Shown piece after piece: positions 1 to 60,531 of a DNA stretch of 60,531 nucleotides (the first letter of the stretch is position 1; every line of letters begins with the position of its first letter). The DNA lies in IMG/VR virus record IMGVR_UViG_3300044457_000011, positions 1 to 60,531 of that record; one strand, 5' to 3'. Below the pieces are notes generated by a model that saw only the letters and a list, made by a program, of their open reading frames with translations, made no database searches and was not told the DNA's origin. The position numbers and the translations under genes were made by a program. The DNA comes from a virus.

Positions 1-127
1 TACAGCGTGTTGAGGTCCGAGCGGCGGATCCGCCAGCCGCGTCCGGTCTTGATGGCGGGCAGCGTACCGTCTCGCAGGAACCCTTTTAGCGTGGCCACCG
101 GCAGCCCGGAGTACTCGGCGGCCGCGT
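1..127. repeat. terminal redundancy, left copy (circular contig join)
   Basis: These 127 bases are identical to the last 127 bases of the window (60405-60531). An exact end-to-end overlap of this odd length is what a de Bruijn assembler leaves when it closes a circle. The molecule is therefore circular or circularly permuted in the sample, with 60,404 unique bases. A coding frame crosses the join intact, which supports the closure. Confidence 0.93.
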
Positions 128-473
128 CCAGGGTTAAGAACAGCGGTTGCGGCGCCGGGCGGGCGGCGGCCTGCAGGAAGTCGATCAGGGCGGGCAGCGT
201 ACCGGCAGCGGCGCGAGGCGCCATCAGGGCCGTTTCGTTCGATGGCTCGGCGGATCCGGCCATGACGAACGGTTTGGGCTGCGCGGTGGCCGCTTCCAGC
301 TTGGCGACGTCCTCCGGATTCAGGACGGGCATGGGCCGCCGTCCGGAGACCCGGACATAGGCTTGTTCCAGGTCGCCGCGGGCGATCATGCGATCGATTG
401 TTTTGGTATGGACGCCGAGGCGCTCTGCGATGGACGCTTTCGAGGGCCAATCGACGTGGGTATCTTTTCTCAT
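1..473 (-). CDS. two-module helix-turn-helix DNA-binding protein (excisionase/MerR-like), stop codon across the join
   Basis: The leftward frame starts at ATG 473 and reaches the window edge; its TAG stop is completed by base 60404, giving 157 aa on the circle. Residues ~13-50 form one helix-turn-helix (SIAERLGVHTKTIDRMIARG). Residues ~113-157 form a second, excisionase-type HTH with wing (AAEYSGLPVATLKGFL, then GRGWRIRRSDL). The linker is Ala/Pro-rich. An in-frame GTG lies seven codons upstream. It is inverted among rightward tail genes, and its C-terminal module resembles the neighbouring leftward gene at 59967-60191. It is probably a regulator or excisionase; the target is unknown. A dispersed palindromic repeat copy starts 16 bp upstream of the start codon. 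Confidence 0.85.
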   Translation of the reverse strand, partial: MRKDTHVDWPSKASIAERLGVHTKTIDRMIARGDLEQAYVRVSGRRPMPVLNPEDVAKLEAATAQPKPFVMAGSAEPSNETALMAPRAAAGTLPALIDFLQAAARPAPQPLFLTLDAAAEYSGLPVATLKGFLRDGTLPAIKTGRGWRIRRSDLNTL

Positions 474-488
474 GCCACCGATGGTACG

Positions 489-519
489 GGACACGTTTCG
501 GCAAAGTCCAGTGGTGTCT
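489..519 (+). repeat. dispersed palindromic repeat, copy R1 (diverged)
   Basis: GGACACGTTTCGGC then AAAGTCCAG and a TGTCT tail. It matches the consensus arms GGAC and AAAGTCC with the usual spacing but has a changed centre. It lies in the divergent gap between the HTH gene (start 473) and the tail tip gene (start 617). Confidence 0.6.
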
Positions 520-603
520 ATTTGCTGTCCCGATCAGCGGCCGCTATCACACCAGAAACGGAACAAGCCGTCTAACTCGATTCGGGTCAACGCGATGCTC
601 CGC

Positions 604-609
604 TACTTT
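604..609 (+). promoter_or_regulatory. -10 box of a leaderless-type promoter for the tail tip gene
   Basis: TACTTT lies 7 nt before ATG 617, with no Shine-Dalgarno in between. The same arrangement precedes several other transcription-unit first genes in this genome. No clear -35 is visible. Confidence 0.4.
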
Positions 610-616
610 TAGAGAC

Positions 617-3600
617 ATGGCAGATACGATCGGCACTGTTCCTGTTCCCGCGCCGACGCCAGCGGGGACGTTTCCTCTGATTCCCGATTACCCGCTCGGC
701 ACCCACATCGAGCCCGTTTTCACCATCCATCGGTTCCTTACGGCCAACGCCAAAATCGAGCAGCGGTTCAAGCTCGGGCGCGGCGTCACTGTCTGGCAGG
801 TATCGTTCCGCGAAGTGACCCAGACCGACATGGCGGCGGTCCGTTCGTTTTGGGCGGGGCACTTGGGCGCGTTCGTGCCGTTCACGTTTCTCGAGCCGCA
901 GGCCGATGGCACGACCGTTCCGCGGACCGTCGTATTCGCCGACCAGCCGCTATCGTTTGAGCAGTTGCGCGACTGGATTTCGGCCGGCACCTTAACCCTG
1001 GTGGAGTGGCCGACGACGTTCCCGACCTACACCGTTACCACCGTCGCCGATCGCTACCCGTCCGCGGCGCTGGAGACGGCGCTCACCGGCCAGGTGCAGG
1101 AGTTGGTGCAGTTGGTGACCATTCGGCCGCTCGAGGCCGGTTATCCGCCGATCTATTTAGCCGATCGGAAATGCACCTTGCACATACCGGTCACCGCAGA
1201 CGCCGCTTTCAACGCCCGGCTTGTCACCCATTCCGGATTGGGCCAGACGGTGGGCGGGTCGAGCGACTTCATTCGGCTGACGTTCGGCAATGCGGACCGG
1301 GTCATGACGAAGGTGGCCGAGTCCACCGACCTCTATTTGGCCGCCGTCCAGTTCTCGCTGTTCCACGTTGCCACCGGGACGATGATAGAAGTCTGGAAGG
1401 GGATAGTCGACAATTACCGGCCGGCCAATGATACCGAGTGGGTTCTCGAGTGCCTGGACGGCGCCGCCGATCTCGGGCAGCAGTACCCGATGCGGCGCCT
1501 CATGCCGCTCTGTGGAAAGAAGTACAACGACCCGCTCTCGGGCTGTCCGTGGTCGACCGCATCCGGCACGCTTGATTTGATTCACTTTCCGTCGGCGTCG
1601 TCGGCCACTTGCGATCGCGGATACGAGACGGCCAACGGCTGTCTTGCCCACGTGATGAAGCGCTACTTTGGCGGCGTACAAATCGACCCGCAGACGGTCC
1701 GGGTGAAAAACAACGAGACGGGTTGGTTCGGGTTCGGCCGGACGATGATCACGAGCACGTCCATGGTTTCCGATTCGGCGATGGGCCAGCCGTTGGCGAA
1801 GATCATCACCGACGTTCCGATTCCCGTACCGTGCCAGATGATCGCCGGCCGGGATGAGGGGGACTTTTACGAGGCGCTCGGCGTAGTGGGCGAAGGGCCG
1901 TTGACGTTCGGCCGCGGGTCTTACGATTCGGCCGGGAATCGGCGCATGCACACGCTTGACGGCCAGCCCAATCACGGCGATCCCGGGCCGCTCGGGTTGC
2001 GCGAGGTGACCGGCACCGAGCCGGCCGGCCCCTCCGATTGGTTCTCACTCGACCAATCTGGCAACCAGACCGGCGGGGATTGGCGGAAAGTGTTTTCTGG
2101 CAATTCGACTTATCTGGACAACTTCGTTTCGAAGGTCGCTTTCCTGGTGATACGCCGGGCCGACGAGAAGGGGTTCCAACTCACGACCCTGGACGAGCAC
2201 AACATGATCGCGATCGTCGCCGGCGGGCTGACCGGTCCGGGGTGGACGGCGCCCGGGTTTCGGACCACGGTCAGTCTCACCAACCCGATTTGGTTTGCGG
2301 TCACGTTGTGGCTCGAGGCCCACGGACTGCTCTTGGCCGACACCGCGACCCAGGAGAAGTTTCTCGACCTTCCGTCGCTGATCACGGCCGCGACGATCTG
2401 CAATACCCAAGTGCCGCGCCTGATCGGGACCGGTATGGAGACGCAGTTTAAGTTCATGGGCCTGTTGCGGGACATCAAACCGCTAAAGGATTGGCTGCAG
2501 GAAGTCCTGAATAACTGCCTCGGGGATTGGCTGATATCGAACGGAAAACTTAAGGTTGTCATTCGCCAGGACTCCGCGGCCGAGGCCAGTTTCACGCCGG
2601 GAAACATCGTTTATGGAACGCTGATGCTCGGTCCGATCCGGCCGGCGTTCAACCGGCTAACGGTCAACTTCGCCAATTCGGACTATGATTTCGTGGCCGA
2701 TGCGTTGCAGATCCGGGATAACGACAACATCGATTTGACCCGCCGTACCCGCGACGGCTATTTGAATCTCGCCGGTTCGGCCAGCAAGAGCCAGGCCGGG
2801 CGCATCGGGTCCGTTCGGTTGCGCGAGGAGCTCGGGGGGATAACGCCCGCCGAATGGAAGGCGGCCCGCGAGGGCGGGTTTAAGACCACCGTTCTGGCGC
2901 TCGGGATGGAGCTCATGAAGGGGCTATCGATTGACGATCCGGACGTGCCCAGCGGCCGCGGAATCTTCCGGTGCACCAATTGGACGCTCAACCCGGATAT
3001 GTCGCTCGACATTGCGATCCGGACCACCACCGATTCGATGTACGACCTGATAGTCGGGCCCAAGGCGGTAGACGTGCCATCCAACCCGTTGCCGGTGGAG
3101 TTCTACCCGTTTCCGCTCAAGTCCGCATGGTGTCCCAATCTGGAAACATACGGGGCGCTCGACCAGTATTTTTCCGAGGACCAGCGGACGTTCCGTCTCG
3201 AGTACGATTACCGCGACCAGGCCGACACCGGCAAGGAGGCGCTCGTTCTGGTGACCGGCGATTTCCCGGTGAACGATCCGCTGGCGTCAACGGTTCCGCC
3301 GAACATCACCGGCCAGTCGTTCCTCCACACTGGCGGCGCTCTGGACACCAGCCGGAACTACTTCTTTCAGGTGTGCTGCCGGGACGCCGCCGGCCGGTTC
3401 AGCCCGCCGTCCAATATTCGGCGGATCTACTTCGGCGGGAGCGTGACGCAGACCGGCCAGATTACCGCGGTCGATATCGAGTTGCCTGGCGGCACCTGGA
3501 CCAAAGCGGTGCTGTTCGTCGGTGTGACGGAGCAGACGATGTGCCAGCAGATGGAGGTCGACGCCTCGAGCGGCGTTCTGCCGGCCAGCATTACGTTCAA

Positions 3601-4390
3601 CGGGCCGTGGAAGCCGAGCACCTACAACGCGCCCTCGCCGGTGCATCGAAACGTCCGCATCAAGGTCAAGATGGCCGAACATGGGGGCGTCGTCGGCGCC
3701 CAGGTGGTAACCCTCGACCAGCCCGGGAACACGATTATTCTGGGCGGCCCGGTCGCCAACGATGCAAGCTGGATGGGCCGCGTCCTGTCCGTCATTGCTC
3801 GGGCTGACAATGGGCCAGTACCGCCGACCAACTTCGCTATCCTCGAGCACGATCCGGTGACCGGGGAGATGCAGTTGTATCCGCCTATAGCGCCAGATGA
3901 AATCGCCCTGATGGACCTGGTGTACATCCGGTGCATTCCGACCACGCTGACGGCCACCACGATCGGGGATGCGCGGTTCGTTAACGCCGTCTATCCGGAC
4001 GGCCTCGTTCCGGATGAAGAAGTCGGCATGCTGGTGCGCGGCATCAAGGGCGGGTATCCGCATCAACTTCGGACGATCATCAGCCACACCGAGACGGTTT
4101 ATACGGTCGACCGGCCGTGGGACATCTACCCGGACTATTTCACGGTGGAGCCGGCCGGATGGGACTACGTGAGCGACGGTTCGCAGTTCAAGGTTCCGCT
4201 GGTGGGTCCGCCTCAAACCATCGAATGCAGCATCACCAACTACGTCAACCAGCCGATTGTGATCGGCGGATTCTTGGTCGATCGCAACGAGAACGAAACG
4301 GACGAGGCGTGGGCTGTAATCCGCGACGGTTATATTTTCGGAGAGGCCGGCAATGCCAGCGGCTTAGAGGGGACGATCGCTTATGCCTGA
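617..4390 (+). CDS. fused tail tip / tip attachment protein with gpL-like Cys motif
   Basis: 1257 aa. The open frame extends upstream to 398, but the first sensible start is ATG 617. The N-terminal ~100 residues resemble the product at 59553-59963 (both have a conserved VRxFW...HxGxxVPFxF-type block), a minor tail/hub domain. Residues ~299-342 carry four cysteines in CGKKYNDPLSGC and CDRGYETANGC, the pattern of the phage BR0599/lambda gpL family, whose lambda member binds an Fe-S cluster. The remainder is a long beta-rich region as expected of gpJ-like tip attachment proteins. The fusion therefore combines roles that lambda splits among M/L/I/J. It overlaps the fibre gene by 8 bp, so the two are probably translated together. 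Domain borders after residue 350 are inferred. Confidence 0.8.
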   Translation: MADTIGTVPVPAPTPAGTFPLIPDYPLGTHIEPVFTIHRFLTANAKIEQRFKLGRGVTVWQVSFREVTQTDMAAVRSFWAGHLGAFVPFTFLEPQADGTTVPRTVVFADQPLSFEQLRDWISAGTLTLVEWPTTFPTYTVTTVADRYPSAALETALTGQVQELVQLVTIRPLEAGYPPIYLADRKCTLHIPVTADAAFNARLVTHSGLGQTVGGSSDFIRLTFGNADRVMTKVAESTDLYLAAVQFSLFHVATGTMIEVWKGIVDNYRPANDTEWVLECLDGAADLGQQYPMRRLMPLCGKKYNDPLSGCPWSTASGTLDLIHFPSASSATCDRGYETANGCLAHVMKRYFGGVQIDPQTVRVKNNETGWFGFGRTMITSTSMVSDSAMGQPLAKIITDVPIPVPCQMIAGRDEGDFYEALGVVGEGPLTFGRGSYDSAGNRRMHTLDGQPNHGDPGPLGLREVTGTEPAGPSDWFSLDQSGNQTGGDWRKVFSGNSTYLDNFVSKVAFLVIRRADEKGFQLTTLDEHNMIAIVAGGLTGPGWTAPGFRTTVSLTNPIWFAVTLWLEAHGLLLADTATQEKFLDLPSLITAATICNTQVPRLIGTGMETQFKFMGLLRDIKPLKDWLQEVLNNCLGDWLISNGKLKVVIRQDSAAEASFTPGNIVYGTLMLGPIRPAFNRLTVNFANSDYDFVADALQIRDNDNIDLTRRTRDGYLNLAGSASKSQAGRIGSVRLREELGGITPAEWKAAREGGFKTTVLALGMELMKGLSIDDPDVPSGRGIFRCTNWTLNPDMSLDIAIRTTTDSMYDLIVGPKAVDVPSNPLPVEFYPFPLKSAWCPNLETYGALDQYFSEDQRTFRLEYDYRDQADTGKEALVLVTGDFPVNDPLASTVPPNITGQSFLHTGGALDTSRNYFFQVCCRDAAGRFSPPSNIRRIYFGGSVTQTGQITAVDIELPGGTWTKAVLFVGVTEQTMCQQMEVDASSGVLPASITFNGPWKPSTYNAPSPVHRNVRIKVKMAEHGGVVGAQVVTLDQPGNTIILGGPVANDASWMGRVLSVIARADNGPVPPTNFAILEHDPVTGEMQLYPPIAPDEIALMDLVYIRCIPTTLTATTIGDARFVNAVYPDGLVPDEEVGMLVRGIKGGYPHQLRTIISHTETVYTVDRPWDIYPDYFTVEPAGWDYVSDGSQFKVPLVGPPQTIECSITNYVNQPIVIGGFLVDRNENETDEAWAVIRDGYIFGEAGNASGLEGTIAYA

Positions 4391-7300
4391 TATTCAATTC
4401 CCAGACGCGTCACCTTACAACCCGAACGTGAAGTTTGGCGAACGGCCGAGCGCGTTCGACTTCGTTCCAGATCAGTTTTGGGCCGGGATCCGGGCAGGGA
4501 CCGGGACCACCGACTTGACCGGGTGGGTGCAGGACGGTTTGGATTCCTTGGGCAGCGTGGGCGGTGGCATTCTGTATTTGCCGTGGGGCGTCTATCCGGT
4601 GAGGGACCTTGATGTCCCAGCGGGCGTAGAGTTGATTGGCGACGGGCGCCGGCGCACGTTCCTGCGGCGCCAGGCCACGCTCCCACCCGACCGCGGCCTG
4701 CTCAACTTCGCCGGCGATGGTTCGGCTGTTCGGAAGCTGGCGATCGACGGCATGGTGGTGACGCCGGCCGCCTATACTTACGCCGAGCTCACCGACCCGA
4801 TGGAGTACAAGCTGACGGTGGATACATCGATTTGGATCCACGGTGGCGCCAGCGATATCAGCATCGAGCAGACTCTGATTTACCATACGGGCGGCTATGC
4901 CATCGCCGTGGATTCCAGGACCGGCGACATCAGGCGCGTTCTGGTTTCCGACGCCGACTTTGAAAATAACCGGCCGAACCTGGCCGGGATGCCGGGCGAT
5001 CTCACCGCCGGCGGATGGGGTGGCGGGATCCATTACCAGGGCGACGGCGTCTCGCATGCCGTCAACGGCTTGCACGTTGATAAATCGCGGTTCCGGCGCG
5101 GCACCGGGAACCAGCTATGGGGCCATCTGTATGACTTCGGGAAGCTCCACACCGATATCAAAGCCACCGGCTGCCACTTCACCGATATCGGCCGGGACGG
5201 CATCATGCTCGGAGGCGTTTCCGGCGGCGTGGTTTCCGACTGCCACTTCCGGCGCATCGGCTATGTTTGCACCGACGACACGGCGCCGATCGGCACGCCC
5301 AAGTGGGTCAGCAACCAGTGGGCTGTGGGCCTGGACACGGCCGGGTTGGTCCGCGGCGTCAACTATACGAACAACACGTTCCTCAATTGCTTGGGCGCTT
5401 GCATGGACGGTGACGGCTATGCCGAGGGCACCGTATCCGGCAACATTTGCCGGGTGTCGAAACCGGACGAGCCCGAGTATGCCGAGGACAACGTGGCCGC
5501 GTGGCCGAAGGATTCAGAGAAACCATCTGCCTCGTACTGCTATGGGTTCCAGACCTCCAACTCGAACGGCATCGACTGGGCTGCCCGCGGCGCCAATATT
5601 ACCGGGAACTACTTTTATAACTTGGGCCTCGGGGCGATCCGGTTGTACTCGGCGCGGAAGTGCAGCGCGTGGGGCAATACAATCTGGCATCCGGACGAAT
5701 CGTTGGCCGTCCCGATCCTGATGGGCAATATCGGCGCCGGCGAGAACCAGCGGGCGCAGGACAACAGCATTGGAGAGAACACGGTCCATTGGAATCCGGC
5801 CGGCCAGAATCCGGTTGTATTCGAGGACAGGAATACATTCGCCTTCGCCAGCACGGATAAAAACTGGGTTGCCGGGCAGCGGATGTTCGGGACCGGCATG
5901 TACGAGTTCCGCAAGGACGCCGATACCGCCAGCATCACCGGCCGGGTGTATAGCTCAAACGTCGGCGGGCTGACCTCGCGCTCAGAGAACTACTTGCAAC
6001 GCGAGGACGGTTATCTCCGAATGTACGGCGGCGACGATGCGCTGTTCACGCTGCTCGACCAGCACCTCATCGCCAACGTCGGCGCCGGGACCACCGGCGG
6101 GCCGCTGTTCAACGTCTCACTCAATGGCGTGGGAGGTGTGATCACCACCGGCGGACGCACCACGGTGGTGCTGGACGACGTGATGGCCACCGGTGTCCTC
6201 TACGCCGATCAGTTCTTCGCCCTCACCTACGCCACCCCCTTCCTGGACGCCAAGGCGAACCTCTTTGACGCCAACACCGGCCTCATGCGCTACAACGCAG
6301 TGGCTAAAAAATTCCAGATTTCGACAGCCGGCGGTGCCGGGGCCGGGCCGCGCGTCTGGGTGGATCTGGGAGCTGGCGGGTCCGGTGCGCCGGGCGGTCC
6401 CGACCAGAGCGTGCAGTGGAACGACGGCGGGGTCTTCGGCGGCAGCGCGGATTTCTTGTTCAATCGGACATCCAAACTTCTATTGGTGACCGAAGCGATC
6501 GCCACCGGCACCCGCAGCGCTTTGCCCATCTCTGACGTGATGGCCACCGGCGTCCTCTACGCCGATCAGTTTCTCGGCCTCACTTACACCGCCCCGTTCC
6601 CGGACGCCAAGGCCGATCTGTTCGACGACACCACCGGCCTCATGCGCTACAACTCGGCGGTTAAAAGGTTCCAGATTTCCACGGCCGGCGGGGCCGGGGC
6701 CGGGCCACGGGTCTGGGTGGATATGAGCGCGGCGGGCGGCGGCCCGGGCGGTCCTGATCAGGCGGTCCAGTGGAACGACGACGGGATCTTTGGGGGCGAT
6801 GCCGATCTGGTGTTCAACCGGACCTCGAAAATCCTTCGATCCACCGTCGCGCTCTCCACGGGTGCCAGAGATTCCCTGGCGATCGCCGACATCGTGGCCA
6901 CTGGTGTGCTGTACGGCGATTGCTTTTTGTCGCTCACCAACACGACCTTCGATGACACCAAAGCCAACCTGTTGAACGACAACTGGGGCTTGCTCCGGTA
7001 CGACAGAACGGCTAAGAACTTCCAGGTTTCCACGTCCGTTTCAGCCGGTGCGCGGGTCTGGGTGAATACCAACTTGCAGCCCGTGACGCCAGGGTCCCCA
7101 CTCCAGAGCGTGCAATTCAACGACGACGGCGTGTTCGCCGGTAACGCTGAGTTTTCCTGGAACAAGACATCTAAAATGCTCGTGGTGGTGGGGGCGATAG
7201 CGACCGGCGCTCGTACATCCCTCCCCTTTGACGACTCGCTGGCCACGGGCGTGGTCGCGGCGGACACCTTCCTCTCTCTGACGGATACCGTCCCCGACCC

Positions 7301-10300
7301 AACCAAGTCCAATATCCTACCCGCCACCTACGGGCTGATCCGCTATCTCTCCGCTGACAAGAAGTTCCAGACATCCAACTCCGTCACCGGGTTCCCCGCA
7401 GTGCGCGTCTGGAATGACCTCTACACCGGGGCCGCGCCCGTTCCCGGCGCTCCTTTGCAGAGCGTGCAGTTCAATGACAATAGCGCCTTCGCCGGCAGCG
7501 CCAACTTCTCTTGGAACAAGACCTCCAACACGCTCGTGGTTGTCGGCGCGATCGGTTTGGGCGTCCGCACCGCCCTGCCCATGACGGACCTAATCGCCAG
7601 CGGCGTGATGTCGGTAGATAACTTTTCCACCTTCACCGACGGCACGTTCGATGGGACTAAAGCGAACCTGTTCGACGGCAGCTACGGCCTCATTCGGTTC
7701 GACAAAACGCTGAAGAAATTCCAGATTTCGACCACCGTCACCACCGGCCCGAATGCGCGTGTTTGGGTGGACCTCTACACCGGCGGGGCCGTCGTCCCTG
7801 GCGGGGTAACCAACTCGGTGCAGTACAAGACCGCCACCGGCACCTTCGGCGGGGACTCTCATATCACCTGGGATTCGGTGGCGCGGATTCTCACTGTCGA
7901 AGGCGATACCAATAACGCGGCGTCGATTTACTCATCCTACGGGTGGATTCAATCTGAACACGGCTTCTATTCGCCGATGCCGGTCAGTGACAACGTGGTC
8001 AATATCCCGAATGGCGGGGTCACGGCTCGCAACCTGATCAGCATCCGCGACGATGAGGGGCCGGCGCTGAAGCTGGCCCGCACCACCGGTTCCGGCGGCC
8101 AGTCCGCCGACTTCCAATGGCGCATCGACGCCATGGGCGCGATGGTCCTCAAGGACTCGAAGAACTCTCTCGACCGGCTGACGCTGGAACAGAACGGCAC
8201 GTTTAGCTTCTCGGGGGGAGACACGAATTTTGTCGATATCTCCTCGACATCCGGCTTCGTCCTCGCCAGCACCTCCGTGAGTGCGCCGCTGCTCCGAGCC
8301 AGCAACGCAAACGATACCGCCATCCAGGCGACCGCTGGCGGCATCCAGGTGAAGAGTGGGGCGCAGGTCGGTCAAGCACTCTACCTGAAAGCCTATCCCG
8401 ATCCACTGGCCGGGCTGAATAATCCACCCACCACGGAGTTCGGGGTCGCGGCGACCTTCGGCGGGCTGGCCTATAAGAGCGGCACGCAGTACCGGGTCTG
8501 GAATGGGAGCGCCTGGACAACCGTGGATTTCGCCACCGTGGGCGGCGGGGTCACCAGCATCACCGGCACGGCCAACCAGATCGCCGCCACTCCGGCGACC
8601 GGCGCCGTCACCCTCACCCTGCCGCAAGACATCGCCCCCATTTCCAGCCCGACCTTCTCCTACCTCAACGTCACAAACGTGCTGTACGTCCGCAATGTGG
8701 CCGGGGATATGGCGAACTACCTGCGCCTGTTCGCCTATGCCAATACCTTTTACATTGCCGCTGTATCGAGCGCCGGCGCGGGAGTGGGTAGCGCCCTCAG
8801 TTTCCGCACCGCACCCGCGCAAGGGGATGAGATCGACAGGCTGCGTATCGGACCGACCGGGACGGTGTACATCTTCCCTTTCTACCAGGACGACAACAAT
8901 AGCGGCGCGATCCTACAAGTTACCGGCTCGGTCACCGCCACGACCGGTTTTAACGCGCTTACCAACACCGCCCCAGACGCAATCCAGGCCAAAGGCGGCG
9001 GCGTTTGGGCCAAAAAACTTATCGGCGACATGGCGCTCTATATGCTGGGCAACGCCGCCTCATCAAGTCTCAATAATCCATCGGGAACGTATGGTGGGCT
9101 GGCCTACAAATCCGGCACCGAGTACTGGCTTTGGAACGGAGTCGCCTGGGTATCGATCAACTTCGCGACGGTGGGCGGCGGGGTGACATCGATAACCGGC
9201 AGGGTCAACCAGATCACCGCCAGTCAAGCCACCGGAGCCGTCCAACTGACACTGCCGCAGGACATCGCCACCACCTCTACCGTGACCTTCTCCAGTGTCT
9301 ACGTGACCGAAAGCGTCTATGTGGGCAACACGGGCGGTGACCTGAATACCACCTTCCGTCTGGACGGCGCGGGCGGCAATGTGTATCTCATCGCCGAAGG
9401 CAACCTCGCTTCCGCCGGGGCCGGGATCTTCTTCCGCACCACGGTTCCGGGCGGGACGACGGGCGTCGACCGGGTCGCCATTAATCCTTACGGCCAATTT
9501 CTGATTAATACCACTGGGGACGGTAACGGCCTGAACACGACGCTCCAGGTAGGCGGGTTTATCTCGACCGATTCCGGCCTGTTCACCAAGAGCGCGGCGA
9601 CCGCCCCGGCGGCGGTCCCGGTTTCGACCTATGGCGGTCTGGCCCACCGCTTTGGCACGACCTGGTGGGTCACCAACGCCTCGAATGTCTGGACGATTGT
9701 GGATCTGGCGGGCGGCTCACCCGGCGGCCAAAACGGGGCGGTGCAGTTCAATAGCAACAGTGCTTTCGGCGGCGACGGCAACCTCCTATGGTTCGATGTT
9801 CAAAAGGGGTTGAGCGTTGGCAGTGGAGTTATGCACACCGATGGCCGCCTCAGCGCCAGCGGGATTGTCTACATCGGCAACGGCGGCGATTATCTGTGCC
9901 TGTACCAGCACACCAACGACCTCCTCGCCATCCAGACGGTCATCGACAACCGCAACATCAGCAGCTATTTCAGTGGAGACGGAGGAGCCGAAGCCAGTAA
10001 CGTCCTGGTGCTGCAACCTTTCAGGGGACACGTTCTTATCACCACCACCGTCGCTTATGACAGCGCACGGCTTTCGGTAGCGGGTTCGGGTTACTTCTGG
10101 AGTCAAAATCCGGCGCAGGTCGCGCTTAACATTCGCGCCGCCAGCGGGCAGACGGCGAACCTCCAGGAATGGAAGAACTACGGCGGAACCCCGCTGACTT
10201 GGGTGGCTCCCACGGGCATCACCACCGCTCCCTCGTTTTCCGCCGTCACCTACCAAACTCCCGGCGTCAGCGTTACGATCGGGCAGTACTATGCGCGGGA

Positions 10301-11573
10301 GATACGCTTCGCCCAATATACTGGCGAGGAGCCTAACGCGGGCCTGATCTCCTACCGGACGCTGGCCACCGACGCGCTGGCCCTGGTTGGCGCTGGCGCA
10401 TCCGCCGCCGGCCGCCTCATCCGGCTGTATGACGATGTAGTGGTTGCCCGTAATATGGCCGTCGATGGCACTTTATCCGCAGCGGGCGGGTTCGGCACGA
10501 ACGCCCTGCGCGTCATCAACGGCACGATGAATACCCAGGTATTCATCGGGAACGTCGGGCCGCGCCTATCCTTGGGGAATAACACGGACCACGCCACCTC
10601 AACCATGCGCTTGAACCTCGTCCTGGCGACCGGCCCCGGCGCGCAATACGGCCTCGCCAACGGGCATGCGTGGCTGTTCCTGGAACAAGCTGGTGGCGCG
10701 ATCAATATCGGGGTGCATCCAAACCAGACCATGCGAATCAGCGCCGGGAATGTCCTGATTACCGGGATCACCGCTGCCAACGCGGCGCTTACAATCGCCA
10801 CTGGATATATCGATTCGGGCGGGGGCTTTTATAGCGGGTCACCGGAGGCCGACTCGGTGCAAACAGTTGGTGGTTTCAAGGGAGCCAGATACACCTTCAC
10901 TAAAATCGCCTCACCGGGCGGGTCCGCTGTGAACGAGGCGCACATCTTTACCGATGGCGCGGCCCTCTGGGCATCGGTAAATGGCGGGACGCTGGTTAAC
11001 CTGATGTTGGCGGGCAGTGGCGGGGGCGGCGGGGCCGTCTCATCCGTGTCCGGCGGCACTGGCGTGACAGCGACCCCGACCACAGGCGCGGTGGTTGTTT
11101 CCATTGGCCAGAACGTGGCCACCAATGCCAATGTCACATTTAACGCTGTTACCACTGCGGGCGTCCATCAGTCCCAAGCCACGGGGACGAACGCCACATT
11201 CCAGAACACCAATTTCAACTTCAACGTGAATGGGAACGGAGCGGTAAGCGCCGTTGGAGCGATCAACTCCAGCACTGGCTTTAACGTCAAGAACAACGCG
11301 ATCATCTACCTGAACGGCACGACGAACGTAGAGATCGTCTCTAACAGGTACGCCTGTTATGGCAACCTCGCCGACGCCAGCATTTACTCCGACGGCGGGA
11401 TCACCTCCAACATGAACATGTACGCGAAGCAATTCGTTGTCAGGCTGGCAAATGGCACAACCCTGCCGGGTGTTGAGGACGAAGAGATTGAGATTCCAGG
11501 GGGGTTTCTGGTTCGGGGGGTACTCAGAACGAAGTTCCGAGTAAGCGGCGGGTTAGTAGTGAATGTCAATTAG
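4383..11573 (+). CDS. giant tail fibre/spike with pectate-lyase-type beta-helix and tandem repeats
   Basis: 2396 aa. Residues ~20-480 fit the pectate lyase superfamily right-handed beta-helix fold used by phage tailspikes (start GGGILYLPWGVYPVRDLDVP, then many short Gly/Asn-rich turns). Residues ~586-1173 hold five tandem ~117-residue modules, each with ATGVLYADxF, GLxRYN and FQISTAGGAGAGPRVWVD-like blocks followed by a VQWNDGGVFGG-type turn. Later come three SITGTANQIxAxxATGAVxLxLP modules near residues 1386, 1598 and 2220. No C-terminal peptidase or chaperone is evident. It starts inside the previous stop region (8-bp overlap). The role is inferred as receptor recognition and possible surface glycan cleavage. 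Confidence 0.85.
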   Translation: MPDIQFPDASPYNPNVKFGERPSAFDFVPDQFWAGIRAGTGTTDLTGWVQDGLDSLGSVGGGILYLPWGVYPVRDLDVPAGVELIGDGRRRTFLRRQATLPPDRGLLNFAGDGSAVRKLAIDGMVVTPAAYTYAELTDPMEYKLTVDTSIWIHGGASDISIEQTLIYHTGGYAIAVDSRTGDIRRVLVSDADFENNRPNLAGMPGDLTAGGWGGGIHYQGDGVSHAVNGLHVDKSRFRRGTGNQLWGHLYDFGKLHTDIKATGCHFTDIGRDGIMLGGVSGGVVSDCHFRRIGYVCTDDTAPIGTPKWVSNQWAVGLDTAGLVRGVNYTNNTFLNCLGACMDGDGYAEGTVSGNICRVSKPDEPEYAEDNVAAWPKDSEKPSASYCYGFQTSNSNGIDWAARGANITGNYFYNLGLGAIRLYSARKCSAWGNTIWHPDESLAVPILMGNIGAGENQRAQDNSIGENTVHWNPAGQNPVVFEDRNTFAFASTDKNWVAGQRMFGTGMYEFRKDADTASITGRVYSSNVGGLTSRSENYLQREDGYLRMYGGDDALFTLLDQHLIANVGAGTTGGPLFNVSLNGVGGVITTGGRTTVVLDDVMATGVLYADQFFALTYATPFLDAKANLFDANTGLMRYNAVAKKFQISTAGGAGAGPRVWVDLGAGGSGAPGGPDQSVQWNDGGVFGGSADFLFNRTSKLLLVTEAIATGTRSALPISDVMATGVLYADQFLGLTYTAPFPDAKADLFDDTTGLMRYNSAVKRFQISTAGGAGAGPRVWVDMSAAGGGPGGPDQAVQWNDDGIFGGDADLVFNRTSKILRSTVALSTGARDSLAIADIVATGVLYGDCFLSLTNTTFDDTKANLLNDNWGLLRYDRTAKNFQVSTSVSAGARVWVNTNLQPVTPGSPLQSVQFNDDGVFAGNAEFSWNKTSKMLVVVGAIATGARTSLPFDDSLATGVVAADTFLSLTDTVPDPTKSNILPATYGLIRYLSADKKFQTSNSVTGFPAVRVWNDLYTGAAPVPGAPLQSVQFNDNSAFAGSANFSWNKTSNTLVVVGAIGLGVRTALPMTDLIASGVMSVDNFSTFTDGTFDGTKANLFDGSYGLIRFDKTLKKFQISTTVTTGPNARVWVDLYTGGAVVPGGVTNSVQYKTATGTFGGDSHITWDSVARILTVEGDTNNAASIYSSYGWIQSEHGFYSPMPVSDNVVNIPNGGVTARNLISIRDDEGPALKLARTTGSGGQSADFQWRIDAMGAMVLKDSKNSLDRLTLEQNGTFSFSGGDTNFVDISSTSGFVLASTSVSAPLLRASNANDTAIQATAGGIQVKSGAQVGQALYLKAYPDPLAGLNNPPTTEFGVAATFGGLAYKSGTQYRVWNGSAWTTVDFATVGGGVTSITGTANQIAATPATGAVTLTLPQDIAPISSPTFSYLNVTNVLYVRNVAGDMANYLRLFAYANTFYIAAVSSAGAGVGSALSFRTAPAQGDEIDRLRIGPTGTVYIFPFYQDDNNSGAILQVTGSVTATTGFNALTNTAPDAIQAKGGGVWAKKLIGDMALYMLGNAASSSLNNPSGTYGGLAYKSGTEYWLWNGVAWVSINFATVGGGVTSITGRVNQITASQATGAVQLTLPQDIATTSTVTFSSVYVTESVYVGNTGGDLNTTFRLDGAGGNVYLIAEGNLASAGAGIFFRTTVPGGTTGVDRVAINPYGQFLINTTGDGNGLNTTLQVGGFISTDSGLFTKSAATAPAAVPVSTYGGLAHRFGTTWWVTNASNVWTIVDLAGGSPGGQNGAVQFNSNSAFGGDGNLLWFDVQKGLSVGSGVMHTDGRLSASGIVYIGNGGDYLCLYQHTNDLLAIQTVIDNRNISSYFSGDGGAEASNVLVLQPFRGHVLITTTVAYDSARLSVAGSGYFWSQNPAQVALNIRAASGQTANLQEWKNYGGTPLTWVAPTGITTAPSFSAVTYQTPGVSVTIGQYYAREIRFAQYTGEEPNAGLISYRTLATDALALVGAGASAAGRLIRLYDDVVVARNMAVDGTLSAAGGFGTNALRVINGTMNTQVFIGNVGPRLSLGNNTDHATSTMRLNLVLATGPGAQYGLANGHAWLFLEQAGGAINIGVHPNQTMRISAGNVLITGITAANAALTIATGYIDSGGGFYSGSPEADSVQTVGGFKGARYTFTKIASPGGSAVNEAHIFTDGAALWASVNGGTLVNLMLAGSGGGGGAVSSVSGGTGVTATPTTGAVVVSIGQNVATNANVTFNAVTTAGVHQSQATGTNATFQNTNFNFNVNGNGAVSAVGAINSSTGFNVKNNAIIYLNGTTNVEIVSNRYACYGNLADASIYSDGGITSNMNMYAKQFVVRLANGTTLPGVEDEEIEIPGGFLVRGVLRTKFRVSGGLVVNVN
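6138..7900 (+). repeat. five tandem ~350-bp repeats inside the fibre gene
   Basis: Units begin near 6138, 6496, 6847, 7195 and 7549. Units 1 and 2 are nearly identical over long stretches of DNA, including silent positions, while units 3-5 are more diverged. This points to stepwise duplication with a recent last step. Confidence 0.85.
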
Positions 11574-11586
11574 GAGCGCACAACCA

Positions 11587-11928
11587 ATGATTACAATGCC
11601 CATTCGCGCGAGGCTCAACGTCTCCGCCATCGTCGGCCAGCAGAAGGTCAGCATGACTGACCTGCATGTACTGAACGACCTTTCCAAGAAAGTCACCGTG
11701 CCTGATGAGGTGCGCGAGACGATTATGCGGGATCTCGGCAATGGCCAGGCGATCCTCGACGCCGAAGCGATGAAAACCATACCCGATGCCGAAATCGCCC
11801 TGGAGAAAGCGGAGATCCGCAAACTGAAACAAGTCTTGAAGGACTGGACCCAGTACGGGGCGGCCGACTTGGAATGGCTTGATCCGCTTATGAAGCAATT
11901 GGAGGAGCCCGCCACCGTCACACAGTAG
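11587..11928 (+). CDS. small protein downstream of the fibre, unknown
   Basis: 113 aa from ATG 11587, chosen because AGGAG at 11572-11576 lies 10 nt upstream; an earlier ATG at 11563 has no ribosome site. The sequence is mostly helical and charged (IMRDLGNGQAILDAEAMKTI, then EKAEIRKLKQVLKDW). There are no cysteines, signal peptide or membrane segment. The position directly after the fibre in the same operon suggests a fibre assembly chaperone or small tail accessory protein, but no family is recognised. The stop is followed within 11 bp by a GC-rich hairpin. Confidence 0.75.
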   Translation: MITMPIRARLNVSAIVGQQKVSMTDLHVLNDLSKKVTVPDEVRETIMRDLGNGQAILDAEAMKTIPDAEIALEKAEIRKLKQVLKDWTQYGAADLEWLDPLMKQLEEPATVTQ

Positions 11929-11938
11929 ACTTATGGAA

Positions 11939-11966
11939 GCCGCCGCGGCGTGGGTCAAGCGGCGGC
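11939..11966 (+). terminator. GC-rich hairpin after the tail operon
   Basis: GCCGCCGC and GCGGCGGC form a perfect 8-bp stem with a 12-nt loop, right after the stop at 11928. The 3' tract is TCCTTC, so the U-run is weak. It is a plausible end of the tail operon. Confidence 0.55.
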
Positions 11967-12087
11967 TCCTTCACGAATCGGGTCTGCGTTCAACCGCCGG
12001 CAGGGGACGACCCAACGGCATGGGACCTGGCGGCGGCTATCAACGCTCGGGCCTCTGCCACCGGTTGAGCGCAGACCTCGTACCTAG

Positions 12088-12315
12088 CTAGTGTCGGCGC
12101 GGCCGCCGAGGCCCACGATCGGACGCGCGGTTGGTGGCGTCCTGCAGCGCGCGCTTCATGGTGTCCAGCCCGGCCAGCGCGGACGCGTTGTGAATACTGA
12201 CGAGGTAGTTACGGCGATCGTTTTCGGGTTCCGACCGGTTCGGCATGCTGGTGAGCATTTTGAGCTCGGCCCGCTCGGCATCTGTCAGCGATCGGTAGCT
12301 CGTCGTTTTCATCAT
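12088..12315 (-). CDS. small hypothetical protein
   Basis: 75 aa, leftward. It starts MMKTTSYRSLTDAERAELKM with a GAGG-type ribosome site upstream and ends in a basic RGPRRPRRH tail. The body is polar and helical, with no cysteines or hydrophobic segment. The basic tail could bind nucleic acid, but no family is recognised. It lies alone between the tail operon hairpin and a candidate small RNA on the other strand. Confidence 0.55.
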   Translation of the reverse strand: MMKTTSYRSLTDAERAELKMLTSMPNRSEPENDRRNYLVSIHNASALAGLDTMKRALQDATNRASDRGPRRPRRH

Positions 12316-12366
12316 GAGAGTGCTGGCCTCGCAGCCATTCTAGCCGCTTGCGATGGTGCGATTCGC

Positions 12367-12372
12367 TATACT
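12367..12372 (+). promoter_or_regulatory. -10 box (TATACT) upstream of candidate small RNA
   Basis: TATACT fits the -10 type seen before other genes here. No open frame starts nearby on this strand; the next feature is a strong terminator 80 bp downstream. Confidence 0.4.
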
Positions 12373-12378
12373 GACGCG

Positions 12379-12486
12379 AGCCAACTTCCGGGTGCGGGTT
12401 TCCCTAAAGGCCCGCGCTCCAATAACTAGAGCGTTCCTACCCGAACGCCAAAGGGGCGGGCCTCTACCGCCCCTTAGTTTTTTTTT
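12379..12486 (+). ncRNA. candidate small RNA of about 108 nt
   Basis: A TATACT box at 12367 is followed, without a credible open frame, by a complete intrinsic terminator at 12451-12486. The interval contains a second short stem (GCGGG with CCCGC around 12396-12416). The expected transcript would be about 108 nt. It is supported only by promoter-plus-terminator spacing. Confidence 0.35.
12451..12486 (+). terminator. intrinsic terminator
   Basis: GGGGCGG pairs with CCGCCCC, followed by TTAG and a run of ten T residues (12477-12486). It is the cleanest rho-independent terminator in the window and faces rightward. There is no obvious protein gene immediately upstream on that strand. Confidence 0.85.
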
Positions 12487-13017
12487 CGGCCGGCGGGAAA
12501 CATTCGCGAAGCGTCGAAAATTTTCCGGGTTCGTGGCTCCTCTCTCGCCGACCAGGGCCAATACGGATGCGGAAGGCCGCGGTTGGACGAGATCGCGGGC
12601 TGGATGGCCCTTCGATTGCCTACCCCCACCCACCCCCCCTAACGGGTCCTTCCCCGCCCCCCGGGTCCTTCACGGGTTTCACCTCTGCGAAGTCGCGGTA
12701 GTTAGCTGACGATTTTTCTGGGTTGTCAAATTGGTGGGTTGACAACCAGTGGGTTTACAAAATGGCCCAAATCGCAGGTTTGGGTTGACACGCCGGCGCA
12801 GGCGCAAAACGGCGCGGAATGAGGTCGCCGCCAAGGGTGAGGGGGTCACCCGATTCGCCTGGCCTGGCTAGGCGGCTAGATTTCAGCATGCCGCGTCCAG
12901 GCGGTGCGATGCAACGGAAAAGTGACTAACACTTTGGTCTAAAACGCTCTCTGCGTACGAACGGCGCCGCTCTCCACCGTGCCATGCTGATCCCGAAGGA
13001 GAATGAAAGGTGTACCA
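12487..13017. other. 531-bp non-coding gap with operator-like palindrome
   Basis: No credible gene is seen. It contains a C-rich tract (12623-12664), a 9-bp-arm inverted repeat at 12721-12747 and two TTGACA hexamers (12739 and 12785). It probably holds the promoter of the gene at 13018. Confidence 0.5.
12721..12747. promoter_or_regulatory. operator-like inverted repeat overlapping a TTGACA box
   Basis: GGTTGTCAA and TTGACAACC are perfect inverted arms separated by 9 bp. The right arm contains a consensus -35 hexamer. A related half site (GGGTTGACA) recurs at 12782. This fits a dimeric repressor site over a promoter. Confidence 0.45.
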
Positions 13018-13479
13018 ATGAGCAAATTTGTGAGCCCTGAACCGGACGAAAACGCAACCGTCCATGACGCAGAAGTGCTGGTAGCCCAGCGCAGTCTGGT
13101 AAGTTTGCCCTACTATGGCATCTGCGCCGTGGGAGGCAACCAGATCATCGACCAAGACGACTTCGCCGCTAACGGGATCGACGGCAGCGAAGCTGTTAAC
13201 GTCAACATTCGCATCGTGCCGCCTCCCGACAATCCGACCTCCGCCTCGGTGAGCGGCTTCGGCGGGTACATCAACGTGGGCCGTACGGTTAAGGAACTTG
13301 GTGAAGCTCCGAGCATCCGGCAAGGGGTCATCGCTATGATCGAGAACGAGAACAACCAGATCGGCGTGGTCTACCATCCAGGGGAGGCTGAGGCCAAAGT
13401 GAACAACACACCGGGAGTCTGGGATGCCGCGGACGTGGCATTCGAGGAAGCCTGGGTCAAAGCTGGTAAGAACGCTTAA
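13018..13479 (+). CDS. hypothetical protein
   Basis: 153 aa from ATG 13018, preceded by AAAGG at 7 nt; an upstream ATG at 13003 has its AAGGAG only 1 nt away. The protein is acidic and soluble with a central Pro/Gly-rich stretch (VPPPDNPTSASVSGFGGYIN) and a C-terminal region rich in short strands. There is no signal peptide. It sits just before holin-like genes, so a late function is possible, but no family is recognised. Confidence 0.7.
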   Translation: MSKFVSPEPDENATVHDAEVLVAQRSLVSLPYYGICAVGGNQIIDQDDFAANGIDGSEAVNVNIRIVPPPDNPTSASVSGFGGYINVGRTVKELGEAPSIRQGVIAMIENENNQIGVVYHPGEAEAKVNNTPGVWDAADVAFEEAWVKAGKNA

Positions 13480-13564
13480 CCAACGCGGCACCTGATCGCA
13501 CCGTGGGCGGATCCGCCTCCGCCCCGATGCTTTCCTGGGTGCCCGAAGTCGTCACAGGTTAACC

Positions 13565-13819
13565 ATGACGCCAGCCTGGGTCCATCTAGTTGATCTGTCC
13601 CTTGCCGCGGCGATCGCGGCGGCCGCCGGGTATGGGATGTTTCGGTTGTTCGCCTCCACCGAAGAGGCGCGGCGGGCGCAAATGACCGAGTTCGTAAAGA
13701 TCCTGATTGACCAGATGGTGAAACGGCAAGACGAACAAGCGGCGGCAATCAGCGAGTTGAAGGACGCGGCTCTCTCGCTACGTGACGAGATCCGCTTCGG
13801 CCGCAGGGAGAACGGATGA
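13565..13819 (+). CDS. small membrane protein, holin-like
   Basis: 84 aa. Residues ~6-28 form one hydrophobic segment (LSLAAAIAAAAGYGMF), followed by a charged coiled-coil-like tail with alternating Lys/Glu/Gln to the C-terminus. Size, single N-terminal span and charged tail match class III-type holins or Rz-like proteins, but neither is diagnostic. It overlaps the next small gene by ATGA. No endolysin is recognisable beside it. The start has no strong Shine-Dalgarno. Confidence 0.6.
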   Translation: MTPAWVHLVDLSLAAAIAAAAGYGMFRLFASTEEARRAQMTEFVKILIDQMVKRQDEQAAAISELKDAALSLRDEIRFGRRENG

Positions 13820-13986
13820 CGGCCGCGATCGCCTATTGCCGGGCTCAGCAACTTCGGGCGGCCGGTGAGATTGTTGAGTTTGGATGGAACGAGCGCGGCG
13901 CCGTCCTCGGGATGGCGGATTACTTCGCCGAGGAGTTCCTTCTCGAGCAGGGTCTGGCGGCCGATCCTGAGCTCGTGCCGCGATAG
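13816..13986 (+). CDS. small hypothetical protein coupled to the holin-like gene
   Basis: 56 aa, beginning MTAAIAYCRAQQLRAAGEIV. ATG 13816 overlaps the preceding TGA (ATGA), with GGGAGAACGG upstream as ribosome site. It is acidic at the C-terminus with no membrane segment. Its stop lies within the left arm of a 20-bp hairpin that encloses a dispersed repeat. Function unknown; translational coupling suggests a lysis-related partner. Confidence 0.55.
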   Translation: MTAAIAYCRAQQLRAAGEIVEFGWNERGAVLGMADYFAEEFLLEQGLAADPELVPR

Positions 13987-14041
13987 CGCGGATCTGGACA
14001 TATGCCGCGAAAGTCACGACTGTCCAGATCCGCTATCGCGG
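13978..14041. terminator. large hairpin between convergent genes
   Basis: Left arm 13978-13999 and right arm 14022-14041 pair over 20 bp with a single CG bulge (CCGCGATAGCG and GATCTGGAC with their complements). The loop holds the core of repeat copy R2. Located between a rightward stop (13986) and a leftward stop (14058), it suits a bidirectional terminator. Confidence 0.6.
13996..14031 (+). repeat. dispersed palindromic repeat, copy R2
   Basis: GGACATATGCCGCG, AAAGTCACGACTGTCC, AGATC. It lies between convergent genes and is embedded in a larger inverted repeat. Confidence 0.85.
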
Positions 14042-14057
14042 GAACCGTCCCGGTTAG

Positions 14058-14672
14058 TTACTTCGGACTGGGCGTCGGCGGGCCCGAAGGCAGTTGCGCC
14101 GGCCGCAGGCCGAAGTCGGGGCCGATCTCGGGGATCCAGATCCAGATGGGCTGGGTGGGTTTATCGCCGCCGCATCCGCCGCCGGTGACCGGGACGCCGT
14201 ACGACGGATCGACCGGCACCCAGTGGCCGGGCAAGGAGTTATCCGGCCGCGCCGGGTTGACTGGCACGCCGAAACCGGGATCGACCGGAAGCCAGCCGAA
14301 GACCGGGGGCAAACCGTAGCCGGGATCGACCGGCACCCAGCTTCCCGGGTAACTCGGCAGGTGGGAGGGGCGCAGGCCGCCGACGCCCCATTCCGGATCG
14401 ATGGGGAGGATGGGGACGCCGGGGGGTTTGATGGGATGAGTGGGACGCAGGCCGCCTTGGCCGTAGCCGGGGTCGACCGGGAATCCGCCGCCAGGGGCGA
14501 TGGGGTGAGAGGGGCGCAGGCCGCCCTGGCCGTAGCCAGGATCGACCGGTAATCCGCCGCCAGGGGCGATGGGATGAGCGGGGAAGCCTTCGTCAATGCC
14601 CCAGCCCGGGTCGACCGGACCGCCGGGGCCGCTGGTGTCACGGACCCAGCCGATAATTCTTCTCCAAGACAT
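14058..14672 (-). CDS. proline/glycine repeat protein (PVDPGYG repeats)
   Basis: 204 aa with an AAGGAG ribosome site before ATG 14672. After MSWRRIIGWVRD almost the entire chain is built of PVDPGYG or PVDPGFG units alternating with GGLRPSHPI and PGGGLP spacers. Units are ~16-24 residues, with at least eight DPGYG-like turns. Such a sequence should be extended or disordered. There is no signal peptide or membrane span. The gene is flanked by repeat copies R2 and R3 as a single-gene cassette. A structural, adhesive or decoy role is possible, but none can be assigned. Confidence 0.75.
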   Translation of the reverse strand: MSWRRIIGWVRDTSGPGGPVDPGWGIDEGFPAHPIAPGGGLPVDPGYGQGGLRPSHPIAPGGGFPVDPGYGQGGLRPTHPIKPPGVPILPIDPEWGVGGLRPSHLPSYPGSWVPVDPGYGLPPVFGWLPVDPGFGVPVNPARPDNSLPGHWVPVDPSYGVPVTGGGCGGDKPTQPIWIWIPEIGPDFGLRPAQLPSGPPTPSPK

Positions 14673-14737
14673 GATGGTAAATCTCCTTACTTCTTAGGCG
14701 GCACATCGTGCGCCGCCCGTCCGCTATTATGCGGTTT

Positions 14738-14786
14738 GGACATGTTGGGGCATTTGCCGCGCGAGTCACGATTGTCTCGATGGCGC
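14738..14786 (+). repeat. dispersed palindromic repeat, copy R3 with 10-bp insertion
   Basis: GGACAT, then an extra GTTGGGGCAT, then TTGCCGCGCGAGTC and ACGATTGTCTCGAT. Apart from the inserted 10 bp (about one helical turn) it matches copy R7. It lies in the divergent gap between genes starting at 14672 and 14850. Confidence 0.8.
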
Positions 14787-14849
14787 ATAAACGTCTCACG
14801 GAAAAGGCAGAATGTCTCATCGAAACGCATAATCGTGTCTGAGGAACGC

Positions 14850-15086
14850 ATGAACATGAATACTGACCGCGATTGGTTGTTGAAGAAGGCCGAGCAAGAG
14901 GATGGATGCGTGGTTTCCGTGGGCGGACTTGTCACCGCACTGGCTATTGACGGCGGTCATATATGGGAAGGCCGGTTGAACTTTTCCATGTGCCGAGTCT
15001 GCGGAATCATACGAAGGCGAGACGATAAAAACTCGCCATGCAAAGGCCCTACACGACTACGGTCCATGGAATCCGCCGAGGGTTGA
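14850..15086 (+). CDS. small Cys-containing hypothetical protein
   Basis: 78 aa. ATG 14850 is preceded by GAGG at 5 nt, which favours it over the longer upstream frame. It begins MNMNTDRDWLLKKAEQEDG and has a CRVC motif plus a later cysteine, suggestive of a partial zinc-binding knuckle. It heads a run of three short rightward genes and starts 63 bp after repeat copy R3. Function unknown. Confidence 0.6.
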   Translation: MNMNTDRDWLLKKAEQEDGCVVSVGGLVTALAIDGGHIWEGRLNFSMCRVCGIIRRRDDKNSPCKGPTRLRSMESAEG

Positions 15087-15106
15087 GTTACGGCGGGAGG
15101 TTTGCG

Positions 15107-15523
15107 TTGAAACGACTTAAGCGGCTGTGGTGCTCATGGTTCGGCCATCATCCGTATGTTGGCGACTTTCTGAAAGGGCGTTGCCTGTTTTGCGGAGATT
15201 CGTGGGAATTAAGGTGGACCCCACCGCCGCCACCGCCACCGCCGCCGCCGCCGCCGAGACCTTCAAGCCAACGCAGCAGGTATACTCCGGTCATACGTAA
15301 ATTCACAGCGGTGATGCAAAACGGCTCACACATTAAGTACGTACAGATCGAAGCGAAGAATCTTTCGTCGACTCCGCACGGCGTAACCCTGCATACCGAA
15401 GATGACGCGCAAGTTGCCTTCTTTCCATCGGGCAACCTACTGGGCGTTTGGGATGCCGATTTGGAAGTCAAGCAGGCGGCCGCGGCGTATCCACCGCCAA
15501 CGAGATCCAGTGTGGTCGGTTAG
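15107..15523 (+). CDS. hypothetical protein with zinc-knuckle-like N-terminus and polyproline tract
   Basis: 138 aa if started at TTG 15107, which has GGGAGG 6 nt upstream; ATG 15038 would add 23 residues and overlap the previous gene by 49 bp. The N-terminus CSWFGHH...GRCLFCGDSW resembles a small Cys/His zinc site. An uninterrupted run of 12 prolines follows, encoded by a CCG/CCA microsatellite at about 15220-15256, then a beta-rich C-terminal half. The polyproline tract would normally need EF-P for translation. Function unknown. Confidence 0.6.
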   Translation: MKRLKRLWCSWFGHHPYVGDFLKGRCLFCGDSWELRWTPPPPPPPPPPPPRPSSQRSRYTPVIRKFTAVMQNGSHIKYVQIEAKNLSSTPHGVTLHTEDDAQVAFFPSGNLLGVWDADLEVKQAAAAYPPPTRSSVVG

Positions 15524-15573
15524 ACATTCTGGCGGCCGATCCGAAAATGTGCAGCGCGAGTAACAATAGCGGG

Positions 15574-15831
15574 ATGGCTAATCCCAAACGGTTATTGATG
15601 GCTGAGCAGTGGAATCTGTTCTCGAGGGCGATCGGACTCGCTGACAAGTCGGCAACGCAGCGCCGTGAAATGAGGCGGGCGTTTTATGCGGGCGCCCAGT
15701 GCATTTTGTTTCGGGTGATAGCGAGCTTCGCGCCGGAGGCCGAACCAACGGATGAGGATCTCGCGGTCATGCAAGGCATTGAAGATGAGCTTTCCGAATT
15801 TGCGGAGCTAGTGAAAAACGGCCGGGCCTGA
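15574..15831 (+). CDS. hypothetical helical protein
   Basis: About 85 aa from ATG 15574; ATGs at 15547 and 15598 are equally possible since none has a good ribosome site. The core MAEQWNLFSRAIGLADKSA and the acidic C-terminal half (EPTDEDLAVMQGIEDELSEF) look like a compact helical protein. No family is recognised. It ends 12 bp before the stop of a leftward gene. Confidence 0.5.
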   Translation: MANPKRLLMAEQWNLFSRAIGLADKSATQRREMRRAFYAGAQCILFRVIASFAPEAEPTDEDLAVMQGIEDELSEFAELVKNGRA

Positions 15832-15842
15832 ATCCGACTCGC

Positions 15843-16394
15843 TCAGTTCGGTACGCCCAGTGACCGGTTGAATAGCTTTGATGGACCGCTATACTCGTGC
15901 GGGCTGAAGAACACCTCTTCGCGGTTGCCGAGGACGATGCGGCCGTCCCGGCGATCAAACCTCTGGATCAGCCATATACAGCCGGCCGCCGATTCCGCGG
16001 AAACGGAGATGGCTTGCACACTTCCCTTCACATCGTCTTGTTTGACGGCCTCTTCGGACATTGTTCGGATTAACTTCTCGGGGTTATATGCGGGCGTAGT
16101 TGTTCCTTCGCAGTAGGTGATTTCAGTTGCTATTACTATCGCCGTCGCGCACAGTTCTTTCACTTGATCGGCCATGAAATCATAAAACCTGTGTACGGTG
16201 TCCCGGCTGGATAGCAGTAAAAATAGCGTCCGGTGAGGGAGATCAAGGAGAGCCGTCTGATTACCTTTTACCAGTTGAACTACGGGCCGCATGGGGACAT
16301 CAGTAGCGATCGGCACTTCGTCCTCCAGGCACACGAGCATCAAGTAGGCCAACTCGCGCAGATCATCTGGTCCTGGTGGTTCGGTTTGTTTCAT
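15843..16394 (-). CDS. hypothetical protein
   Basis: 183 aa starting MKQTEPPGPDDLRELAYLML. It is a mixed alpha/beta soluble protein without obvious catalytic motifs. A -10 box TATACT lies 6 nt before the ATG, so it is probably transcribed alone as a leaderless message. A terminator for the upstream leftward gene sits 20 bp away. Function unknown. Confidence 0.65.
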   Translation of the reverse strand: MKQTEPPGPDDLRELAYLMLVCLEDEVPIATDVPMRPVVQLVKGNQTALLDLPHRTLFLLLSSRDTVHRFYDFMADQVKELCATAIVIATEITYCEGTTTPAYNPEKLIRTMSEEAVKQDDVKGSVQAISVSAESAAGCIWLIQRFDRRDGRIVLGNREEVFFSPHEYSGPSKLFNRSLGVPN

Positions 16395-16400
16395 CGCTCC

Positions 16401-16406
16401 AGTATA
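16401..16406 (-). promoter_or_regulatory. -10 box of a leaderless-type promoter
   Basis: TATACT on the minus strand, 6 nt before the ATG at 16394. The intervening GGAGCG could also act as a ribosome site. Confidence 0.5.
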
Positions 16407-16413
16407 GAGGCCA

Positions 16414-16452
16414 AGAAAAAGGGGCCACGTTCTGTGATACGTGGCCCGTTTT
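16414..16452 (-). terminator. intrinsic terminator (leftward, possibly bidirectional)
   Basis: GGGCCACGT pairs with ACGTGGCCC around an 8-nt loop. On the minus strand the stem is followed by CTTTTTC, and on the plus strand by GTTTTG. It separates the leftward genes at 16669-17046 and 15843-16394. Confidence 0.75.
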
Positions 16453-16564
16453 GCCGTTGGGTGTGGGCCTCATGCCATTAAGGGTGAGGTGACCGTGCCG
16501 CGCGCCCCTCTAATATCTCATGGCTCTCCCGATCCGGGTCCACATTGTTAGCCGGTTTAAGTAC

Positions 16565-16601
16565 GGACATTTACCGCGATTGTCCAGACTGTCTGGATTA
16601 T
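16565..16601 (+). repeat. dispersed palindromic repeat, copy R4
   Basis: GGACATTTACCGCGATTGTCC followed by AGACTGTCTGGATTA. The first palindrome changes both arms together (AAAGTCC to ATTGTCC). The second is a perfect 13-bp palindrome, CCAGACTGTCTGG, at 16584-16596. It lies between two leftward genes. Confidence 0.85.
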
Positions 16602-16668
16602 GTGGTGGTTCCGGTAAGCGCCATTATCGGAAACCCGCGTTCTCAGTGTTTTCAACGGGTTGCGTGGT

Positions 16669-17046
16669 TCACGCCGCTTTGGGTTTCTTTTTCTTCCGTT
16701 CTGGCGGAGGCAACAGGGCGGCGCCGAGTATATGGCTGGTGCAGACGGGCGTGCCGGGGATATGGATCTTGGCGGACGGCCGTAGGGTGTACGTGGACTC
16801 CTCCATGACGCAAAAGCTCCAGCGCTGCGTCCACATCACTTTTCGGCGTCGGCCGCATTCGGCGCATGGCACCGGTTTGGAGTAGCGGATGAATGAAGTC
16901 GCGCGGTGCTGCTCCTCCGTAAAAAACGGGTTTGGTTTCGGGGGAAGGAATTCAACCAGCAGAGTCAACTCCTGCAGATCGATGCCGCTATCGTCGGCCG
17001 TGTGGTTTAGCTTTGTAGGCACTTTTTCTCCCTTGGTTTCGGTCAT
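16669..17046 (-). CDS. hypothetical zinc-ribbon-like protein
   Basis: 125 aa. A CAECGRRRK motif at about residues 61-69 is followed by further single cysteines and a basic ERKKKKPKAA tail, suggesting a small metal-binding, nucleic-acid-associated protein. There is no Shine-Dalgarno before ATG 17046; repeat copy R5 begins 6 bp upstream. The gene is thus flanked by copies R4 and R5 like a single-gene cassette. Function unknown. Confidence 0.6.
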   Translation of the reverse strand: MTETKGEKVPTKLNHTADDSGIDLQELTLLVEFLPPKPNPFFTEEQHRATSFIRYSKPVPCAECGRRRKVMWTQRWSFCVMEESTYTLRPSAKIHIPGTPVCTSHILGAALLPPPERKKKKPKAA

Positions 17047-17051
17047 GGTTC

Positions 17052-17088
17052 GGACATATGCCGCGAAAGTCTAGAGTGTCTCGATTCC
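17052..17088 (+). repeat. dispersed palindromic repeat, copy R5
   Basis: GGACATATGCCGCG, AAAGTCTAGAGTGTCTCGATTCC. It abuts the start codon (17046) of the leftward gene on its left and lies 15 bp from the stop of the next leftward gene. Confidence 0.85.
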
Positions 17089-17102
17089 ATACAATCAACG
17101 GG

Positions 17103-17612
17103 CTAGAGTCGAGTACTTCCCTTCCTTCGACTAGATTTGGCATGGGGAAGTAGGCGACACTCCCATGCTTCTTCCTTCATGGTTTGGCCAGCGGCCCAGT
17201 TTGGCCGTGGAGATCCGCTAATTACCCAACCAGGGCAAACTCCAATTCCGTTCGCACGTAGCTCCTTCTCATCATGGCTTACGAACCTCCGTAGCCGGGC
17301 GTCCTCTTGAAAGCCTTGTCCGTGCCGGAACACAAGAACGCTGATAATCCAGACGAGGCCGAAATTACGCGCGTAGTCGGTGGAGATCGAGTAACCGCAC
17401 ACTTCACCTCTCCATAGGCTGAGCAGGTCTTTAGTGTTGGGAAATACATCGACCATGAATCCATACCCGGGCAGTTCTCGCTCTCCGTGCCAGATCGCCG
17501 TCTTTCCGCAGGCAGTCTGGTAGAAGCGGCTTAGTTCGGCGGCCGGCAGCGGCTTTGGGACGTAGTAATAGCAACCCGGCCCGTCCGCGATAGTAGGCTC
17601 AATTAAGGCCAT
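17103..17612 (-). CDS. hypothetical protein
   Basis: 169 aa from ATG 17612, chosen for GAGGG 8 nt upstream; the frame continues to 17693 and could add 27 residues. It is a soluble alpha/beta protein with scattered Cys and Trp and a basic C-terminus (KSSRRKGSTRL). No signal peptide or known motif is visible. It is flanked by repeat copies R5 and R6. Function unknown. Confidence 0.6.
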   Translation of the reverse strand: MALIEPTIADGPGCYYYVPKPLPAAELSRFYQTACGKTAIWHGERELPGYGFMVDVFPNTKDLLSLWRGEVCGYSISTDYARNFGLVWIISVLVFRHGQGFQEDARLRRFVSHDEKELRANGIGVCPGWVISGSPRPNWAAGQTMKEEAWECRLLPHAKSSRRKGSTRL

Positions 17613-17718
17613 TCGAGTGTCCCTCACATTCGATTGGTTTGGGCCCGGTCGATTCCAGCCGGCCGGGCCACACCCAGGATAGTGGTTCGGCATAGGGACG
17701 GCAATAGGGTCCAGATCT

Positions 17719-17755
17719 GGACTTATGCCGCGAAAGTCCAGTCTGTCTAAATTCC
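17719..17755 (+). repeat. dispersed palindromic repeat, copy R6
   Basis: GGACTTATGCCGCG, AAAGTCCAGTCTGTCTAAATTCC. It overlaps a 12-bp palindrome TCCAGATCTGGA at 17710-17721. It is in the divergent gap between the leftward gene above and the DnaC-like gene. Confidence 0.85.
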
Positions 17756-17795
17756 ACGTCCAGAAGAAAAGGGTCTTTCCTTTGTTTGGAGTATC

Positions 17796-18695
17796 GTGGC
17801 GGATATGTCAACCGGCCCGTCGAAAACGTTGTGCTGGACCTGTGGCGGCATTGGGACCATCGCCGGCAGCGTAAATTCAAGCCTTGATCTGCCGCCGGAA
17901 CAATTTCACGCAGAGTTAGAGGCGGCGAGGAAGCCCTGTCCGGAGTGCGGCGGGTCATCGGCCGCTTTACTGCCAGATAGTGCCTGCAAACTCTGCAAGG
18001 GAACCGGCTGGCTCACGGCCGAACGCCGCGGCTTTACCGGGTCACAACTGTGTGAGTGTCAGTTTCCGAAATTCCGGAAGGAGAATCTCGGAGCAGCCAA
18101 TATCCCGCCTCTTTACGAGCGCGCTTCCTTCGACAGTTTCAAGACCAGTGGGCTCCAGTCGCTGTCGAACGTATTTTTTTTGGTCAAAGAATACGCGGAG
18201 AGTTACCTTCAACTGCCTGACCGGCCTGGCCTTTTGTTGATGGGTCAATGCGGTACCGGAAAGACTCATTTAGCTGTCAGTGCACTTAAGCGGATGATTC
18301 AGATGGGCGCTTCCGGCATGTTCGTGGACTATCACGAGCTACTGGACGACATCATGCAAAGTTTCAAATCGGACTCGGGAGAAAGCGACCAAGACATCTA
18401 TTCGAGGGCTAAAAATGCGGAAGTTCTCGTTCTCGATGACCTCGGATCGAACAGGTCGACCGAATGGATCGTGGATTCGGTAACCAGCCTCTTGACCTAC
18501 CGCTGTAATCACCGCTTGATTACAATCGCCACCACCAATTGCCTTCAGGCGCCGCCCATTGACGCCCCGAAAGACAGGACCATTGTGGACTACATAGGCG
18601 ACCGCGGCTGGTCGCGTATCAAGGAAATGTGCACGATTGTAGACGTTCCTTACGACGTGGCCGACTACCGCTGCCGCTCCGTTAAGTTCAGGTGA
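17796..18695 (+). CDS. DnaC/IstB-like helicase loader ATPase with Cys-rich zinc domain
   Basis: 299 aa from GTG 17796, with GGAG at 5 nt. The C-terminal two-thirds is an AAA+ DnaC/IstB module: Walker A GQCGTGKTH at residues 150-158, Walker B VLVLDDLG at 210-217, sensor-1-like IATTN. The N-terminal ~90 residues carry CWTCGG, CPECGG, CKLCKGTG and CECQ, a DnaJ-type zinc-binding pattern. It probably loads the host replicative helicase at the phage origin together with the initiator at 20526-21737. It is flanked by repeat copies R6 and R7. The usual lambda neighbour order (O then P) is not kept. Confidence 0.85.
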   Translation: MADMSTGPSKTLCWTCGGIGTIAGSVNSSLDLPPEQFHAELEAARKPCPECGGSSAALLPDSACKLCKGTGWLTAERRGFTGSQLCECQFPKFRKENLGAANIPPLYERASFDSFKTSGLQSLSNVFFLVKEYAESYLQLPDRPGLLLMGQCGTGKTHLAVSALKRMIQMGASGMFVDYHELLDDIMQSFKSDSGESDQDIYSRAKNAEVLVLDDLGSNRSTEWIVDSVTSLLTYRCNHRLITIATTNCLQAPPIDAPKDRTIVDYIGDRGWSRIKEMCTIVDVPYDVADYRCRSVKFR

Positions 18696-18698
18696 TAT

Positions 18699-18735
18699 GG
18701 ACATTTGCCGCGCGAGTCCAGACAGTCCCGATTAG
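18699..18735 (+). repeat. dispersed palindromic repeat, copy R7
   Basis: GGACATTTGCCGCG, CGAGTCCAGACAGTCCCGATTAG. It starts 4 bp after the stop of the DnaC-like gene and overlaps the stop of the leftward ASCH-like gene, so it fills a convergent junction. Confidence 0.85.
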
Positions 18736-19181
18736 CCTGGATTCAACCGCTTACGGGCGGTACTTACCTTTTTCCCCCTCGATTTGAGGGCCGGCGGCCG
18801 CTCCTGCAGCGGGTAGAACCAATGCACGATTTGGCCTTCGAACGGCAACGTGTTGTTCTCGAGCCAGAAGTCGTACATCTCGCGAATGTGGCTGAAGCCG
18901 TCGGCGCGGGCGAGTTGGTCGGCTTCGCTGTCGTCCAGCCGGCGGCCGTCGATGGCGATCGCCAGGCGGAACGGCGCCGTGTCCAAGTCGATCGCGACGT
19001 CCTCGACGCTCCGGGCGGTCGTGTAGCCGATGAACCGGCGTCCCTTCGTTCGCATCGAGACCCACAAAAACAGCGCATCGCCGGCGCGGAATCGCCGTTT
19101 CCGGTTGCCACGGATAGTGTGACGCTTGGTTCCGGCGTGAACCGGTTGCTCAAAACGCGGTTTGAAGCTCAGTCCTGGCAT
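18732..19181 (-). CDS. ASCH-like domain protein
   Basis: 149 aa. The N-terminal HAGTKRHTIRGNRKRRFRAG followed by DALFLWVSMRTKGRRFIGYT matches the phage ASCH/PUA-like pattern, in which a TIR block and a following G-D-x-L strand form an RNA-binding barrel. The C-terminus is basic. Its role is unknown; ASCH proteins are thought to bind RNA or modified nucleotides. TAAGCT lies 6 nt before the ATG as a leaderless-type -10 box, though GGTGAG between could bind ribosomes. Confidence 0.65.
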   Translation of the reverse strand: MPGLSFKPRFEQPVHAGTKRHTIRGNRKRRFRAGDALFLWVSMRTKGRRFIGYTTARSVEDVAIDLDTAPFRLAIAIDGRRLDDSEADQLARADGFSHIREMYDFWLENNTLPFEGQIVHWFYPLQERPPALKSRGKKVSTARKRLNPG

Positions 19182-19187
19182 CTCACC

Positions 19188-19193
19188 AGCTTA
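19188..19193 (-). promoter_or_regulatory. -10 box before the ASCH-like gene
   Basis: TAAGCT on the minus strand, 6 nt upstream of ATG 19181. Confidence 0.4.
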
Positions 19194-19365
19194 GACGTTC
19201 GAATTGCGCCAGTACTTCGGGAATGCTGGGCGCTCCGGCTTATGTTGTGGGCGTCGCTTGCCATCAGTTAGGAGGCAGGCTTAGGATCCCAATCCTCCGC
19301 TGAACGACGCCCTCAACAACATTTCCATTTAACCACAGACCCCGAGAATACTGCTCGAAATCTTG
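19194..19365. other. non-coding segment beside the integrase, possible attP region
   Basis: 172 bp with no gene, directly downstream of the integrase. It includes a small palindrome AGGATCCCAATCCT (about 19283-19296) and a nested GGAGG/CCTCC pair. Phage attachment sites usually adjoin the integrase, but no tRNA-like core can be proven here. Confidence 0.3.
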
Positions 19366-20361
19366 CTAACCGAGTGCCTTCTGCAGCGGGTTATGCTTCC
19401 AAATCGTAGCGGGCCGGACATACCGTGCGACGCTCGCTAAGCTCTTGTGACCGCTCAGCTTCATGATGACGCTCTCGGCCGTGCCGCCTTCGATGGCGGC
19501 CGTGATACACCCGGAGCGGAGCGAGTGCGGCGCGTAGCGGGTGGCATCCAGGCCGATCGATTCCGCCGCGTTTTTGACTACTTTCCAGATGCTGCGGTCG
19601 CCGAGACGTTTTCGAGCCTTGGTTTTGGTGGCGTTGGGGCTCAGGTTTGTGAAGAGTGGCCCATTTTTATGCCCCCTGATTGCCATCCACTTCTCCAGCG
19701 CCGCCACCGGACAAGAGCTCGCCTTGGAGCTCCGAAATACGCCGATTATCCGTCCTTTGCCTTCCTGGTCGGTCTTGCTCCTTCCGATTTGAACTCGCAC
19801 GCCTTTCGTCAGGATGTCGAGATCGTCAACGTCCAGGGCCGAGAGCTCTGACCTGCGCATTGCGGAGGCGAAACCGAACAGCAGGATAGCCTTATTACGG
19901 ACGCCAACATCGGTCTTTGGCTGCTTGGCGATCATAGCTCGGAGTTGTTCCGGAGTGATGGCGTCTTTTCCGGCCGCACGGGTTCCCTGCTCGCGTCGCG
20001 CGCCAGCCAGGATGTTAGATATCTGGCGGTCATCGGTAGGTGTCGCCAGCTGCTGCTCCAGATGTTTGTGCCGGATCGCCGCCACACGGCGCTCGGCCGT
20101 GCCAACGCGCATAGTTTCGAGCACCTCCGCCAGATAGAGCGCGACGGTGGCCGGTTTCGCCGGCAGTGACTCTCGCCCGGCGTCCGTGCACCAAGCGCTG
20201 AAGGACCGCCAGTCGCTATCGTAGGCGCGAATGGTCGCCTTGGCCCGGCGGCCCGCGGTAATGCGGTCGATGGCCTTAGACAATCGGCCCATATCGGGTC
20301 CGGTTTCGAAAAGCGATAGTTGCTCCGGCTCTGGGCCGTCAGCGGATGGTACCCATGGCAT
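19366..20361 (-). CDS. int: tyrosine-family integrase
   Basis: 331 aa, a normal length. It has an N-terminal SAM-like core-binding domain (~residues 25-125) and a C-terminal catalytic domain with the full set: Arg169 (AMRRSEL), Lys196 (GRSKTD), His279 and Arg282 (HSLRSG), His305 (SGHKS) and Tyr314 (ARYVRP). It catalyses site-specific integration and excision, marking the phage as temperate. It is transcribed leftward as a single gene. The two HTH proteins at the circular join are excisionase-like and may be directionality factors, but they are far away. Confidence 0.93.
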   Translation of the reverse strand: MPWVPSADGPEPEQLSLFETGPDMGRLSKAIDRITAGRRAKATIRAYDSDWRSFSAWCTDAGRESLPAKPATVALYLAEVLETMRVGTAERRVAAIRHKHLEQQLATPTDDRQISNILAGARREQGTRAAGKDAITPEQLRAMIAKQPKTDVGVRNKAILLFGFASAMRRSELSALDVDDLDILTKGVRVQIGRSKTDQEGKGRIIGVFRSSKASSCPVAALEKWMAIRGHKNGPLFTNLSPNATKTKARKRLGDRSIWKVVKNAAESIGLDATRYAPHSLRSGCITAAIEGGTAESVIMKLSGHKSLASVARYVRPATIWKHNPLQKALG

Positions 20362-20525
20362 AGGTCACGGATCATCATCGCACAACTTGTCGAAACGGTT
20401 ACAACAACCTGCTAATATGACTTCTCAGAGCCATTGGTCGGGCGCGCCGCTATGTTACTTTCTAGGTTCCATGGCCGCCCGATTGGTCGCTAAACCCATG
20501 CCATGGGTACAACCTAGGAGTTCGC

Positions 20526-21737
20526 ATGAGCCGTTACGCGGAACCACCGCGCGTCAACAAAAACCCGCCCGAAGAGGCAAAATCCGGAACCTGTAATATA
20601 TGTTATCGGAACCCGCATATCGGCCAAATTGACCGGTTTCAGGCGGTCCGGGCTGTCGCTCGTGGATTGAACGAAGTGGAGCTCAAGGTCATCATAGAGC
20701 TCGCCGAGCTGGCGGTCAACAATCCGGATTTTTGTTGTTCGGTGAGCTCGCGCGAGCTTGCAAAAACAACGGGTTGTGCACGGTCAAGCGTTAAAGAGGC
20801 GCTCGAGGCTCTAATTGCGAAGTGCATTATTGCTAGTCGTACTGGGGGGCCAAAGTCGGCGACGGTGTACATGGCTAATTTCCTAAAGACGTTTATTTTC
20901 GCCTCGTATTCGGGTGGACCGGAATTCGGTCCACCCCCCATCAACGTAGACCTGAAGGTGGACCGGAATTCGGTCCACCCCCCCGTCCCACGCATACCCG
21001 AAGGTGGACCGGAATTCGGTCCAGGTGGGCCGGAATTCGGTCCACCCCTCAATCCGGAACCTATTGATTCTGCTCAATCTGGCACTTTGGCCAAAAACGT
21101 GCTTTTCGATCGATTAGAAGTATCTACTAATAGAGAAGTATTCGATCGAACGCGTGCGCGCGGGATTACTCCTGTGGAAAATCCGGTCCAAGACGCGCTT
21201 TTCGATGGTTCCGTCCGGCTTGTGGATGCCTTTAAAGATCGAGGAGCAGAAAACCCGATCGAATCCATGCTGAAAGCGAATCCGAAACGCTTCTCCCGCG
21301 CGGAGATAGATTTGGCGAAGCGGTGGATGTACAGCCTGGCCATGAAGCTGAGGAGAGAAAAACCCAAAGAAGCGCCGGACGACAAAATCGTCGCCCAGTT
21401 CCTGGGGATTGCTCCCTGGCCGCGGTTGCTCGCATTTTTGAACGACATCCAAATCGAACGGCTGGAGGTCGGGTATAGCTACGGCTGGTATCTGACGGTG
21501 GCTCTCCAAAGAATCTACGGGATCGAGTGGAGTCCGGCCCGCCAGCGGGCCGCTGAGCGGGAAGCGGCGCAACTGCGAGTCGTATCTCGACCGGAACCAC
21601 CGCCGCCGGCGCCCCCGGAGCCGTTAGTCCAGAGCGGGCTCGACTTCCCCGCCCCAGATATAGACCCGGCGGAAGGCCGGGATTTCGCGGCCGATCTGCT
21701 CGATAAGCTGAAACGGGCGAAATCCGGATTCAAATGA
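20526..21737 (+). CDS. lambda-O-like replication initiator with iterons in the gene
   Basis: 403 aa; TAGGAG lies 7 nt before ATG 20526. Residues ~35-115 form a winged-helix domain (SSRELAKTTGCARSSVKEAL). Residues ~130-174 are encoded by four copies of a palindromic iteron and read as GGPEFGP where in frame. The C-terminal part has a helical region (FSRAEIDLAKRWMYSLAMKL) and a proline-rich tail. DNA-binding domain, internal iterons and a separate C-terminal partner domain match lambda O and relatives. It probably binds its own gene as origin and recruits helicase through the DnaC-like loader. A paralogue of the N-terminal domain follows at 21804. Confidence 0.8.
   Translation: MSRYAEPPRVNKNPPEEAKSGTCNICYRNPHIGQIDRFQAVRAVARGLNEVELKVIIELAELAVNNPDFCCSVSSRELAKTTGCARSSVKEALEALIAKCIIASRTGGPKSATVYMANFLKTFIFASYSGGPEFGPPPINVDLKVDRNSVHPPVPRIPEGGPEFGPGGPEFGPPLNPEPIDSAQSGTLAKNVLFDRLEVSTNREVFDRTRARGITPVENPVQDALFDGSVRLVDAFKDRGAENPIESMLKANPKRFSRAEIDLAKRWMYSLAMKLRREKPKEAPDDKIVAQFLGIAPWPRLLAFLNDIQIERLEVGYSYGWYLTVALQRIYGIEWSPARQRAAEREAAQLRVVSRPEPPPPAPPEPLVQSGLDFPAPDIDPAEGRDFAADLLDKLKRAKSGFK
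20913..21046. other. predicted replication origin: four palindromic iterons
   Basis: Four 23-bp copies at 20913-20935, 20957-20979, 21003-21025 and 21024-21046. Each has arms GTGGACC and GGTCCAC around GGAATTC; the fourth has one G for A and the third ends in GG. Spacings are 44, 46 and 21 bp. The second copy is read in a different codon frame from the others, so the DNA sequence rather than the peptide is conserved. AT-rich DNA follows at ~21060-21150. Confidence 0.8.
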
Positions 21738-21803
21738 GTTCGTGGCGCGAATAATCCTAAACGACCATGCATTTGGATGCTAAAGTGCTAAGACTTTCCA
21801 AAA

Positions 21804-22142
21804 ATGCTCCAACTTCGACAGATTGATGCGCTGCTGGCGGTGCGCGCTGTCTCTCGTTTCCTAAACGAGCAGGAGTTACGGGTGTTGATTGAGTTGTCGT
21901 GGCGCGCCTACGCGGATCCCGAATTTTATTGCGAGGTAGACCAGGAAGACCTTGCTTTTTCAACAGGTTGCAGTGAGGAGACGGTGCAGCGAGCGATTAT
22001 GCTACTGGCGACGAAGCGTCTACTCGTCCCGTACTCGGGAATGTTCAGAGAGGATCTCTCGTTCCACCTCATTTTTCTGCGCGAGTATGCTTTCACCTGC
22101 AGTCTTTCTGGATGCGCGTGCGAGTCACTTCGTCCCAGCTGA
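21804..22142 (+). CDS. stand-alone winged-helix paralogue of the initiator
   Basis: 112 aa. It aligns throughout with the N-terminal domain of the initiator just upstream (QIDALLAVRAVSRFLNEQEL against the initiator's QIDRFQAVRAVARGLNEVEL; then a TGCSEETVQRAI recognition helix) but has no iteron segment or C-terminal partner domain. It could bind the same iterons and act as a replication regulator or competitor, by analogy with truncated plasmid Rep proteins; that is inference. TAAGAC 9 nt before the ATG suggests a leaderless start. Confidence 0.75.
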   Translation: MLQLRQIDALLAVRAVSRFLNEQELRVLIELSWRAYADPEFYCEVDQEDLAFSTGCSEETVQRAIMLLATKRLLVPYSGMFREDLSFHLIFLREYAFTCSLSGCACESLRPS

Positions 22143-22161
22143 ACTTGACGCCGCCGGGACG

Positions 22162-22614
22162 TTAGCTTGGCTCGGACATGGAGAAGCCAGCGATTTTGCC
22201 CTCGCCTAGCGTCGGAGGACTAGGAAGCTTAGGGTTCGCCGGTTTTCTTGTTCGCTTCGGGCTCTGTCGCTTCTTCTGCGGGCGGGTTCCTTTTTCCTTC
22301 GGTCGGCTTCTCTTCGTCTTCGGTGTCGGCCCTTTGACATCAGAGATGTCTTTAGCTGGTGCGCCATCGATCACGACCAGCCACTCTAATGGAAACCATT
22401 GCGGGTCACCTGGCGGAAGGGGTACCTTCGCTTTGCGACGTTGTAGACGAATTACGTTGTCGACGATCCCTTCGACCCGTTCCTCTGTCCCCTCTGGCAA
22501 GAGAACAATTGCATATTTGCTGGTGGGTTGAACCTCATGAACTGAGCCGACAAGCCCGTTGTAAACGCTGGCATTGCAATCAATCCGAACGGTGGAGTTA
22601 GCAGTAATTTCCAT
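22162..22614 (-). CDS. KOW-like protein with long basic tail
   Basis: 150 aa from ATG 22614 (AAGGA upstream); the open frame extends further upstream but would overlap the BRCT gene. Residues ~8-45 (ASVYNGLVGSVHEVQ, KYAIVLLPEG) resemble a small KOW/SH3-like barrel. Residues ~90-140 are rich in Lys/Arg/Pro (KTKRSRPKEKG). It is likely a nucleic-acid-binding protein. It is the last gene of the leftward early operon. No exact family is recognised. Confidence 0.6.
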   Translation of the reverse strand: MEITANSTVRIDCNASVYNGLVGSVHEVQPTSKYAIVLLPEGTEERVEGIVDNVIRLQRRKAKVPLPPGDPQWFPLEWLVVIDGAPAKDISDVKGPTPKTKRSRPKEKGTRPQKKRQSPKRTRKPANPKLPSPPTLGEGKIAGFSMSEPS

Positions 22615-22646
22615 GTGAATATTCCTTGGAAGGGTGCAGCGCCTGG

Positions 22647-23309
22647 CTAGAGCAGAGCCTGACAAAACGTTTCCTCGCTGATGATTGAGATCGGCTTTGA
22701 TTTTTGGAGCTCCATAGCGAGCTCGATCTTTCTTCCCCACGGCGAATGAATCCAATCGCGCGATCCCATCGATCCGATCACTAGGTAATCGACGCGGCGC
22801 GTGATGGTGTTCTCGCAGATCCCGCCCCTGAGCATCGTTTGCTTGAAGCAGTCGTTTCGAGTCCCGCTTGCGAACTTGCCGGTGAAAACGAAAACTTTCT
22901 GATAGAAAACGACCTTGGGCGCGGGTCTAGACAGCGGCAGTGCGGTCGATGGAATGCATCCAACCTGGGCCGGCGGCGTTCTCGCTTCACCCACCTCGCC
23001 TACTAAATCGGTCAGCAGGAACCGAAGGTTATCGAGCTCCTGCGGCGTAACGATCCCATCTTCGTAGATATGAGCCAATAGGCCGACGATTGGACCAATC
23101 GGCCACGTCCCCGTCTCATCGCCGTTGGCGGTGCACCAGTTGGCCAGTACTTCACATTCCGCTTTGCAGACTAAACCGTCGGCTAGTATTCCCTTGACCA
23201 AACCGACAAGTTCATCTAAATTGCGCCCTTCCCGGCGCTTTTTATTAAAGTAAAAATTCAGCGGTTGTCCATCAGCGCCCAGCTGAATGTTATTTTCTAG
23301 ATTTTGCAT
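22647..23309 (-). CDS. BRCT-domain protein
   Basis: 220 aa. Residues ~140-218 form a BRCT domain of the bacterial ligase/RFC type (FVFTGKFASGTR, then RRVDYLVIGSMGSRDW, with a C-terminal ISEETF). No ligase catalytic domain is present. The N-terminal 125 residues are helical and unassigned. Such stand-alone BRCT proteins may bind DNA ends or ADP-ribosylated or phosphorylated partners; the phage role is unknown. AGGGCAGGAA precedes the ATG. Confidence 0.75.
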   Translation of the reverse strand: MQNLENNIQLGADGQPLNFYFNKKRREGRNLDELVGLVKGILADGLVCKAECEVLANWCTANGDETGTWPIGPIVGLLAHIYEDGIVTPQELDNLRFLLTDLVGEVGEARTPPAQVGCIPSTALPLSRPAPKVVFYQKVFVFTGKFASGTRNDCFKQTMLRGGICENTITRRVDYLVIGSMGSRDWIHSPWGRKIELAMELQKSKPISIISEETFCQALL

Positions 23310-23812
23310 TTCCTGCCCTTCAAACTGATCTGGGTGCCGACTTGTCTTCCCTCAAGCGCGATTTGCTGTTCGCCCGGTACGGCTGCAGCGCATGTATGGT
23401 TTCCCTCACGGCTGTTTCCGGAGATTTCGGTACGCCTGACTCATCCATCGGCAGAATAGTTGTAAAGCTGTAGTGCTAAGCCCGCAGCCGACGCGGTGAA
23501 TTTTGCCCGGATTCGGCCCTCAGCGCGTTTCCAGGCGATCAGATGGCCTCGTTTACCCATCCGCGTCGTTTGGGCGCGTCCCGGGCCGTTTCTCGGCGAG
23601 TACAAGCTCTAACATGCAGGCGGTTTGTTAAAGCTTCACTTTTACCGCCGAATAAGCGAGTGGCAGCTGCAATTGCGACCCGACGAAGGTACAGCGGCCG
23701 TCGGCGGGCGGGCAGAAGTGTCGGATTTTGGCAAGACGCTGGGCGTGGCTTCCTATTTGGTGACACAACCCTGACACATCGCGAATATTTCGGCTGGCGC
23801 TTCGTTTGTGAC
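23310..23812. other. 503-bp gap without a convincing gene
   Basis: Overlapping Arg-rich frames exist on both strands but lack ribosome sites and protein-like composition. No strong terminator or palindrome is seen. The segment probably contains the promoter of the BRCT and KOW-like genes. Confidence 0.45.
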
Positions 23813-24241
23813 CTAATCAGCCGGCTGGAGGGCCGCTCGGACTTCATCCAAGTCCACTGCCACGATCGCGCCGGCGGTGGCTAACACCCTGGCGGTAAGT
23901 GCGCGTTGTCCGCGGCAGATTTCGATGTGGTTCTCAGCCGTTAGGATTGCCACCGGCGCCGTGCCGCCACGCATCACCTCCTGCAGCCGCTTCCCAGTTG
24001 AAGGGACCGAGCCGCGGAGCGCTTGGCGCAGGCGTGGAGTGGTCACCGCCTTCCGGGCGAACAGGGCAATCATGCCCACGACGGCCGCTTGGTCGGAGGA
24101 ATACACGCGATCGTGGCCGACGATTTCCGGCCGGACCAGGTCGGTCTCTGCCCAATACTGCAGTTGCCGGCTCGTTACCCGAAACATGCGGCCGAGTTCA
24201 ACGGAGCCGAACTGGCTATCCTGCTTTTGTCCGCGTGGCAT
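23813..24241 (-). CDS. MerR-like transcription regulator
   Basis: 142 aa from ATG 24241; an in-frame start at 24259 would add six residues. Residues ~7-75 form a MerR-type HTH with wing (SVELGRMFRVTSRQLQYWAE, then a HDRVYSSDQAAVVGMIALF block). The C-terminal ~70 residues are not a typical coiled coil and may be a ligand or dimer domain. It is a candidate early regulator for the phage. It lies in the leftward early cluster. Confidence 0.7.
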   Translation of the reverse strand: MPRGQKQDSQFGSVELGRMFRVTSRQLQYWAETDLVRPEIVGHDRVYSSDQAAVVGMIALFARKAVTTPRLRQALRGSVPSTGKRLQEVMRGGTAPVAILTAENHIEICRGQRALTARVLATAGAIVAVDLDEVRAALQPAD

Positions 24242-24267
24242 CAACCCAATTTGCCACAAGCGCCCGG

Positions 24268-24516
24268 CTATTTGCCTGTGGAAAACTTACCTCGGCACCG
24301 ACCGAGGTGAACCTTGCCGTCGCTCGTATACGGAGCCATGGCGCCTGTTGCTGAGTGCCGGATCCAGTAGATCGTTTCGTTGCACGGTAAGGGACATCGG
24401 TCGACACGCCCTATTCGCCGGATCAAATCCTGGACGAAAATACGCCACCCTTCTGAACACGTCACGAGGGGAGGATGGGGATTTCCACAGTCTAGGCATT
24501 CGGGTTCTTTGGCCAT
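24268..24516 (-). CDS. small zinc-binding phage protein
   Basis: 82 aa. CLDCGNPHPPLVTC near the N-terminus and DRCPLPC...HLGRC near the end provide paired Cys/His ligands. The block IYWIRHSATGAMAPYTSDGK resembles phage zinc-ribbon proteins often found beside RusA genes. It overlaps the RusA gene by 25 bp, implying translational coupling. Exact function unknown. Confidence 0.65.
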   Translation of the reverse strand: MAKEPECLDCGNPHPPLVTCSEGWRIFVQDLIRRIGRVDRCPLPCNETIYWIRHSATGAMAPYTSDGKVHLGRCRGKFSTGK

Positions 24517-24938
24517 AGCAACGTGATTCGATGTTCGGGTGTTTGCCCTTGTCGAACCTCTCTCGCTTTCTCTACCAGCCAGGGACCATTGTTCACTCGC
24601 ACGGCGTCATCTCTGAGGACTTTTGCTTTGACGAGGGCATCGAGCAATGTTGTGATGACGCCGTCGCGATCTTGCGCGTCGGTCATATGAAGCGACCAGA
24701 TGATTGTTGGGTGCTCGACGGGGTGGTTGAGAGACCATTGCAACTCAAGAATCGAGACGACCGCCTTGATTTGAGCTTTGCAATTTGCCTTGTACACGAG
24801 CGGCGTTTTGCTCCCGGCGCTCGAAGGTCGCATCAAGTTCTTCTTACTCGGCGTGAGCAGCGGAACGGTCAACTCGCAGCAAAGCCAATCCTCGCCAGGC
24901 AGAACCGCCGTCCGGAGTTCCACCGGCCCGACGGTCAT
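24492..24938 (-). CDS. RusA-like Holliday junction resolvase
   Basis: 148 aa. The RusA signature is clear: Asp90/Asp92 (DRDGVITTLLDAL), Asp100 and Asp110-111 (KVLRDDAVRV) supply the metal-binding acidic cluster, and the N-terminal VPLLTPSKKNL matches the family's first strand. It resolves branched DNA during late replication or recombination before packaging. It is 20 bp downstream of the gene at 24959-25915 and part of the leftward early operon. Confidence 0.85.
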   Translation of the reverse strand: MTVGPVELRTAVLPGEDWLCCELTVPLLTPSKKNLMRPSSAGSKTPLVYKANCKAQIKAVVSILELQWSLNHPVEHPTIIWSLHMTDAQDRDGVITTLLDALVKAKVLRDDAVRVNNGPWLVEKAREVRQGQTPEHRITLLWPKNPNA

Positions 24939-24958
24939 GGGAATCTGTTTCTTGAGGA

Positions 24959-25915
24959 TCAGTGGACTTGCTCCCGGTTCTTCGGACCGCGGCGGCCGGC
25001 GCCACGTTTTGCGGGCGGTAGTCCGGAGGCGAGTTCCTCATCCCGTGGAGGAGGCGGCGGCATGACGGTGACCTTGGGCGCTCCGTTGGACACCGGCGAT
25101 CCGTCCGGTTCCTTCCGGAGTCCGGGCGCGTAGGTGAGCAGCCAGTCCATCAGCTTGGCCGAAGCCTGCAGCATCGGGACGCTGTACCCAGGCTCCTGAT
25201 CCTTGAGGATCGTGATCAGCAGGCTCCCGGCCGCTTCGATCGCCAGCATGCGCTCGGTCACCCACGAACTGCCGTTGGTGTCCACAATCATGGCCGCGGC
25301 CGGCGGCATACCGGGTCCGGTCCAGGTGAGCGACCAGCCGTAGTACCAGCGCCCTGTCTCCTGATTGTGGTGCAGCTGGACCGACGCGCGGAGCTCGCCC
25401 TTGCGTCCGACCTCGGAGTGGAAGTCGAGCGTCGCCAACTTGGCCGGTTCCGCCGGCGTTCCGTCGTTCCCGTCAAATAGACTCCCTTGGGCGTCGGTGA
25501 CGGTAATGTCGATTTCACTCTTCTTTATGAGGAGGAGTTGCCGCAGGACCTCGAGCACGCCATCGTCATCCGTTTTGGGCAGGTGGACGCGCATTGACAT
25601 CATGACGTCCTCTTTATCCTTCGTCACGCGAATGTGAGCGACCTTGGCGGCCTTGAAGCTCATGTTTCCCTGCCCGCTTCGGGTCAGGAAAGCGACCTCG
25701 GGTCCGGATAGCTCTCCGTCCGCGACAACGGTTCCAGAGAAGGGGTTGAGGTTGCCGTGGTCGTCAAACAGCCATCCAAGGCCGACGATGTCGGCCTTAT
25801 CGGCGTTGCAGATGGCCTCGGCCAGGAGTACGACCGTCACACCGTCATTGGTATTTGTGAGGTCGATCTTTTCCACCCGGCCGCTCTCTAGGGCCAGTGG
25901 CTTAAGGAGGTGCAT
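24959..25915 (-). CDS. hypothetical early protein
   Basis: 318 aa. It is a beta-rich soluble protein with an acidic middle (ITVTDAQGSLFDGNDGTPAE) and a Pro/Lys/Arg-rich disordered C-terminus (RGAGRRGPKNREQ). No catalytic motif is seen. The position between ParB and RusA genes and the basic tail suggest a DNA transaction role such as ssDNA binding or annealing, but this rests on context alone. Confidence 0.6.
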   Translation of the reverse strand: MHLLKPLALESGRVEKIDLTNTNDGVTVVLLAEAICNADKADIVGLGWLFDDHGNLNPFSGTVVADGELSGPEVAFLTRSGQGNMSFKAAKVAHIRVTKDKEDVMMSMRVHLPKTDDDGVLEVLRQLLLIKKSEIDITVTDAQGSLFDGNDGTPAEPAKLATLDFHSEVGRKGELRASVQLHHNQETGRWYYGWSLTWTGPGMPPAAAMIVDTNGSSWVTERMLAIEAAGSLLITILKDQEPGYSVPMLQASAKLMDWLLTYAPGLRKEPDGSPVSNGAPKVTVMPPPPPRDEELASGLPPAKRGAGRRGPKNREQVH

Positions 25916-25920
25916 GTTCG

Positions 25921-26364
25921 CTACCTTTCCGCCACGCTGGTGGCGATGTCATTGGCCACGTCATTGGCCATACGGCTGAGGGTATCGAGTTCACCGCCGG
26001 CGTGAATCGTGAGCAGAGACCGAATTAGGGAACCGAGTTCCTCATTCGAGAATTCGCGCAAGTCGCCGAGGTCCTCCCGTAAGAGATCCAGGAGCCGGGC
26101 GCGGAGAGCGGCCCTGGCTTCCGGGGGAAGTTGGGCGTCGACAATGGCGGCCAGGCCGGCGAGGAGTTGGTTTTCCGACCTGGCGACAATAAGGCAGCCG
26201 CGGGCGGCGCCGGCGGTGTGTACCGTATCGGCGTACCGCAGCACGTCGAGCAGCACCGGGTGCATCGATCGCCGGTCATCATGCAGTTTCCGCACGGCCG
26301 ATCGCAGTACGTCAATCAACACCGCAAGACGTGCAAACTCGTTAAACGAAACGTTGGTGATCAT
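25921..26364 (-). CDS. hypothetical helical early protein
   Basis: 147 aa with GAGG 5 nt before the ATG. It is almost entirely helical, Leu/Ala/Arg-rich (RARLLDLLREDLGDLREF), without cysteine clusters or membrane segments. It ends 6 bp before the next gene's start, so both are co-transcribed. Function unknown. Confidence 0.6.
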   Translation of the reverse strand: MITNVSFNEFARLAVLIDVLRSAVRKLHDDRRSMHPVLLDVLRYADTVHTAGAARGCLIVARSENQLLAGLAAIVDAQLPPEARAALRARLLDLLREDLGDLREFSNEELGSLIRSLLTIHAGGELDTLSRMANDVANDIATSVAER

Positions 26365-26379
26365 AGAGACCTCGAGTGA

Positions 26380-26399
26380 CTGATGCCGGTAAGCATCAG
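26380..26399. promoter_or_regulatory. small inverted repeat upstream of the leftward operon
   Basis: CTGATGC and GCATCAG form a perfect 7-bp pair around a 6-nt loop, 16 bp before the ATG at 26364. It could be an operator or mRNA leader stem. Confidence 0.4.
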
Positions 26400-26480
26400 G
26401 AAGTTGGCCCGGCGAACGGGTATTGACGCCGGATAAGTGCGACGGGAGCGAGTCCCGCCGCCACCTTCAACTTAACTAGT

Positions 26481-26493
26481 CCGACAGTGTCGG
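26481..26493. promoter_or_regulatory. 13-bp perfect palindrome
   Basis: CCGACAGTGTCGG lies in the gap between the ParB stop and the next leftward gene. Its layout resembles the second palindrome of the dispersed repeat (CCAGACTGTCTGG) but the half sites differ. Terminator or operator for the downstream leftward genes. Confidence 0.35.
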
Positions 26494-26545
26494 CGTTGTT
26501 TGCGCTTGGCCGAATTCTCAGACTCGGTCACGTTCGCTTCGTTCT

Positions 26546-28249
26546 TCATGCCCGCGTTCCGTTCGCCTTCGCTCTGGCTTTGGCCTTCTCCTTCTTCTTC
26601 GCCTTCGCTTTGGCCGCGGCCCGGCGCCGTTCGAATTCCGATTGCATCCGGGTGGCGATCGTTTCGGCGAGTTCGGCGCCATTGACGCCGTAGGAGGCGG
26701 CCAGCGCCTTCAAGTCATCCATCCGGCTCTCTCCGGTTTCGGCGACGGCATCGGCCATGGCGAGGGCGATCGTCATGCGGGCCAGGTCGCCAGCGGCCGG
26801 TGTGCCAGGCTGGGCGCCGATGTATTTGTCGAACAGTTCGCGGGCGACCCCGTTCCCTTTCACGGTGTCCAGGTCGACATACTCCAGATTGGCGCACGCC
26901 AGGGCTTCAGAGTTGCCGTGCGGCACCAGCGACCAGGCGATACACTGCAGCGCTCCATGCGGGAAGCATTCGGATCCGTTGGATACCTCTCGCAGGACCG
27001 CCCGGAGGATTTCGCGGCGTTGTTCCCAGGAGATCTTTGACGGTAACGCCCGGGCGCGATCGGCCCACAGATCGCCCGACTTGCCAGCCCGTTCCGGACT
27101 TTGCCAGAAGGTGCAATCGGCGCAGCGCTCACTCCTGTGGATGACGGCCCGGCAGATGCGCGTCGACTTCCCGACGGTGGAGTCGGCAAAGATGGCCGGT
27201 TCCGAATGTGGGCACTCTTTCGCTTTCGGGACTTCGGCGTAGTCATGGGAGCCGATCGTGTTTGCCGCCAGGTGTTGCGGGACGGACGAGGATGCGCTGA
27301 TCTGGACGAGCGGCGTGCCGGCCGCGTCGGCGATCGCGACGGCGGCCGCCAGGTGAGCGGCCTGTTTCGCCGCGAAGCAGTTTCTATCCAGGCACCGGTC
27401 CTTCTTACCGAGTTCGATGGCATCGAACAGGCCGGGCGAGGCGCCGGTCCGCTTGGGGCATTGGCTGCAGGCGCCGGCGGCCGGGAGGAGGTCCGGGTCC
27501 TTCAACTTCCACGGCGCCGTAGATAGCTGCAGCATGTACTCGCTTCGCACCACCTCGGCGAGTTGCGAAACGGTAATAAGCGACTTCTCTTCTTCCCCTT
27601 TCTGGCGGTTCCAGGAGGTTCGCTCGAGGTGATTCTCGGCCACGTCGTTTTGGATATCGGCCGGCAGGGAAGCCAGCAGTGTGGCGTGCCCGATGTTGAT
27701 CACGCCGGAATAAAACATCTCGTAAATCGGTGTATCCAGCTTCATGAACTCCAGGCGCTGGCGGACATAGTTATCGGTCCGGGCGGTTTTGAGGGCCAGC
27801 GTGTGGATGTCATACCCGTCGAACTTCAGCAGTTTCTCGTAGGTGTATGCCTCCTCGAGCGGGTGGACGTCTTCCCGGTGGGCATTCTCCATAAGCTGCA
27901 TTTCGATGACTTGGGCGTCGGTCAGGTCCACAAAGTGGGCCAGGATAGTCGGCAGACCGAGCCGATCGTGCGCCCGGAGGCGGCGGGATCCGACGACGCA
28001 TTCAAACTGGACCCCTTTCCGGGTCCGCACCTTGGGATTCCATTTCCGGATGACGATCGGGCTGATCACTCCCATGGCGCGGATGGATTCAACGAGTTCC
28101 TGGAGTTTGACTTCGTCATATCGTTTGCGCGGATTCGTGGGGGATTCCGCGATCAGTTTCAATTCGACCGCGCGGACCGATTGCATTTCAATGGGCGCGG
28201 ACGGAGGTGGCAGGTTAGGCGGGGGAGTACTAGTCTGCGGGTGTGCCAT
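26546..28249 (-). CDS. ParB/RepB/Spo0J-type protein with Cys-rich C-terminal half
   Basis: 567 aa, longer than chromosomal ParB (~300). The N-terminal domain has the nucleotide-binding patches GSRRLRAH (residues 87-94) and ENAHREDVHPLEEA (121-134), followed by an HTH region (~140-175). The second half holds CSQCPKRTG, CLDRNC and further cysteines as in plasmid ParB-like proteins, and ends in a Lys/Ala-rich helix. No ParA gene is present anywhere in the window. It may spread on a phage-encoded parS-like site for regulation, copy protection or prophage maintenance. It follows a small RHH-like gene by 17 bp. Confidence 0.85.
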   Translation of the reverse strand: MAHPQTSTPPPNLPPPSAPIEMQSVRAVELKLIAESPTNPRKRYDEVKLQELVESIRAMGVISPIVIRKWNPKVRTRKGVQFECVVGSRRLRAHDRLGLPTILAHFVDLTDAQVIEMQLMENAHREDVHPLEEAYTYEKLLKFDGYDIHTLALKTARTDNYVRQRLEFMKLDTPIYEMFYSGVINIGHATLLASLPADIQNDVAENHLERTSWNRQKGEEEKSLITVSQLAEVVRSEYMLQLSTAPWKLKDPDLLPAAGACSQCPKRTGASPGLFDAIELGKKDRCLDRNCFAAKQAAHLAAAVAIADAAGTPLVQISASSSVPQHLAANTIGSHDYAEVPKAKECPHSEPAIFADSTVGKSTRICRAVIHRSERCADCTFWQSPERAGKSGDLWADRARALPSKISWEQRREILRAVLREVSNGSECFPHGALQCIAWSLVPHGNSEALACANLEYVDLDTVKGNGVARELFDKYIGAQPGTPAAGDLARMTIALAMADAVAETGESRMDDLKALAASYGVNGAELAETIATRMQSEFERRRAAAKAKAKKKEKAKARAKANGTRA

Positions 28250-28266
28250 GGGGGTTGGTGTCTCCT

Positions 28267-28467
28267 TTACGAGCGGCGGTTGGTTGGTTTAACCGGAGCC
28301 TTGGCGCACTTGGCGGCGAGAATCCGATTCACGTATAGGTACAGGGGGAGGGCTTCTAATGCGGCGAGGCTTTTAAGCTGGCGCATCAAATCTTTTGGGA
28401 CCGGAATATTCAACCGGACCGCGTCGGGATCAGCCACGCCATTTGGATGTTGTGCGAGGTCGGTCAT
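28267..28467 (-). CDS. small ribbon-helix-helix-like protein
   Basis: 66 aa. LNIPVPKDLMRQLKSLAALE followed by LPLYLYVNRIL fits a short strand plus two helices, the RHH/CopG layout. It is first in the operon with the ParB-like gene and may regulate it. TACACT sits 8 nt before the ATG, without a Shine-Dalgarno. Confidence 0.6.
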   Translation of the reverse strand: MTDLAQHPNGVADPDAVRLNIPVPKDLMRQLKSLAALEALPLYLYVNRILAAKCAKAPVKPTNRRS

Positions 28468-28475
28468 TGGCTGGA

Positions 28476-28481
28476 AGTGTA
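28476..28481 (-). promoter_or_regulatory. -10 box of a leaderless-type promoter for the RHH-ParB operon
   Basis: TACACT on the minus strand, 8 nt before ATG 28467, in an AT-richer divergent gap. Confidence 0.45.
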
Positions 28482-28574
28482 ATAGGTTTGAAAGTAGTCT
28501 CGTTTCTTCACGGTGTTGAATTTAGACAAGATGTTTAAGTTATTGTCATTGCGTCGTTAAATTTCGGAGGCCAT

Positions 28575-28754
28575 ATGGACCAAGCACAGATTTCGGAATT
28601 AGAAAGGAAAGCGGCCATTAGCACGCTGGAATCCTTTGCTCGGTGGCTGGACGCACAGGCGGATCCGTGCGAAGCGCCCGACGAATTACGCCGGCGAATC
28701 GTGGCGTTGCAGAGCGTTGGCGCCAGCCATACGGCCGCTGGCACCACATGCTGA
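28575..28754 (+). CDS. small helical protein
   Basis: 59 aa, with a strong CGGAGG site before ATG 28575. It begins MDQAQISELERKAAISTLES and is helical and acidic with one C-terminal cysteine. It overlaps the next gene by 7 bp (ATGCTGA), indicating coupling to the winged-helix protein. The AT-rich DNA upstream (28510-28560) likely holds the rightward promoter. Function unknown. Confidence 0.65.
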   Translation: MDQAQISELERKAAISTLESFARWLDAQADPCEAPDELRRRIVALQSVGASHTAAGTTC

Positions 28755-29275
28755 ACGGACATTTAGTCGAACAAGTGGGCCGCGATCAGGAGACGATTTC
28801 ACTGATAAAGGAGCGGGCGCACCAGCCGGAATATCTGGCGGTTATGCGTCATATTCTTGCCGGGACGGTGGAGACATTCGAGGAAACGTTCCGAACTTTG
28901 AAGGAAGTTTCCGGCGACGATTTCTATCGCGATTGCATGGCATTCCAGGTCCAGGAGGCCGACCGGTCCGCGGCCGCCGGTCATGTCGAGCGGCGTCCCA
29001 ACGGGTTACTTCGGGCCGTTTGCCAGGAGGTCGATAGCTATGGCCTGGACCGGACTTTCACCACGCGGGACCTGGTTTGCGCGGTTGAGAAGCGCGGGTT
29101 CTCATTTGTCAGCCGGGTGCCGCGGCAGAGTGTGTATTTTGCCCTGCGTTCGCTCGAGAAGGCGGGGCGCGTCGAAATTGTCATCAGGGGCCACGGGCGT
29201 CTGATGAATATCTACCGGGCTATCGAAGGCCCGCAGTCCGTTCTCTATATGGAGGAGGTGTTACATGCCGGATGA
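28748..29275 (+). CDS. winged-helix-like regulator
   Basis: 175 aa from ATG 28748. Residues ~95-165 (TFTTRDLVCAVEKRGFSFVS, then RQSVYFALRSLEKAGRVEIV) form a wHTH with recognition helix and wing; the N-terminal part is helical. It is likely DNA-binding. It lies in a rightward operon with the ParB-methyltransferase and precedes the packaging genes, so a middle/late regulator role is plausible. Confidence 0.65.
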   Translation: MLNGHLVEQVGRDQETISLIKERAHQPEYLAVMRHILAGTVETFEETFRTLKEVSGDDFYRDCMAFQVQEADRSAAAGHVERRPNGLLRAVCQEVDSYGLDRTFTTRDLVCAVEKRGFSFVSRVPRQSVYFALRSLEKAGRVEIVIRGHGRLMNIYRAIEGPQSVLYMEEVLHAG

Positions 29276-29465
29276 AGAAGAAGACACCCGCCGGTTGACC
29301 GGCGGCGACGTCATTGATATGCGCCAGCTTACGGAGGCCCGCCGCCGCCGCGCTGGTGTAGATACGAGGAAAAAGGCCGGGGGCGAACTGAAACCGCAAC
29401 CCGAGCCGGGCGTTGTACAGAAGCCGGAAACGAAGAGCGCGGAAGAATCCGAGCCGCGGGAATAG
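29265..29465 (+). CDS. small charged protein
   Basis: 66 aa, GAGGAGG ribosome site, overlapping the preceding gene by 11 bp. The sequence is highly charged and low in hydrophobics (MPDEEEDTRRLTGGDVIDMR and a Pro/Glu/Lys-rich tail), so probably disordered. Function unknown. Confidence 0.6.
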   Translation: MPDEEEDTRRLTGGDVIDMRQLTEARRRRAGVDTRKKAGGELKPQPEPGVVQKPETKSAEESEPRE

Positions 29466-29480
29466 GGAATACTTACCTCC

Positions 29481-30785
29481 ATGGCAAAATCCCCCACGCC
29501 GGCGGCGCCGCCCGTTGCCGGCCGATATGAGTATTGGCCCATCGCCAAACTGAAGCGGTTCAAGGGAAACGCGAAGATTCACCCGGAGGCGCAGATTGAC
29601 GATCTGGTGCGCTCCATCCAGCGTTTCGGTTTCGTCATGCCGATCCTGGTGCGGGCCTCGGGGGAGATCATCGCCGGCCACGGCCGTCTCGAGGCGGCCG
29701 AGCGGCTAGAGATGGCCGAGGTGCCCGTCCTGGTGAACGAGGCGCTGACGCCGGACCAGGCCCGCGCCTATCGCATCGCCGACAACAAGCTGTCGGAGGG
29801 TGGGATTTGGGACCACGAGCTCTTGGCGCGGGAGTTGCAGCACTTGGAGCTCGCCTTCGCCGACGAAGGTTCCCTCTCGAGCGTTCTTGGTTTCGATCCG
29901 GAGGAGTTGGCGATCCTGTTGTCGACGGTGGTCCGGACCAAGGACGAGACCGATCCGAAGACGCCGAACGCGGCGCCGGAACCGCCCGTCACGCCCGTCT
30001 CGCGATTGGGGGACCTGTGGGTGTTAGGCCGACACCGGCTGTACGTCGGGGACTCGCTCCTGTCGTCCACCATTCCCACGCTCATGGGCACGCTGAAGGC
30101 CGACCTGGTGATTACCGACCCGCCCTACAACGTGGACTATCAGGGCTACACCGAGGAGGAGTTGACGATCGAAGGCGACAAGATGCCGTTGAAGGAGTTT
30201 AAGGAGTTCCTGTTGCGAACTTTTGAAGCGTACCGGCGGACCATGAAGCGGACGGCGTCGTTGTATGTGTTCCATCCCTCGAGCTTCCAGCGCGAATTCG
30301 AGAATGCGTTGGTCCGCAGCGGCTTCACTGTCCGGTGCCAGATCATCTGGGCGAAGAACACCTTTGCGTGGGGCCACGGCCGCTACAAGTTCCAGCACGA
30401 GCCGTGTTTCTACGCCTATCAGAGCGGCGAAAAGGACCGCTGGTACGGCGACAAGGCGCAGTCGACGCTCTGGGAGTTCCCCAAGCCTTCGGCCAACCGG
30501 TTGCACCCGACCGCCAAGCCGGTGGAGTTGATCGAGCACGCGATGTTGAACAGCAGCCGGCCCGATGACCTGGTGCTCGACCTGTTCGGCGGATCCGGAT
30601 CGACGCTGATCGCGGCCGAGCGCCAGAAGCGGGTGGCTCGGATCGCCGAGTTAGATCCAAAGTACGCCGACGGGATCGTCAAGCGCTGGCAGGAACTCTC
30701 AGGAAGGGAGGCATTGCTTACCGATGGCGCACAAACATTCGCAAACGTCGAAGCGGAACGACTCAACGCAGCAGCAAATGTCTGA
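29481..30785 (+). CDS. ParB-N domain fused to DNA methyltransferase
   Basis: 434 aa. Residues ~15-105 form a ParB N-terminal fold (IHPEAQIDDLVRSIQRFGF, GEIIAGHGRLEAAERL). Residues ~175-425 form an N4-cytosine/N6-adenine methyltransferase with DPPY at 213-216 before FGGSGST at 369-375, the beta-class order. This two-domain protein is common in phages. It modifies phage or host DNA, possibly against restriction or to mark DNA. No cognate restriction enzyme is seen. The end overlaps the next gene by 62 bp. Confidence 0.88.
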   Translation: MAKSPTPAAPPVAGRYEYWPIAKLKRFKGNAKIHPEAQIDDLVRSIQRFGFVMPILVRASGEIIAGHGRLEAAERLEMAEVPVLVNEALTPDQARAYRIADNKLSEGGIWDHELLARELQHLELAFADEGSLSSVLGFDPEELAILLSTVVRTKDETDPKTPNAAPEPPVTPVSRLGDLWVLGRHRLYVGDSLLSSTIPTLMGTLKADLVITDPPYNVDYQGYTEEELTIEGDKMPLKEFKEFLLRTFEAYRRTMKRTASLYVFHPSSFQREFENALVRSGFTVRCQIIWAKNTFAWGHGRYKFQHEPCFYAYQSGEKDRWYGDKAQSTLWEFPKPSANRLHPTAKPVELIEHAMLNSSRPDDLVLDLFGGSGSTLIAAERQKRVARIAELDPKYADGIVKRWQELSGREALLTDGAQTFANVEAERLNAAANV

Positions 30786-31266
30786 GTGGATTGCCGAACA
30801 AATGAATGATCCAGACTTTGCGGCCCGGCTTAGTGATATTGCTGCCCGCAGCCGTGCCAGCGAGATTCAACAAAGGAAGGACATGGAGAAGTTGCGGGCG
30901 TTATGTGCACAACTCGACGCGCGTGATGGCTTTTGCACAGCGGCCACTGCGGTCCGAGAATGGGCCGCGGAAATATTACTGGAGGAGTGTGCTGAACTCG
31001 ACAGCGCTTGTGGCGCCGGCACAGCGGCCGAGATAGGTGGCTTAGACGCCGAAGAATGGGTTCAGCACCTAAAGGCTGAGGATGCCGCTATTCGTGATCT
31101 GGTTCCCGGCACACCGGCCGCGATCGCAAAAGCGGCCGAGATTCGGCTAGGAACCTTAAAAATAGAGTTCCGCTATGCGGTTAAGGACTTCGAAGACGTT
31201 TACGGCGTCACAGCGGTGGAAGAGATCCTGCGTCATCACCAGCAAAGCAAACCGCCCACAGATTAA
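30724..31266 (+). CDS. hypothetical helical protein
   Basis: 180 aa, starting 62 bp before the methyltransferase stop; an internal ATG at 30778 would shorten it to 162 aa. It is acidic and helical (AAEILLEECAELDSACGAGT) without known motifs. It converges with the DUF5131 gene 25 bp downstream, with no obvious terminator between. Function unknown. Confidence 0.55.
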   Translation: MAHKHSQTSKRNDSTQQQMSEWIAEQMNDPDFAARLSDIAARSRASEIQQRKDMEKLRALCAQLDARDGFCTAATAVREWAAEILLEECAELDSACGAGTAAEIGGLDAEEWVQHLKAEDAAIRDLVPGTPAAIAKAAEIRLGTLKIEFRYAVKDFEDVYGVTAVEEILRHHQQSKPPTD

Positions 31267-31291
31267 CCGAATGTTCCACTTATCGCTACCT

Positions 31292-32251
31292 TTACGCGAG
31301 AACCTCCAACGCGGAGCGGTCGGCGTCCGCTCCCAGTTCGGGGATCGTAACGTCGCGCGGCGGGGTCAGTTCGCCCGGGAATTGGTGATACTCGAGTCGG
31401 CGGCCGTTCGGTTCCACCAGCCAGGGGCGGCGGCCGGGCAGCGCGGCCGAGTCCTGTTTGTAGAAGAAGGCGCACCCGGCAGCGGCGGCGCGATCGCGGA
31501 GTTCCCGCGCCCATTCCGGCTTCATTTTGCGGTACCCGCCGCCGCTCTCGCCGCCAACGATGATCTGGTGGATCCAGTTCAGGTTCAACGGCCCGAGGAG
31601 CAGATCGGCTTCGGCATCCGTCAGGCTCTCGAGCAGCGGTTCCATCGAAACGAACCGTACCAGCGCGGGCGAGTTTCGGAGGTACTCCATGCGCCACTTG
31701 GTGATCGGGTGGCCAACGCTGGTGCCGAGCCAGACGTTTTCCGGCCAGCCGTTTCGTGCCCACCGGCCGGTACTCCGCGAGGCGCGTTCGATGCGCTTGG
31801 TCAGGACCATGTAGATGTGCGGGGACCGGCGCATCTCGGCGAAGGCTTCGGCAATGTAGGCGTCAGGGACGAGGTCGTGGAAGAGGTCACCCATCGAGCA
31901 GACGAAGATGCGGTTGCGCTGCGATGGCGGCAGGTCCACCGGCTTAACGGGCAATTTGGCCCATTCGGCCATTCGGTCTGGGTGCAGGCGCACGTTCTCA
32001 CCGGCATGGTCCTCGAGCCACGGTTGGTTCGTGAATTTGTAGCGGTGCGAGATCGACTCGGCATAGCAGCGGATACATTCCGGGCTGGTGCCATGTTGGC
32101 GCCACTTGGTGAAAAGGCGATTCGTCCGGAGCGCCGCCGGCAGGGAGTCTTTGAGCAGGCTCCAGCCCTCCGGTGGGAGCGCGGCCGGTTTGCTGCAACC
32201 CGACACGATGTTCGAGGAATGGGTGGCCCAGGCGATTTTCGTCTTTTGCAT
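31292..32251 (-). CDS. DUF5131 / phage Gp37-Gp68 family protein
   Basis: 319 aa. Family landmarks are in order: KTKIAWATHSSN...SGCSK near the start, CIRCYAE (~residues 59-65), VCSMGDLFHD, a VLTKRIER block, VWLGTSVG, VSMEPLL, IVGGESG. The three cysteines resemble a radical-SAM-type cluster site, though activity is unproven for the family. It is inverted between the early and packaging genes and appears to have its own leaderless-type promoter (TATGAT, 9 nt upstream). DUF5131 genes are known on phages and near three-Cys-motif partner proteins. Confidence 0.8.
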   Translation of the reverse strand: MQKTKIAWATHSSNIVSGCSKPAALPPEGWSLLKDSLPAALRTNRLFTKWRQHGTSPECIRCYAESISHRYKFTNQPWLEDHAGENVRLHPDRMAEWAKLPVKPVDLPPSQRNRIFVCSMGDLFHDLVPDAYIAEAFAEMRRSPHIYMVLTKRIERASRSTGRWARNGWPENVWLGTSVGHPITKWRMEYLRNSPALVRFVSMEPLLESLTDAEADLLLGPLNLNWIHQIIVGGESGGGYRKMKPEWARELRDRAAAAGCAFFYKQDSAALPGRRPWLVEPNGRRLEYHQFPGELTPPRDVTIPELGADADRSALEVLA

Positions 32252-32260
32252 AGCTCCACG

Positions 32261-32266
32261 ATCATA
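32261..32266 (-). promoter_or_regulatory. -10 box before the DUF5131 gene
   Basis: TATGAT on the minus strand, 9 nt before ATG 32251. The 32-bp gap is shared with the divergent terminase small subunit start. Confidence 0.4.
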
Positions 32267-32283
32267 GCCGGGTGGCTCCTGTG

Positions 32284-32877
32284 ATGGCCGCGGTGGAGTG
32301 GGTGTCGGTGGACGAGTGGGCCGCCCGCCACAAGATCACTCGCCAGGCGGCGTACAAGCGAATCAAGGATCACCAGATCCCGGTGCGGAACGGGAAGTTG
32401 AACGCCGACGAGGCCGATCGGATCTGGTTTGCGTCCTACAACCCGAGCAAGCAGAACGGGGGAGTGGCCGGCGGCCAGGCGGCAGCCGAGGCGCGGTCCG
32501 AGGCGCAGCCGACGCTGTTCGAGACGGACGACAAAACGAACGGCTTCGAACAGCTTCCCGATGCGCCCGAAGGGATGCGCGGCCGCTTGCCGCAGACGGC
32601 GCTCGGCCGGGTGCAATTGGCCCGCGATTTGGCCCGCGCCAATTGGGAGCGGATGCGCCTGGACCGGGAGCAAGGGAAGCTCGTTCCCATCAATGAGGTC
32701 ACCCGGTTCTATACCGAGATGCTGTTACGGGTTCGCGATGAACTATCGTCGGTGGGCGCCGAGACGATGAACTCGCTTGCCGACACCAATGACGCGATTG
32801 AGTGTTGTGAGATCGTGGACCGGCGCATCGAGAAGGCGCTCCGGTCAATATCTGAATGGAGGCCAGGACCAAAATGA
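32284..32877 (+). CDS. terminase small subunit (Nu1-like)
   Basis: 197 aa from ATG 32284; GTG 32272 is an alternative. Residues ~5-50 hold an HTH (SVDEWAARHKITRQAAYKRI), as in Nu1-type DNA-recognition subunits, and the C-terminal helices (LGRVQLARDLARANWERMRL) suit TerL contact. Three genes upstream of the large subunit, it should select the packaging site. Only 32 bp of non-coding DNA precede it, so a lambda-style cos immediately upstream is not possible. Confidence 0.75.
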   Translation: MAAVEWVSVDEWAARHKITRQAAYKRIKDHQIPVRNGKLNADEADRIWFASYNPSKQNGGVAGGQAAAEARSEAQPTLFETDDKTNGFEQLPDAPEGMRGRLPQTALGRVQLARDLARANWERMRLDREQGKLVPINEVTRFYTEMLLRVRDELSSVGAETMNSLADTNDAIECCEIVDRRIEKALRSISEWRPGPK

Positions 32878-33425
32878 ACAATTACCGACTGCCAGCAGCC
32901 GCGATTTTTAACGGAAAGGACGCCGACCAGACGAAGCGGTTCTACTCGCTCCTGGAAACGTGCGGACCATTGGGCGCGATCGCGGTGAACGTGTTCCGCG
33001 CCTGTAAGAAGTCGACTCTCGCCAAGGTGTACCGGGGTGGAGACCGGCACGGTTCGTTTAAGGCTCAATCCTATGACCAGAAGCAGTGGGCGCTCGACCA
33101 ACTCTGCAAAACGCTGTTGGTTCACGGCCACGCCAAAAAGGTTATGTGGGGATGGAAGGAGGACCGCGCTGTTCTATTCGGGGAGGCCTCGAGTTGGGTC
33201 CTGTACCTTGATCTACCGTTCGGCAAGAACGAGGCCAAGCAAATCGTCTATCAGCAGGTCAGCTATCACTCTCCCAAGCGGGGCGTCGGCCCGGACTATG
33301 CCGGCGAGTGGGACGGCCGGCATGGCATGAGCAACCAGGTGGCGGTCGACTTCGCTGAATTCGTTTTGCAGCGGTCCGAGGAAAAGGCGGAGGCGAAAGC
33401 CGCGAAGGCGGCCGTGACACCATGA
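32874..33425 (+). CDS. hypothetical protein in the packaging operon
   Basis: 183 aa from ATG 32874, overlapping the previous stop by ATGA, with GGAGG about 12 nt upstream. It is an alpha/beta protein with a Trp-rich middle (KKVMWGWKEDRAVLFGEASS) and a Lys/Ala-rich C-terminal helix. No family is recognised. Overlaps on both sides put it firmly in the terminase operon. Confidence 0.7.
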   Translation: MNNYRLPAAAIFNGKDADQTKRFYSLLETCGPLGAIAVNVFRACKKSTLAKVYRGGDRHGSFKAQSYDQKQWALDQLCKTLLVHGHAKKVMWGWKEDRAVLFGEASSWVLYLDLPFGKNEAKQIVYQQVSYHSPKRGVGPDYAGEWDGRHGMSNQVAVDFAEFVLQRSEEKAEAKAAKAAVTP

Positions 33426-33721
33426 GAAACGAGGAGTCCCAATTGAGGAACCTATGGAGCCGAATCGAGGACCACGTCCTTCGCTTCATTCAAAAGCGCT
33501 GTGAGCATCCGGGCCATATGGTCGCCTTAGACATCCTGGAAGGCGGCGCCGATGGCTTTGCGGTGACGTATTGCAATCGCTGTGGGTCAGTGAGAACGGA
33601 TTGGAAGTTGGCGCACGGGTTTCGCAAGTACGTTGACCCGGCCGTTAGTTGGCGCACGCCAGATCCGTTTCTATGGCGTGAGACAGGGTGGCTGGCGGCG
33701 TCGTCTAAACCGAAGCAATGA
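33422..33721 (+). CDS. small zinc-ribbon-like protein
   Basis: 99 aa. CEHPGH and CNRCG, 20 residues apart, supply likely zinc ligands. The start and stop both overlap neighbours by ATGA, so it is translated between the small and large terminase genes. Such small Cys proteins beside terminases are sometimes HNH-like, but the catalytic HNH residues are not evident here. Confidence 0.65.
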   Translation: MRNEESQLRNLWSRIEDHVLRFIQKRCEHPGHMVALDILEGGADGFAVTYCNRCGSVRTDWKLAHGFRKYVDPAVSWRTPDPFLWRETGWLAASSKPKQ

Positions 33722-35658
33722 CGCCGGGGGGTGATTACGGGTACCACCCGGCGCTGCTCGAGTTGATGAAGTGTTTCGCGCCGAAGGAGCGGCCGGCAAT
33801 GGCCGCGTGGGCCGAGGAACACTTCCGGCTGTCATCGTCCTACTCGGCCGAGACGAACCTGATCACGTTGGACCCGTTCCAGGTGGAGCCGTGCAACGCG
33901 TTCAGCGACCCGCGGGTCCGCCAGATCACGCTGATGAGCTCGACGCAGCTTTTCAAAACCCTACTCATGCAGATCGGCATGGCCTGGGGTGTCGTCAACG
34001 ATCCCGGGCCGATGTTGTTCGTGGGTTTCAAGGATTCCGACGTCGAGAAGTTTTCCAAGGAACGGTTTTCGCCGATGATGCACGACATCGAGCCGTTGGC
34101 GGCCGTCTCGATTCCGCTCAAGGGCCGCGAGTCGGGAAATACGATCGACCAGAAGCTGTTTACGAACGGCGCGTCGATCGACTTCGTTGGCTCTGGATCG
34201 CCGGCCAATCTCGCGCGCCGGACCATAAAGTTCCTGTTTTGCGATGAGGTGGACAAGTGGGAAGTGGACCGCCGCGAAGGGGAGCCGCTCGACTTGGCCC
34301 GCGCCCGCCTGGCGAGGTACTTTAACCGCTCTAAGCTCGTGGTCGCGTGCAGTCCCACGCTCGAGGGATCCAGCCGGATTGCCGCCGAGTTTGAGCAGTC
34401 CGACCAGCGCTATCCGTATGTAGCCTGTCCGTTTTGCCAGGAGATGCAAATTCTTCGCTGGCATAACGTGAAGTTCGACTCCGACTTGCCGCCGCGGGAG
34501 GCTGGCGCCGGCGCCCGCATTATCTGTACCTCGTGTAAGCAGCCCTGGACGGACCAGCAGCGGCGTTGGGCCTGCAAGCACACGCACCAGTGGCGGGCGC
34601 ACCGCCCGTTCGAAGGGCACGCCGGGTTTTGGATTTCGCACCTGAACAGCACGTTGCCGGTGCATTCGCTCGAGGAGATGGTGGTCGACTGGTTGCGGGT
34701 CAAGGACGATCCGACCAAGCGCATTGTGTTCAAGAACACCCGTCTCGCCGAGTTGTACACGCTCGACGGAGAACGGCCGGACCACACCTCGCTGCGGGAC
34801 CGGGCCGAGCCGTATCACATCCGGGGTGTCGATCTGGTGTTGCCCGAGGGCGCCGAGGCGATCGTGGCCGGCGCGGACGTCCAGGCCCGCCGCATCGAAG
34901 TCCAGACGCTGGGCATCGGCCTTATCGACGGCAATCTGCATATTTGGGTAGTCGATTACAACACCATCGAACTGCTCGACCACAACAACATTTCGACGGT
35001 GACTTCGGCGGCCGCCTATTGGACGGAGATGAAGCGACTACTCCATCGGACGTACCGGACACCGAGCGGCGTCCGGCTGCCGATTCTCGCCATGGCCGTC
35101 GATTGCGCTCACCAGGCCGAGGAGGTCTATAAGTTCAGCCAGTCCGAGAATCGACCGCTCCACAGTCAGGTCGGCGTCCTGATCAACTCTCCGCGCACGG
35201 TCGTTTGTATCCGCGGCTATGACACCGAAGCAATGACGCCCATTCACGGCGTCAGCGATCGCGAATCGGCGCGAATGCGGAAGGGCGCCGGCCAGGACAT
35301 CCCGATCGTGACGCTGGGGACGGGATATCTGAAAACTGCGTTATATGGCGCTCTGCAGAGCCCGACCAGCTCGTGGCGGATTCACTTCTCCGAGGACCTT
35401 TCGCCCGACTACTATCGCGGCCTCGCCAGCGAACGCCAGATTGTTTCAAACGGAAAGATTAAGTGGGATCCCGTCTATCCACGCAACGAGCCGCTCGACA
35501 CGTTCGTGTACGGCATGGGCGCGATGTATTTGCTCCGGATTGACCGGTGGCCGCAGGCTGATTGGAACACCTACCGGCGCAAGTTCGGCTTGAGCAGCGA
35601 GAAGGCGCCGGCTGTCGCATCCCAGTCGTTTCAATCCCCATACATTTCCGACAAGTGA
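33718..35658 (+). CDS. terL: terminase large subunit, GpA family
   Basis: 646 aa, close to lambda GpA (641). N-terminal ATPase: a Walker A-like SSTQLFKT at residues 74-81 (Lys80 kept, classical glycines absent) and Walker B FLFCDE at 172-177. A CPFCQ...CTSCKQPW zinc-type insertion sits near 240-270. The C-terminal nuclease has acidic strands such as VAGADVQ and MAVDCAH. It cuts concatemers and pumps DNA into the prohead. GpA-type enzymes usually make cohesive ends, so a cos mechanism is likely. The start overlaps the previous gene by ATGA. Confidence 0.92.
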   Translation: MTPGGDYGYHPALLELMKCFAPKERPAMAAWAEEHFRLSSSYSAETNLITLDPFQVEPCNAFSDPRVRQITLMSSTQLFKTLLMQIGMAWGVVNDPGPMLFVGFKDSDVEKFSKERFSPMMHDIEPLAAVSIPLKGRESGNTIDQKLFTNGASIDFVGSGSPANLARRTIKFLFCDEVDKWEVDRREGEPLDLARARLARYFNRSKLVVACSPTLEGSSRIAAEFEQSDQRYPYVACPFCQEMQILRWHNVKFDSDLPPREAGAGARIICTSCKQPWTDQQRRWACKHTHQWRAHRPFEGHAGFWISHLNSTLPVHSLEEMVVDWLRVKDDPTKRIVFKNTRLAELYTLDGERPDHTSLRDRAEPYHIRGVDLVLPEGAEAIVAGADVQARRIEVQTLGIGLIDGNLHIWVVDYNTIELLDHNNISTVTSAAAYWTEMKRLLHRTYRTPSGVRLPILAMAVDCAHQAEEVYKFSQSENRPLHSQVGVLINSPRTVVCIRGYDTEAMTPIHGVSDRESARMRKGAGQDIPIVTLGTGYLKTALYGALQSPTSSWRIHFSEDLSPDYYRGLASERQIVSNGKIKWDPVYPRNEPLDTFVYGMGAMYLLRIDRWPQADWNTYRRKFGLSSEKAPAVASQSFQSPYISDK

Positions 35659-35724
35659 ACTCGCCGGTTTTCATTCCCACTACATTTCCCCTCTGATACG
35701 TTTCAGGACTCGGGCGTTCATGAG

Positions 35725-35730
35725 TACACT
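35725..35730 (+). promoter_or_regulatory. -10 box before the gpW-like gene
   Basis: TACACT, 9 nt before ATG 35740, in an 81-bp gap after terL. It suggests a separate leaderless promoter for the head genes. Confidence 0.45.
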
Positions 35731-35739
35731 CCGGGTTAT

Positions 35740-35994
35740 ATGGCGACCGACCCGACAACAGACATCAATTGGTGGATCACCCGGCGGGCGGCTCTCTACA
35801 AGGCCTATACCAGTGGCGTGAAAGAGGTCCGATTCGAGACCCGGGTGGACGTCTTTAGATCCATGGACGAATTGGCGCAGGCCATCAGCTATTGCGACGG
35901 GATGATTGGATCAATGGGTGGGACGCCATTCCCGCCATTTGCCTACCCGGCGGCCGGTCGAGTTCGAACCACGAGGGTGGATATGTATGAGTAA
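35740..35994 (+). CDS. gpW-like head-tail joining protein
   Basis: 84 aa, between terL and portal as lambda W. It is a small alpha/beta protein (TRRAALYKAYTSGVKEVRFE, then a Gly-rich loop) of the right size for the gpW family (~68-85 aa). gpW fills the portal channel opening before tail attachment. It overlaps the portal start by 8 bp. Assignment rests on position and size plus a modest sequence resemblance. Confidence 0.65.
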   Translation: MATDPTTDINWWITRRAALYKAYTSGVKEVRFETRVDVFRSMDELAQAISYCDGMIGSMGGTPFPPFAYPAAGRVRTTRVDMYE

Positions 35995-37576
35995 TAGCGT
36001 TGAAAAACCGGGCCTCACTAGCCGGATAAAAGGCGCCTATCGGATGCTCGTGTCCGGGTCGCCGGATACGATGGCGACGGGTTTCGATAGCGGCAGCCGG
36101 ATGGTGCAGCGCATCAAGAATTGGGTTCCGCCCACCAACGAAATCAACGCCGCGATTACGAGCGACGGCCAGTTGATGCGGAACCGCAGCCGCAAGCTCA
36201 TTGTGGAGAATCCTTGGGCATCGGCGGCACTCGACCTGTTCGTTTCCAACGCGGTATCGACCGGACCGATTCCGCGGCCGTTCCATCCGGACGCCAATAA
36301 ACGCCAGCAGATGATTTATCTGTTCGACCGCTGGAGCCGGGTGTGCGTCAGCAACAGCTCCATGGACTTTTACGCGCTGTGCGCGTTGGCGGTTCGCGCC
36401 CAACGCAGCGACGGCGATTCGTTCACCCGGATCCGGTACCGGCGGACCGAGGACGGCCTGCCAGTGGGCATGCAGTTGCAGCCGCTCGAGGCGGACTTTT
36501 GTCCGCTCAATAAGCATGAGCTCCTGCCCACCACCGGACACCGGATCGAGGCGGGGATCGAGTTCGATGGGATTGGACGGCGGTCCGCTTATTGGATGCA
36601 CAAGGCCCATCCAGCGGGGTCGAACCCAGGAGCCCGCGACCTGGAGTTGTTCCGGGTGCCGGCCGACGAGATCGTACACATGTTCGAGGTCAAGCGGCCG
36701 GGCCAGGAGCGCGGCTATCCGTGGCTCACGCCGTCGATCATCGCGCTGTACGACTTGAAGCAGTTAATGGACGCCAGTTTGATGCGGTTGAAGCTGGCGA
36801 ATCTCCTTTCCATTTGGATTAAGAAGGGTCCGAACTCCAACGGAATTCTCGGCGAGACGCCGGTGGCCGGGGTCCAGGGGACCGTTCCCACGCCCGCGGC
36901 CGGTACCACCCAAGGCCGCTATGAGACGAGCTTCGCGCCCGGCTCGGTGAACTACTGCGAGGAGAACGAGGAGCCGCACTTCCTGATTCCGCCCGATCAG
37001 GGCAACAACTTTCAGGCGTTCGTGAACTTCTATCTGCGTTCGATCGCGCGGGCGCTTGGGTTGACCTACGAGCAGTTGTCGGGCGACCTCACGGGCGTGA
37101 ACTTCGCCAGCAGCCGCGCCGGCATCCTGGAGATGCGCCGGCTGATGGAGATGTGGCAATACCACGTCATGATCCATCAGTTTTGCCGGCCGATTTGGGA
37201 CAAGTGGATCCGGGAGGCGCTGCTCGAGGGGCGTCTGTGGCGAGGAGCCGAGTCCGAGTTCGCGGCCAACCCGGCCTACTTTGCAGCCGATTGGGCGCCG
37301 CCGGCCTGGCCGTGGGTGGATCCGGTGAAGGACCTGCAGGCGGCCCGCGACAGGATCCGAGCCGGCTTAGGTTCCCGCCGTAAAGAGTTGGCCCGGCTGG
37401 GCGAGGACATCGAGCAGATCGATCAGGAGAACCACGACGACAACGAGCGGTCCGACGATCTTGGTCTGATGTACGACTCCGATGGGCGTGTGGCGCTCGG
37501 GGCCGGCCGGAAGCCGGCCGAGGAAGAAGAGGAAGAAGAAGATCCGGCCAATCAGCCGGCGAAAGGGGGGGGCTAA
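35987..37576 (+). CDS. portal protein (lambda gpB type)
   Basis: 529 aa from ATG 35987 with GAGGGTGG upstream; the longer frame from 35906 overlaps the gpW-like gene and is unlikely. It has family features: MVQRIKNW...NAAITSDGQLMRNRSRKLI near the N-terminus, a central GLTYEQLSGDLTGVNFASSR block typical of lambda-type portals, and an acidic C-terminal tail (EEEEEEDP). It forms the dodecameric DNA entry ring. The protease gene starts at the next base after its stop. Confidence 0.9.
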   Translation: MSNSVEKPGLTSRIKGAYRMLVSGSPDTMATGFDSGSRMVQRIKNWVPPTNEINAAITSDGQLMRNRSRKLIVENPWASAALDLFVSNAVSTGPIPRPFHPDANKRQQMIYLFDRWSRVCVSNSSMDFYALCALAVRAQRSDGDSFTRIRYRRTEDGLPVGMQLQPLEADFCPLNKHELLPTTGHRIEAGIEFDGIGRRSAYWMHKAHPAGSNPGARDLELFRVPADEIVHMFEVKRPGQERGYPWLTPSIIALYDLKQLMDASLMRLKLANLLSIWIKKGPNSNGILGETPVAGVQGTVPTPAAGTTQGRYETSFAPGSVNYCEENEEPHFLIPPDQGNNFQAFVNFYLRSIARALGLTYEQLSGDLTGVNFASSRAGILEMRRLMEMWQYHVMIHQFCRPIWDKWIREALLEGRLWRGAESEFAANPAYFAADWAPPAWPWVDPVKDLQAARDRIRAGLGSRRKELARLGEDIEQIDQENHDDNERSDDLGLMYDSDGRVALGAGRKPAEEEEEEEDPANQPAKGGG

Positions 37577-38923
37577 ATGGGCGACGAATTGGAACTTATG
37601 GTTCAAGGGACCGGGACCGTTTTTGGCGGCGATCCCGGCTTCACCTGGAGTCCGAAGCTAGTTAAACCGGTGGGCGAGTTGGGGCCGTGGGCCTCAGCCG
37701 ACAGGTACCGGCGGGAGTTGATGGCCCGGGCCGGTAACAAGCCGGTGTTGTTTTCCGCCGACGCCGGGTGGCCGGTGACCAGCCAGCAGCGCAAGCCCTA
37801 CGCGGTCCAGAACCGGGTGGCCATCATCGAGATCTCCGGGGTGCTGTCAAACGATCCCTGGTATTGGGACGAGACCGGGTACGGCCAGATTCAGCACGAG
37901 GTCCGGTTCGCCGCCCAGGACGCCGACGTGGACGGGATCCTGCTGAAGATCGACTCACCCGGCGGCTATACCGACGGCGCCTACGAGACTGCCGACCTGA
38001 TCTACAAGGTGGGCAAGACCAAACCCATTTGGGCGGCGGCCGCGCCGATGGCCTATTCGGCGGCGTACCTGATCGGCAGCCAGGCGGCTAAGATTTTCAC
38101 GCCCGATATTTCGGGCGGCGTTGGTTCGATCGGGGTCTACTGCCTGCACATGGATATGTCGGAGGCGCTGAAACAGTACGGCGTCAAGGCGACATTCATT
38201 CAAGCCGGTGAGGGCAAGACCGACGGCAATCCTTACGAGCCGCTTTCGGATCGGGCGCGGGAGGACTTGCAGGCCGACGTCAACCGTTTATATTCCGCGT
38301 TCGTTTCGCGTGTGTCGCGAGGACGCGGATTGAAAGAGAGTGAGATCATCGCCTTGGGCGCCTTCACGTACGATGGCGCCCAAGCGGCGATCGCCGCAGG
38401 TCTGGCGGATAAAACCGGCACGCCAGAGGCCGCCATCGCGGCTATGTCCAAGACCAAGGACGGCAGGTTGATGTTCGAAGAGCCGTTGGCTGATGCCGGC
38501 GGAGTGAGGAGCCTTTCTATGAGCACAGAACCTACCGGTCAGGCACAGCCCCAAGCACAGCCGCAAGCAACGCCGCCGGCACCACAGGCCGCAGCACCAC
38601 CCCCAGCCGCGCCGCCGCCCGTCGTCAATCCCGCGGGCAGCGATGCGATGACCAAACTATTGGACGAACAAGAGCAGGTTCGCGACCTTTGCGAAATAGC
38701 CGGTAAGCCGGCGCTTGCTCTCGACTTCCAACGACGCAACTTAAGCGTGGCGCAAGTCCGCGCTGAACTGAAAAAGGCCCGGGTAGATGGGCAGGCCGGC
38801 GAAATCAACCCCACCATCAGCGGGTTGGCCGGCCTCGGGAAAGAGAATCGGCAAAGCCTGGCGGCCCGCATGGTCCAGCATCTGCGCCGCAACGGCAAAG
38901 TGCCGGTAGAGAGGGGGGCATAA
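37577..38923 (+). CDS. head maturation protease (S49/SppA type) with C-terminal scaffold
   Basis: 448 aa. Residues ~75-290 are an S49 peptidase: IDSPGG at 125-130, catalytic Ser161 (PMAYSAAY) and Lys214 (GEGKTDG). A Pro/Gln/Ala-rich linker (from ~315) leads to a helical C-terminal region. This is the lambda gpC layout, in which the C-terminal part also exists as the separate scaffold Nu3. A strong internal ribosome site shows the same nested arrangement here. It would act inside the prohead to process head proteins. Confidence 0.9.
   Translation: MGDELELMVQGTGTVFGGDPGFTWSPKLVKPVGELGPWASADRYRRELMARAGNKPVLFSADAGWPVTSQQRKPYAVQNRVAIIEISGVLSNDPWYWDETGYGQIQHEVRFAAQDADVDGILLKIDSPGGYTDGAYETADLIYKVGKTKPIWAAAAPMAYSAAYLIGSQAAKIFTPDISGGVGSIGVYCLHMDMSEALKQYGVKATFIQAGEGKTDGNPYEPLSDRAREDLQADVNRLYSAFVSRVSRGRGLKESEIIALGAFTYDGAQAAIAAGLADKTGTPEAAIAAMSKTKDGRLMFEEPLADAGGVRSLSMSTEPTGQAQPQAQPQATPPAPQAAAPPPAAPPPVVNPAGSDAMTKLLDEQEQVRDLCEIAGKPALALDFQRRNLSVAQVRAELKKARVDGQAGEINPTISGLAGLGKENRQSLAARMVQHLRRNGKVPVERGA
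38519..38923 (+). CDS. nested scaffolding protein (Nu3-like), internal start
   Basis: 134 aa, same frame as the protease. ATG 38519 is preceded by GAGGAG at 38506-38511 with 7-nt spacing, an unusually good Shine-Dalgarno in the middle of a gene. The product starts MSTEPTGQAQPQAQ, has a low-complexity Gln/Pro/Ala segment and a helical C-terminus (LDEQEQVRDLCEIAGKPALA), fitting a scaffold that is lost at maturation. Confidence 0.75.
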   Translation: MSTEPTGQAQPQAQPQATPPAPQAAAPPPAAPPPVVNPAGSDAMTKLLDEQEQVRDLCEIAGKPALALDFQRRNLSVAQVRAELKKARVDGQAGEINPTISGLAGLGKENRQSLAARMVQHLRRNGKVPVERGA

Positions 38924-38925
38924 CC

Positions 38926-39465
38926 TTGCCACGATACGACGACCAGCACAAAGAAGAAGTTAAGCCGTTTGGCGATCCCAAGGGAGGCCACAACGCGCCA
39001 AAAGGCAAGACCATCGAGCCGATCGCATCGACAGACGGCACCGTTTCGACGCAGCAAGCCGTTGTGGCGGCCCGGGCGGCGGGCGGAAACACGGCGCCGA
39101 TCATCGACCGGCACCGCAGGCTGAGCGATTGGCTCGGCGGCGAACCGGACTATCCGCCTTACTTCGGCCGCGACGAAGTGGCGGTGGTGGCCGGCGAGGA
39201 GATGTGGACGGGGACCATTCTCCAGGCTGCCGGCGCCGGCGAGGTGCAGGCATGGGTGGCCGGCCAGACACCGGTGGGCATCCTGATCAGCGAGTACATT
39301 CCCGGTGAGACCACCGCGCCTTATCTCGCTGTTGCCCTGATGCGCGGTCCGGCGCATATCAAGGACATGGGCATTCTGTGGCCGGACGGCATTACGGCGC
39401 AACAAATCGAGGCCTGCAAAGTAGCCTTTGCCGCTAAGCAGATCGTTTTCCGGGAGACGGCGTAA
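38926..39465 (+). CDS. head decoration protein (gpD-like)
   Basis: 179 aa from TTG 38926 with AGAGGGGGG upstream. The C-terminal ~110 residues match the lambda gpD decoration fold (VWTGTILQAAGA-type first strands, TPVGILISEYIPGETTAPYL, then RGPAHIKDMGILWPDGIT). The N-terminal ~65 residues are charged and disordered. It trimerises on the expanded capsid. It is placed between scaffold and major capsid genes as in lambda. Confidence 0.88.
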   Translation: MPRYDDQHKEEVKPFGDPKGGHNAPKGKTIEPIASTDGTVSTQQAVVAARAAGGNTAPIIDRHRRLSDWLGGEPDYPPYFGRDEVAVVAGEEMWTGTILQAAGAGEVQAWVAGQTPVGILISEYIPGETTAPYLAVALMRGPAHIKDMGILWPDGITAQQIEACKVAFAAKQIVFRETA

Positions 39466-39495
39466 GCCAGAGAAAGAAAAGAGGAATAGAACACC

Positions 39496-40524
39496 ATGCC
39501 TGGCTTACTCACTGATGTTTTTAACAGCGACGCATTCTCGCTCACCGAACTGACCGATGCGTTCAATATCGTGCCGAATACGTTCGGAAAACTGCGGCGC
39601 ATGAACCTGTTTCCGGACAAACCCGTCCGGAGCCCGCTGGCCACGTTCGAACGCCGGACGTTCAGCAACAACCTTCTGCCCTCCGTCCAGTGGGGCGGCC
39701 CGGCGTCCCAGGGCAGCTTGGGCGGGCGCGACCTGGCCCGGATCCCGATCCCGCACTTCCCGCACGAGGACATCGTCCACGCGCAGGATGTTATGGGCGT
39801 TCGGGCCTTCGGCAGTACCGACTCTTTTGCCGCGATCCAGGACCTCATCAACGAGAAGCTGGAGACCATGGCCGGCAAGCACGACATTACGCGCGAGTTT
39901 ATGTCGTGGGGCGCGTTGAACGGGATCGTCATGGACGGCAACGGCGTCGTCATCGCCGACCTGTTCGAGGCATTCGGCCGGACGGAGAAGGTCATCGATT
40001 TCGACCTCGACAACCAGGCGACCGAGCCGCTCCTGAAGGTCATGGAGATGAAGCGGTACATCGAGTTGAACATGGAAGGCGAGCAGTCCACCGGGGTCTG
40101 GTGCCCGGTTGCTTACGACTTCTTTGCCAAACTCGTTACGCATCCGAATGTGAAGGCCGCCTACAACACCTATTTGCAAGGGCAGCAGCCGTTGCGTGAG
40201 GACTTGCGGACCGGATTTAACTACATGGGCGTAATGTTCGAGGTCGAGGAGGGCTATGCCACGACCGCGGGCACACCGACGACGGCGCCGGTGACGCACC
40301 GGTTCATTCCGGACGGGACGGGGCGGGCGGTTCCGCTCGGCACCGATTCGTTTGGGACGCTGCTGGCGCCGGCCGATTTCATCGAGACGGTGAACACGCC
40401 GGGACTGCCGCGTTACGCCAAGCAGTTTATTGATAAGTTCGACCGCTTCGTGCAGCTGCACACGCAATCGAACCCCATGCCGTACTGCAAGCGGCCGCAG
40501 ATTCTCGTTAAACTCCTGATGTAG
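39496..40524 (+). CDS. major capsid protein (gpE-like)
   Basis: 342 aa, nearly identical in length to lambda gpE (341). N-terminal DVFNSDAFSLTELTDAFN, a central NEKLETMAGKHDITREFMSW block and a C-terminal NPMPYCKRPQILVKL are typical of the family. It forms the HK97-fold shell. It is followed by two intrinsic terminators, marking the end of the head operon. Confidence 0.93.
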   Translation: MPGLLTDVFNSDAFSLTELTDAFNIVPNTFGKLRRMNLFPDKPVRSPLATFERRTFSNNLLPSVQWGGPASQGSLGGRDLARIPIPHFPHEDIVHAQDVMGVRAFGSTDSFAAIQDLINEKLETMAGKHDITREFMSWGALNGIVMDGNGVVIADLFEAFGRTEKVIDFDLDNQATEPLLKVMEMKRYIELNMEGEQSTGVWCPVAYDFFAKLVTHPNVKAAYNTYLQGQQPLREDLRTGFNYMGVMFEVEEGYATTAGTPTTAPVTHRFIPDGTGRAVPLGTDSFGTLLAPADFIETVNTPGLPRYAKQFIDKFDRFVQLHTQSNPMPYCKRPQILVKLLM

Positions 40525-40557
40525 CTCGGGCCAGCTACGTTTGCATACCATCTACCC

Positions 40558-40594
40558 GGCCGCCCTTACCCAAGAGAGAGGGCGGCCGTTTTTT
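40558..40594 (+). terminator. intrinsic terminator after the capsid gene
   Basis: GGCCGCCC pairs with GGGCGGCC around a 14-nt loop, followed by GTTTTTT. It lies 34 bp after the capsid stop. Confidence 0.85.
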
Positions 40595-40669
40595 ATGGTC
40601 CGGAGGGGGGAAGTCAGCCATCCTGGAGGTGTCCAAGCGTTAATGCTGTCCTGCATTGACCTTGTTAAG

Positions 40670-40705
40670 GCCCGTCTGGTTTGTCCCGGACGGGCTGTCC
40701 TTTTT
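40670..40705 (+). terminator. second intrinsic terminator
   Basis: GCCCGTC and GACGGGC form a 7-bp stem, followed by TGTCCTTTTT. A second strong stop so soon after the first isolates the capsid operon from the glycan cluster, whose promoter begins immediately after it. Confidence 0.8.
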
Positions 40706-40706
40706 G

Positions 40707-40712
40707 TAGCCT
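40707..40712 (+). promoter_or_regulatory. -10 box at the head of the glycan cluster
   Basis: TAGCCT begins 2 bp after the terminator T-run and lies 7 nt before ATG 40720; no Shine-Dalgarno. Confidence 0.45.
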
Positions 40713-40719
40713 GTGGATC

Positions 40720-41433
40720 ATGCCAGACGATATCGATCTCCAGGCCGAGCCGGCCGCGTCCGCGACATGGTCCGTCCCGCGCGAGTGGGCTGGCGACACG
40801 GCGTTCCTTATCGGTGGGGGTCCTTCGCTCCGGGGTTTCCCCGTCGATCGCCTCCGCGGCCGCGGGCGCGTCATCGTTATCAATCGCATGGTGTTGCCGT
40901 GCGAGGAGTGGCCGGGCGTGCCGTGGGCCGATGTCCTCCACTTCTGCGATTGCAGTTTCTGGGTCAGCTTCCGCGACCAGATCCTACCGCTCTGGCAGGG
41001 CGGCCGGATCACCACGCTGTGCAACGGCTACATGGTGGAGGCCGGCGCGGTGGTGGCGGCCCGGATGTACCCGGGCGACGGCCTGTTGCGCTTGGCCCGG
41101 GCGCCGCGGTTGGGGTTGAGCAACGATCCGCGCCGGCTGTCCCACGGTTCGAGCTCGGGCTACCAGGCCATCAATCTCGCCTATCTGTTCGGCGCCACGC
41201 GCATTGTTCTGTTGGGTTTCGATCTGCAGTTCGCGGGCGATCGCACTCACACCCACGCCGGGTACGGGATCCGGCAGGCGACCCTGTCCCACCAGTTGGG
41301 GGTTCATGCGTCCGCGTTCCCGTTCCTGGTGGAGCCGCTCGAGCGCGCCGGTGTGGAAGTCTTGAACGCCAGTCCAAATTCGGCGCTTACGTGTTGGCCG
41401 AGAATTCCGCGCGATGAGACTCTGTCTCTATGA
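40720..41433 (+). CDS. DUF115/MAF-like protein (possible protein glycosylation)
   Basis: 237 aa from ATG 40720; the frame extends to 40681 inside the terminator. AFLIGGGPSLRGFP near residue 29 is a Gly-rich nucleotide-type loop. SSSGYQAINLAYLFGATRIV and LLGFDLQF...HTHAGYG match the phage DUF115-like family, related to motility accessory factors that glycosylate flagellin in some bacteria. It is first gene of the glycan cluster and may move a sugar onto a virion or host protein. That role is inference. Confidence 0.7.
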   Translation: MPDDIDLQAEPAASATWSVPREWAGDTAFLIGGGPSLRGFPVDRLRGRGRVIVINRMVLPCEEWPGVPWADVLHFCDCSFWVSFRDQILPLWQGGRITTLCNGYMVEAGAVVAARMYPGDGLLRLARAPRLGLSNDPRRLSHGSSSGYQAINLAYLFGATRIVLLGFDLQFAGDRTHTHAGYGIRQATLSHQLGVHASAFPFLVEPLERAGVEVLNASPNSALTCWPRIPRDETLSL

Positions 41434-42011
41434 TTCCAGAGGTTTCGGTGGCTATTCCGGTCCGGGCCGGGGAGACGACCATGCCGGTGCTCAAGTCGTT
41501 AGGGCGCCAGGAGGGTGTCCGGCTGCAGGTGAGTATCTGTCACGACGTCGACGGCCGTGGCGCCAATTGGGCGCGGAACCAGGCGGCCGCGGTGGCCCGG
41601 CATCCGTTTCTCCTGTTTAGCGACGCCGATATCGAGTGGGAGCCGATGGCGCTGTTGCATCTGGTGCGGACGCTCGAGGCCAACCCGGGCGCCGCCTACG
41701 CTTACGGCAGCTACGAGATGGCCGGGCGGATCCAATGCACCGAGCCGTTCAGCCCGTCCCGGTTGCGGCAGCGTAACTTCGTATCGACCATGAGCCTGCT
41801 ACGGCGCGAGACGTTCCCGGGGTTCGATGAGTCGATCGGCCGTTTCCAGGATTGGGACCTATGGCTCACGATGCTCAAAAAAGGCCACATCGGCGTGCAA
41901 TCCAATCGCCTGCTATTCCGGACGCGGTTGCGCGACGGGATCACGCTGAACGGCCCGATTTCGGCCGAGGACGGCCGCGCCATTATCCGGCGAAAGCATA
42001 ACCTCGTTTGA
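41430..42011 (+). CDS. family 2-like glycosyltransferase (short)
   Basis: 193 aa, overlapping the previous stop by ATGA. It has a GT-A N-terminus (VSVAIPVRAGETTMPVLKSL), the metal-binding acidic triad as FSDADIEWEP (~residues 66-75) and a late GRFQDWDLWLTMLKKG block typical of GT2 acceptor-side helices. There are no membrane spans, so it is a soluble enzyme. Sugar and acceptor are unknown. Confidence 0.8.
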   Translation: MIPEVSVAIPVRAGETTMPVLKSLGRQEGVRLQVSICHDVDGRGANWARNQAAAVARHPFLLFSDADIEWEPMALLHLVRTLEANPGAAYAYGSYEMAGRIQCTEPFSPSRLRQRNFVSTMSLLRRETFPGFDESIGRFQDWDLWLTMLKKGHIGVQSNRLLFRTRLRDGITLNGPISAEDGRAIIRRKHNLV

Positions 42012-42012
42012 T

Positions 42013-42732
42013 ATGAAAGTCGCCATTTACACGCTCACCCGGGACCGGTTGGAGTACACCCAGCGCAGTTTCGAATCGCTCCGTGAACGCGCCGGTTACG
42101 AGTACAGTCACCTCGTGATCGACAACGGATCCACGGATGGGACGGTCGAGTGGCTGAAGGAGGAATCCAATGCTTCGCGGCTGCAGGTGGCATTCGCCAA
42201 TCGGAATCTCGGTATATCCGTCGCGTCCAATATTGCCCTGGAAGTCATCGGCAACCGTTCGCCGCTCCATCGGCCGGACCTGATCGTGAAAATGGACAAC
42301 GATTGCATGATTAAGAGTCCGGACCTGTTGCGGCGCGTGGTGGAGTGTTTCCAGGCGTCGGAGCAGCGGATATTGGGACCGGCCTTCCTGTTGTCGCCGG
42401 CGGTCATCGGGATTAACAAGCAGCCGCAGGTGGCCCGGCATACCCGGTTGGGGGAGTACCAGATCAATCTGACCGCGATCGTGGGCGGGTTGTTCCACGT
42501 GCTGCCGGCGACCGCGTATCTGCATTACCGCTATCCCGAGAACTTGCCTTATGCCAAAGGGCAGGACGACGCTCTCTGCAACTACTGGAAACAGCAGGGC
42601 GGCGAGGTCGGATACATCGACGCTCTGATGGTGGAGCACATGGACGGCACCGACGCGCAGGCAGAGAAATACCCGGAGTATTTTCAGCGCAAGTGGTTAG
42701 AAGAAAAGCAAATTCCGCCTTCTGACGACTGA
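42013..42732 (+). CDS. family 2 glycosyltransferase
   Basis: 239 aa. VAIYTLTRDRLEYTQRSFES, LVIDNGSTDGTVEWL and the DxD-like KMDNDC (~residues 94-99) mark a GT-A fold. A later YAKGQDDALCNYWKQQG block carries the catalytic-base-type acidic pair. It starts 1 bp after the previous gene. Soluble; substrate unknown. Confidence 0.85.
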   Translation: MKVAIYTLTRDRLEYTQRSFESLRERAGYEYSHLVIDNGSTDGTVEWLKEESNASRLQVAFANRNLGISVASNIALEVIGNRSPLHRPDLIVKMDNDCMIKSPDLLRRVVECFQASEQRILGPAFLLSPAVIGINKQPQVARHTRLGEYQINLTAIVGGLFHVLPATAYLHYRYPENLPYAKGQDDALCNYWKQQGGEVGYIDALMVEHMDGTDAQAEKYPEYFQRKWLEEKQIPPSDD

Positions 42733-42753
42733 CCGCGCCCGGCGCTCTCTGCT

Positions 42754-42759
42754 TATACT
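42754..42759 (+). promoter_or_regulatory. -10 box before the alpha-toroid gene
   Basis: TATACT, 6 nt before GTG 42766, with no Shine-Dalgarno. It is the best example of the leaderless layout in this genome. Confidence 0.55.
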
Positions 42760-42765
42760 TCCGTT

Positions 42766-43917
42766 GTGAATCTCCACTACTTACTCGCTGACAACATAGC
42801 TAAAGGCGAGCGTTGGCTTGAGCAGCAACACGAGGCCGGATGCTACTTCGCAAACGAACACGACCGCGGCATCCAGCCGACAGCGGCCGCGGCGCACTAT
42901 TGGGCCTGGGCGGCGGCGATAAAAGTGGGCAAGGATCGCGGCTACCTGAACCACGCGCGGGCGGCCGCCGACTGGATGGCGGGTTACTGGGAAGAGAACG
43001 AGCGGCGATTGCCCGATCCGGGATCTGGCACCGAGTACTTCTTTGACCTGGGATGCGCTGCCCGGGCACTGTTCGCGGTGTATCGGGCGACCGAAGTTGA
43101 GCGCTATGCAGATGTTTCGGTGCAGATGGTGGCCCGGATGAGCGACTTTGCCAACGCCACTTATCCCGGCCGGTTCCACGCCGTTATTGAACTCCCGGGT
43201 GCAGTCACCTACATTGACCCCGACGCGCCGCCCATACCAAACGGCCATCCCGCCTGGCGGCAAACGTTCGGGCCGCACCAGCGGAAGGCGGCCGTTGCTC
43301 TCCGCTTGTTTAATCGCCCGCTTTATGACGTGGTCGACGTAGCCCTGATGGACTACGCTGTCTACTTCACAGCAGAGACCGGAGTGGACCCGGATTTACC
43401 GTTAGCTGCGGCCTATGAGCAGGAGGACCCGGCCAAGCGCCAGAAGCCAACCGGTAAGGTCGCCAAGGAGATAGCGGAGTTCACGCGGCGGTGCGCTATC
43501 CGATCGGCCGAGCACGACGCGGTGCGCTGCCAGATCGAGGCGTATTCGGCCGAGGCGTTGGTATTGGGGCAGTATTCGCAACAGCGGGCGCGGCAAGTGA
43601 TCGAGCAGTTGGGCGTGCTGATCGCCCAGTCGCCCATCCTGCGAACCGACGCCTATGGGCAGTGGATCCGCTTGCGGTTGCTCACCGGCGCTAAACCTTC
43701 GTTTCCGCTGATCGACATCGAGAAGCTGTGCCAGGCGCAGACCCCTTCCGGCGGGTGGCAGACGTTTATGGCCCATCCGGATCCGGCGACCTGCATTGAG
43801 TGTTCGGTGGAGGCGACGGTCATCGCCATGCAGACCTTGGGCATCTACGCGGACAGGAGCGATCGCACCGCGTTCCCGCACGGTCCGCTCGGTAAGCGCG
43901 AACTGGTGATCATATGA
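42766..43917 (+). CDS. alpha/alpha-toroid-like protein in the glycan cluster
   Basis: 383 aa from GTG 42766. The chain is built of repeated helix pairs (AAAHYWAWAAAIKVGKDRGY, ARAAADWMAGYW, ...SVEATVIAMQTLGIY) and has a QTPSGGWQTF turn, as in six-hairpin glycosidases and terpene-cyclase-type toroids. It is likely a sugar-processing enzyme given its neighbours, but catalytic residues cannot be assigned. It overlaps the next gene by ATGA. Confidence 0.55.
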   Translation: MNLHYLLADNIAKGERWLEQQHEAGCYFANEHDRGIQPTAAAAHYWAWAAAIKVGKDRGYLNHARAAADWMAGYWEENERRLPDPGSGTEYFFDLGCAARALFAVYRATEVERYADVSVQMVARMSDFANATYPGRFHAVIELPGAVTYIDPDAPPIPNGHPAWRQTFGPHQRKAAVALRLFNRPLYDVVDVALMDYAVYFTAETGVDPDLPLAAAYEQEDPAKRQKPTGKVAKEIAEFTRRCAIRSAEHDAVRCQIEAYSAEALVLGQYSQQRARQVIEQLGVLIAQSPILRTDAYGQWIRLRLLTGAKPSFPLIDIEKLCQAQTPSGGWQTFMAHPDPATCIECSVEATVIAMQTLGIYADRSDRTAFPHGPLGKRELVII

Positions 43918-44726
43918 GCCCGGCCACCCAGGAGAGTCCTATCGGTTGGTATGCGCCGCCGGCGCGGGTGATGAAGCCGCAGGTGATTGTCACGTCCTAC
44001 CGGCGGCCGCTCTACCTCGAGCAATGTCTCGGTTCGTTGCGGCAATGCGACATCGAGTTGTACGCCGTCGACGGCGGCGATCGCGACGAGGAAACCACGC
44101 GAGTCCTGGACAACTATTGCGACAAGTGGCTGGGATTGACCGGCAATCCGGGCGCCGACGTGGCGCGGAACGCGGGTCTGAAGGCGTTTGTCACCGACCC
44201 GGTGTGCGTCTTTTCTTCCGATGACTACGTGTACCCGCGACGGTGGGCCGCCGAACTGCTCGACCAGTGGTACTCGCTCCGCGGACCCAAGAGCGCCGGC
44301 GCCAGCCAGTGGGGGATGATCGCCTGTCCAACGGAGGAAGTGATCCGGATTCATGGGGACTCGGGCGATCGCGCCTATCAGCAACCCGATTTGTTCTCCA
44401 TCAGGAAGATGTGTCTGGTGGATCAGATCCCGGGCGCCTCTGGCGTGCTGATCGATACGAACCTTTTACGCCGGATCGGCGGGTTCCCGGTCTATGGGCG
44501 GTTTGGCCATGGACTCGCCGCGCTCTCGATTGAAATGTCGAGCCGCAATATCCTACGCGGCTACTCCGACGCGCCCGTCGTCGGTCACCCGGGGGTCTAT
44601 CTCTACCCGGAGCACAGCGATCGCCGGGCGGCGGTGGCCGGCTGGCGGACCGAGGCCGCGGCCCATCGGCCCGGGGAGCGATGCGGGAATATATGGCCGG
44701 GCGACCTCCCGGGGGATGCGCTGTGA
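43914..44726 (+). CDS. family 2-like glycosyltransferase
   Basis: 270 aa. VIVTSYRRPLYLEQCLGSLR, the LYAVDGGDRDEETTRVLDNY nucleotide-sugar site and FSSDDYVYPRRW (DxD-like) identify a GT-A enzyme. It overlaps neighbours at both ends (ATGA and GTGA), so it is tightly coupled to the toroid protein and the methyltransferase. It is soluble. Confidence 0.8.
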   Translation: MSPATQESPIGWYAPPARVMKPQVIVTSYRRPLYLEQCLGSLRQCDIELYAVDGGDRDEETTRVLDNYCDKWLGLTGNPGADVARNAGLKAFVTDPVCVFSSDDYVYPRRWAAELLDQWYSLRGPKSAGASQWGMIACPTEEVIRIHGDSGDRAYQQPDLFSIRKMCLVDQIPGASGVLIDTNLLRRIGGFPVYGRFGHGLAALSIEMSSRNILRGYSDAPVVGHPGVYLYPEHSDRRAAVAGWRTEAAAHRPGERCGNIWPGDLPGDAL

Positions 44727-45262
44727 AGGAGGCCGGGCCGCGGTTTATGAATATCTGCGCCGGCGATCGCGTCTTTCCCGGATGGGAATCGACCGACATC
44801 GCACCCACCGATCCGCGCGTCCTGATGGCTGACGCCACTTCCCTGCCCTACGCCGACGCCACCGTCGACGTCGTCATGATGAGTCACGCTTTGACGAACC
44901 TCGACCGGGTCAAGAACGGATGGCGGCGCTGTTTTGAAGAGGTGCACCGGGTGTTACGGCCGGGCGGCTGTTTCCGGATCGATGACGCGCCCGAGCGGTG
45001 GTACGTGACGGACGAGCAAGGCATGCCCATTATCGAGCCGGACTTCGCAGCCTACGCCAAGCCGCGGGGTTGGGTGGTGCGGGCGCTTTATATGTCCGGC
45101 TTCAGCGAAGTGTTTTCGGTGAATCCCGCGACCACCTCTATTCCCGCGTTGCTCGACACCTTCACCTACAGCGCCGAGGAACGGTGGCAACTCGAGCACG
45201 GTCTAATCGGCAACAAAAGCTGGCACGTATCTTTCACGCTCGAAGCGGTGAAGGCGCTGTAA
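44723..45262 (+). CDS. SAM-dependent methyltransferase (class I)
   Basis: 179 aa from GTG 44723 (GTGA overlap); ATG 44747 is an alternative with GGAGG farther upstream. MNICAGDRVFPGWESTDIAP corresponds to motif I, LMADATSLPYADATVDVVMM to motifs II-IV, and VHRVLRPGGCFRID to the post-motif strand. The short N-terminus lacks a canonical GxGxG. It may O-methylate a sugar made by the neighbours. Repeat copy R8 starts at the last base of its stop codon. Confidence 0.8.
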   Translation: MKEAGPRFMNICAGDRVFPGWESTDIAPTDPRVLMADATSLPYADATVDVVMMSHALTNLDRVKNGWRRCFEEVHRVLRPGGCFRIDDAPERWYVTDEQGMPIIEPDFAAYAKPRGWVVRALYMSGFSEVFSVNPATTSIPALLDTFTYSAEERWQLEHGLIGNKSWHVSFTLEAVKAL

Positions 45263-45297
45263 TCGGGACAGTCCGGACAAAGGAGGAAATATGTCTG
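45262..45297 (-). repeat. dispersed palindromic repeat, copy R8 (diverged), over a start codon
   Basis: On the minus strand: AGACATATTTCC, TCCTTTGTCC, GGACTGTCCCGATT. The right half matches the consensus at 16 of 18 positions. The left arm coincides with the ATGTCT start of the deacetylase-like gene, and the centre contains its AGGAGG ribosome site. Confidence 0.6.
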
Positions 45298-45914
45298 TAT
45301 CAGACGAACAACACGGCCCGCTCATTTTGGACCTGGACGACTTCACCGGCGAGGACCAGCAGCTTAACGAACTCGACAACTTACGCCAGCTGTTCGGCGA
45401 AGAGTTCCAGGTCACCTTGTTTACGATCCCCGGCTTGTGCGGCCTAAAACGCGCCGAGACCGTCCGGCGGGAGTTTCCGGGGATGGAGATGGTTCCGCAC
45501 GGTTTTCTCCATCCGGACGCCCACGAATGCAGCCGGTGGACGGGGCCGATGATGGAGGCGTACCTGGATGAGATCGCGGGCCTCTTATTCGAGAAGGGGT
45601 TCAAGGCGCCGGGTTGGCAGATCACCGATCCGATGTATTGGGTCCTGCTCAAGCGCGGTTATTGGGTAGCCGACCAAATCTACAACCGGCCGCGGCGCCC
45701 GGCCGAATTGCTGGCCTACGAGGTGGACGAGGCCCGGAAGATCCACGGCCATATGGGGCACTTGGGCGGCCACAACATGAACGAGTTGACCCTCATTCTG
45801 CCCGTTCTTACGAGCCAAGTGCGCTTCCTGGAAGAACGGCGGCAAGCGGGCCTCTACAAAGGCACGCTGTTCGGCTTGTGCGGGAACGAGTTACGGCTCA
45901 CCGGGGAGGCGTAA
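45291..45914 (+). CDS. polysaccharide-deacetylase-like protein
   Basis: 207 aa with AGGAGG upstream. LILDLDDFTGEDQ near the start, VPHGFLHPDAHECSRWT (~residues 65-80) and FKAPGWQITDPMYW resemble the TFDD, HxxxH and substrate-groove motifs of NodB-type deacetylases. The metal histidines His66, His70 and His74 are present but spaced unusually. It may trim N-acetyl groups from a glycan. It overlaps the next gene by one base (TAATG). It is bracketed by repeat R8 and a partial copy at 45964. Confidence 0.65.
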   Translation: MSVSDEQHGPLILDLDDFTGEDQQLNELDNLRQLFGEEFQVTLFTIPGLCGLKRAETVRREFPGMEMVPHGFLHPDAHECSRWTGPMMEAYLDEIAGLLFEKGFKAPGWQITDPMYWVLLKRGYWVADQIYNRPRRPAELLAYEVDEARKIHGHMGHLGGHNMNELTLILPVLTSQVRFLEERRQAGLYKGTLFGLCGNELRLTGEA

Positions 45915-46633
45915 TGGCCCGCTACGACATCGTGATTCCGCATTGGGGCGAGGGTGCCCTTACGGACATTTGCCGCTTGTGTCTGGACTCGGTGGCCAAC
46001 GCCGGCGGGGACTTCCGGTTGATCCTGGTGGACAACGGTTCGGCGGACCCGCGCCGGCTGCAGCCGCAACTGGACCGCATGGACCACGTTGTCATTCGCA
46101 ATTCTGAGAACCTTGGATTCATCCGGGCGACGAACCAGGGCATTCAGTTCTCCACGGCGCCACTCGTGGTTCTGCTGAACAATGACACCCTGGTTCCGCC
46201 CGGGTGGTTGCAGCTGCTCGAGCAGCCGTTTCGCGAGGTTCCGAACGCTGGACTCTCCGGGCCGCTCACCGACACCACGGCCAGTTGGCAGGGGCAATGG
46301 AAGAAGCGCAACAACGGCGGCATCGTCACGTTGGCGCCCGGGCGGATGCTGGCTTTTTTTTGCGTCATGATCCATCGCCAGGTGATTGACGAAATCGGCT
46401 ACCTGGACGAAGCGTATGGCGTCGGTTTCGGCGACGATGATGAGTACTGCCGGCGGGCCGAGGAAGCCGGTTACAAGCTCTGTCTGTGTCAGGACCTGAA
46501 AGTGGCGCACCGTCACCGGACGTCGTTTCAGGTTCGCTACACACCGGAGGAGATCACCAAAATGCAGAGCGATGCGATGCGTCGTTTCCGATTGAGCAAA
46601 GGAGTTTTCGATGGCCTACGTTCCAAGTCTTAG
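45914..46633 (+). CDS. family 2 glycosyltransferase (rhamnosyltransferase-like)
   Basis: 239 aa from ATG 45914. It has DIVIPHWGEGALTDICRLCL, LILVDNGSADPRRLQ, ENLGFIRATNQGI, the VLLNNDTLVPPGWL metal site and a FGDDDEYCRRAEEAGYKLCL block, all standard for GT2 enzymes that add rhamnose-like sugars. It is a full soluble GT-A domain and the most canonical glycosyltransferase in the window. Confidence 0.9.
   Translation: MARYDIVIPHWGEGALTDICRLCLDSVANAGGDFRLILVDNGSADPRRLQPQLDRMDHVVIRNSENLGFIRATNQGIQFSTAPLVVLLNNDTLVPPGWLQLLEQPFREVPNAGLSGPLTDTTASWQGQWKKRNNGGIVTLAPGRMLAFFCVMIHRQVIDEIGYLDEAYGVGFGDDDEYCRRAEEAGYKLCLCQDLKVAHRHRTSFQVRYTPEEITKMQSDAMRRFRLSKGVFDGLRSKS
45964..45989 (+). repeat. partial match to the dispersed repeat inside a gene
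   Basis: GGACATTTGCCGC is an exact 13-bp match to the repeat left half, followed by TTGTGTCTGGACT. It lies near the 5' end of the glycosyltransferase frame, so it may be a genuine site or a coding coincidence. Confidence 0.4.
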
Positions 46634-46901
46634 CCAGATCTGTACCGAAGCAGCCACATTGGCGAAGGTGGATTTTAACGATCCACGGAAGCTGATCACT
46701 GCTTTGGCCCGTGTTCTATATGACGCCTACCGGGCGAAAACCGGCGGGGTATCGCTGGCCAGCGGCGCTGCCATTCCGGAGTGGGACGCTTTGCGGCCCG
46801 ACATCCAGGAGGCGTGGGAGGCGTCGGCCACCGCCGCTCTGGTCTATGCCAACACCAGGTTCGATGTGACGGTCCACGTGGGGTTCCGCCGTGGCGTGTG
46901 A
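46611..46901 (+). CDS. small hypothetical protein
   Basis: 96 aa, with AAAGGAG upstream and a 23-bp overlap with the glycosyltransferase end. It is helical (LITALARVLYDAYRAKTGGV), Ala-rich and without cysteines after the first. The start of the next gene overlaps its end. Function unknown. Confidence 0.65.
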   Translation: MAYVPSLSQICTEAATLAKVDFNDPRKLITALARVLYDAYRAKTGGVSLASGAAIPEWDALRPDIQEAWEASATAALVYANTRFDVTVHVGFRRGV

Positions 46902-47466
46902 AGGACGATGCAGCGGTTGCGCTTTGAAGCCCGGCGGCAAGGCAAACCAGGAAGTGACCAACCGGCTAACGGCGCTGTTCTCGGCGCTCGGCGGGACGCC
47001 GTTCTACTGCCACGATAAGTTCGGATGGACCGACGACCGGCCCGACTATCCGGGCGGCATGGGCCGGGTGAGCAACACGATTGTGAATCTGATGACGGCG
47101 CCAACGCTGATCCACAACTCACCGGAGGTCGGCAATGCCATTTCCGACGCAACGGCCACCGGGGTTCCGCCGAGTATGTTCGACAGCGATCGGGCGGCGT
47201 TGGGCAAACATCCTCACTGCAAAGGGTGGCAGGCGGCTGTGGCGCGTCTACGGGATGGGGGTTGGTTCCAGGACCCGGCCCGGCGCGTGATCCGCCGCGC
47301 GATCGCCAGCATGGGCCTGTTGGCGCTCGAGCGTCTGGGGACGGAGAAGGCACCCGCCAAGCGTCGGGCGTGCATCGCCGATATCAAGACCGCCATGCGC
47401 CGGTTTACGCAGGAGTTGAAGAAGGACGGCGGCCGCGTCCATTTGAGCGACTTAGAGTCTAATTAG
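46891..47466 (+). CDS. hypothetical protein with N-terminal Cys cluster
   Basis: 191 aa from GTG 46891. The N-terminus CEGRCSGCALKPG is a compact Cys cluster followed by a helix (NQEVTNRLTALFSALG); the same start type occurs in several phage zinc-binding proteins. The C-terminal half is basic and helical (KAPAKRRACIADIKTAMRRF). A role in DNA or RNA binding is possible; no lysis enzyme motif is seen. Confidence 0.6.
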   Translation: MACEGRCSGCALKPGGKANQEVTNRLTALFSALGGTPFYCHDKFGWTDDRPDYPGGMGRVSNTIVNLMTAPTLIHNSPEVGNAISDATATGVPPSMFDSDRAALGKHPHCKGWQAAVARLRDGGWFQDPARRVIRRAIASMGLLALERLGTEKAPAKRRACIADIKTAMRRFTQELKKDGGRVHLSDLESN

Positions 47467-47467
47467 A

Positions 47468-47581
47468 GTGCCCGACATCGATGTCGTCTTTTTCCTGGTT
47501 TTCCTCGGGGCGTGCCTGATTCGGGTTTACGTCGAGCGCGATCGCCGAAAGCCGCCGCCGGAATCCGGAGACGGCGTCTGA
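47468..47581 (+). CDS. tiny membrane protein
   Basis: 37 aa from GTG 47468: one hydrophobic stretch (VVFFLVFLGACLIRVYV) then a basic, proline-containing tail (ERDRRKPPPESGDGV). Position and size could suit a pinholin-like or spanin-like lysis protein, or a toxin-type peptide. It starts 1 bp after the previous stop. Confidence 0.45.
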   Translation: MPDIDVVFFLVFLGACLIRVYVERDRRKPPPESGDGV

Positions 47582-47609
47582 TCCTGGCCGTAAAACCGGG
47601 CGATAAATA

Positions 47610-47666
47610 TTCAGGTAAACACTGATATCATTGGTGTACATCTATAAGCTGTCACGGTAACCTGAA
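47610..47666. promoter_or_regulatory. hicAB promoter with flanking inverted repeat
   Basis: TTCAGGT at 47610-47616 and ACCTGAA at 47660-47666 are inverted arms 43 bp apart. Between them lies ACACTGATATCATTGGTGT, a near-palindrome centred on GATATC. The -10 TAACCT (47658-47663) overlaps the right arm and is 8 nt from ATG 47672, so binding would block transcription. Confidence 0.5.
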
Positions 47667-47671
47667 CACGT

Positions 47672-47872
47672 ATGAAGTTTCGGGATCTCACCAAGTTAAT
47701 TGAAGCGGATGGATGGCAGTTGGCCCGTCAAAAAGGTTCGCACGCACACTACACCCACCCGGTGAAACGAGGTTCGGTGACTATCGCTGGCCACCCTGGC
47801 GATGATGTACGGCCCGGAACATTAGCTTCGATTTGCGAACAAGCCCAGATACCGAAACCGAAAAGGAAATAA
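47672..47872 (+). CDS. hicA: HicA-type mRNA interferase toxin
   Basis: 66 aa, the usual HicA size. It has a double-stranded RNA-binding-like fold: LTKLIEADGWQLARQKGSHA with the catalytic His24 in GSHAHY, then the VTIAGHPGDDVRPGTLASIC strand-helix. It would cleave mRNA when free of its antitoxin. It is followed 4 bp later by the HicB partner. It could stabilise the prophage or act against competing phages; both are inference. Confidence 0.88.
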   Translation: MKFRDLTKLIEADGWQLARQKGSHAHYTHPVKRGSVTIAGHPGDDVRPGTLASICEQAQIPKPKRK

Positions 47873-47876
47873 ACAG

Positions 47877-48104
47877 ATGACATACGCAATCGTCATTGAG
47901 CCAACCGGAACCGGGTATTGCTCATACGTTCCAGACTTGCCGGGCTGCGTCGGCGCGGCCGCTACGCTGCCGGAATTGAAGGTTCTTATGGCCGAGGCCA
48001 TTAAGGGCCATATCGAATTCAACCGGGAACTAGGAGAAGAGATCCCGCCGCCCACCACCCTAGTGGCTTCCGTCGAAGTTGAGCTGGACTGTGTTGCCCA
48101 GTAA
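47877..48104 (+). CDS. hicB: HicB-type antitoxin (short form)
   Basis: 75 aa. YAIVIEPTGTGYCSYVPDLP and GCVGAAATLPELKVLMAEAI match the partly degraded RNase H fold of HicB. The C-terminal HTH or RHH found in longer HicB proteins is missing, so autoregulation would need another DNA-binding partner. It neutralises HicA. It overlaps the next frame by 26 bp. Confidence 0.85.
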   Translation: MTYAIVIEPTGTGYCSYVPDLPGCVGAAATLPELKVLMAEAIKGHIEFNRELGEEIPPPTTLVASVEVELDCVAQ

Positions 48105-48315
48105 ATTGGCGGCCACGGCCGCCCAGCGGGGCAGCAAAGGCGGCCGGGCGCGAGTTCCCAAAGGGGTAGCAGTCAGCGCCCGCGCCGACGAGATCCGCGC
48201 CATGGCCGTGGCGGCTCGGTCGATTCCTAAGCCGTGCCCGCGCTGCGGGGTGCCCTGTGCCAGCGGACGAAAAGCCAAGGCGCATTGTGCCGGGACCGAC
48301 CAGCGGCCGCTGTAG
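48079..48315 (+). CDS. small basic Cys-containing protein
   Basis: Up to 78 aa from TTG 48079 (GTG 48091 is an alternative). It is basic N-terminally (AAQRGSKGGRARVPKG) with a CPRCGVPC...HC zinc-knuckle-like end. It overlaps hicB by 26 bp. The start is uncertain and function unknown. Confidence 0.5.
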   Translation: MSWTVLPSKLAATAAQRGSKGGRARVPKGVAVSARADEIRAMAVAARSIPKPCPRCGVPCASGRKAKAHCAGTDQRPL

Positions 48316-48318
48316 ACT
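48313..48318 (+). promoter_or_regulatory. -10 box before the gene at 48325
   Basis: TAGACT overlaps the previous stop and lies 6 nt before ATG 48325. Confidence 0.4.
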
Positions 48319-48324
48319 CCGGGG

Positions 48325-48819
48325 ATGGCCGATTTCGCCACCGCGTTTGACGATTCGCCGTCGTTGTTGATCTGTGGCCAGCGGAAGAAGTGGCGCCGTT
48401 GTGCTCATTGCGGCCGCCGCACGTTTCATTTGTGCGATTGGCGGATGCTGAAGACCAGGCCCACCAAGGTCTGCCGCCTGCAGCCGGGCATGCCGGTCAA
48501 GGGCTACGAGCACAACTTCCTCCCGTTGGACGGCGTCATTCTCTCTGTCCGCCCATTGAATCGAGAAGACTTCCAGGGCTTTAGCGACAAGGGGTGGATT
48601 GTATACCGGGGCGCGTTCAAGCGGCAGATAGAAATCGAGGTCGAGTATTACGGCAACCGCCCACAGCCAGCCAGCAAGAGGCCCGTATTGATCATTCGAC
48701 CGCACGTGAAGGACCGACTGCCAATCATCCGGCCGGGCCGGTGCTCGAAACCATGCTGTGTTCGTTGCCGGCGGACCGTGGCGCCAGGCGTCGACTATTG
48801 CCAGGACCATTGGCTGTAG
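48325..48819 (+). CDS. hypothetical zinc-binding protein
   Basis: 164 aa. There are Cys/His groups at both ends: RRCAHCGRRTFHLC near residue 25 and CSKPCCVRCRRTV...CQDHW at the C-terminus, enclosing a beta-rich middle. The two treble-clef-like ends suggest nucleic-acid contact. Function unknown. Confidence 0.6.
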   Translation: MADFATAFDDSPSLLICGQRKKWRRCAHCGRRTFHLCDWRMLKTRPTKVCRLQPGMPVKGYEHNFLPLDGVILSVRPLNREDFQGFSDKGWIVYRGAFKRQIEIEVEYYGNRPQPASKRPVLIIRPHVKDRLPIIRPGRCSKPCCVRCRRTVAPGVDYCQDHWL

Positions 48820-48920
48820 AGAACGTGTCGCCGAAATCTGCCTGCAGCGCGTAAACGCGCCGCGATTGTGTTTGCCAGCATATGGGCGTGGGATCCCCCA
48901 ACGCCGTAGGAGGCGACACG

Positions 48921-49763
48921 ATGAAAGTGGTTGACGTCCAAATAGGAAAGATTGACTTTAGCAATAGGTACCGCAAGGAGCTTGGCGACATCGCCGCGTT
49001 GGCCGAGAACATCAGGGAGTGCGGCCTGCTGCAGCCCATCGGCGTTGATCAGAATTTCAAACTGATTTGCGGAGAGCGGCGGGTGTTGGCCTTTATCCGG
49101 CTGAATCGGGAAACTATTCCCGCAGTCATTTTAAAGCTCGATTCCCTTATTGCCGGCGAGTACGCGGAGAACGAGTTTCGGAAGCAGTTCACGCCATCCG
49201 AGCGTGCTGCTATCGGCAAGGCGCTAGAAGCAGAACTTGGAAACCGCAAGGGCGCCAATCAGCATACCCGTAAAAACGGGGACCCTCACGGAGAGACCGT
49301 CGATATCGCCGCTAAGCGGGCCGGGTTTAAGAGCGCGGAAACTTTTAGGGCCGCCCAGAAGGTTACCGAGCGTGGATCCGAGGAATTGGTTGCTGCAATG
49401 GACGAAGGAAAGGTGTCTATTGCGGCGGCCGCCTCTATTGCCAGCCAGCCGAAGCCGGACCAGAATCGCATCATCGAGCTTCCCAAAGAGAAGCAGCGGG
49501 CGGCGATCAGTCTGATCCGAAAGTCGAAGGCCGACCGCGAGGCCAATGAGCGAAGAGCCCGGGATATCTATCTGTTCCGCGGCCTGTACAACGCGGTGAA
49601 GTTTATTGCTGAATTCAACGAAGGCACCAGAGAAACCTGGGATGGCCTATGGCGGGTCAGCGCATACGATTTCAGCGATCACTTGAACCGGGCACTGGAG
49701 TATTTGCCCAAGTTGAAGAAGGAGCACCCAAATGCCGCCAAACGGCCTTTACAAGTATCGTAA
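48921..49763 (+). CDS. second ParB-like protein
   Basis: 280 aa from ATG 48921 (AGGAGG at 8 nt). The N-terminal ParB domain has DIAALAENIRECGLLQPIGV and the nucleotide-site motif ICGERRVLAF, followed by HTH-like helices (FTPSERAAIGKALEAEL; SAETFRAAQKV). The ENAHRxDLxPxEEA block of the first ParB is replaced by ENEFRKQFTPSERA. It sits within the late-gene insertion without ParA. It is likely a DNA-binding regulator. Confidence 0.8.
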   Translation: MKVVDVQIGKIDFSNRYRKELGDIAALAENIRECGLLQPIGVDQNFKLICGERRVLAFIRLNRETIPAVILKLDSLIAGEYAENEFRKQFTPSERAAIGKALEAELGNRKGANQHTRKNGDPHGETVDIAAKRAGFKSAETFRAAQKVTERGSEELVAAMDEGKVSIAAAASIASQPKPDQNRIIELPKEKQRAAISLIRKSKADREANERRARDIYLFRGLYNAVKFIAEFNEGTRETWDGLWRVSAYDFSDHLNRALEYLPKLKKEHPNAAKRPLQVS

Positions 49764-50289
49764 GGAGTTTAACGATGCCATGCGTACTTCGATCAGCGCC
49801 TGTGCATTAAAGACTGGGAAACACGATGTAACCACCATCGTGGAATACATTGTGAAGCAGTATGCCGCCTTGATCAAACCACTAATTGACCATTTCGTGG
49901 CGGCACATATTGGAGAGCTCGTTCGGTCGGAATTACGCCGCTGCACCGTTTCGCTCGATGTCGCGCAGCAGGAAGCGCTTCAGGAGGCGCTCCAACTAAG
50001 ATTGGCCTTCTACGACATGGATGAGTTCCGTGCAGTCGACCGTGCCATTTTTGTCCTGGACGAAAACAACAAGAGAGAGCGTGTGGACTATCACCGATCC
50101 ACTGAGGCGCAGCGGAACTCCAGCATTACGATCAAGTCGGTGCAGATCGACGCGGACCAAGCCAAGCTGGATAGAGATCGGGCGGCGAACGCATGGCTTC
50201 ACGTTTTGGTCGAAAAGTATGGAGATTTAGCCGCCGAGGAGTTGGTGCGGTTATGGCTCCTAGAAAAACAGAGCGCAAGGGTGAATTAG
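49732..50289 (+). CDS. hypothetical helical protein after ParB
   Basis: 185 aa, overlapping the ParB end by 32 bp. It is largely alpha-helical (TIVEYIVKQYAALIKPLIDH; EALQEALQLRLAFYDMDEFR) with charged C-terminal helices. It is possibly a partner of the ParB-like protein given the coupling. No family is recognised. Confidence 0.6.
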   Translation: MPPNGLYKYRKEFNDAMRTSISACALKTGKHDVTTIVEYIVKQYAALIKPLIDHFVAAHIGELVRSELRRCTVSLDVAQQEALQEALQLRLAFYDMDEFRAVDRAIFVLDENNKRERVDYHRSTEAQRNSSITIKSVQIDADQAKLDRDRAANAWLHVLVEKYGDLAAEELVRLWLLEKQSARVN

Positions 50290-50337
50290 GTACGACGCGT
50301 CGGAACGCGCCCGCCTACAATTCGCCACAATAACCGC

Positions 50338-50631
50338 ATGCCACTTACATTAGAAGAATCCGCCGCCCTGATGAACGACCAGACGATGAAGGGCAAAGCT
50401 AAAGTTGCAATGTTGCGCTATTGCGACACGATCCTCATCGAAGCTGATAGCACTTTGGGGCACACCAGCCGCGTTAGGTGGGCGCAGCAGGCAATGCAGC
50501 AGCCGGAAATCTGGGTCAACCAGCTTTATCCGAATGTGATCATGGACCCGGCGATCCAGGAAGCTGGCGCCGCCGCCACCGACCAGCAAATCCAGGCCGC
50601 GACGGAAGCGGTCATAAATAAGACGGTTTGA
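50338..50631 (+). CDS. small hypothetical phage protein
   Basis: 97 aa, beginning MPLTLEESAALMNDQTMKGK. It is helical, with a TSRVRWAQQAMQQPEIWVNQ middle. This type of short protein occurs next to tail-connector genes in other phages. TACAAT lies 16 nt before the ATG, and no Shine-Dalgarno is visible. Function unknown. Confidence 0.6.
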   Translation: MPLTLEESAALMNDQTMKGKAKVAMLRYCDTILIEADSTLGHTSRVRWAQQAMQQPEIWVNQLYPNVIMDPAIQEAGAAATDQQIQAATEAVINKTV

Positions 50632-50817
50632 CCCGTTTCAACCCAGCGTTTATGAGGGTTGCCGCTAAAACGCCAGCCCTCGCGTTCCGGTTGAATGGAA
50701 GGGTCCGGCCGTCCGATCTGTTGTGTTTCCTGCGGATCGCGGTTTGGTTGTCTCGGGGGAGACGCCAGCTAGTTTGGCTCAGCCAGCCAGCGGCCGGACA
50801 CCGACGAAGGAGCCTGC

Positions 50818-51510
50818 ATGCTGTCCCTGATCACACCAACCGGCGGCCGCCCGAACGCGTTCCGTCTGCTCGAGGGCTACATCGCCGCCCAGAGCTACCG
50901 CGGCATGGTGGAGTGGATCGTGGTCGATGACGGGCCGAAGCCGACGACTTGTTGTCAGGGCCAGACCGTAATCCGCCGGCAGCCGTACTGGACACCGCAG
51001 CACGGCCCGTCGCTGGTGGCGAATCTGACGGCCGGTTTGCGGGAAGCCCGCGGCGAGAAGATCTTATTTATCGAGGACGACGAGTGTTACTTGCCTTTCT
51101 ACCTGGCGCGGATGGAGGAGGCGCTCGACCGGCACGCTCTGGTGGGCCAGGCGCCGGCCCGGTACTACAACGTGAAGACCCGGAGCTATAGGGTGATCTC
51201 AAACGCCACGCACGCCAGCTTGGCTCAGACCGCCATGCGGCGGGAGTTGGTGCAGCCGTTCCTCGATATCCTCGCCGCGCAGCCGTCGCCGTTTGTGGAC
51301 CTTCCCTTGTGGCGCAGCTACGGGTCGGCCGGGCTGTCGTTCAGTTGCGCCGATGTCGTCTCTATCAAGGGGATGCCGGGACGGCCCGGTATCGGCGCCG
51401 GACACCGGGCCGGTGGCGTGTCATGGATCGGCGATCCGGATTGCGTCACGCTGCGGTCCTGGATTGGCGATCGCTACTTGTCCTATCTCCCGTACTGCCA
51501 GCACGCGTGA
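50818..51510 (+). CDS. family 2-like glycosyltransferase
   Basis: 230 aa with GAAGGAG before ATG 50818. SLITPTGGRPNAFRLLEGYI, WIVVDDGPKPT and LFIEDDECYLPFYL (metal-binding acidic cluster) define a GT-A fold; the C-terminal half is shorter than usual. It stands apart from the other glycosyltransferases, directly before the head-tail connector genes. Substrate unknown. Confidence 0.8.
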   Translation: MLSLITPTGGRPNAFRLLEGYIAAQSYRGMVEWIVVDDGPKPTTCCQGQTVIRRQPYWTPQHGPSLVANLTAGLREARGEKILFIEDDECYLPFYLARMEEALDRHALVGQAPARYYNVKTRSYRVISNATHASLAQTAMRRELVQPFLDILAAQPSPFVDLPLWRSYGSAGLSFSCADVVSIKGMPGRPGIGAGHRAGGVSWIGDPDCVTLRSWIGDRYLSYLPYCQHA

Positions 51511-51563
51511 TCACCTTTCCGTTTTGGGTCCGCAGCGCGGGACGGCGGCCGCGTGCCCGGTGC

Positions 51564-51569
51564 TAACCT
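51564..51569 (+). promoter_or_regulatory. -10 box before the head-tail connector operon
   Basis: TAACCT, 7 nt before GTG 51577; it starts the tail operon. Confidence 0.45.
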
Positions 51570-51576
51570 CGCGGTT

Positions 51577-51912
51577 GTGAGAGAGTTCGAAAGTCCCGAC
51601 CCGGCATGCCTCGACCAGTACGGGGAGCCCGTGGTGTTCACGCCGGCCGACGGTGGAGGGCCATATGAAGTCACGATGATCGTTTCGTCCTCCGGTCCCT
51701 ACGCCGACGTACAACCGGCGCCCATCCTGGTGTTGTTCGGCACGTTGGAACTCTCCGGGTTTATCGCTGCCGGCGCTCCTCTCCCGCTCCGCGGGGACTT
51801 CTTTCACGTCGACAACATTCTCTATGAGTGCTACCTCGTGAAGCAGGACCGAGCGGGTGGCACGCCGGGTACCAACGGCACCTGGTGCTATCTGACGCAG
51901 GGTGGTGGGTAA
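51577..51912 (+). CDS. head-tail connector (FII-like)
   Basis: 111 aa from GTG 51577, beginning MREFESPDPACLDQYGEPVV. It is a beta-rich small protein of the size of lambda FII (117 aa) at the expected position, with a DNILYECYLVKQDRAG strand pair near the end. It would form the ring joining portal/gpW to tail. Assignment is mainly by gene order. Its stop overlaps the next start (TAATG). Confidence 0.6.
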   Translation: MREFESPDPACLDQYGEPVVFTPADGGGPYEVTMIVSSSGPYADVQPAPILVLFGTLELSGFIAAGAPLPLRGDFFHVDNILYECYLVKQDRAGGTPGTNGTWCYLTQGGG

Positions 51913-52373
51913 TGGCGGTCACGGTTGTCGATCCGTACGAGTTGCTGTCCCTCTATCAGGCGACCTTGATGGGGGTTCCCGAGGTTGTGGCGCTGGTGGA
52001 CGGCGTGCCCGGAAACATAAAGCTGCTCGACCGCGAGAGCGACTTATCCGGCGAGATCGAGAATCTTCGGCCGCCGGCCATTTTGATCTATTGGGACGGC
52101 ATCACACCGTCTCGCTTTCCGAGCCGATTCAAATACGGAGTCGGCATCATCCTGCGGGTCAAACAGGCGGCCCGCATGTTTCAGGCGTTGTGCCAAGGCA
52201 GCTCAACTTACACAGGGAGCGATGGCCTGCCGATGCTTGTCTCTACTATCCACCCGCGCTTTGACCCGATGGAGATGCCATCGGTCGAGCGGCTGCAAAT
52301 CGCTTTGAGCGATCGCCGTTCCTTTGAGTGCATGGTCATGAAATCAGGATTTCTCGACCGTGGGTCCAACTAA
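51912..52373 (+). CDS. tail terminator/minor tail protein (gpZ/gpU-like)
   Basis: 153 aa from ATG 51912 (TAATG overlap). It is an alpha/beta protein starting MAVTVVDPYELLSLYQATLM with a later ILRVKQAARMFQALCQ helix. Position between connector and major tail protein matches Z and U of lambda; the sequence alone does not decide. It is followed 18 bp later by the tail tube gene. Confidence 0.6.
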   Translation: MAVTVVDPYELLSLYQATLMGVPEVVALVDGVPGNIKLLDRESDLSGEIENLRPPAILIYWDGITPSRFPSRFKYGVGIILRVKQAARMFQALCQGSSTYTGSDGLPMLVSTIHPRFDPMEMPSVERLQIALSDRRSFECMVMKSGFLDRGSN

Positions 52374-52391
52374 CACTCAAAAGGAGCCTAC

Positions 52392-53456
52392 ATGCCGGCA
52401 CGCGATATAGAGCTAGTCGTAGCCACTTCATTTCGAAAGCAACCGGGGACCGGCTTGGAAACCACCACGGCAGCGCAACTCCAGACGCCGTTGGCCGCCG
52501 GGTTCTGGGTGCCTAACATCACCGCTTTCAACGTTCCCATTCCGACCCTCAATTTCGAGGACGATAGCGAATTCTACGGGAAGGGCTTCGAATGGGTTTC
52601 GCAGCTGTTCCCGACCTCAGCCGACTCGGCGTGGGAATGGCCGAGCTTCCTGACCTCCCAGAACTTTGCCCAGGCGATTGTGTTTGCGCTCGGCAAGTAC
52701 ACCGAGACGCCGGCGTCCGGGGCCGTCACCTATGTGGCCACGCCGATGGATGCGCCGGTCAACGGCGTCAATCTTCCGGCGATGACCGTGCTGGCCGGGA
52801 TCCGGCAAGGGACCGCGGGTAAGATTCTGGACGTCCAGGTTCCCGGCCTCTGTTCAAACGGGTTCACCCTCAATGTGCAGCGCGGCCCGGGCCTGCAAAA
52901 CACGAACCTGACGCAGCGGTATATCGGGTGCGGAAAGTTTGTCGATTCGGCCGGGGTTACCTACCCGCCCAAAACCCAGGAGAATCGCTTGGGCGCCGGC
53001 CTGTCGACCGCCATCCGCATCAACGGCGTCGACTACCTGGCAAACGCCCGTTTCGTAGATTTGAACTACGAGTACAACAACAACATCACCGGCGACAACG
53101 GTTTCTATCCGGGATCCGGCTCCCAAAACGGATTCGATATCCGCGGCCGGATGCGCTACGGCAAGCGGACGCAGACCTTGTCCTGGCAGGTGGAGTTGGA
53201 GAAGGACTCCATCGAACTCCAAAACCTCTTAAACGGGGTGGAGGGTCCGGCCGAGTTGGAAATCACCGGCGGCGCGATCGGGTCCGAGTTTCACAAGGCG
53301 CAGATCGAATGGCCGCGGACGCGGCACAAGGGTTGGTCGATGACTTCGGTCGACGGTTTCGTGACGGCGCAGGTCGAAACCGCGATCATGAACTCCGAGA
53401 CCAGCGGTTCGGTAACAGCGACGGCGGTCACCGACCTCGCCGGAATCGGAAGTTAG
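52392..53456 (+). CDS. major tail tube protein
   Basis: 354 aa with AAGGAG upstream. It is rich in Gly/Thr/Asn and beta-strands (FVDLNYEYNNNITGDNGFYP, RMRYGKRTQTLSWQVELEKD) with an Ig-like Thr/Ser-rich C-terminus (SGSVTATAVTDLAG). Size, composition and place before the tail chaperone gene identify it as the tube subunit (gpV-like). It is followed by a hairpin that may set its high expression. Confidence 0.8.
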   Translation: MPARDIELVVATSFRKQPGTGLETTTAAQLQTPLAAGFWVPNITAFNVPIPTLNFEDDSEFYGKGFEWVSQLFPTSADSAWEWPSFLTSQNFAQAIVFALGKYTETPASGAVTYVATPMDAPVNGVNLPAMTVLAGIRQGTAGKILDVQVPGLCSNGFTLNVQRGPGLQNTNLTQRYIGCGKFVDSAGVTYPPKTQENRLGAGLSTAIRINGVDYLANARFVDLNYEYNNNITGDNGFYPGSGSQNGFDIRGRMRYGKRTQTLSWQVELEKDSIELQNLLNGVEGPAELEITGGAIGSEFHKAQIEWPRTRHKGWSMTSVDGFVTAQVETAIMNSETSGSVTATAVTDLAGIGS

Positions 53457-53482
53457 AAAACGCCGTCTGGCACGGCGAACCA

Positions 53483-53525
53483 ACGCGCCCGGTCTTGTTA
53501 GCATGGCCGGGCGCGTACTTATTTC
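53483..53525 (+). terminator. hairpin after the major tail gene
   Basis: ACGCGCCCGG and CCGGGCGCGT form a perfect 10-bp stem (53483-53492 with 53507-53516) around a 14-nt loop, followed by ACTTATTT. It is probably a partial terminator or mRNA stabiliser lowering expression of the chaperone genes. Confidence 0.65.
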
Positions 53526-53542
53526 CCCCACTAGGAGTTGCG

Positions 53543-54118
53543 ATGAACCTGCAGGAACCGTTTTGCATTGAGATTGTCGGCCCGGCGGGCACGGCCACAT
53601 ATCGTCTGCCGTACCCCGATGAGGCGTTTTGGTTGGAGCGGGCCAAACGGCAGCGCCTGGAAAGGACCAGCAAAGCGCAACAGGTGCGTTTCAAGGTGAC
53701 TCCATGCCGGGAGTTCGACTATAACCAGGTGCTCAACACGGCCACCGAGAAGCCCGAGGAGTTTGATGAATACGACGCCGAGTTTGTGATTGCCCGGTTG
53801 GCGAATTGCGATATTGTGTCGCACGAGCAGACCACCCCTTCCACCCATAAATTCGAGTTAAGGGGATTCAACGGCGAGGAGTTGGCCGTTGTTCTCGCCT
53901 ATCCTTCGCGGCGCCAGGTGGTGACTTACCGGGAGGCCACCAGCGACTCCTACAGCACCAAGGGCGGCGGCACGACGATCCTGAGCTTGAAGCCGTGCGT
54001 CACGCTGTTCCAGGTGTTGTTGAAGGACACCGTGGGCTATGAGGGCGGGCAGGTGCCGGTCCCGCACATGGACACCTACATTCAGCAGTTGCTGGACATC
54101 GTAGACCCAAACGGGTAG
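53543..54118 (+). CDS. tail assembly chaperone G
   Basis: 191 aa from ATG 53543 with TAGGAG upstream. It lies between tube and tape measure genes, is helical/acidic, and ends in a frame that carries a canonical slippery heptamer seven codons' length before the next frame opens. In lambda, G and the frameshifted GT chaperone the tape measure protein. The sequence itself (FDYNQVLNTATEKPEEFDEY) is of the right type but not diagnostic; the frameshift signal is the main evidence. Confidence 0.8.
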   Translation: MNLQEPFCIEIVGPAGTATYRLPYPDEAFWLERAKRQRLERTSKAQQVRFKVTPCREFDYNQVLNTATEKPEEFDEYDAEFVIARLANCDIVSHEQTTPSTHKFELRGFNGEELAVVLAYPSRRQVVTYREATSDSYSTKGGGTTILSLKPCVTLFQVLLKDTVGYEGGQVPVPHMDTYIQQLLDIVDPNG

Positions 54119-54136
54119 AGCCCGGCGATCCGGGCT
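54106..54136 (+). promoter_or_regulatory. programmed -1 frameshift signal (slippery heptamer plus hairpin)
   Basis: C CCA AAC at 54106-54112 is in the right phase of gene G for X XXY YYZ slippage. It is followed by GGG and the TAG stop. After a 6-nt spacer, AGCCCGG-CGAT-CCGGGCT (54119-54136) forms a perfect 7-bp hairpin. Both parts fit known stimulators of -1 slippage. Confidence 0.85.
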
Positions 54137-54141
54137 ATATC

Positions 54142-54399
54142 TTGGTGGAGCAACTCCGGGACCTCGGTCTGAACGGCGAGGTCCTGAATCCGACTCCCGA
54201 GATCGAGTTGCTGATCGAGTTGGAGACCGAACTGGAGCTCGGCTTGACCATTACGCGGGACGACATCTCCGAGCGGCAGTTTCAGGCGTTGATTATGGTG
54301 CGCCGGTTCCGGAGGGAGCGCGACCAGTCGCAAGCCAAAGCCCGGCAGGCTGAGGCGTTCCACCAGGCGGCCGCGGCCCGCTCCCGCAGCGCGATTTAG
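54142..54399 (+). CDS. T extension of the tail assembly chaperone (expressed as G-T fusion)
   Basis: This frame is -1 relative to gene G and is open back through the slippery site, so the real product is the fusion 53543-54112 continuing from 54112 to 54399: 190 residues of G plus 95 of T (285 aa). The T part is helical and highly acidic, then basic (LLIELETELELGLTI; MVRRFRRERDQSQAKARQAE). No independent ribosome site precedes TTG 54142. The ratio of G to GT sets tail assembly in lambda. Confidence 0.8.
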   Translation: MVEQLRDLGLNGEVLNPTPEIELLIELETELELGLTITRDDISERQFQALIMVRRFRRERDQSQAKARQAEAFHQAAAARSRSAI

Positions 54400-54402
54400 G
54401 CG

Positions 54403-54436
54403 ATCGGGACTCTCGGGACAATCGCGGCTTATGTCT
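54403..54436 (-). repeat. dispersed palindromic repeat, copy R9 (tandem pair, first)
   Basis: On the minus strand: AGACATAAGCCGCG, ATTGTCCCGAGAGTCCCGAT. The arms changed in concert (ATTGTCC with GACAT). It lies 4 bp after the T stop. Confidence 0.8.
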
Positions 54437-54447
54437 CGAAACGGGGA

Positions 54448-54482
54448 ATCGGGACTCTCGGGACAATCGCGGCTTATGTCCC
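54448..54482 (-). repeat. dispersed palindromic repeat, copy R10 (tandem pair, second)
   Basis: On the minus strand: GGGACATAAGCCGCG, ATTGTCCCGAGAGTCCCGATT. It is nearly identical to R9 and offset by 45 bp, indicating a local duplication. It lies upstream of the gene at 54500. Confidence 0.85.
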
Positions 54483-54499
54483 GACTTCATAATTCTCTT

Positions 54500-54949
54500 A
54501 TGGCGAAACCGTTCGAGACGAAGCACCAACGCGTCCGCTTCCGGACCGATGGATGGACGCCGCAGGAGATGGCGGAAGCTGCCAATGGCTTTATCAAGAA
54601 CGGGTTGCTTCCACGTCTGGCGGCGGGCTTAACTACCTCGGACATGCCGGCGCCGCCGCTCAAACCGGAGTATGCCAAGCGGAAGGTGCGGAACTTTCGC
54701 GCGAAGCCGATCCGCGATTTGAACCGGACGGGGAGGACCATCGGTTCGATCAAGGTCCTTTCGGCCGGCGCCAATATCGCCAAGATCGGTGCGACCGATG
54801 CGCTGACCAACGCCCGGATTCATATCAACGCACGAATCGTCCGCCAGTTCGGTGTGTCGCCGAACGACCAGAACGTCATCGGGGAGGAGTTCGGGAAGCT
54901 CCCAAGTCCAATCAAGATCGTGAAGACGACCAGCGGTAAGAAGGAGTAA
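54500..54949 (+). CDS. minor tail / virion morphogenesis protein (gp10-like)
   Basis: 149 aa from ATG 54500; the longer frame from 54431 reads through repeat R10 and is unlikely. It is basic with a central RDLNRTGRTIGSIKVLSAGA segment reminiscent of HK97 gp10/virion morphogenesis proteins. There is no Shine-Dalgarno; CATAAT lies 6 nt upstream. It ends 4 bp before the tape measure gene. The assignment is tentative. Confidence 0.55.
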   Translation: MAKPFETKHQRVRFRTDGWTPQEMAEAANGFIKNGLLPRLAAGLTTSDMPAPPLKPEYAKRKVRNFRAKPIRDLNRTGRTIGSIKVLSAGANIAKIGATDALTNARIHINARIVRQFGVSPNDQNVIGEEFGKLPSPIKIVKTTSGKKE

Positions 54950-54953
54950 CTCC

Positions 54954-57900
54954 ATGCCCGAACAAAAAGAAATCATCAGCCTGGAGGCCGTGGACAAGAC
55001 TGGCCCGGCCACTAAGAGCGCGAACAAAAACATCGGGTCGGTGGAGAAGGCTGCGGATGACGCCAGCGAGGCAATCACCGGAACGACCGCGGCCGCTACA
55101 AGAAAGGCGGTGGCGGTCACCGATGCCGGGCTCACGTCGATCAAGCGGCTAGTGGAGAAGGCCGAGCGGGACGCCGAGCGAGTGACCATGACGAAGGTCG
55201 AGCAATTGCAGGCGCACAAAGCCCGGCAACTCGCCTTAGTCAGCCAGGATGACACCAAGTCGTCTAATCGCATCGCGGCCGCCTACGACAAGATAATCAC
55301 CCAGGCCAAGGCAGCCGAAGAGGCGACCCGCAATGCCGCCGCCGCCAGCCAGGTGAGCCAGGTCAAGGCGACCGGGGCCGCCACCGCGATCAACGCCCAA
55401 GCGGCGGCTTACGACAAGGCGGCCGTCGCAGCGCAACGTCTGGCCGTGGCCCAGGATGCCGGCGCCGGTGGCATGGAGCGCTTTCTGCGAACGGCGAAGT
55501 CGTTCCAGAACATCACGTCGTCATTGGGTCAGTCGCTTACGGTCGGTCTAACGTTGCCGATCGGACTCGCCGCCAAGGCGACCATCGGAGTCGCCGAGCG
55601 TCTAGACCAGATCGATAAGTCGATCACGACGATCCTCGGTTCCCAGGCGCTATCTGGCCTCGTGCAGAAGGAGTTGCGGGACGCCAGCGCCGCGCCTGGT
55701 CTGACCTTCGAAGGCGCCGCGCAGGGTTTCCGCCGGATCGTCTCCGCCAGGCGGGACATTAAGCTGGCAACCGAAGCGGTGAAGGAGTTCGGTAACGCAT
55801 TGGCTTTAGCCGGCGGAACAGAAGAGGACCTGCAGGGCGTCAGTTTGGCGCTCACCCAGATTCTTTCCAAGGCCAAAGTATCGGCCGAGGAAGTGAATCA
55901 GCTGGCGGAACGCATCCCAGCAACAAGGCGGATGATCCAGGGGGCGTTCGGAACTTCAGACAGCGAGGCGATCGCCAAGAGGGGCATTACACCGGATGCG
56001 TTCGTTCGCGGGATCGTAGAACAGGCCAAGCTGCTGCCGCGGGCGCCTGAGTCGATGACGAGCCAGTTGAAGAACGTGCGCGAGGACTTCCGGGCGGCCA
56101 TGGGCCTCATTGGAAAGGATGTCGCCGCCGTACTTCTGCCGCTGCTTAAGAGCGCGACGGCCGCGCTCCGTTCGTTTGTCGATGGTTTTGCCCAGTTACC
56201 AACGTCCATTCGCCAGTTCGCCGTGGTGTCGGCGCTCCTGGCCGCGACCCTCGGTCCGTTGCTAGTGACCTTGAGCGGCATTGCCCGGGTGGCCTCAACC
56301 GTGGCGCAGGTAATGGTCGTATTGCAGGCATCCCACGCCCGGGCCACGACGGCCGCGGTGGCGAACACGGCCGCGGTGACGGCCGAGGCGCGGGCCTACG
56401 ACGCATTAGCTGTCTCCGCCGGGCGGGCGTCGGCGGTTCAGGGCGGCGGCACCAGCACAGCGCTTGCTCGAAGCGGCATCGCGTTCACCGGCGGTACGGC
56501 TGAACTAACCACTATGGTCTCCGCCACCCGCACCGCGACGGTTGCTGTCGAGGCCTATTCCGGGTCCGTCGCCGCCGCCACCGCCGCCGGCGCCTATTTC
56601 CTCACCATTCCCTTGGTCGGTTATCTGCAGGGCGTGGGCCGGGCGTTCGGTGATCTCATGCAGTCGACACACTCGGCGATCGTCTTCAACGAGAATCTTG
56701 GCACCACGTTCGATGCGACCGGGAAGCAGGTTGAGAAGTTCGGCGATCGGGTGAATAAGATCAGCGGGACGCAGGAAGGCGGTTTAGTAAAGATCTTGAT
56801 GGCTGCGGCGCGGGAGGCACGCGACCTCGCCACCGCTCTGGCAAAAGATTTGTTCGAACCGCAGCGCGTGGGGATGAAGGCATGGGCGGACCTGATCGGC
56901 CCGACCTTCGATTCGCTATCGGAGCGTTATAACGACTTTGTCGACAGGGTGTCCAAATCGCAATTCGCGAAGGATTGGTTGCTGCCGTTACAGGAACTTA
57001 TCGACGCGGGTAAGCGCCGGCTGACCGTTGAAAAACTGGGCGAGGACGCGATGAAGGCGGCCCAGACGTTGAGCGCCAAGGGCGACCGGGAACAGGCCGA
57101 GCGGGCCGGCGCACTGAAAAAGCGCGGGGAAGAAGACACCAAACGGTTGGAGGAGGACGCCAAGATTGCCGCCCGGCGGGCCGAGTTGACTCGCGACTTG
57201 CGCTTGGAACTCACCAAGTCCACCACCGAAGCCGAACGCGCCGGCAAAGAAATCTCGGAGGTGCAGCGCGTTGCCGCCGATCGCGCCCAGGAGCGGGTGA
57301 ACATGATCGAGCGCGAGGGCGCCGCCGTCGGTCACCTCCAGAAGAAGTTGTTCGACATGGCGACCACCCAGAAGATCCTGGAAGCCGACCGGAAGAATTC
57401 GCAGGCCCGGATGGCCGAGGCCACCAAGTTCCGGGATGCCGCGATGGAGAAGGAGTTGACCGGCCTGGCGAAGATCGCCGAACAGCGCCGGCAGGCCGTG
57501 GCCGCGCTCGGCACGGACCTATCGTCTGCCGACCGGACCAAGGCGATGGGAGTGATTGATGCGGGGACCGCCGCGCTCACCACCAAGTACATGGACCAAC
57601 TGCTCAAAGAGTCGACGGACTTCTTTAACCAGTCGGTCAAGATCGCCGGCGAGGGTTACGACAAGCTCGAGGAGCAGCGTCGGGAGTGGCTCGAAAAGGT
57701 GAAGGCGTCGCCGGATGCGGTCAAGCAGGTGACCTTGGCGATCGCCGCACTGGAGAACAAGCTCACTCGCGACCTCGAGCGCGAGTATGCCGCCCGGGAA
57801 GCGGCGCGTGGGCTACGCGGTTTGGACGCGCAGCGCGACTCCTACTTGCGCCAGCTCGAACTGCAGCACGCCCGGGAGATGGAGATCGAGACCTCGTACG

Positions 57901-59543
57901 GGCACGAGAACATGAACCGCCGGATCCAGTACGAGCAGGACCGCCTGGCGGTGGAGCGCGACTTCGCCGAGCGGCGCATGCAGATGGAAATCGAGGCGAT
58001 CGAGAAGCGGCGGGATCTTGCGATCAAGGAGGCTGTCACCGACAAGCAGAAGGACGACATCCGGCGCAAAGCCGGGGAGGACACCAAGGACACCCGGCAA
58101 CAGACGCAGATCGACATCGACGCCAAGCGCCAGCAGACCGCCATCCGCCTGGAGGAGATCATCCGGGCCGAGAACCAGAAGACGTTCGACGCGTTCAAGC
58201 GCGGTTACGATGACGTATTCGACGCGCTGATCCTCCGGACGAAGTCCTTTAAGGACGTCATGAAGTCCATCATGATCGCCACGTTCGTGACGCCGATCAA
58301 GGAGGCGACGGGGAACATATTCGCGAAGGCGATGACCGATATCTTCGGCGTGAAGCGGGGCGGCGCGGCCAGGATCCAGAGCAAGCTGGAGCTACCGAAC
58401 CGGATAGGGGACATGCAACTCCAGGGCGGCGCTATCCCGGTGGTGATTATGGGTACCTCGCCGCAGGCGGCCAGCCAGATTGCCGCGCCGACATCGACCG
58501 CCCTGTCCCGGTTGGGGAATCTGGGCGGGTTCCTCGGTGGGTTAGGTACGCTCCGGGGCACACCGCCATTTGTCCCTGGCGGCACGGCCACTTCGCAGAC
58601 GATCGATTACGGCGGCGGAAAGATTTCGCTCGGTGGGGTGTCCTACCCGGGCACGCCGCCCATTCAACCGGAAGGCGGCGGCGCCGGTGGCGGCATTACC
58701 GGCGGTTTGACCGGCGCGTGGAAGGGGATGCTTGGGGACATCACGAAGCTCGGCAATATCGGGCAGGGCGCCGGCGGCGCGGCCGCGAAGGGAGTGGGAG
58801 GTTTAGGTGGCGGCTTGATGACGTTGGGCGGCGCCGGGTTAATAGCGGCCGGCATGTATAAGGGCGGGTGGAGTGGCGTTGGCATGACCACGGCCGGCGG
58901 GGCTTTGATCGGGGCCAAGTTCGGCGGACCGATGGGCGCAGCGATCGGCGGTGCAGCCGGTTTCGTGGCGGGCATGATTCGCAAGCAGTTCAAAGGAAAG
59001 GACGAGCAGATTATCGCCAAGGTAAAGAGCATGTACGGCGTCACCCTGGATAAGAAGTTCGCCATGGACCCGATCGGCGCGATCGTGCAGTCCAAGTACG
59101 GCGGGAATCTGGACGTGGGCCTGCGCTCGGCCGAGGTCCGCGACCTGGTGAACCTGTACGGCCGCTCGACCGGCCAGGCATACGGGATTGCTAACAAGGC
59201 CTTTGGGGTGGGGTTGGAGCAGACCGGCGGCGTACTCAGCCAGTACGCGGCCCGCGCCGACGGCTTGAACGTCGCCTACAGCGGCGGTTCGCTCGGTCTA
59301 TCGGGGCCCGTGGACAAGCTGGTGACCTCGACCGTGGGCGACACCAGCGGCATGGCGCAAACCATCAACGTTCAATCGTTGCAGCTGCTTGTGAACGGGC
59401 AATCGGCGGCGGCGGCGCTCTCAGCCGGCGTGGTGGAGAATCCGGCCGCGGTGGCCCAGGCGACCTTGACGGCGAACCGGCGCGGCATCAATCGGCGGGA
59501 GAACGTAAGCGTGCAGCAGACGCCGGGCCTGCTGATGTCATAG
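54954..59543 (+). CDS. tape measure protein
   Basis: 1529 aa. Residues ~1-190 are Ala/Lys/Asp-rich helices. Residues ~195-340 are a conserved tape-measure domain (FRRIVSARRDIKLATEAVKE, NALALAGGTEEDLQGVSLAL, then a QLAERIPATRRMIQGAFG block). A long coiled-coil middle (~690-1070) follows. A Gly/Ala-rich membrane-compatible stretch near the C-terminus (AGGALIGAKFGGPMGAAIGG) may insert into the host envelope. At roughly 0.15 nm per residue this predicts a tail of about 230 nm. GGAGTAACTCC precedes the ATG. Confidence 0.92.
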   Translation: MPEQKEIISLEAVDKTGPATKSANKNIGSVEKAADDASEAITGTTAAATRKAVAVTDAGLTSIKRLVEKAERDAERVTMTKVEQLQAHKARQLALVSQDDTKSSNRIAAAYDKIITQAKAAEEATRNAAAASQVSQVKATGAATAINAQAAAYDKAAVAAQRLAVAQDAGAGGMERFLRTAKSFQNITSSLGQSLTVGLTLPIGLAAKATIGVAERLDQIDKSITTILGSQALSGLVQKELRDASAAPGLTFEGAAQGFRRIVSARRDIKLATEAVKEFGNALALAGGTEEDLQGVSLALTQILSKAKVSAEEVNQLAERIPATRRMIQGAFGTSDSEAIAKRGITPDAFVRGIVEQAKLLPRAPESMTSQLKNVREDFRAAMGLIGKDVAAVLLPLLKSATAALRSFVDGFAQLPTSIRQFAVVSALLAATLGPLLVTLSGIARVASTVAQVMVVLQASHARATTAAVANTAAVTAEARAYDALAVSAGRASAVQGGGTSTALARSGIAFTGGTAELTTMVSATRTATVAVEAYSGSVAAATAAGAYFLTIPLVGYLQGVGRAFGDLMQSTHSAIVFNENLGTTFDATGKQVEKFGDRVNKISGTQEGGLVKILMAAAREARDLATALAKDLFEPQRVGMKAWADLIGPTFDSLSERYNDFVDRVSKSQFAKDWLLPLQELIDAGKRRLTVEKLGEDAMKAAQTLSAKGDREQAERAGALKKRGEEDTKRLEEDAKIAARRAELTRDLRLELTKSTTEAERAGKEISEVQRVAADRAQERVNMIEREGAAVGHLQKKLFDMATTQKILEADRKNSQARMAEATKFRDAAMEKELTGLAKIAEQRRQAVAALGTDLSSADRTKAMGVIDAGTAALTTKYMDQLLKESTDFFNQSVKIAGEGYDKLEEQRREWLEKVKASPDAVKQVTLAIAALENKLTRDLEREYAAREAARGLRGLDAQRDSYLRQLELQHAREMEIETSYGHENMNRRIQYEQDRLAVERDFAERRMQMEIEAIEKRRDLAIKEAVTDKQKDDIRRKAGEDTKDTRQQTQIDIDAKRQQTAIRLEEIIRAENQKTFDAFKRGYDDVFDALILRTKSFKDVMKSIMIATFVTPIKEATGNIFAKAMTDIFGVKRGGAARIQSKLELPNRIGDMQLQGGAIPVVIMGTSPQAASQIAAPTSTALSRLGNLGGFLGGLGTLRGTPPFVPGGTATSQTIDYGGGKISLGGVSYPGTPPIQPEGGGAGGGITGGLTGAWKGMLGDITKLGNIGQGAGGAAAKGVGGLGGGLMTLGGAGLIAAGMYKGGWSGVGMTTAGGALIGAKFGGPMGAAIGGAAGFVAGMIRKQFKGKDEQIIAKVKSMYGVTLDKKFAMDPIGAIVQSKYGGNLDVGLRSAEVRDLVNLYGRSTGQAYGIANKAFGVGLEQTGGVLSQYAARADGLNVAYSGGSLGLSGPVDKLVTSTVGDTSGMAQTINVQSLQLLVNGQSAAAALSAGVVENPAAVAQATLTANRRGINRRENVSVQQTPGLLMS

Positions 59544-59552
59544 GAGCGAACG

Positions 59553-59963
59553 ATGGCGATTGGCAATGTGCAGAACGCGGTTCCAACAGGTGTATTCCCC
59601 CACGCATTAGCGCGGCACTTCGTCCGCTCGAGTTCGTGGTTAGGCCGGGCCAATCGCTACGCCGACGGCAGCCAGCAGGGCGTGTCCCTGGTGGCGACGG
59701 CCCGCGAGTTGTGGGAGCTCGAGTACGGGATGCCGGCGGCGCTGGCGACGGTCATGCGGGAGTTCTACGTGGCGCATGGCGGCCCGATGGTGCCCTTCTA
59801 CTTCTACGACCTGGTGGAGACGCAGCCGCGCTATAAGACCGACCCGACCGGCGCGTCCACCTTCGGCCGCTACGTGTGCCGGTTTGATTCGCCGTGGGAC
59901 CAGCAGATGGGCGTCGGTTCGCTCCGCATCGGCGCCGGCATGCGGATCATCCAGATCGCCTGA
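59553..59963 (+). CDS. distal minor tail protein (hub domain)
   Basis: 136 aa with AGGAG 7 nt upstream. LEYGMPAALATVMREFYVAH and VPFYFYDLVETQPRYK correspond to the N-terminal block of the tail tip fusion at 617, so the two are paralogous hub-type domains. It follows the tape measure as lambda M does. Its stop is 3 bp from the stop of an inverted HTH gene. Confidence 0.75.
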   Translation: MAIGNVQNAVPTGVFPHALARHFVRSSSWLGRANRYADGSQQGVSLVATARELWELEYGMPAALATVMREFYVAHGGPMVPFYFYDLVETQPRYKTDPTGASTFGRYVCRFDSPWDQQMGVGSLRIGAGMRIIQIA

Positions 59964-59966
59964 TTT

Positions 59967-60191
59967 TTACAGTTTCTCGATGTCGCTTCTACGGATCCGC
60001 AATCCGCGCCAGTCGGTAACCTCCGACAACCGGCCATCGCGCAGGAGGGTTCTCAAGGCGCCCACTGGGAGTCCGGAGTATGCAGCGGCCGCAGTCAGGT
60101 CGAGAAGGTCCTCGTTTTCATCCTGGCCTGGTGCGGGTTCCCGCTGATCTCCGTGGATGGGTTCTTTCTTTTTCATCACTGCTGTCAGCAT
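59967..60191 (-). CDS. excisionase-type HTH protein
   Basis: 74 aa from ATG 60191 (AGGTG at 6 nt); GTG 60200 and ATG 60176 are alternatives. The C-terminal ~45 residues (LTAAAAYSGLPVGALRTLLR, then RGLRIRRSDIEKL) form one HTH with wing, closely matching the C-terminal module of the gene crossing the join. The N-terminal 30 residues are charged and disordered. It is a probable DNA-binding regulator or excisionase. Confidence 0.8.
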   Translation of the reverse strand: MLTAVMKKKEPIHGDQREPAPGQDENEDLLDLTAAAAYSGLPVGALRTLLRDGRLSEVTDWRGLRIRRSDIEKL

Positions 60192-60230
60192 ATGGAACAC
60201 CTAATACATTTGGCAATCAACCGCTGATCC

Positions 60231-60263
60231 GGACTTTTGCCGCGAAAGTCCAGACTGTCTCTA
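60231..60263 (+). repeat. dispersed palindromic repeat, copy R11 (best inverted arms)
   Basis: GGACTTT-TGCCGCG-AAAGTCC is a perfect 7-bp inverted repeat with a 7-nt centre, followed by AGACTGTCTCTAACC. It is upstream of the leftward HTH gene (start 60191). Confidence 0.88.
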
Positions 60264-60314
60264 ACCGGAGTTTGCAATCATGGAGACGCTTCGACATCTC
60301 CTGGCGTCGAGGGA

Positions 60315-60402
60315 GCGGGCCGGCACCCATTGGGTATCTTTTCCCGGCCCGCGCAACAGTCCCGGTGCTTTCCCGCCTACCTATTCCCACCGGGACTGTT
60401 GC
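60315..60402. terminator. two back-to-back hairpins downstream of the leftward HTH gene
   Basis: GCGGGCCGG (60315-60323) pairs with CCGGCCCGC (60344-60352). GCAACAGTCCCGGTG (60353-60367) pairs perfectly with 60388-60402 around a 20-nt loop. The second stem lies 1 bp beyond the stop of the HTH gene. There is no U-run on either strand, so the pair may be a rho-assisted terminator or RNA stabiliser. Confidence 0.6.
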
Positions 60403-60403
60403 T

Positions 60404-60531
60404 CTACAGCGTGTTGAGGTCCGAGCGGCGGATCCGCCAGCCGCGTCCGGTCTTGATGGCGGGCAGCGTACCGTCTCGCAGGAACCCTTTTAGCGTGGCC
60501 ACCGGCAGCCCGGAGTACTCGGCGGCCGCGT
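60404..60531 (-). CDS. second copy of the C-terminal end of the two-module HTH gene
   Basis: Because the contig ends overlap, the last 42 codons and stop (cta at 60404-60406) of the gene at 1-473 appear here. This is the same gene, not a paralogue, and it is cut at the right edge. Confidence 0.9.
   Translation of the reverse strand, partial: AAAEYSGLPVATLKGFLRDGTLPAIKTGRGWRIRRSDLNTL
60405..60531. repeat. terminal redundancy, right copy
   Basis: Identical to 1-127. It should be removed once when the sequence is treated as a 60,404-bp circle. Confidence 0.93.

Follow-up and report, generated by a model that had tools for sequence, protein, structure and literature searches.

The predicted initiator gene and its surroundings

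The virus record comprises 60,531 bases, and the window, by which we mean the whole stretch of DNA that was analysed, covers all of it. A terminase, a tyrosine integrase, and ParB-like proteins are encoded, and further structural genes could be read off the ORF list by their translations; a temperate tailed phage is most likely the source, and forms part of our best explanation for the locus. At only ~31% identity to its closest relatives, the terminase is in keeping with an isolated lineage. A run of ORFs (40681–46633), several of them glycosyltransferase-like as judged by reading their translations, separates the capsid-like genes from later tail-like ones, and a minus-strand ORF at 14058–14672 contains degenerate 69-bp repeats and encodes a G/P-rich protein with repeats of the type PVDPGYG.

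The locus of interest is a plus-strand ORF of 403 amino acids (20526–21737), with an AGGAG ribosome-binding-site-like sequence immediately before its ATG, which is predicted to encode a replication initiator on the basis of a Pfam HTH_36 match (2e-5) and matches to PHROG replication-initiation families. Both kinds of match fall in an N-terminal helix-turn-helix (HTH) DNA-binding domain (20622–20900, plus strand); the PHROG matches of the protein are weak and confined to the HTH, and the domain alone returns replication-initiation PHROGs 270, 391, and 6643 at 4e-5 to 4e-4. An AlphaFold2 model of this domain, built from two sequences (pLDDT 73.6), shows a helical, HTH-like structure, and its matches are to the generic HTH fold only, with Z at most 7 and none significant. 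The full-length model was set aside as too poor (pLDDT 42). The C-terminal region (21150–21737, plus strand), for which the model is likewise of low confidence, is a candidate for the part that binds a loader or helicase; the C-terminal 228 amino acids had no PHROG match at E values up to 10.

A candidate partner lies upstream in the form of a DnaC-like AAA+ helicase loader (17796–18695, plus strand; phrog_50, 8.9e-46; IstB_IS21, 1e-8) that carries N-terminal cysteine motifs. The 1.8 kb from the end of its gene to the initiator gene contain two genes on the opposite strand, and a search with the loader as query found no close viral relative. Directly downstream of the initiator gene is, unusually, an ORF for a 112-amino-acid protein (21804–22142, plus strand; HTH_36, 8.5e-6), a paralogue of the initiator's N-terminal domain only, with 40% identity over 98 amino acids (E 2e-19) and neither iterons nor a C-terminal part. 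Further on, a BRCT-domain protein is encoded on the minus strand (22647–23309; phrog_3989, 1.9e-48), whose kin are DNA ligase- or BRCT-annotated proteins of Pseudomonas phages and an ORF of Vibrio phage K139. On the other side, the integrase and initiator genes diverge from an intergenic region that is flanked by a 17-nt inverted repeat (arms 20349–20365 and 20494–20510, 94% complementary and 128 nt apart), with the start codon of the integrase under one arm; this repeat could be an invertible promoter, a set of integrase arm sites, or an operator.

No relatives of the initiator were found in the viral and bacterial collections. A tblastn search of phages and plasmids returned only unrelated HTH proteins, at E values of 2 or worse, and the 20 virus records that share the terminase family at ~31% identity yielded none. 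The protein was also absent from 396 genomes from the phylum of a Bryobacterales (Acidobacteria) metagenome-assembled genome and from 398 from the phylum of Aquincola, two phyla that were guesses at that of the host. One match (E 2e-4) was rejected because it aligned by chance with the end of a cellular protein that is unrelated.

The iteron array and the AT-rich tract

Within the initiator gene, the 23-bp iteron GGTGGACCGGAATTCGGTCCACC occurs four times on the plus strand, at 20913–20935, 20957–20979, 21003–21025, and 21024–21046, so that the starts are 44, 46, and 21 bp apart. A preceding sequence-only reading had reported these four copies and their spacing, and our analysis bears this out; the iteron is moreover exclusive to the array, as no further copy is present in the 60.5-kb record, where 0 would be expected by chance according to dinucleotide-preserving shuffles, and the window contains no second array. 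The description of all four copies as palindromes needs qualification. Copies 1 and 2 are identical to each other and form perfect 9-5-9 dyads, and the window has no other perfect inverted repeats of this kind (expectation per shuffle, 0.35), whereas the dyads of copies 3 and 4 are imperfect. Copy 3 retains an identical core and has two mismatches, both at the 3' edge, in the overlap with copy 4 (its outer CC is GG); copy 4 has one mismatch, an A to G change in the left arm that is a synonymous change of GGA to GGG. Although every iteron contains GAATTC, enrichment of that hexamer was discarded as a signal because its count in the window equals expectation.

Searches with the iteron were as unproductive as those with the protein. 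The exact 23-mer was not found in viral contigs, and a search for its arms with a variable spacer gave 92 matches, all of them single chance palindromes. In sampled bacterial genomes, the 16-base dyad gave at least 118 stretches, none of which, among the matches listed, was an array. One locus with seemingly two related palindromes was rejected, as it precedes a terminase-like gene and is unrelated.

Relative to the start of the ORF, the iterons lie in frames 0, 2, 0, and 0, confirming that the second is out of frame with the others; copies 1, 3, and 4 encode GGPEFGP, and copy 2 encodes KVDRNSVHP. The array grew as a 46-bp unit was duplicated in tandem: Tandem Repeats Finder reports such a unit in 2.5 copies together with a 21-bp unit in 2 copies, and the spacers after iterons 1 and 2 are homologous, matching at 16 of 21 aligned bases with a 2-nt indel, an alignment equalled in 1 of 2000 shuffles. 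The iterons beside these drifted spacers are identical at 23 of 23 and 21 of 21 bases, despite the change of frame introduced by the indel. Because the iteron cores have stayed identical while the spacers drifted and the frame changed, the DNA looks constrained. That the DNA is kept independently of the peptide had been asserted outright; the pattern, the strongest sign of this in the sequence, is indeed suggestive of selection on the iteron DNA rather than on the peptide, with one genome and few sites to judge by. One might instead suppose that the array is a repetitive palindromic element or a peptide linker repeat, inserted and amplified without any function of the DNA, and both the tandem duplication and the probable flexibility of the linker region would suit such an origin. 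We consider this exceedingly improbable, however, given the identity of the cores amid drifting spacers and a shifted frame, the lack of other copies in the record, and the fact that GGPEFGP has 4096 possible spellings, of which the in-frame copies use one, bar the one synonymous change.

The stretch of iterons also folds better than shuffled sequence, as RNA or as DNA (z −4.7), which would be in keeping with inverted repeats that act as hairpins in RNA or single-stranded DNA, either in the control of translation or as single-strand priming sites. Any palindromic array folds strongly, however, the minimum-energy RNA structure pairs the copies with one another and not within each copy, and there is no Rfam family match; we therefore give this explanation almost no credence.

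To the right of the iterons is an AT-rich tract (21083–21142), a candidate DNA-unwinding element. It contains the record's most AT-rich 40-bp window (21103–21142, 72% AT), which lies 57 bp past the last iteron and is still within the initiator gene; when windows of 60 or 100 bp are used, the tract comes third in the record. A switch in cumulative GC skew had been proposed as a check for an origin at ~21 kb, and no such switch was seen there: the curve reaches its minimum at 10.7 kb and tracks gene orientation. The skew profile is thus neither for nor against an origin at this position.

A probable replication origin within the initiator gene

The co-occurrence of an HTH protein resembling initiators, palindromic iterons, an AT-rich tract beside them, and a helicase loader is best explained by a theta-type replication origin that the phage carries within the very gene that encodes its initiator, operating through the HTH domain, the iterons, the AT-rich tract, and the loader. 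We consider this very probable. Four features of an in-gene origin are present, namely repeats within the gene, an adjoining AT-rich tract, an N-terminal HTH domain (for which the evidence is weak but consistent), and a loader encoded nearby. Under such a mechanism, the HTH domain, presumably as a dimer, would bind the four palindromic iterons, and the bound initiator would build a nucleoprotein complex. Melting would then occur in the AT-rich tract a short way downstream, and the C-terminal region of the initiator would recruit the phage's DnaC-like loader, which in turn would put host DnaB on the opened strand. Iteron binding, melting, and loader recruitment are the most likely sequence of events judging by the layout and by analogy with lambda and SPP1.

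Alternatively, one could envision the iterons as operators or other regulatory sites for the HTH protein or for the downstream paralogue, controlling transcription of the replication region, with replication starting elsewhere. The HTH matches of the initiator also take in transcription regulators (GntR), and a paralogue consisting of the DNA-binding domain only is encoded directly downstream. However, the array lies mid-gene, ~390 bp beyond the start codon, no promoter-like site was found on the plus strand, and the adjoining AT maximum and the loader better suit an origin, so we regard purely regulatory sites as quite improbable. It is possible that iteron binding serves both regulation and the origin. 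With the in-gene origin as the preferred reading, the paralogue might compete for the same iterons and so act as a phage-encoded brake or timer, that is, as an origin-specific replication repressor. This is unlikely, but if true, a duplicated DNA-binding domain would serve to restrain the phage's own in-gene origin.

Centromeres typically have palindromic arrays, and the phage encodes a ParB protein with N-terminal and HTH domains (26546–28249), 5.5 kb from the array, so the iterons might also be taken for a parS-like centromere bound by that protein. We judge this very improbable: no ParA was seen among the ORFs scanned, which were a part of all ORFs, and the sites lie within an HTH replication-type gene, beside the AT-rich tract. 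The role of a genome-wide binding site would be better filled by a 36-bp element that is dispersed over the record (approximate consensus GGACATWTGCCGCGMRAGTCYAGACTGTCTSGAT), with nine strong copies, mostly between predicted genes, at 13994, 14746, 16563, 17050, 17717, 18697, and 60229 on the plus strand and at 54403 and 54448 on the minus strand, and weak copies at 45262 (minus) and 45962 (plus). This element may be a set of phage promoters or operators, may be stoperator-like, or may comprise the binding sites of the phage ParB.

Comparison with known in-gene origins

The origins of lambda and Stx phages sit in gene O and consist of iterons and an AT-rich tract (PMC7466680). The present locus resembles the lambda origin in having an initiator gene with four dyad-symmetric iterons mid-gene, in several codon frames, and an AT-rich tract directly to their right; by the same measurement as used here, the AT maximum of lambda gene O also directly follows its iterons. 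The use of two codon frames, which had been singled out as a distinguishing trait, does not set the array apart, since the four annotated lambda iterons are in frames 0, 2, 2, and 1 and thus occupy all three. The iteron sequence differs from that of lambda, as do its length (23 bp here, 18 bp in lambda) and spacing (44/46/21 here, 20/24/23 in lambda), and in place of an adjacent P-type protein the candidate partner here is an AAA+ loader of DnaC-like type, whose gene lies upstream.

The likeness to lambda does not extend to the protein family. There is no match to phrog_277 or to Pfam replication protein O at E values up to 1, no similarity to lambda O could be detected in the C-terminal domain, and the gene next to the initiator encodes the HTH paralogue, not a P-type protein; for these reasons, we find no support for placing the protein in the lambda O family, and the initiator is best regarded, on sequence comparison, as an unplaced protein separate from that family. 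An hhalign comparison of the pair of N-terminal domains with lambda O gave a probability of 2% (E 0.02), and a phmmer search with lambda O found no solved structure for a comparison of the N-terminal fold. Of the lambda O-like layout put forward by the sequence-only reading, the HTH domain, the internal iterons, and the AT-rich tract stand, and the C-terminal partner domain, which has no family match, is not confirmed. Similarly, its designation of a lambda-type origin holds insofar as the locus would work like the lambda origin or SPP1 oriL, but is not shown as an assignment to the lambda O family.

In SPP1, oriL lies within gene 38 and comprises direct repeats and an AT-rich DNA-unwinding element, with gp39 as the helicase loader (PMC6316719). 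The present locus can be likened to it by layout, as a gene for an origin-binding protein with direct repeats and an AT-rich unwinding element in a phage with its own helicase loader. SPP1 (gp38/gp39/gp40) differs in encoding its own helicase and in having a second origin, oriR, whereas there is no second array here. Butyrivibrio phage Ceridwen and Pseudomonas phage phiPSA1 share with the present phage a module of replication initiator and AAA+ DnaC-like loader; in both, however, the loader directly follows the initiator, and their initiators have no significant similarity to the present one. Ceridwen has in-gene palindromic repeats with a 24-bp period, followed by the AT maximum of the gene; phiPSA1 has no such direct repeats.

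The analysis thus offers a concrete candidate origin and a new 23-bp iteron in a divergent phage without a close relative in the collections searched. It adds a further case of the in-gene origin layout from a phage that is not lambdoid, in which the C-terminus of the initiator differs and the loader is of the DnaC type; this suggests that the layout recurs across unrelated initiators. The in-gene arrangement is already established in lambda and SPP1, and the present case is a new example of it, not a new principle.
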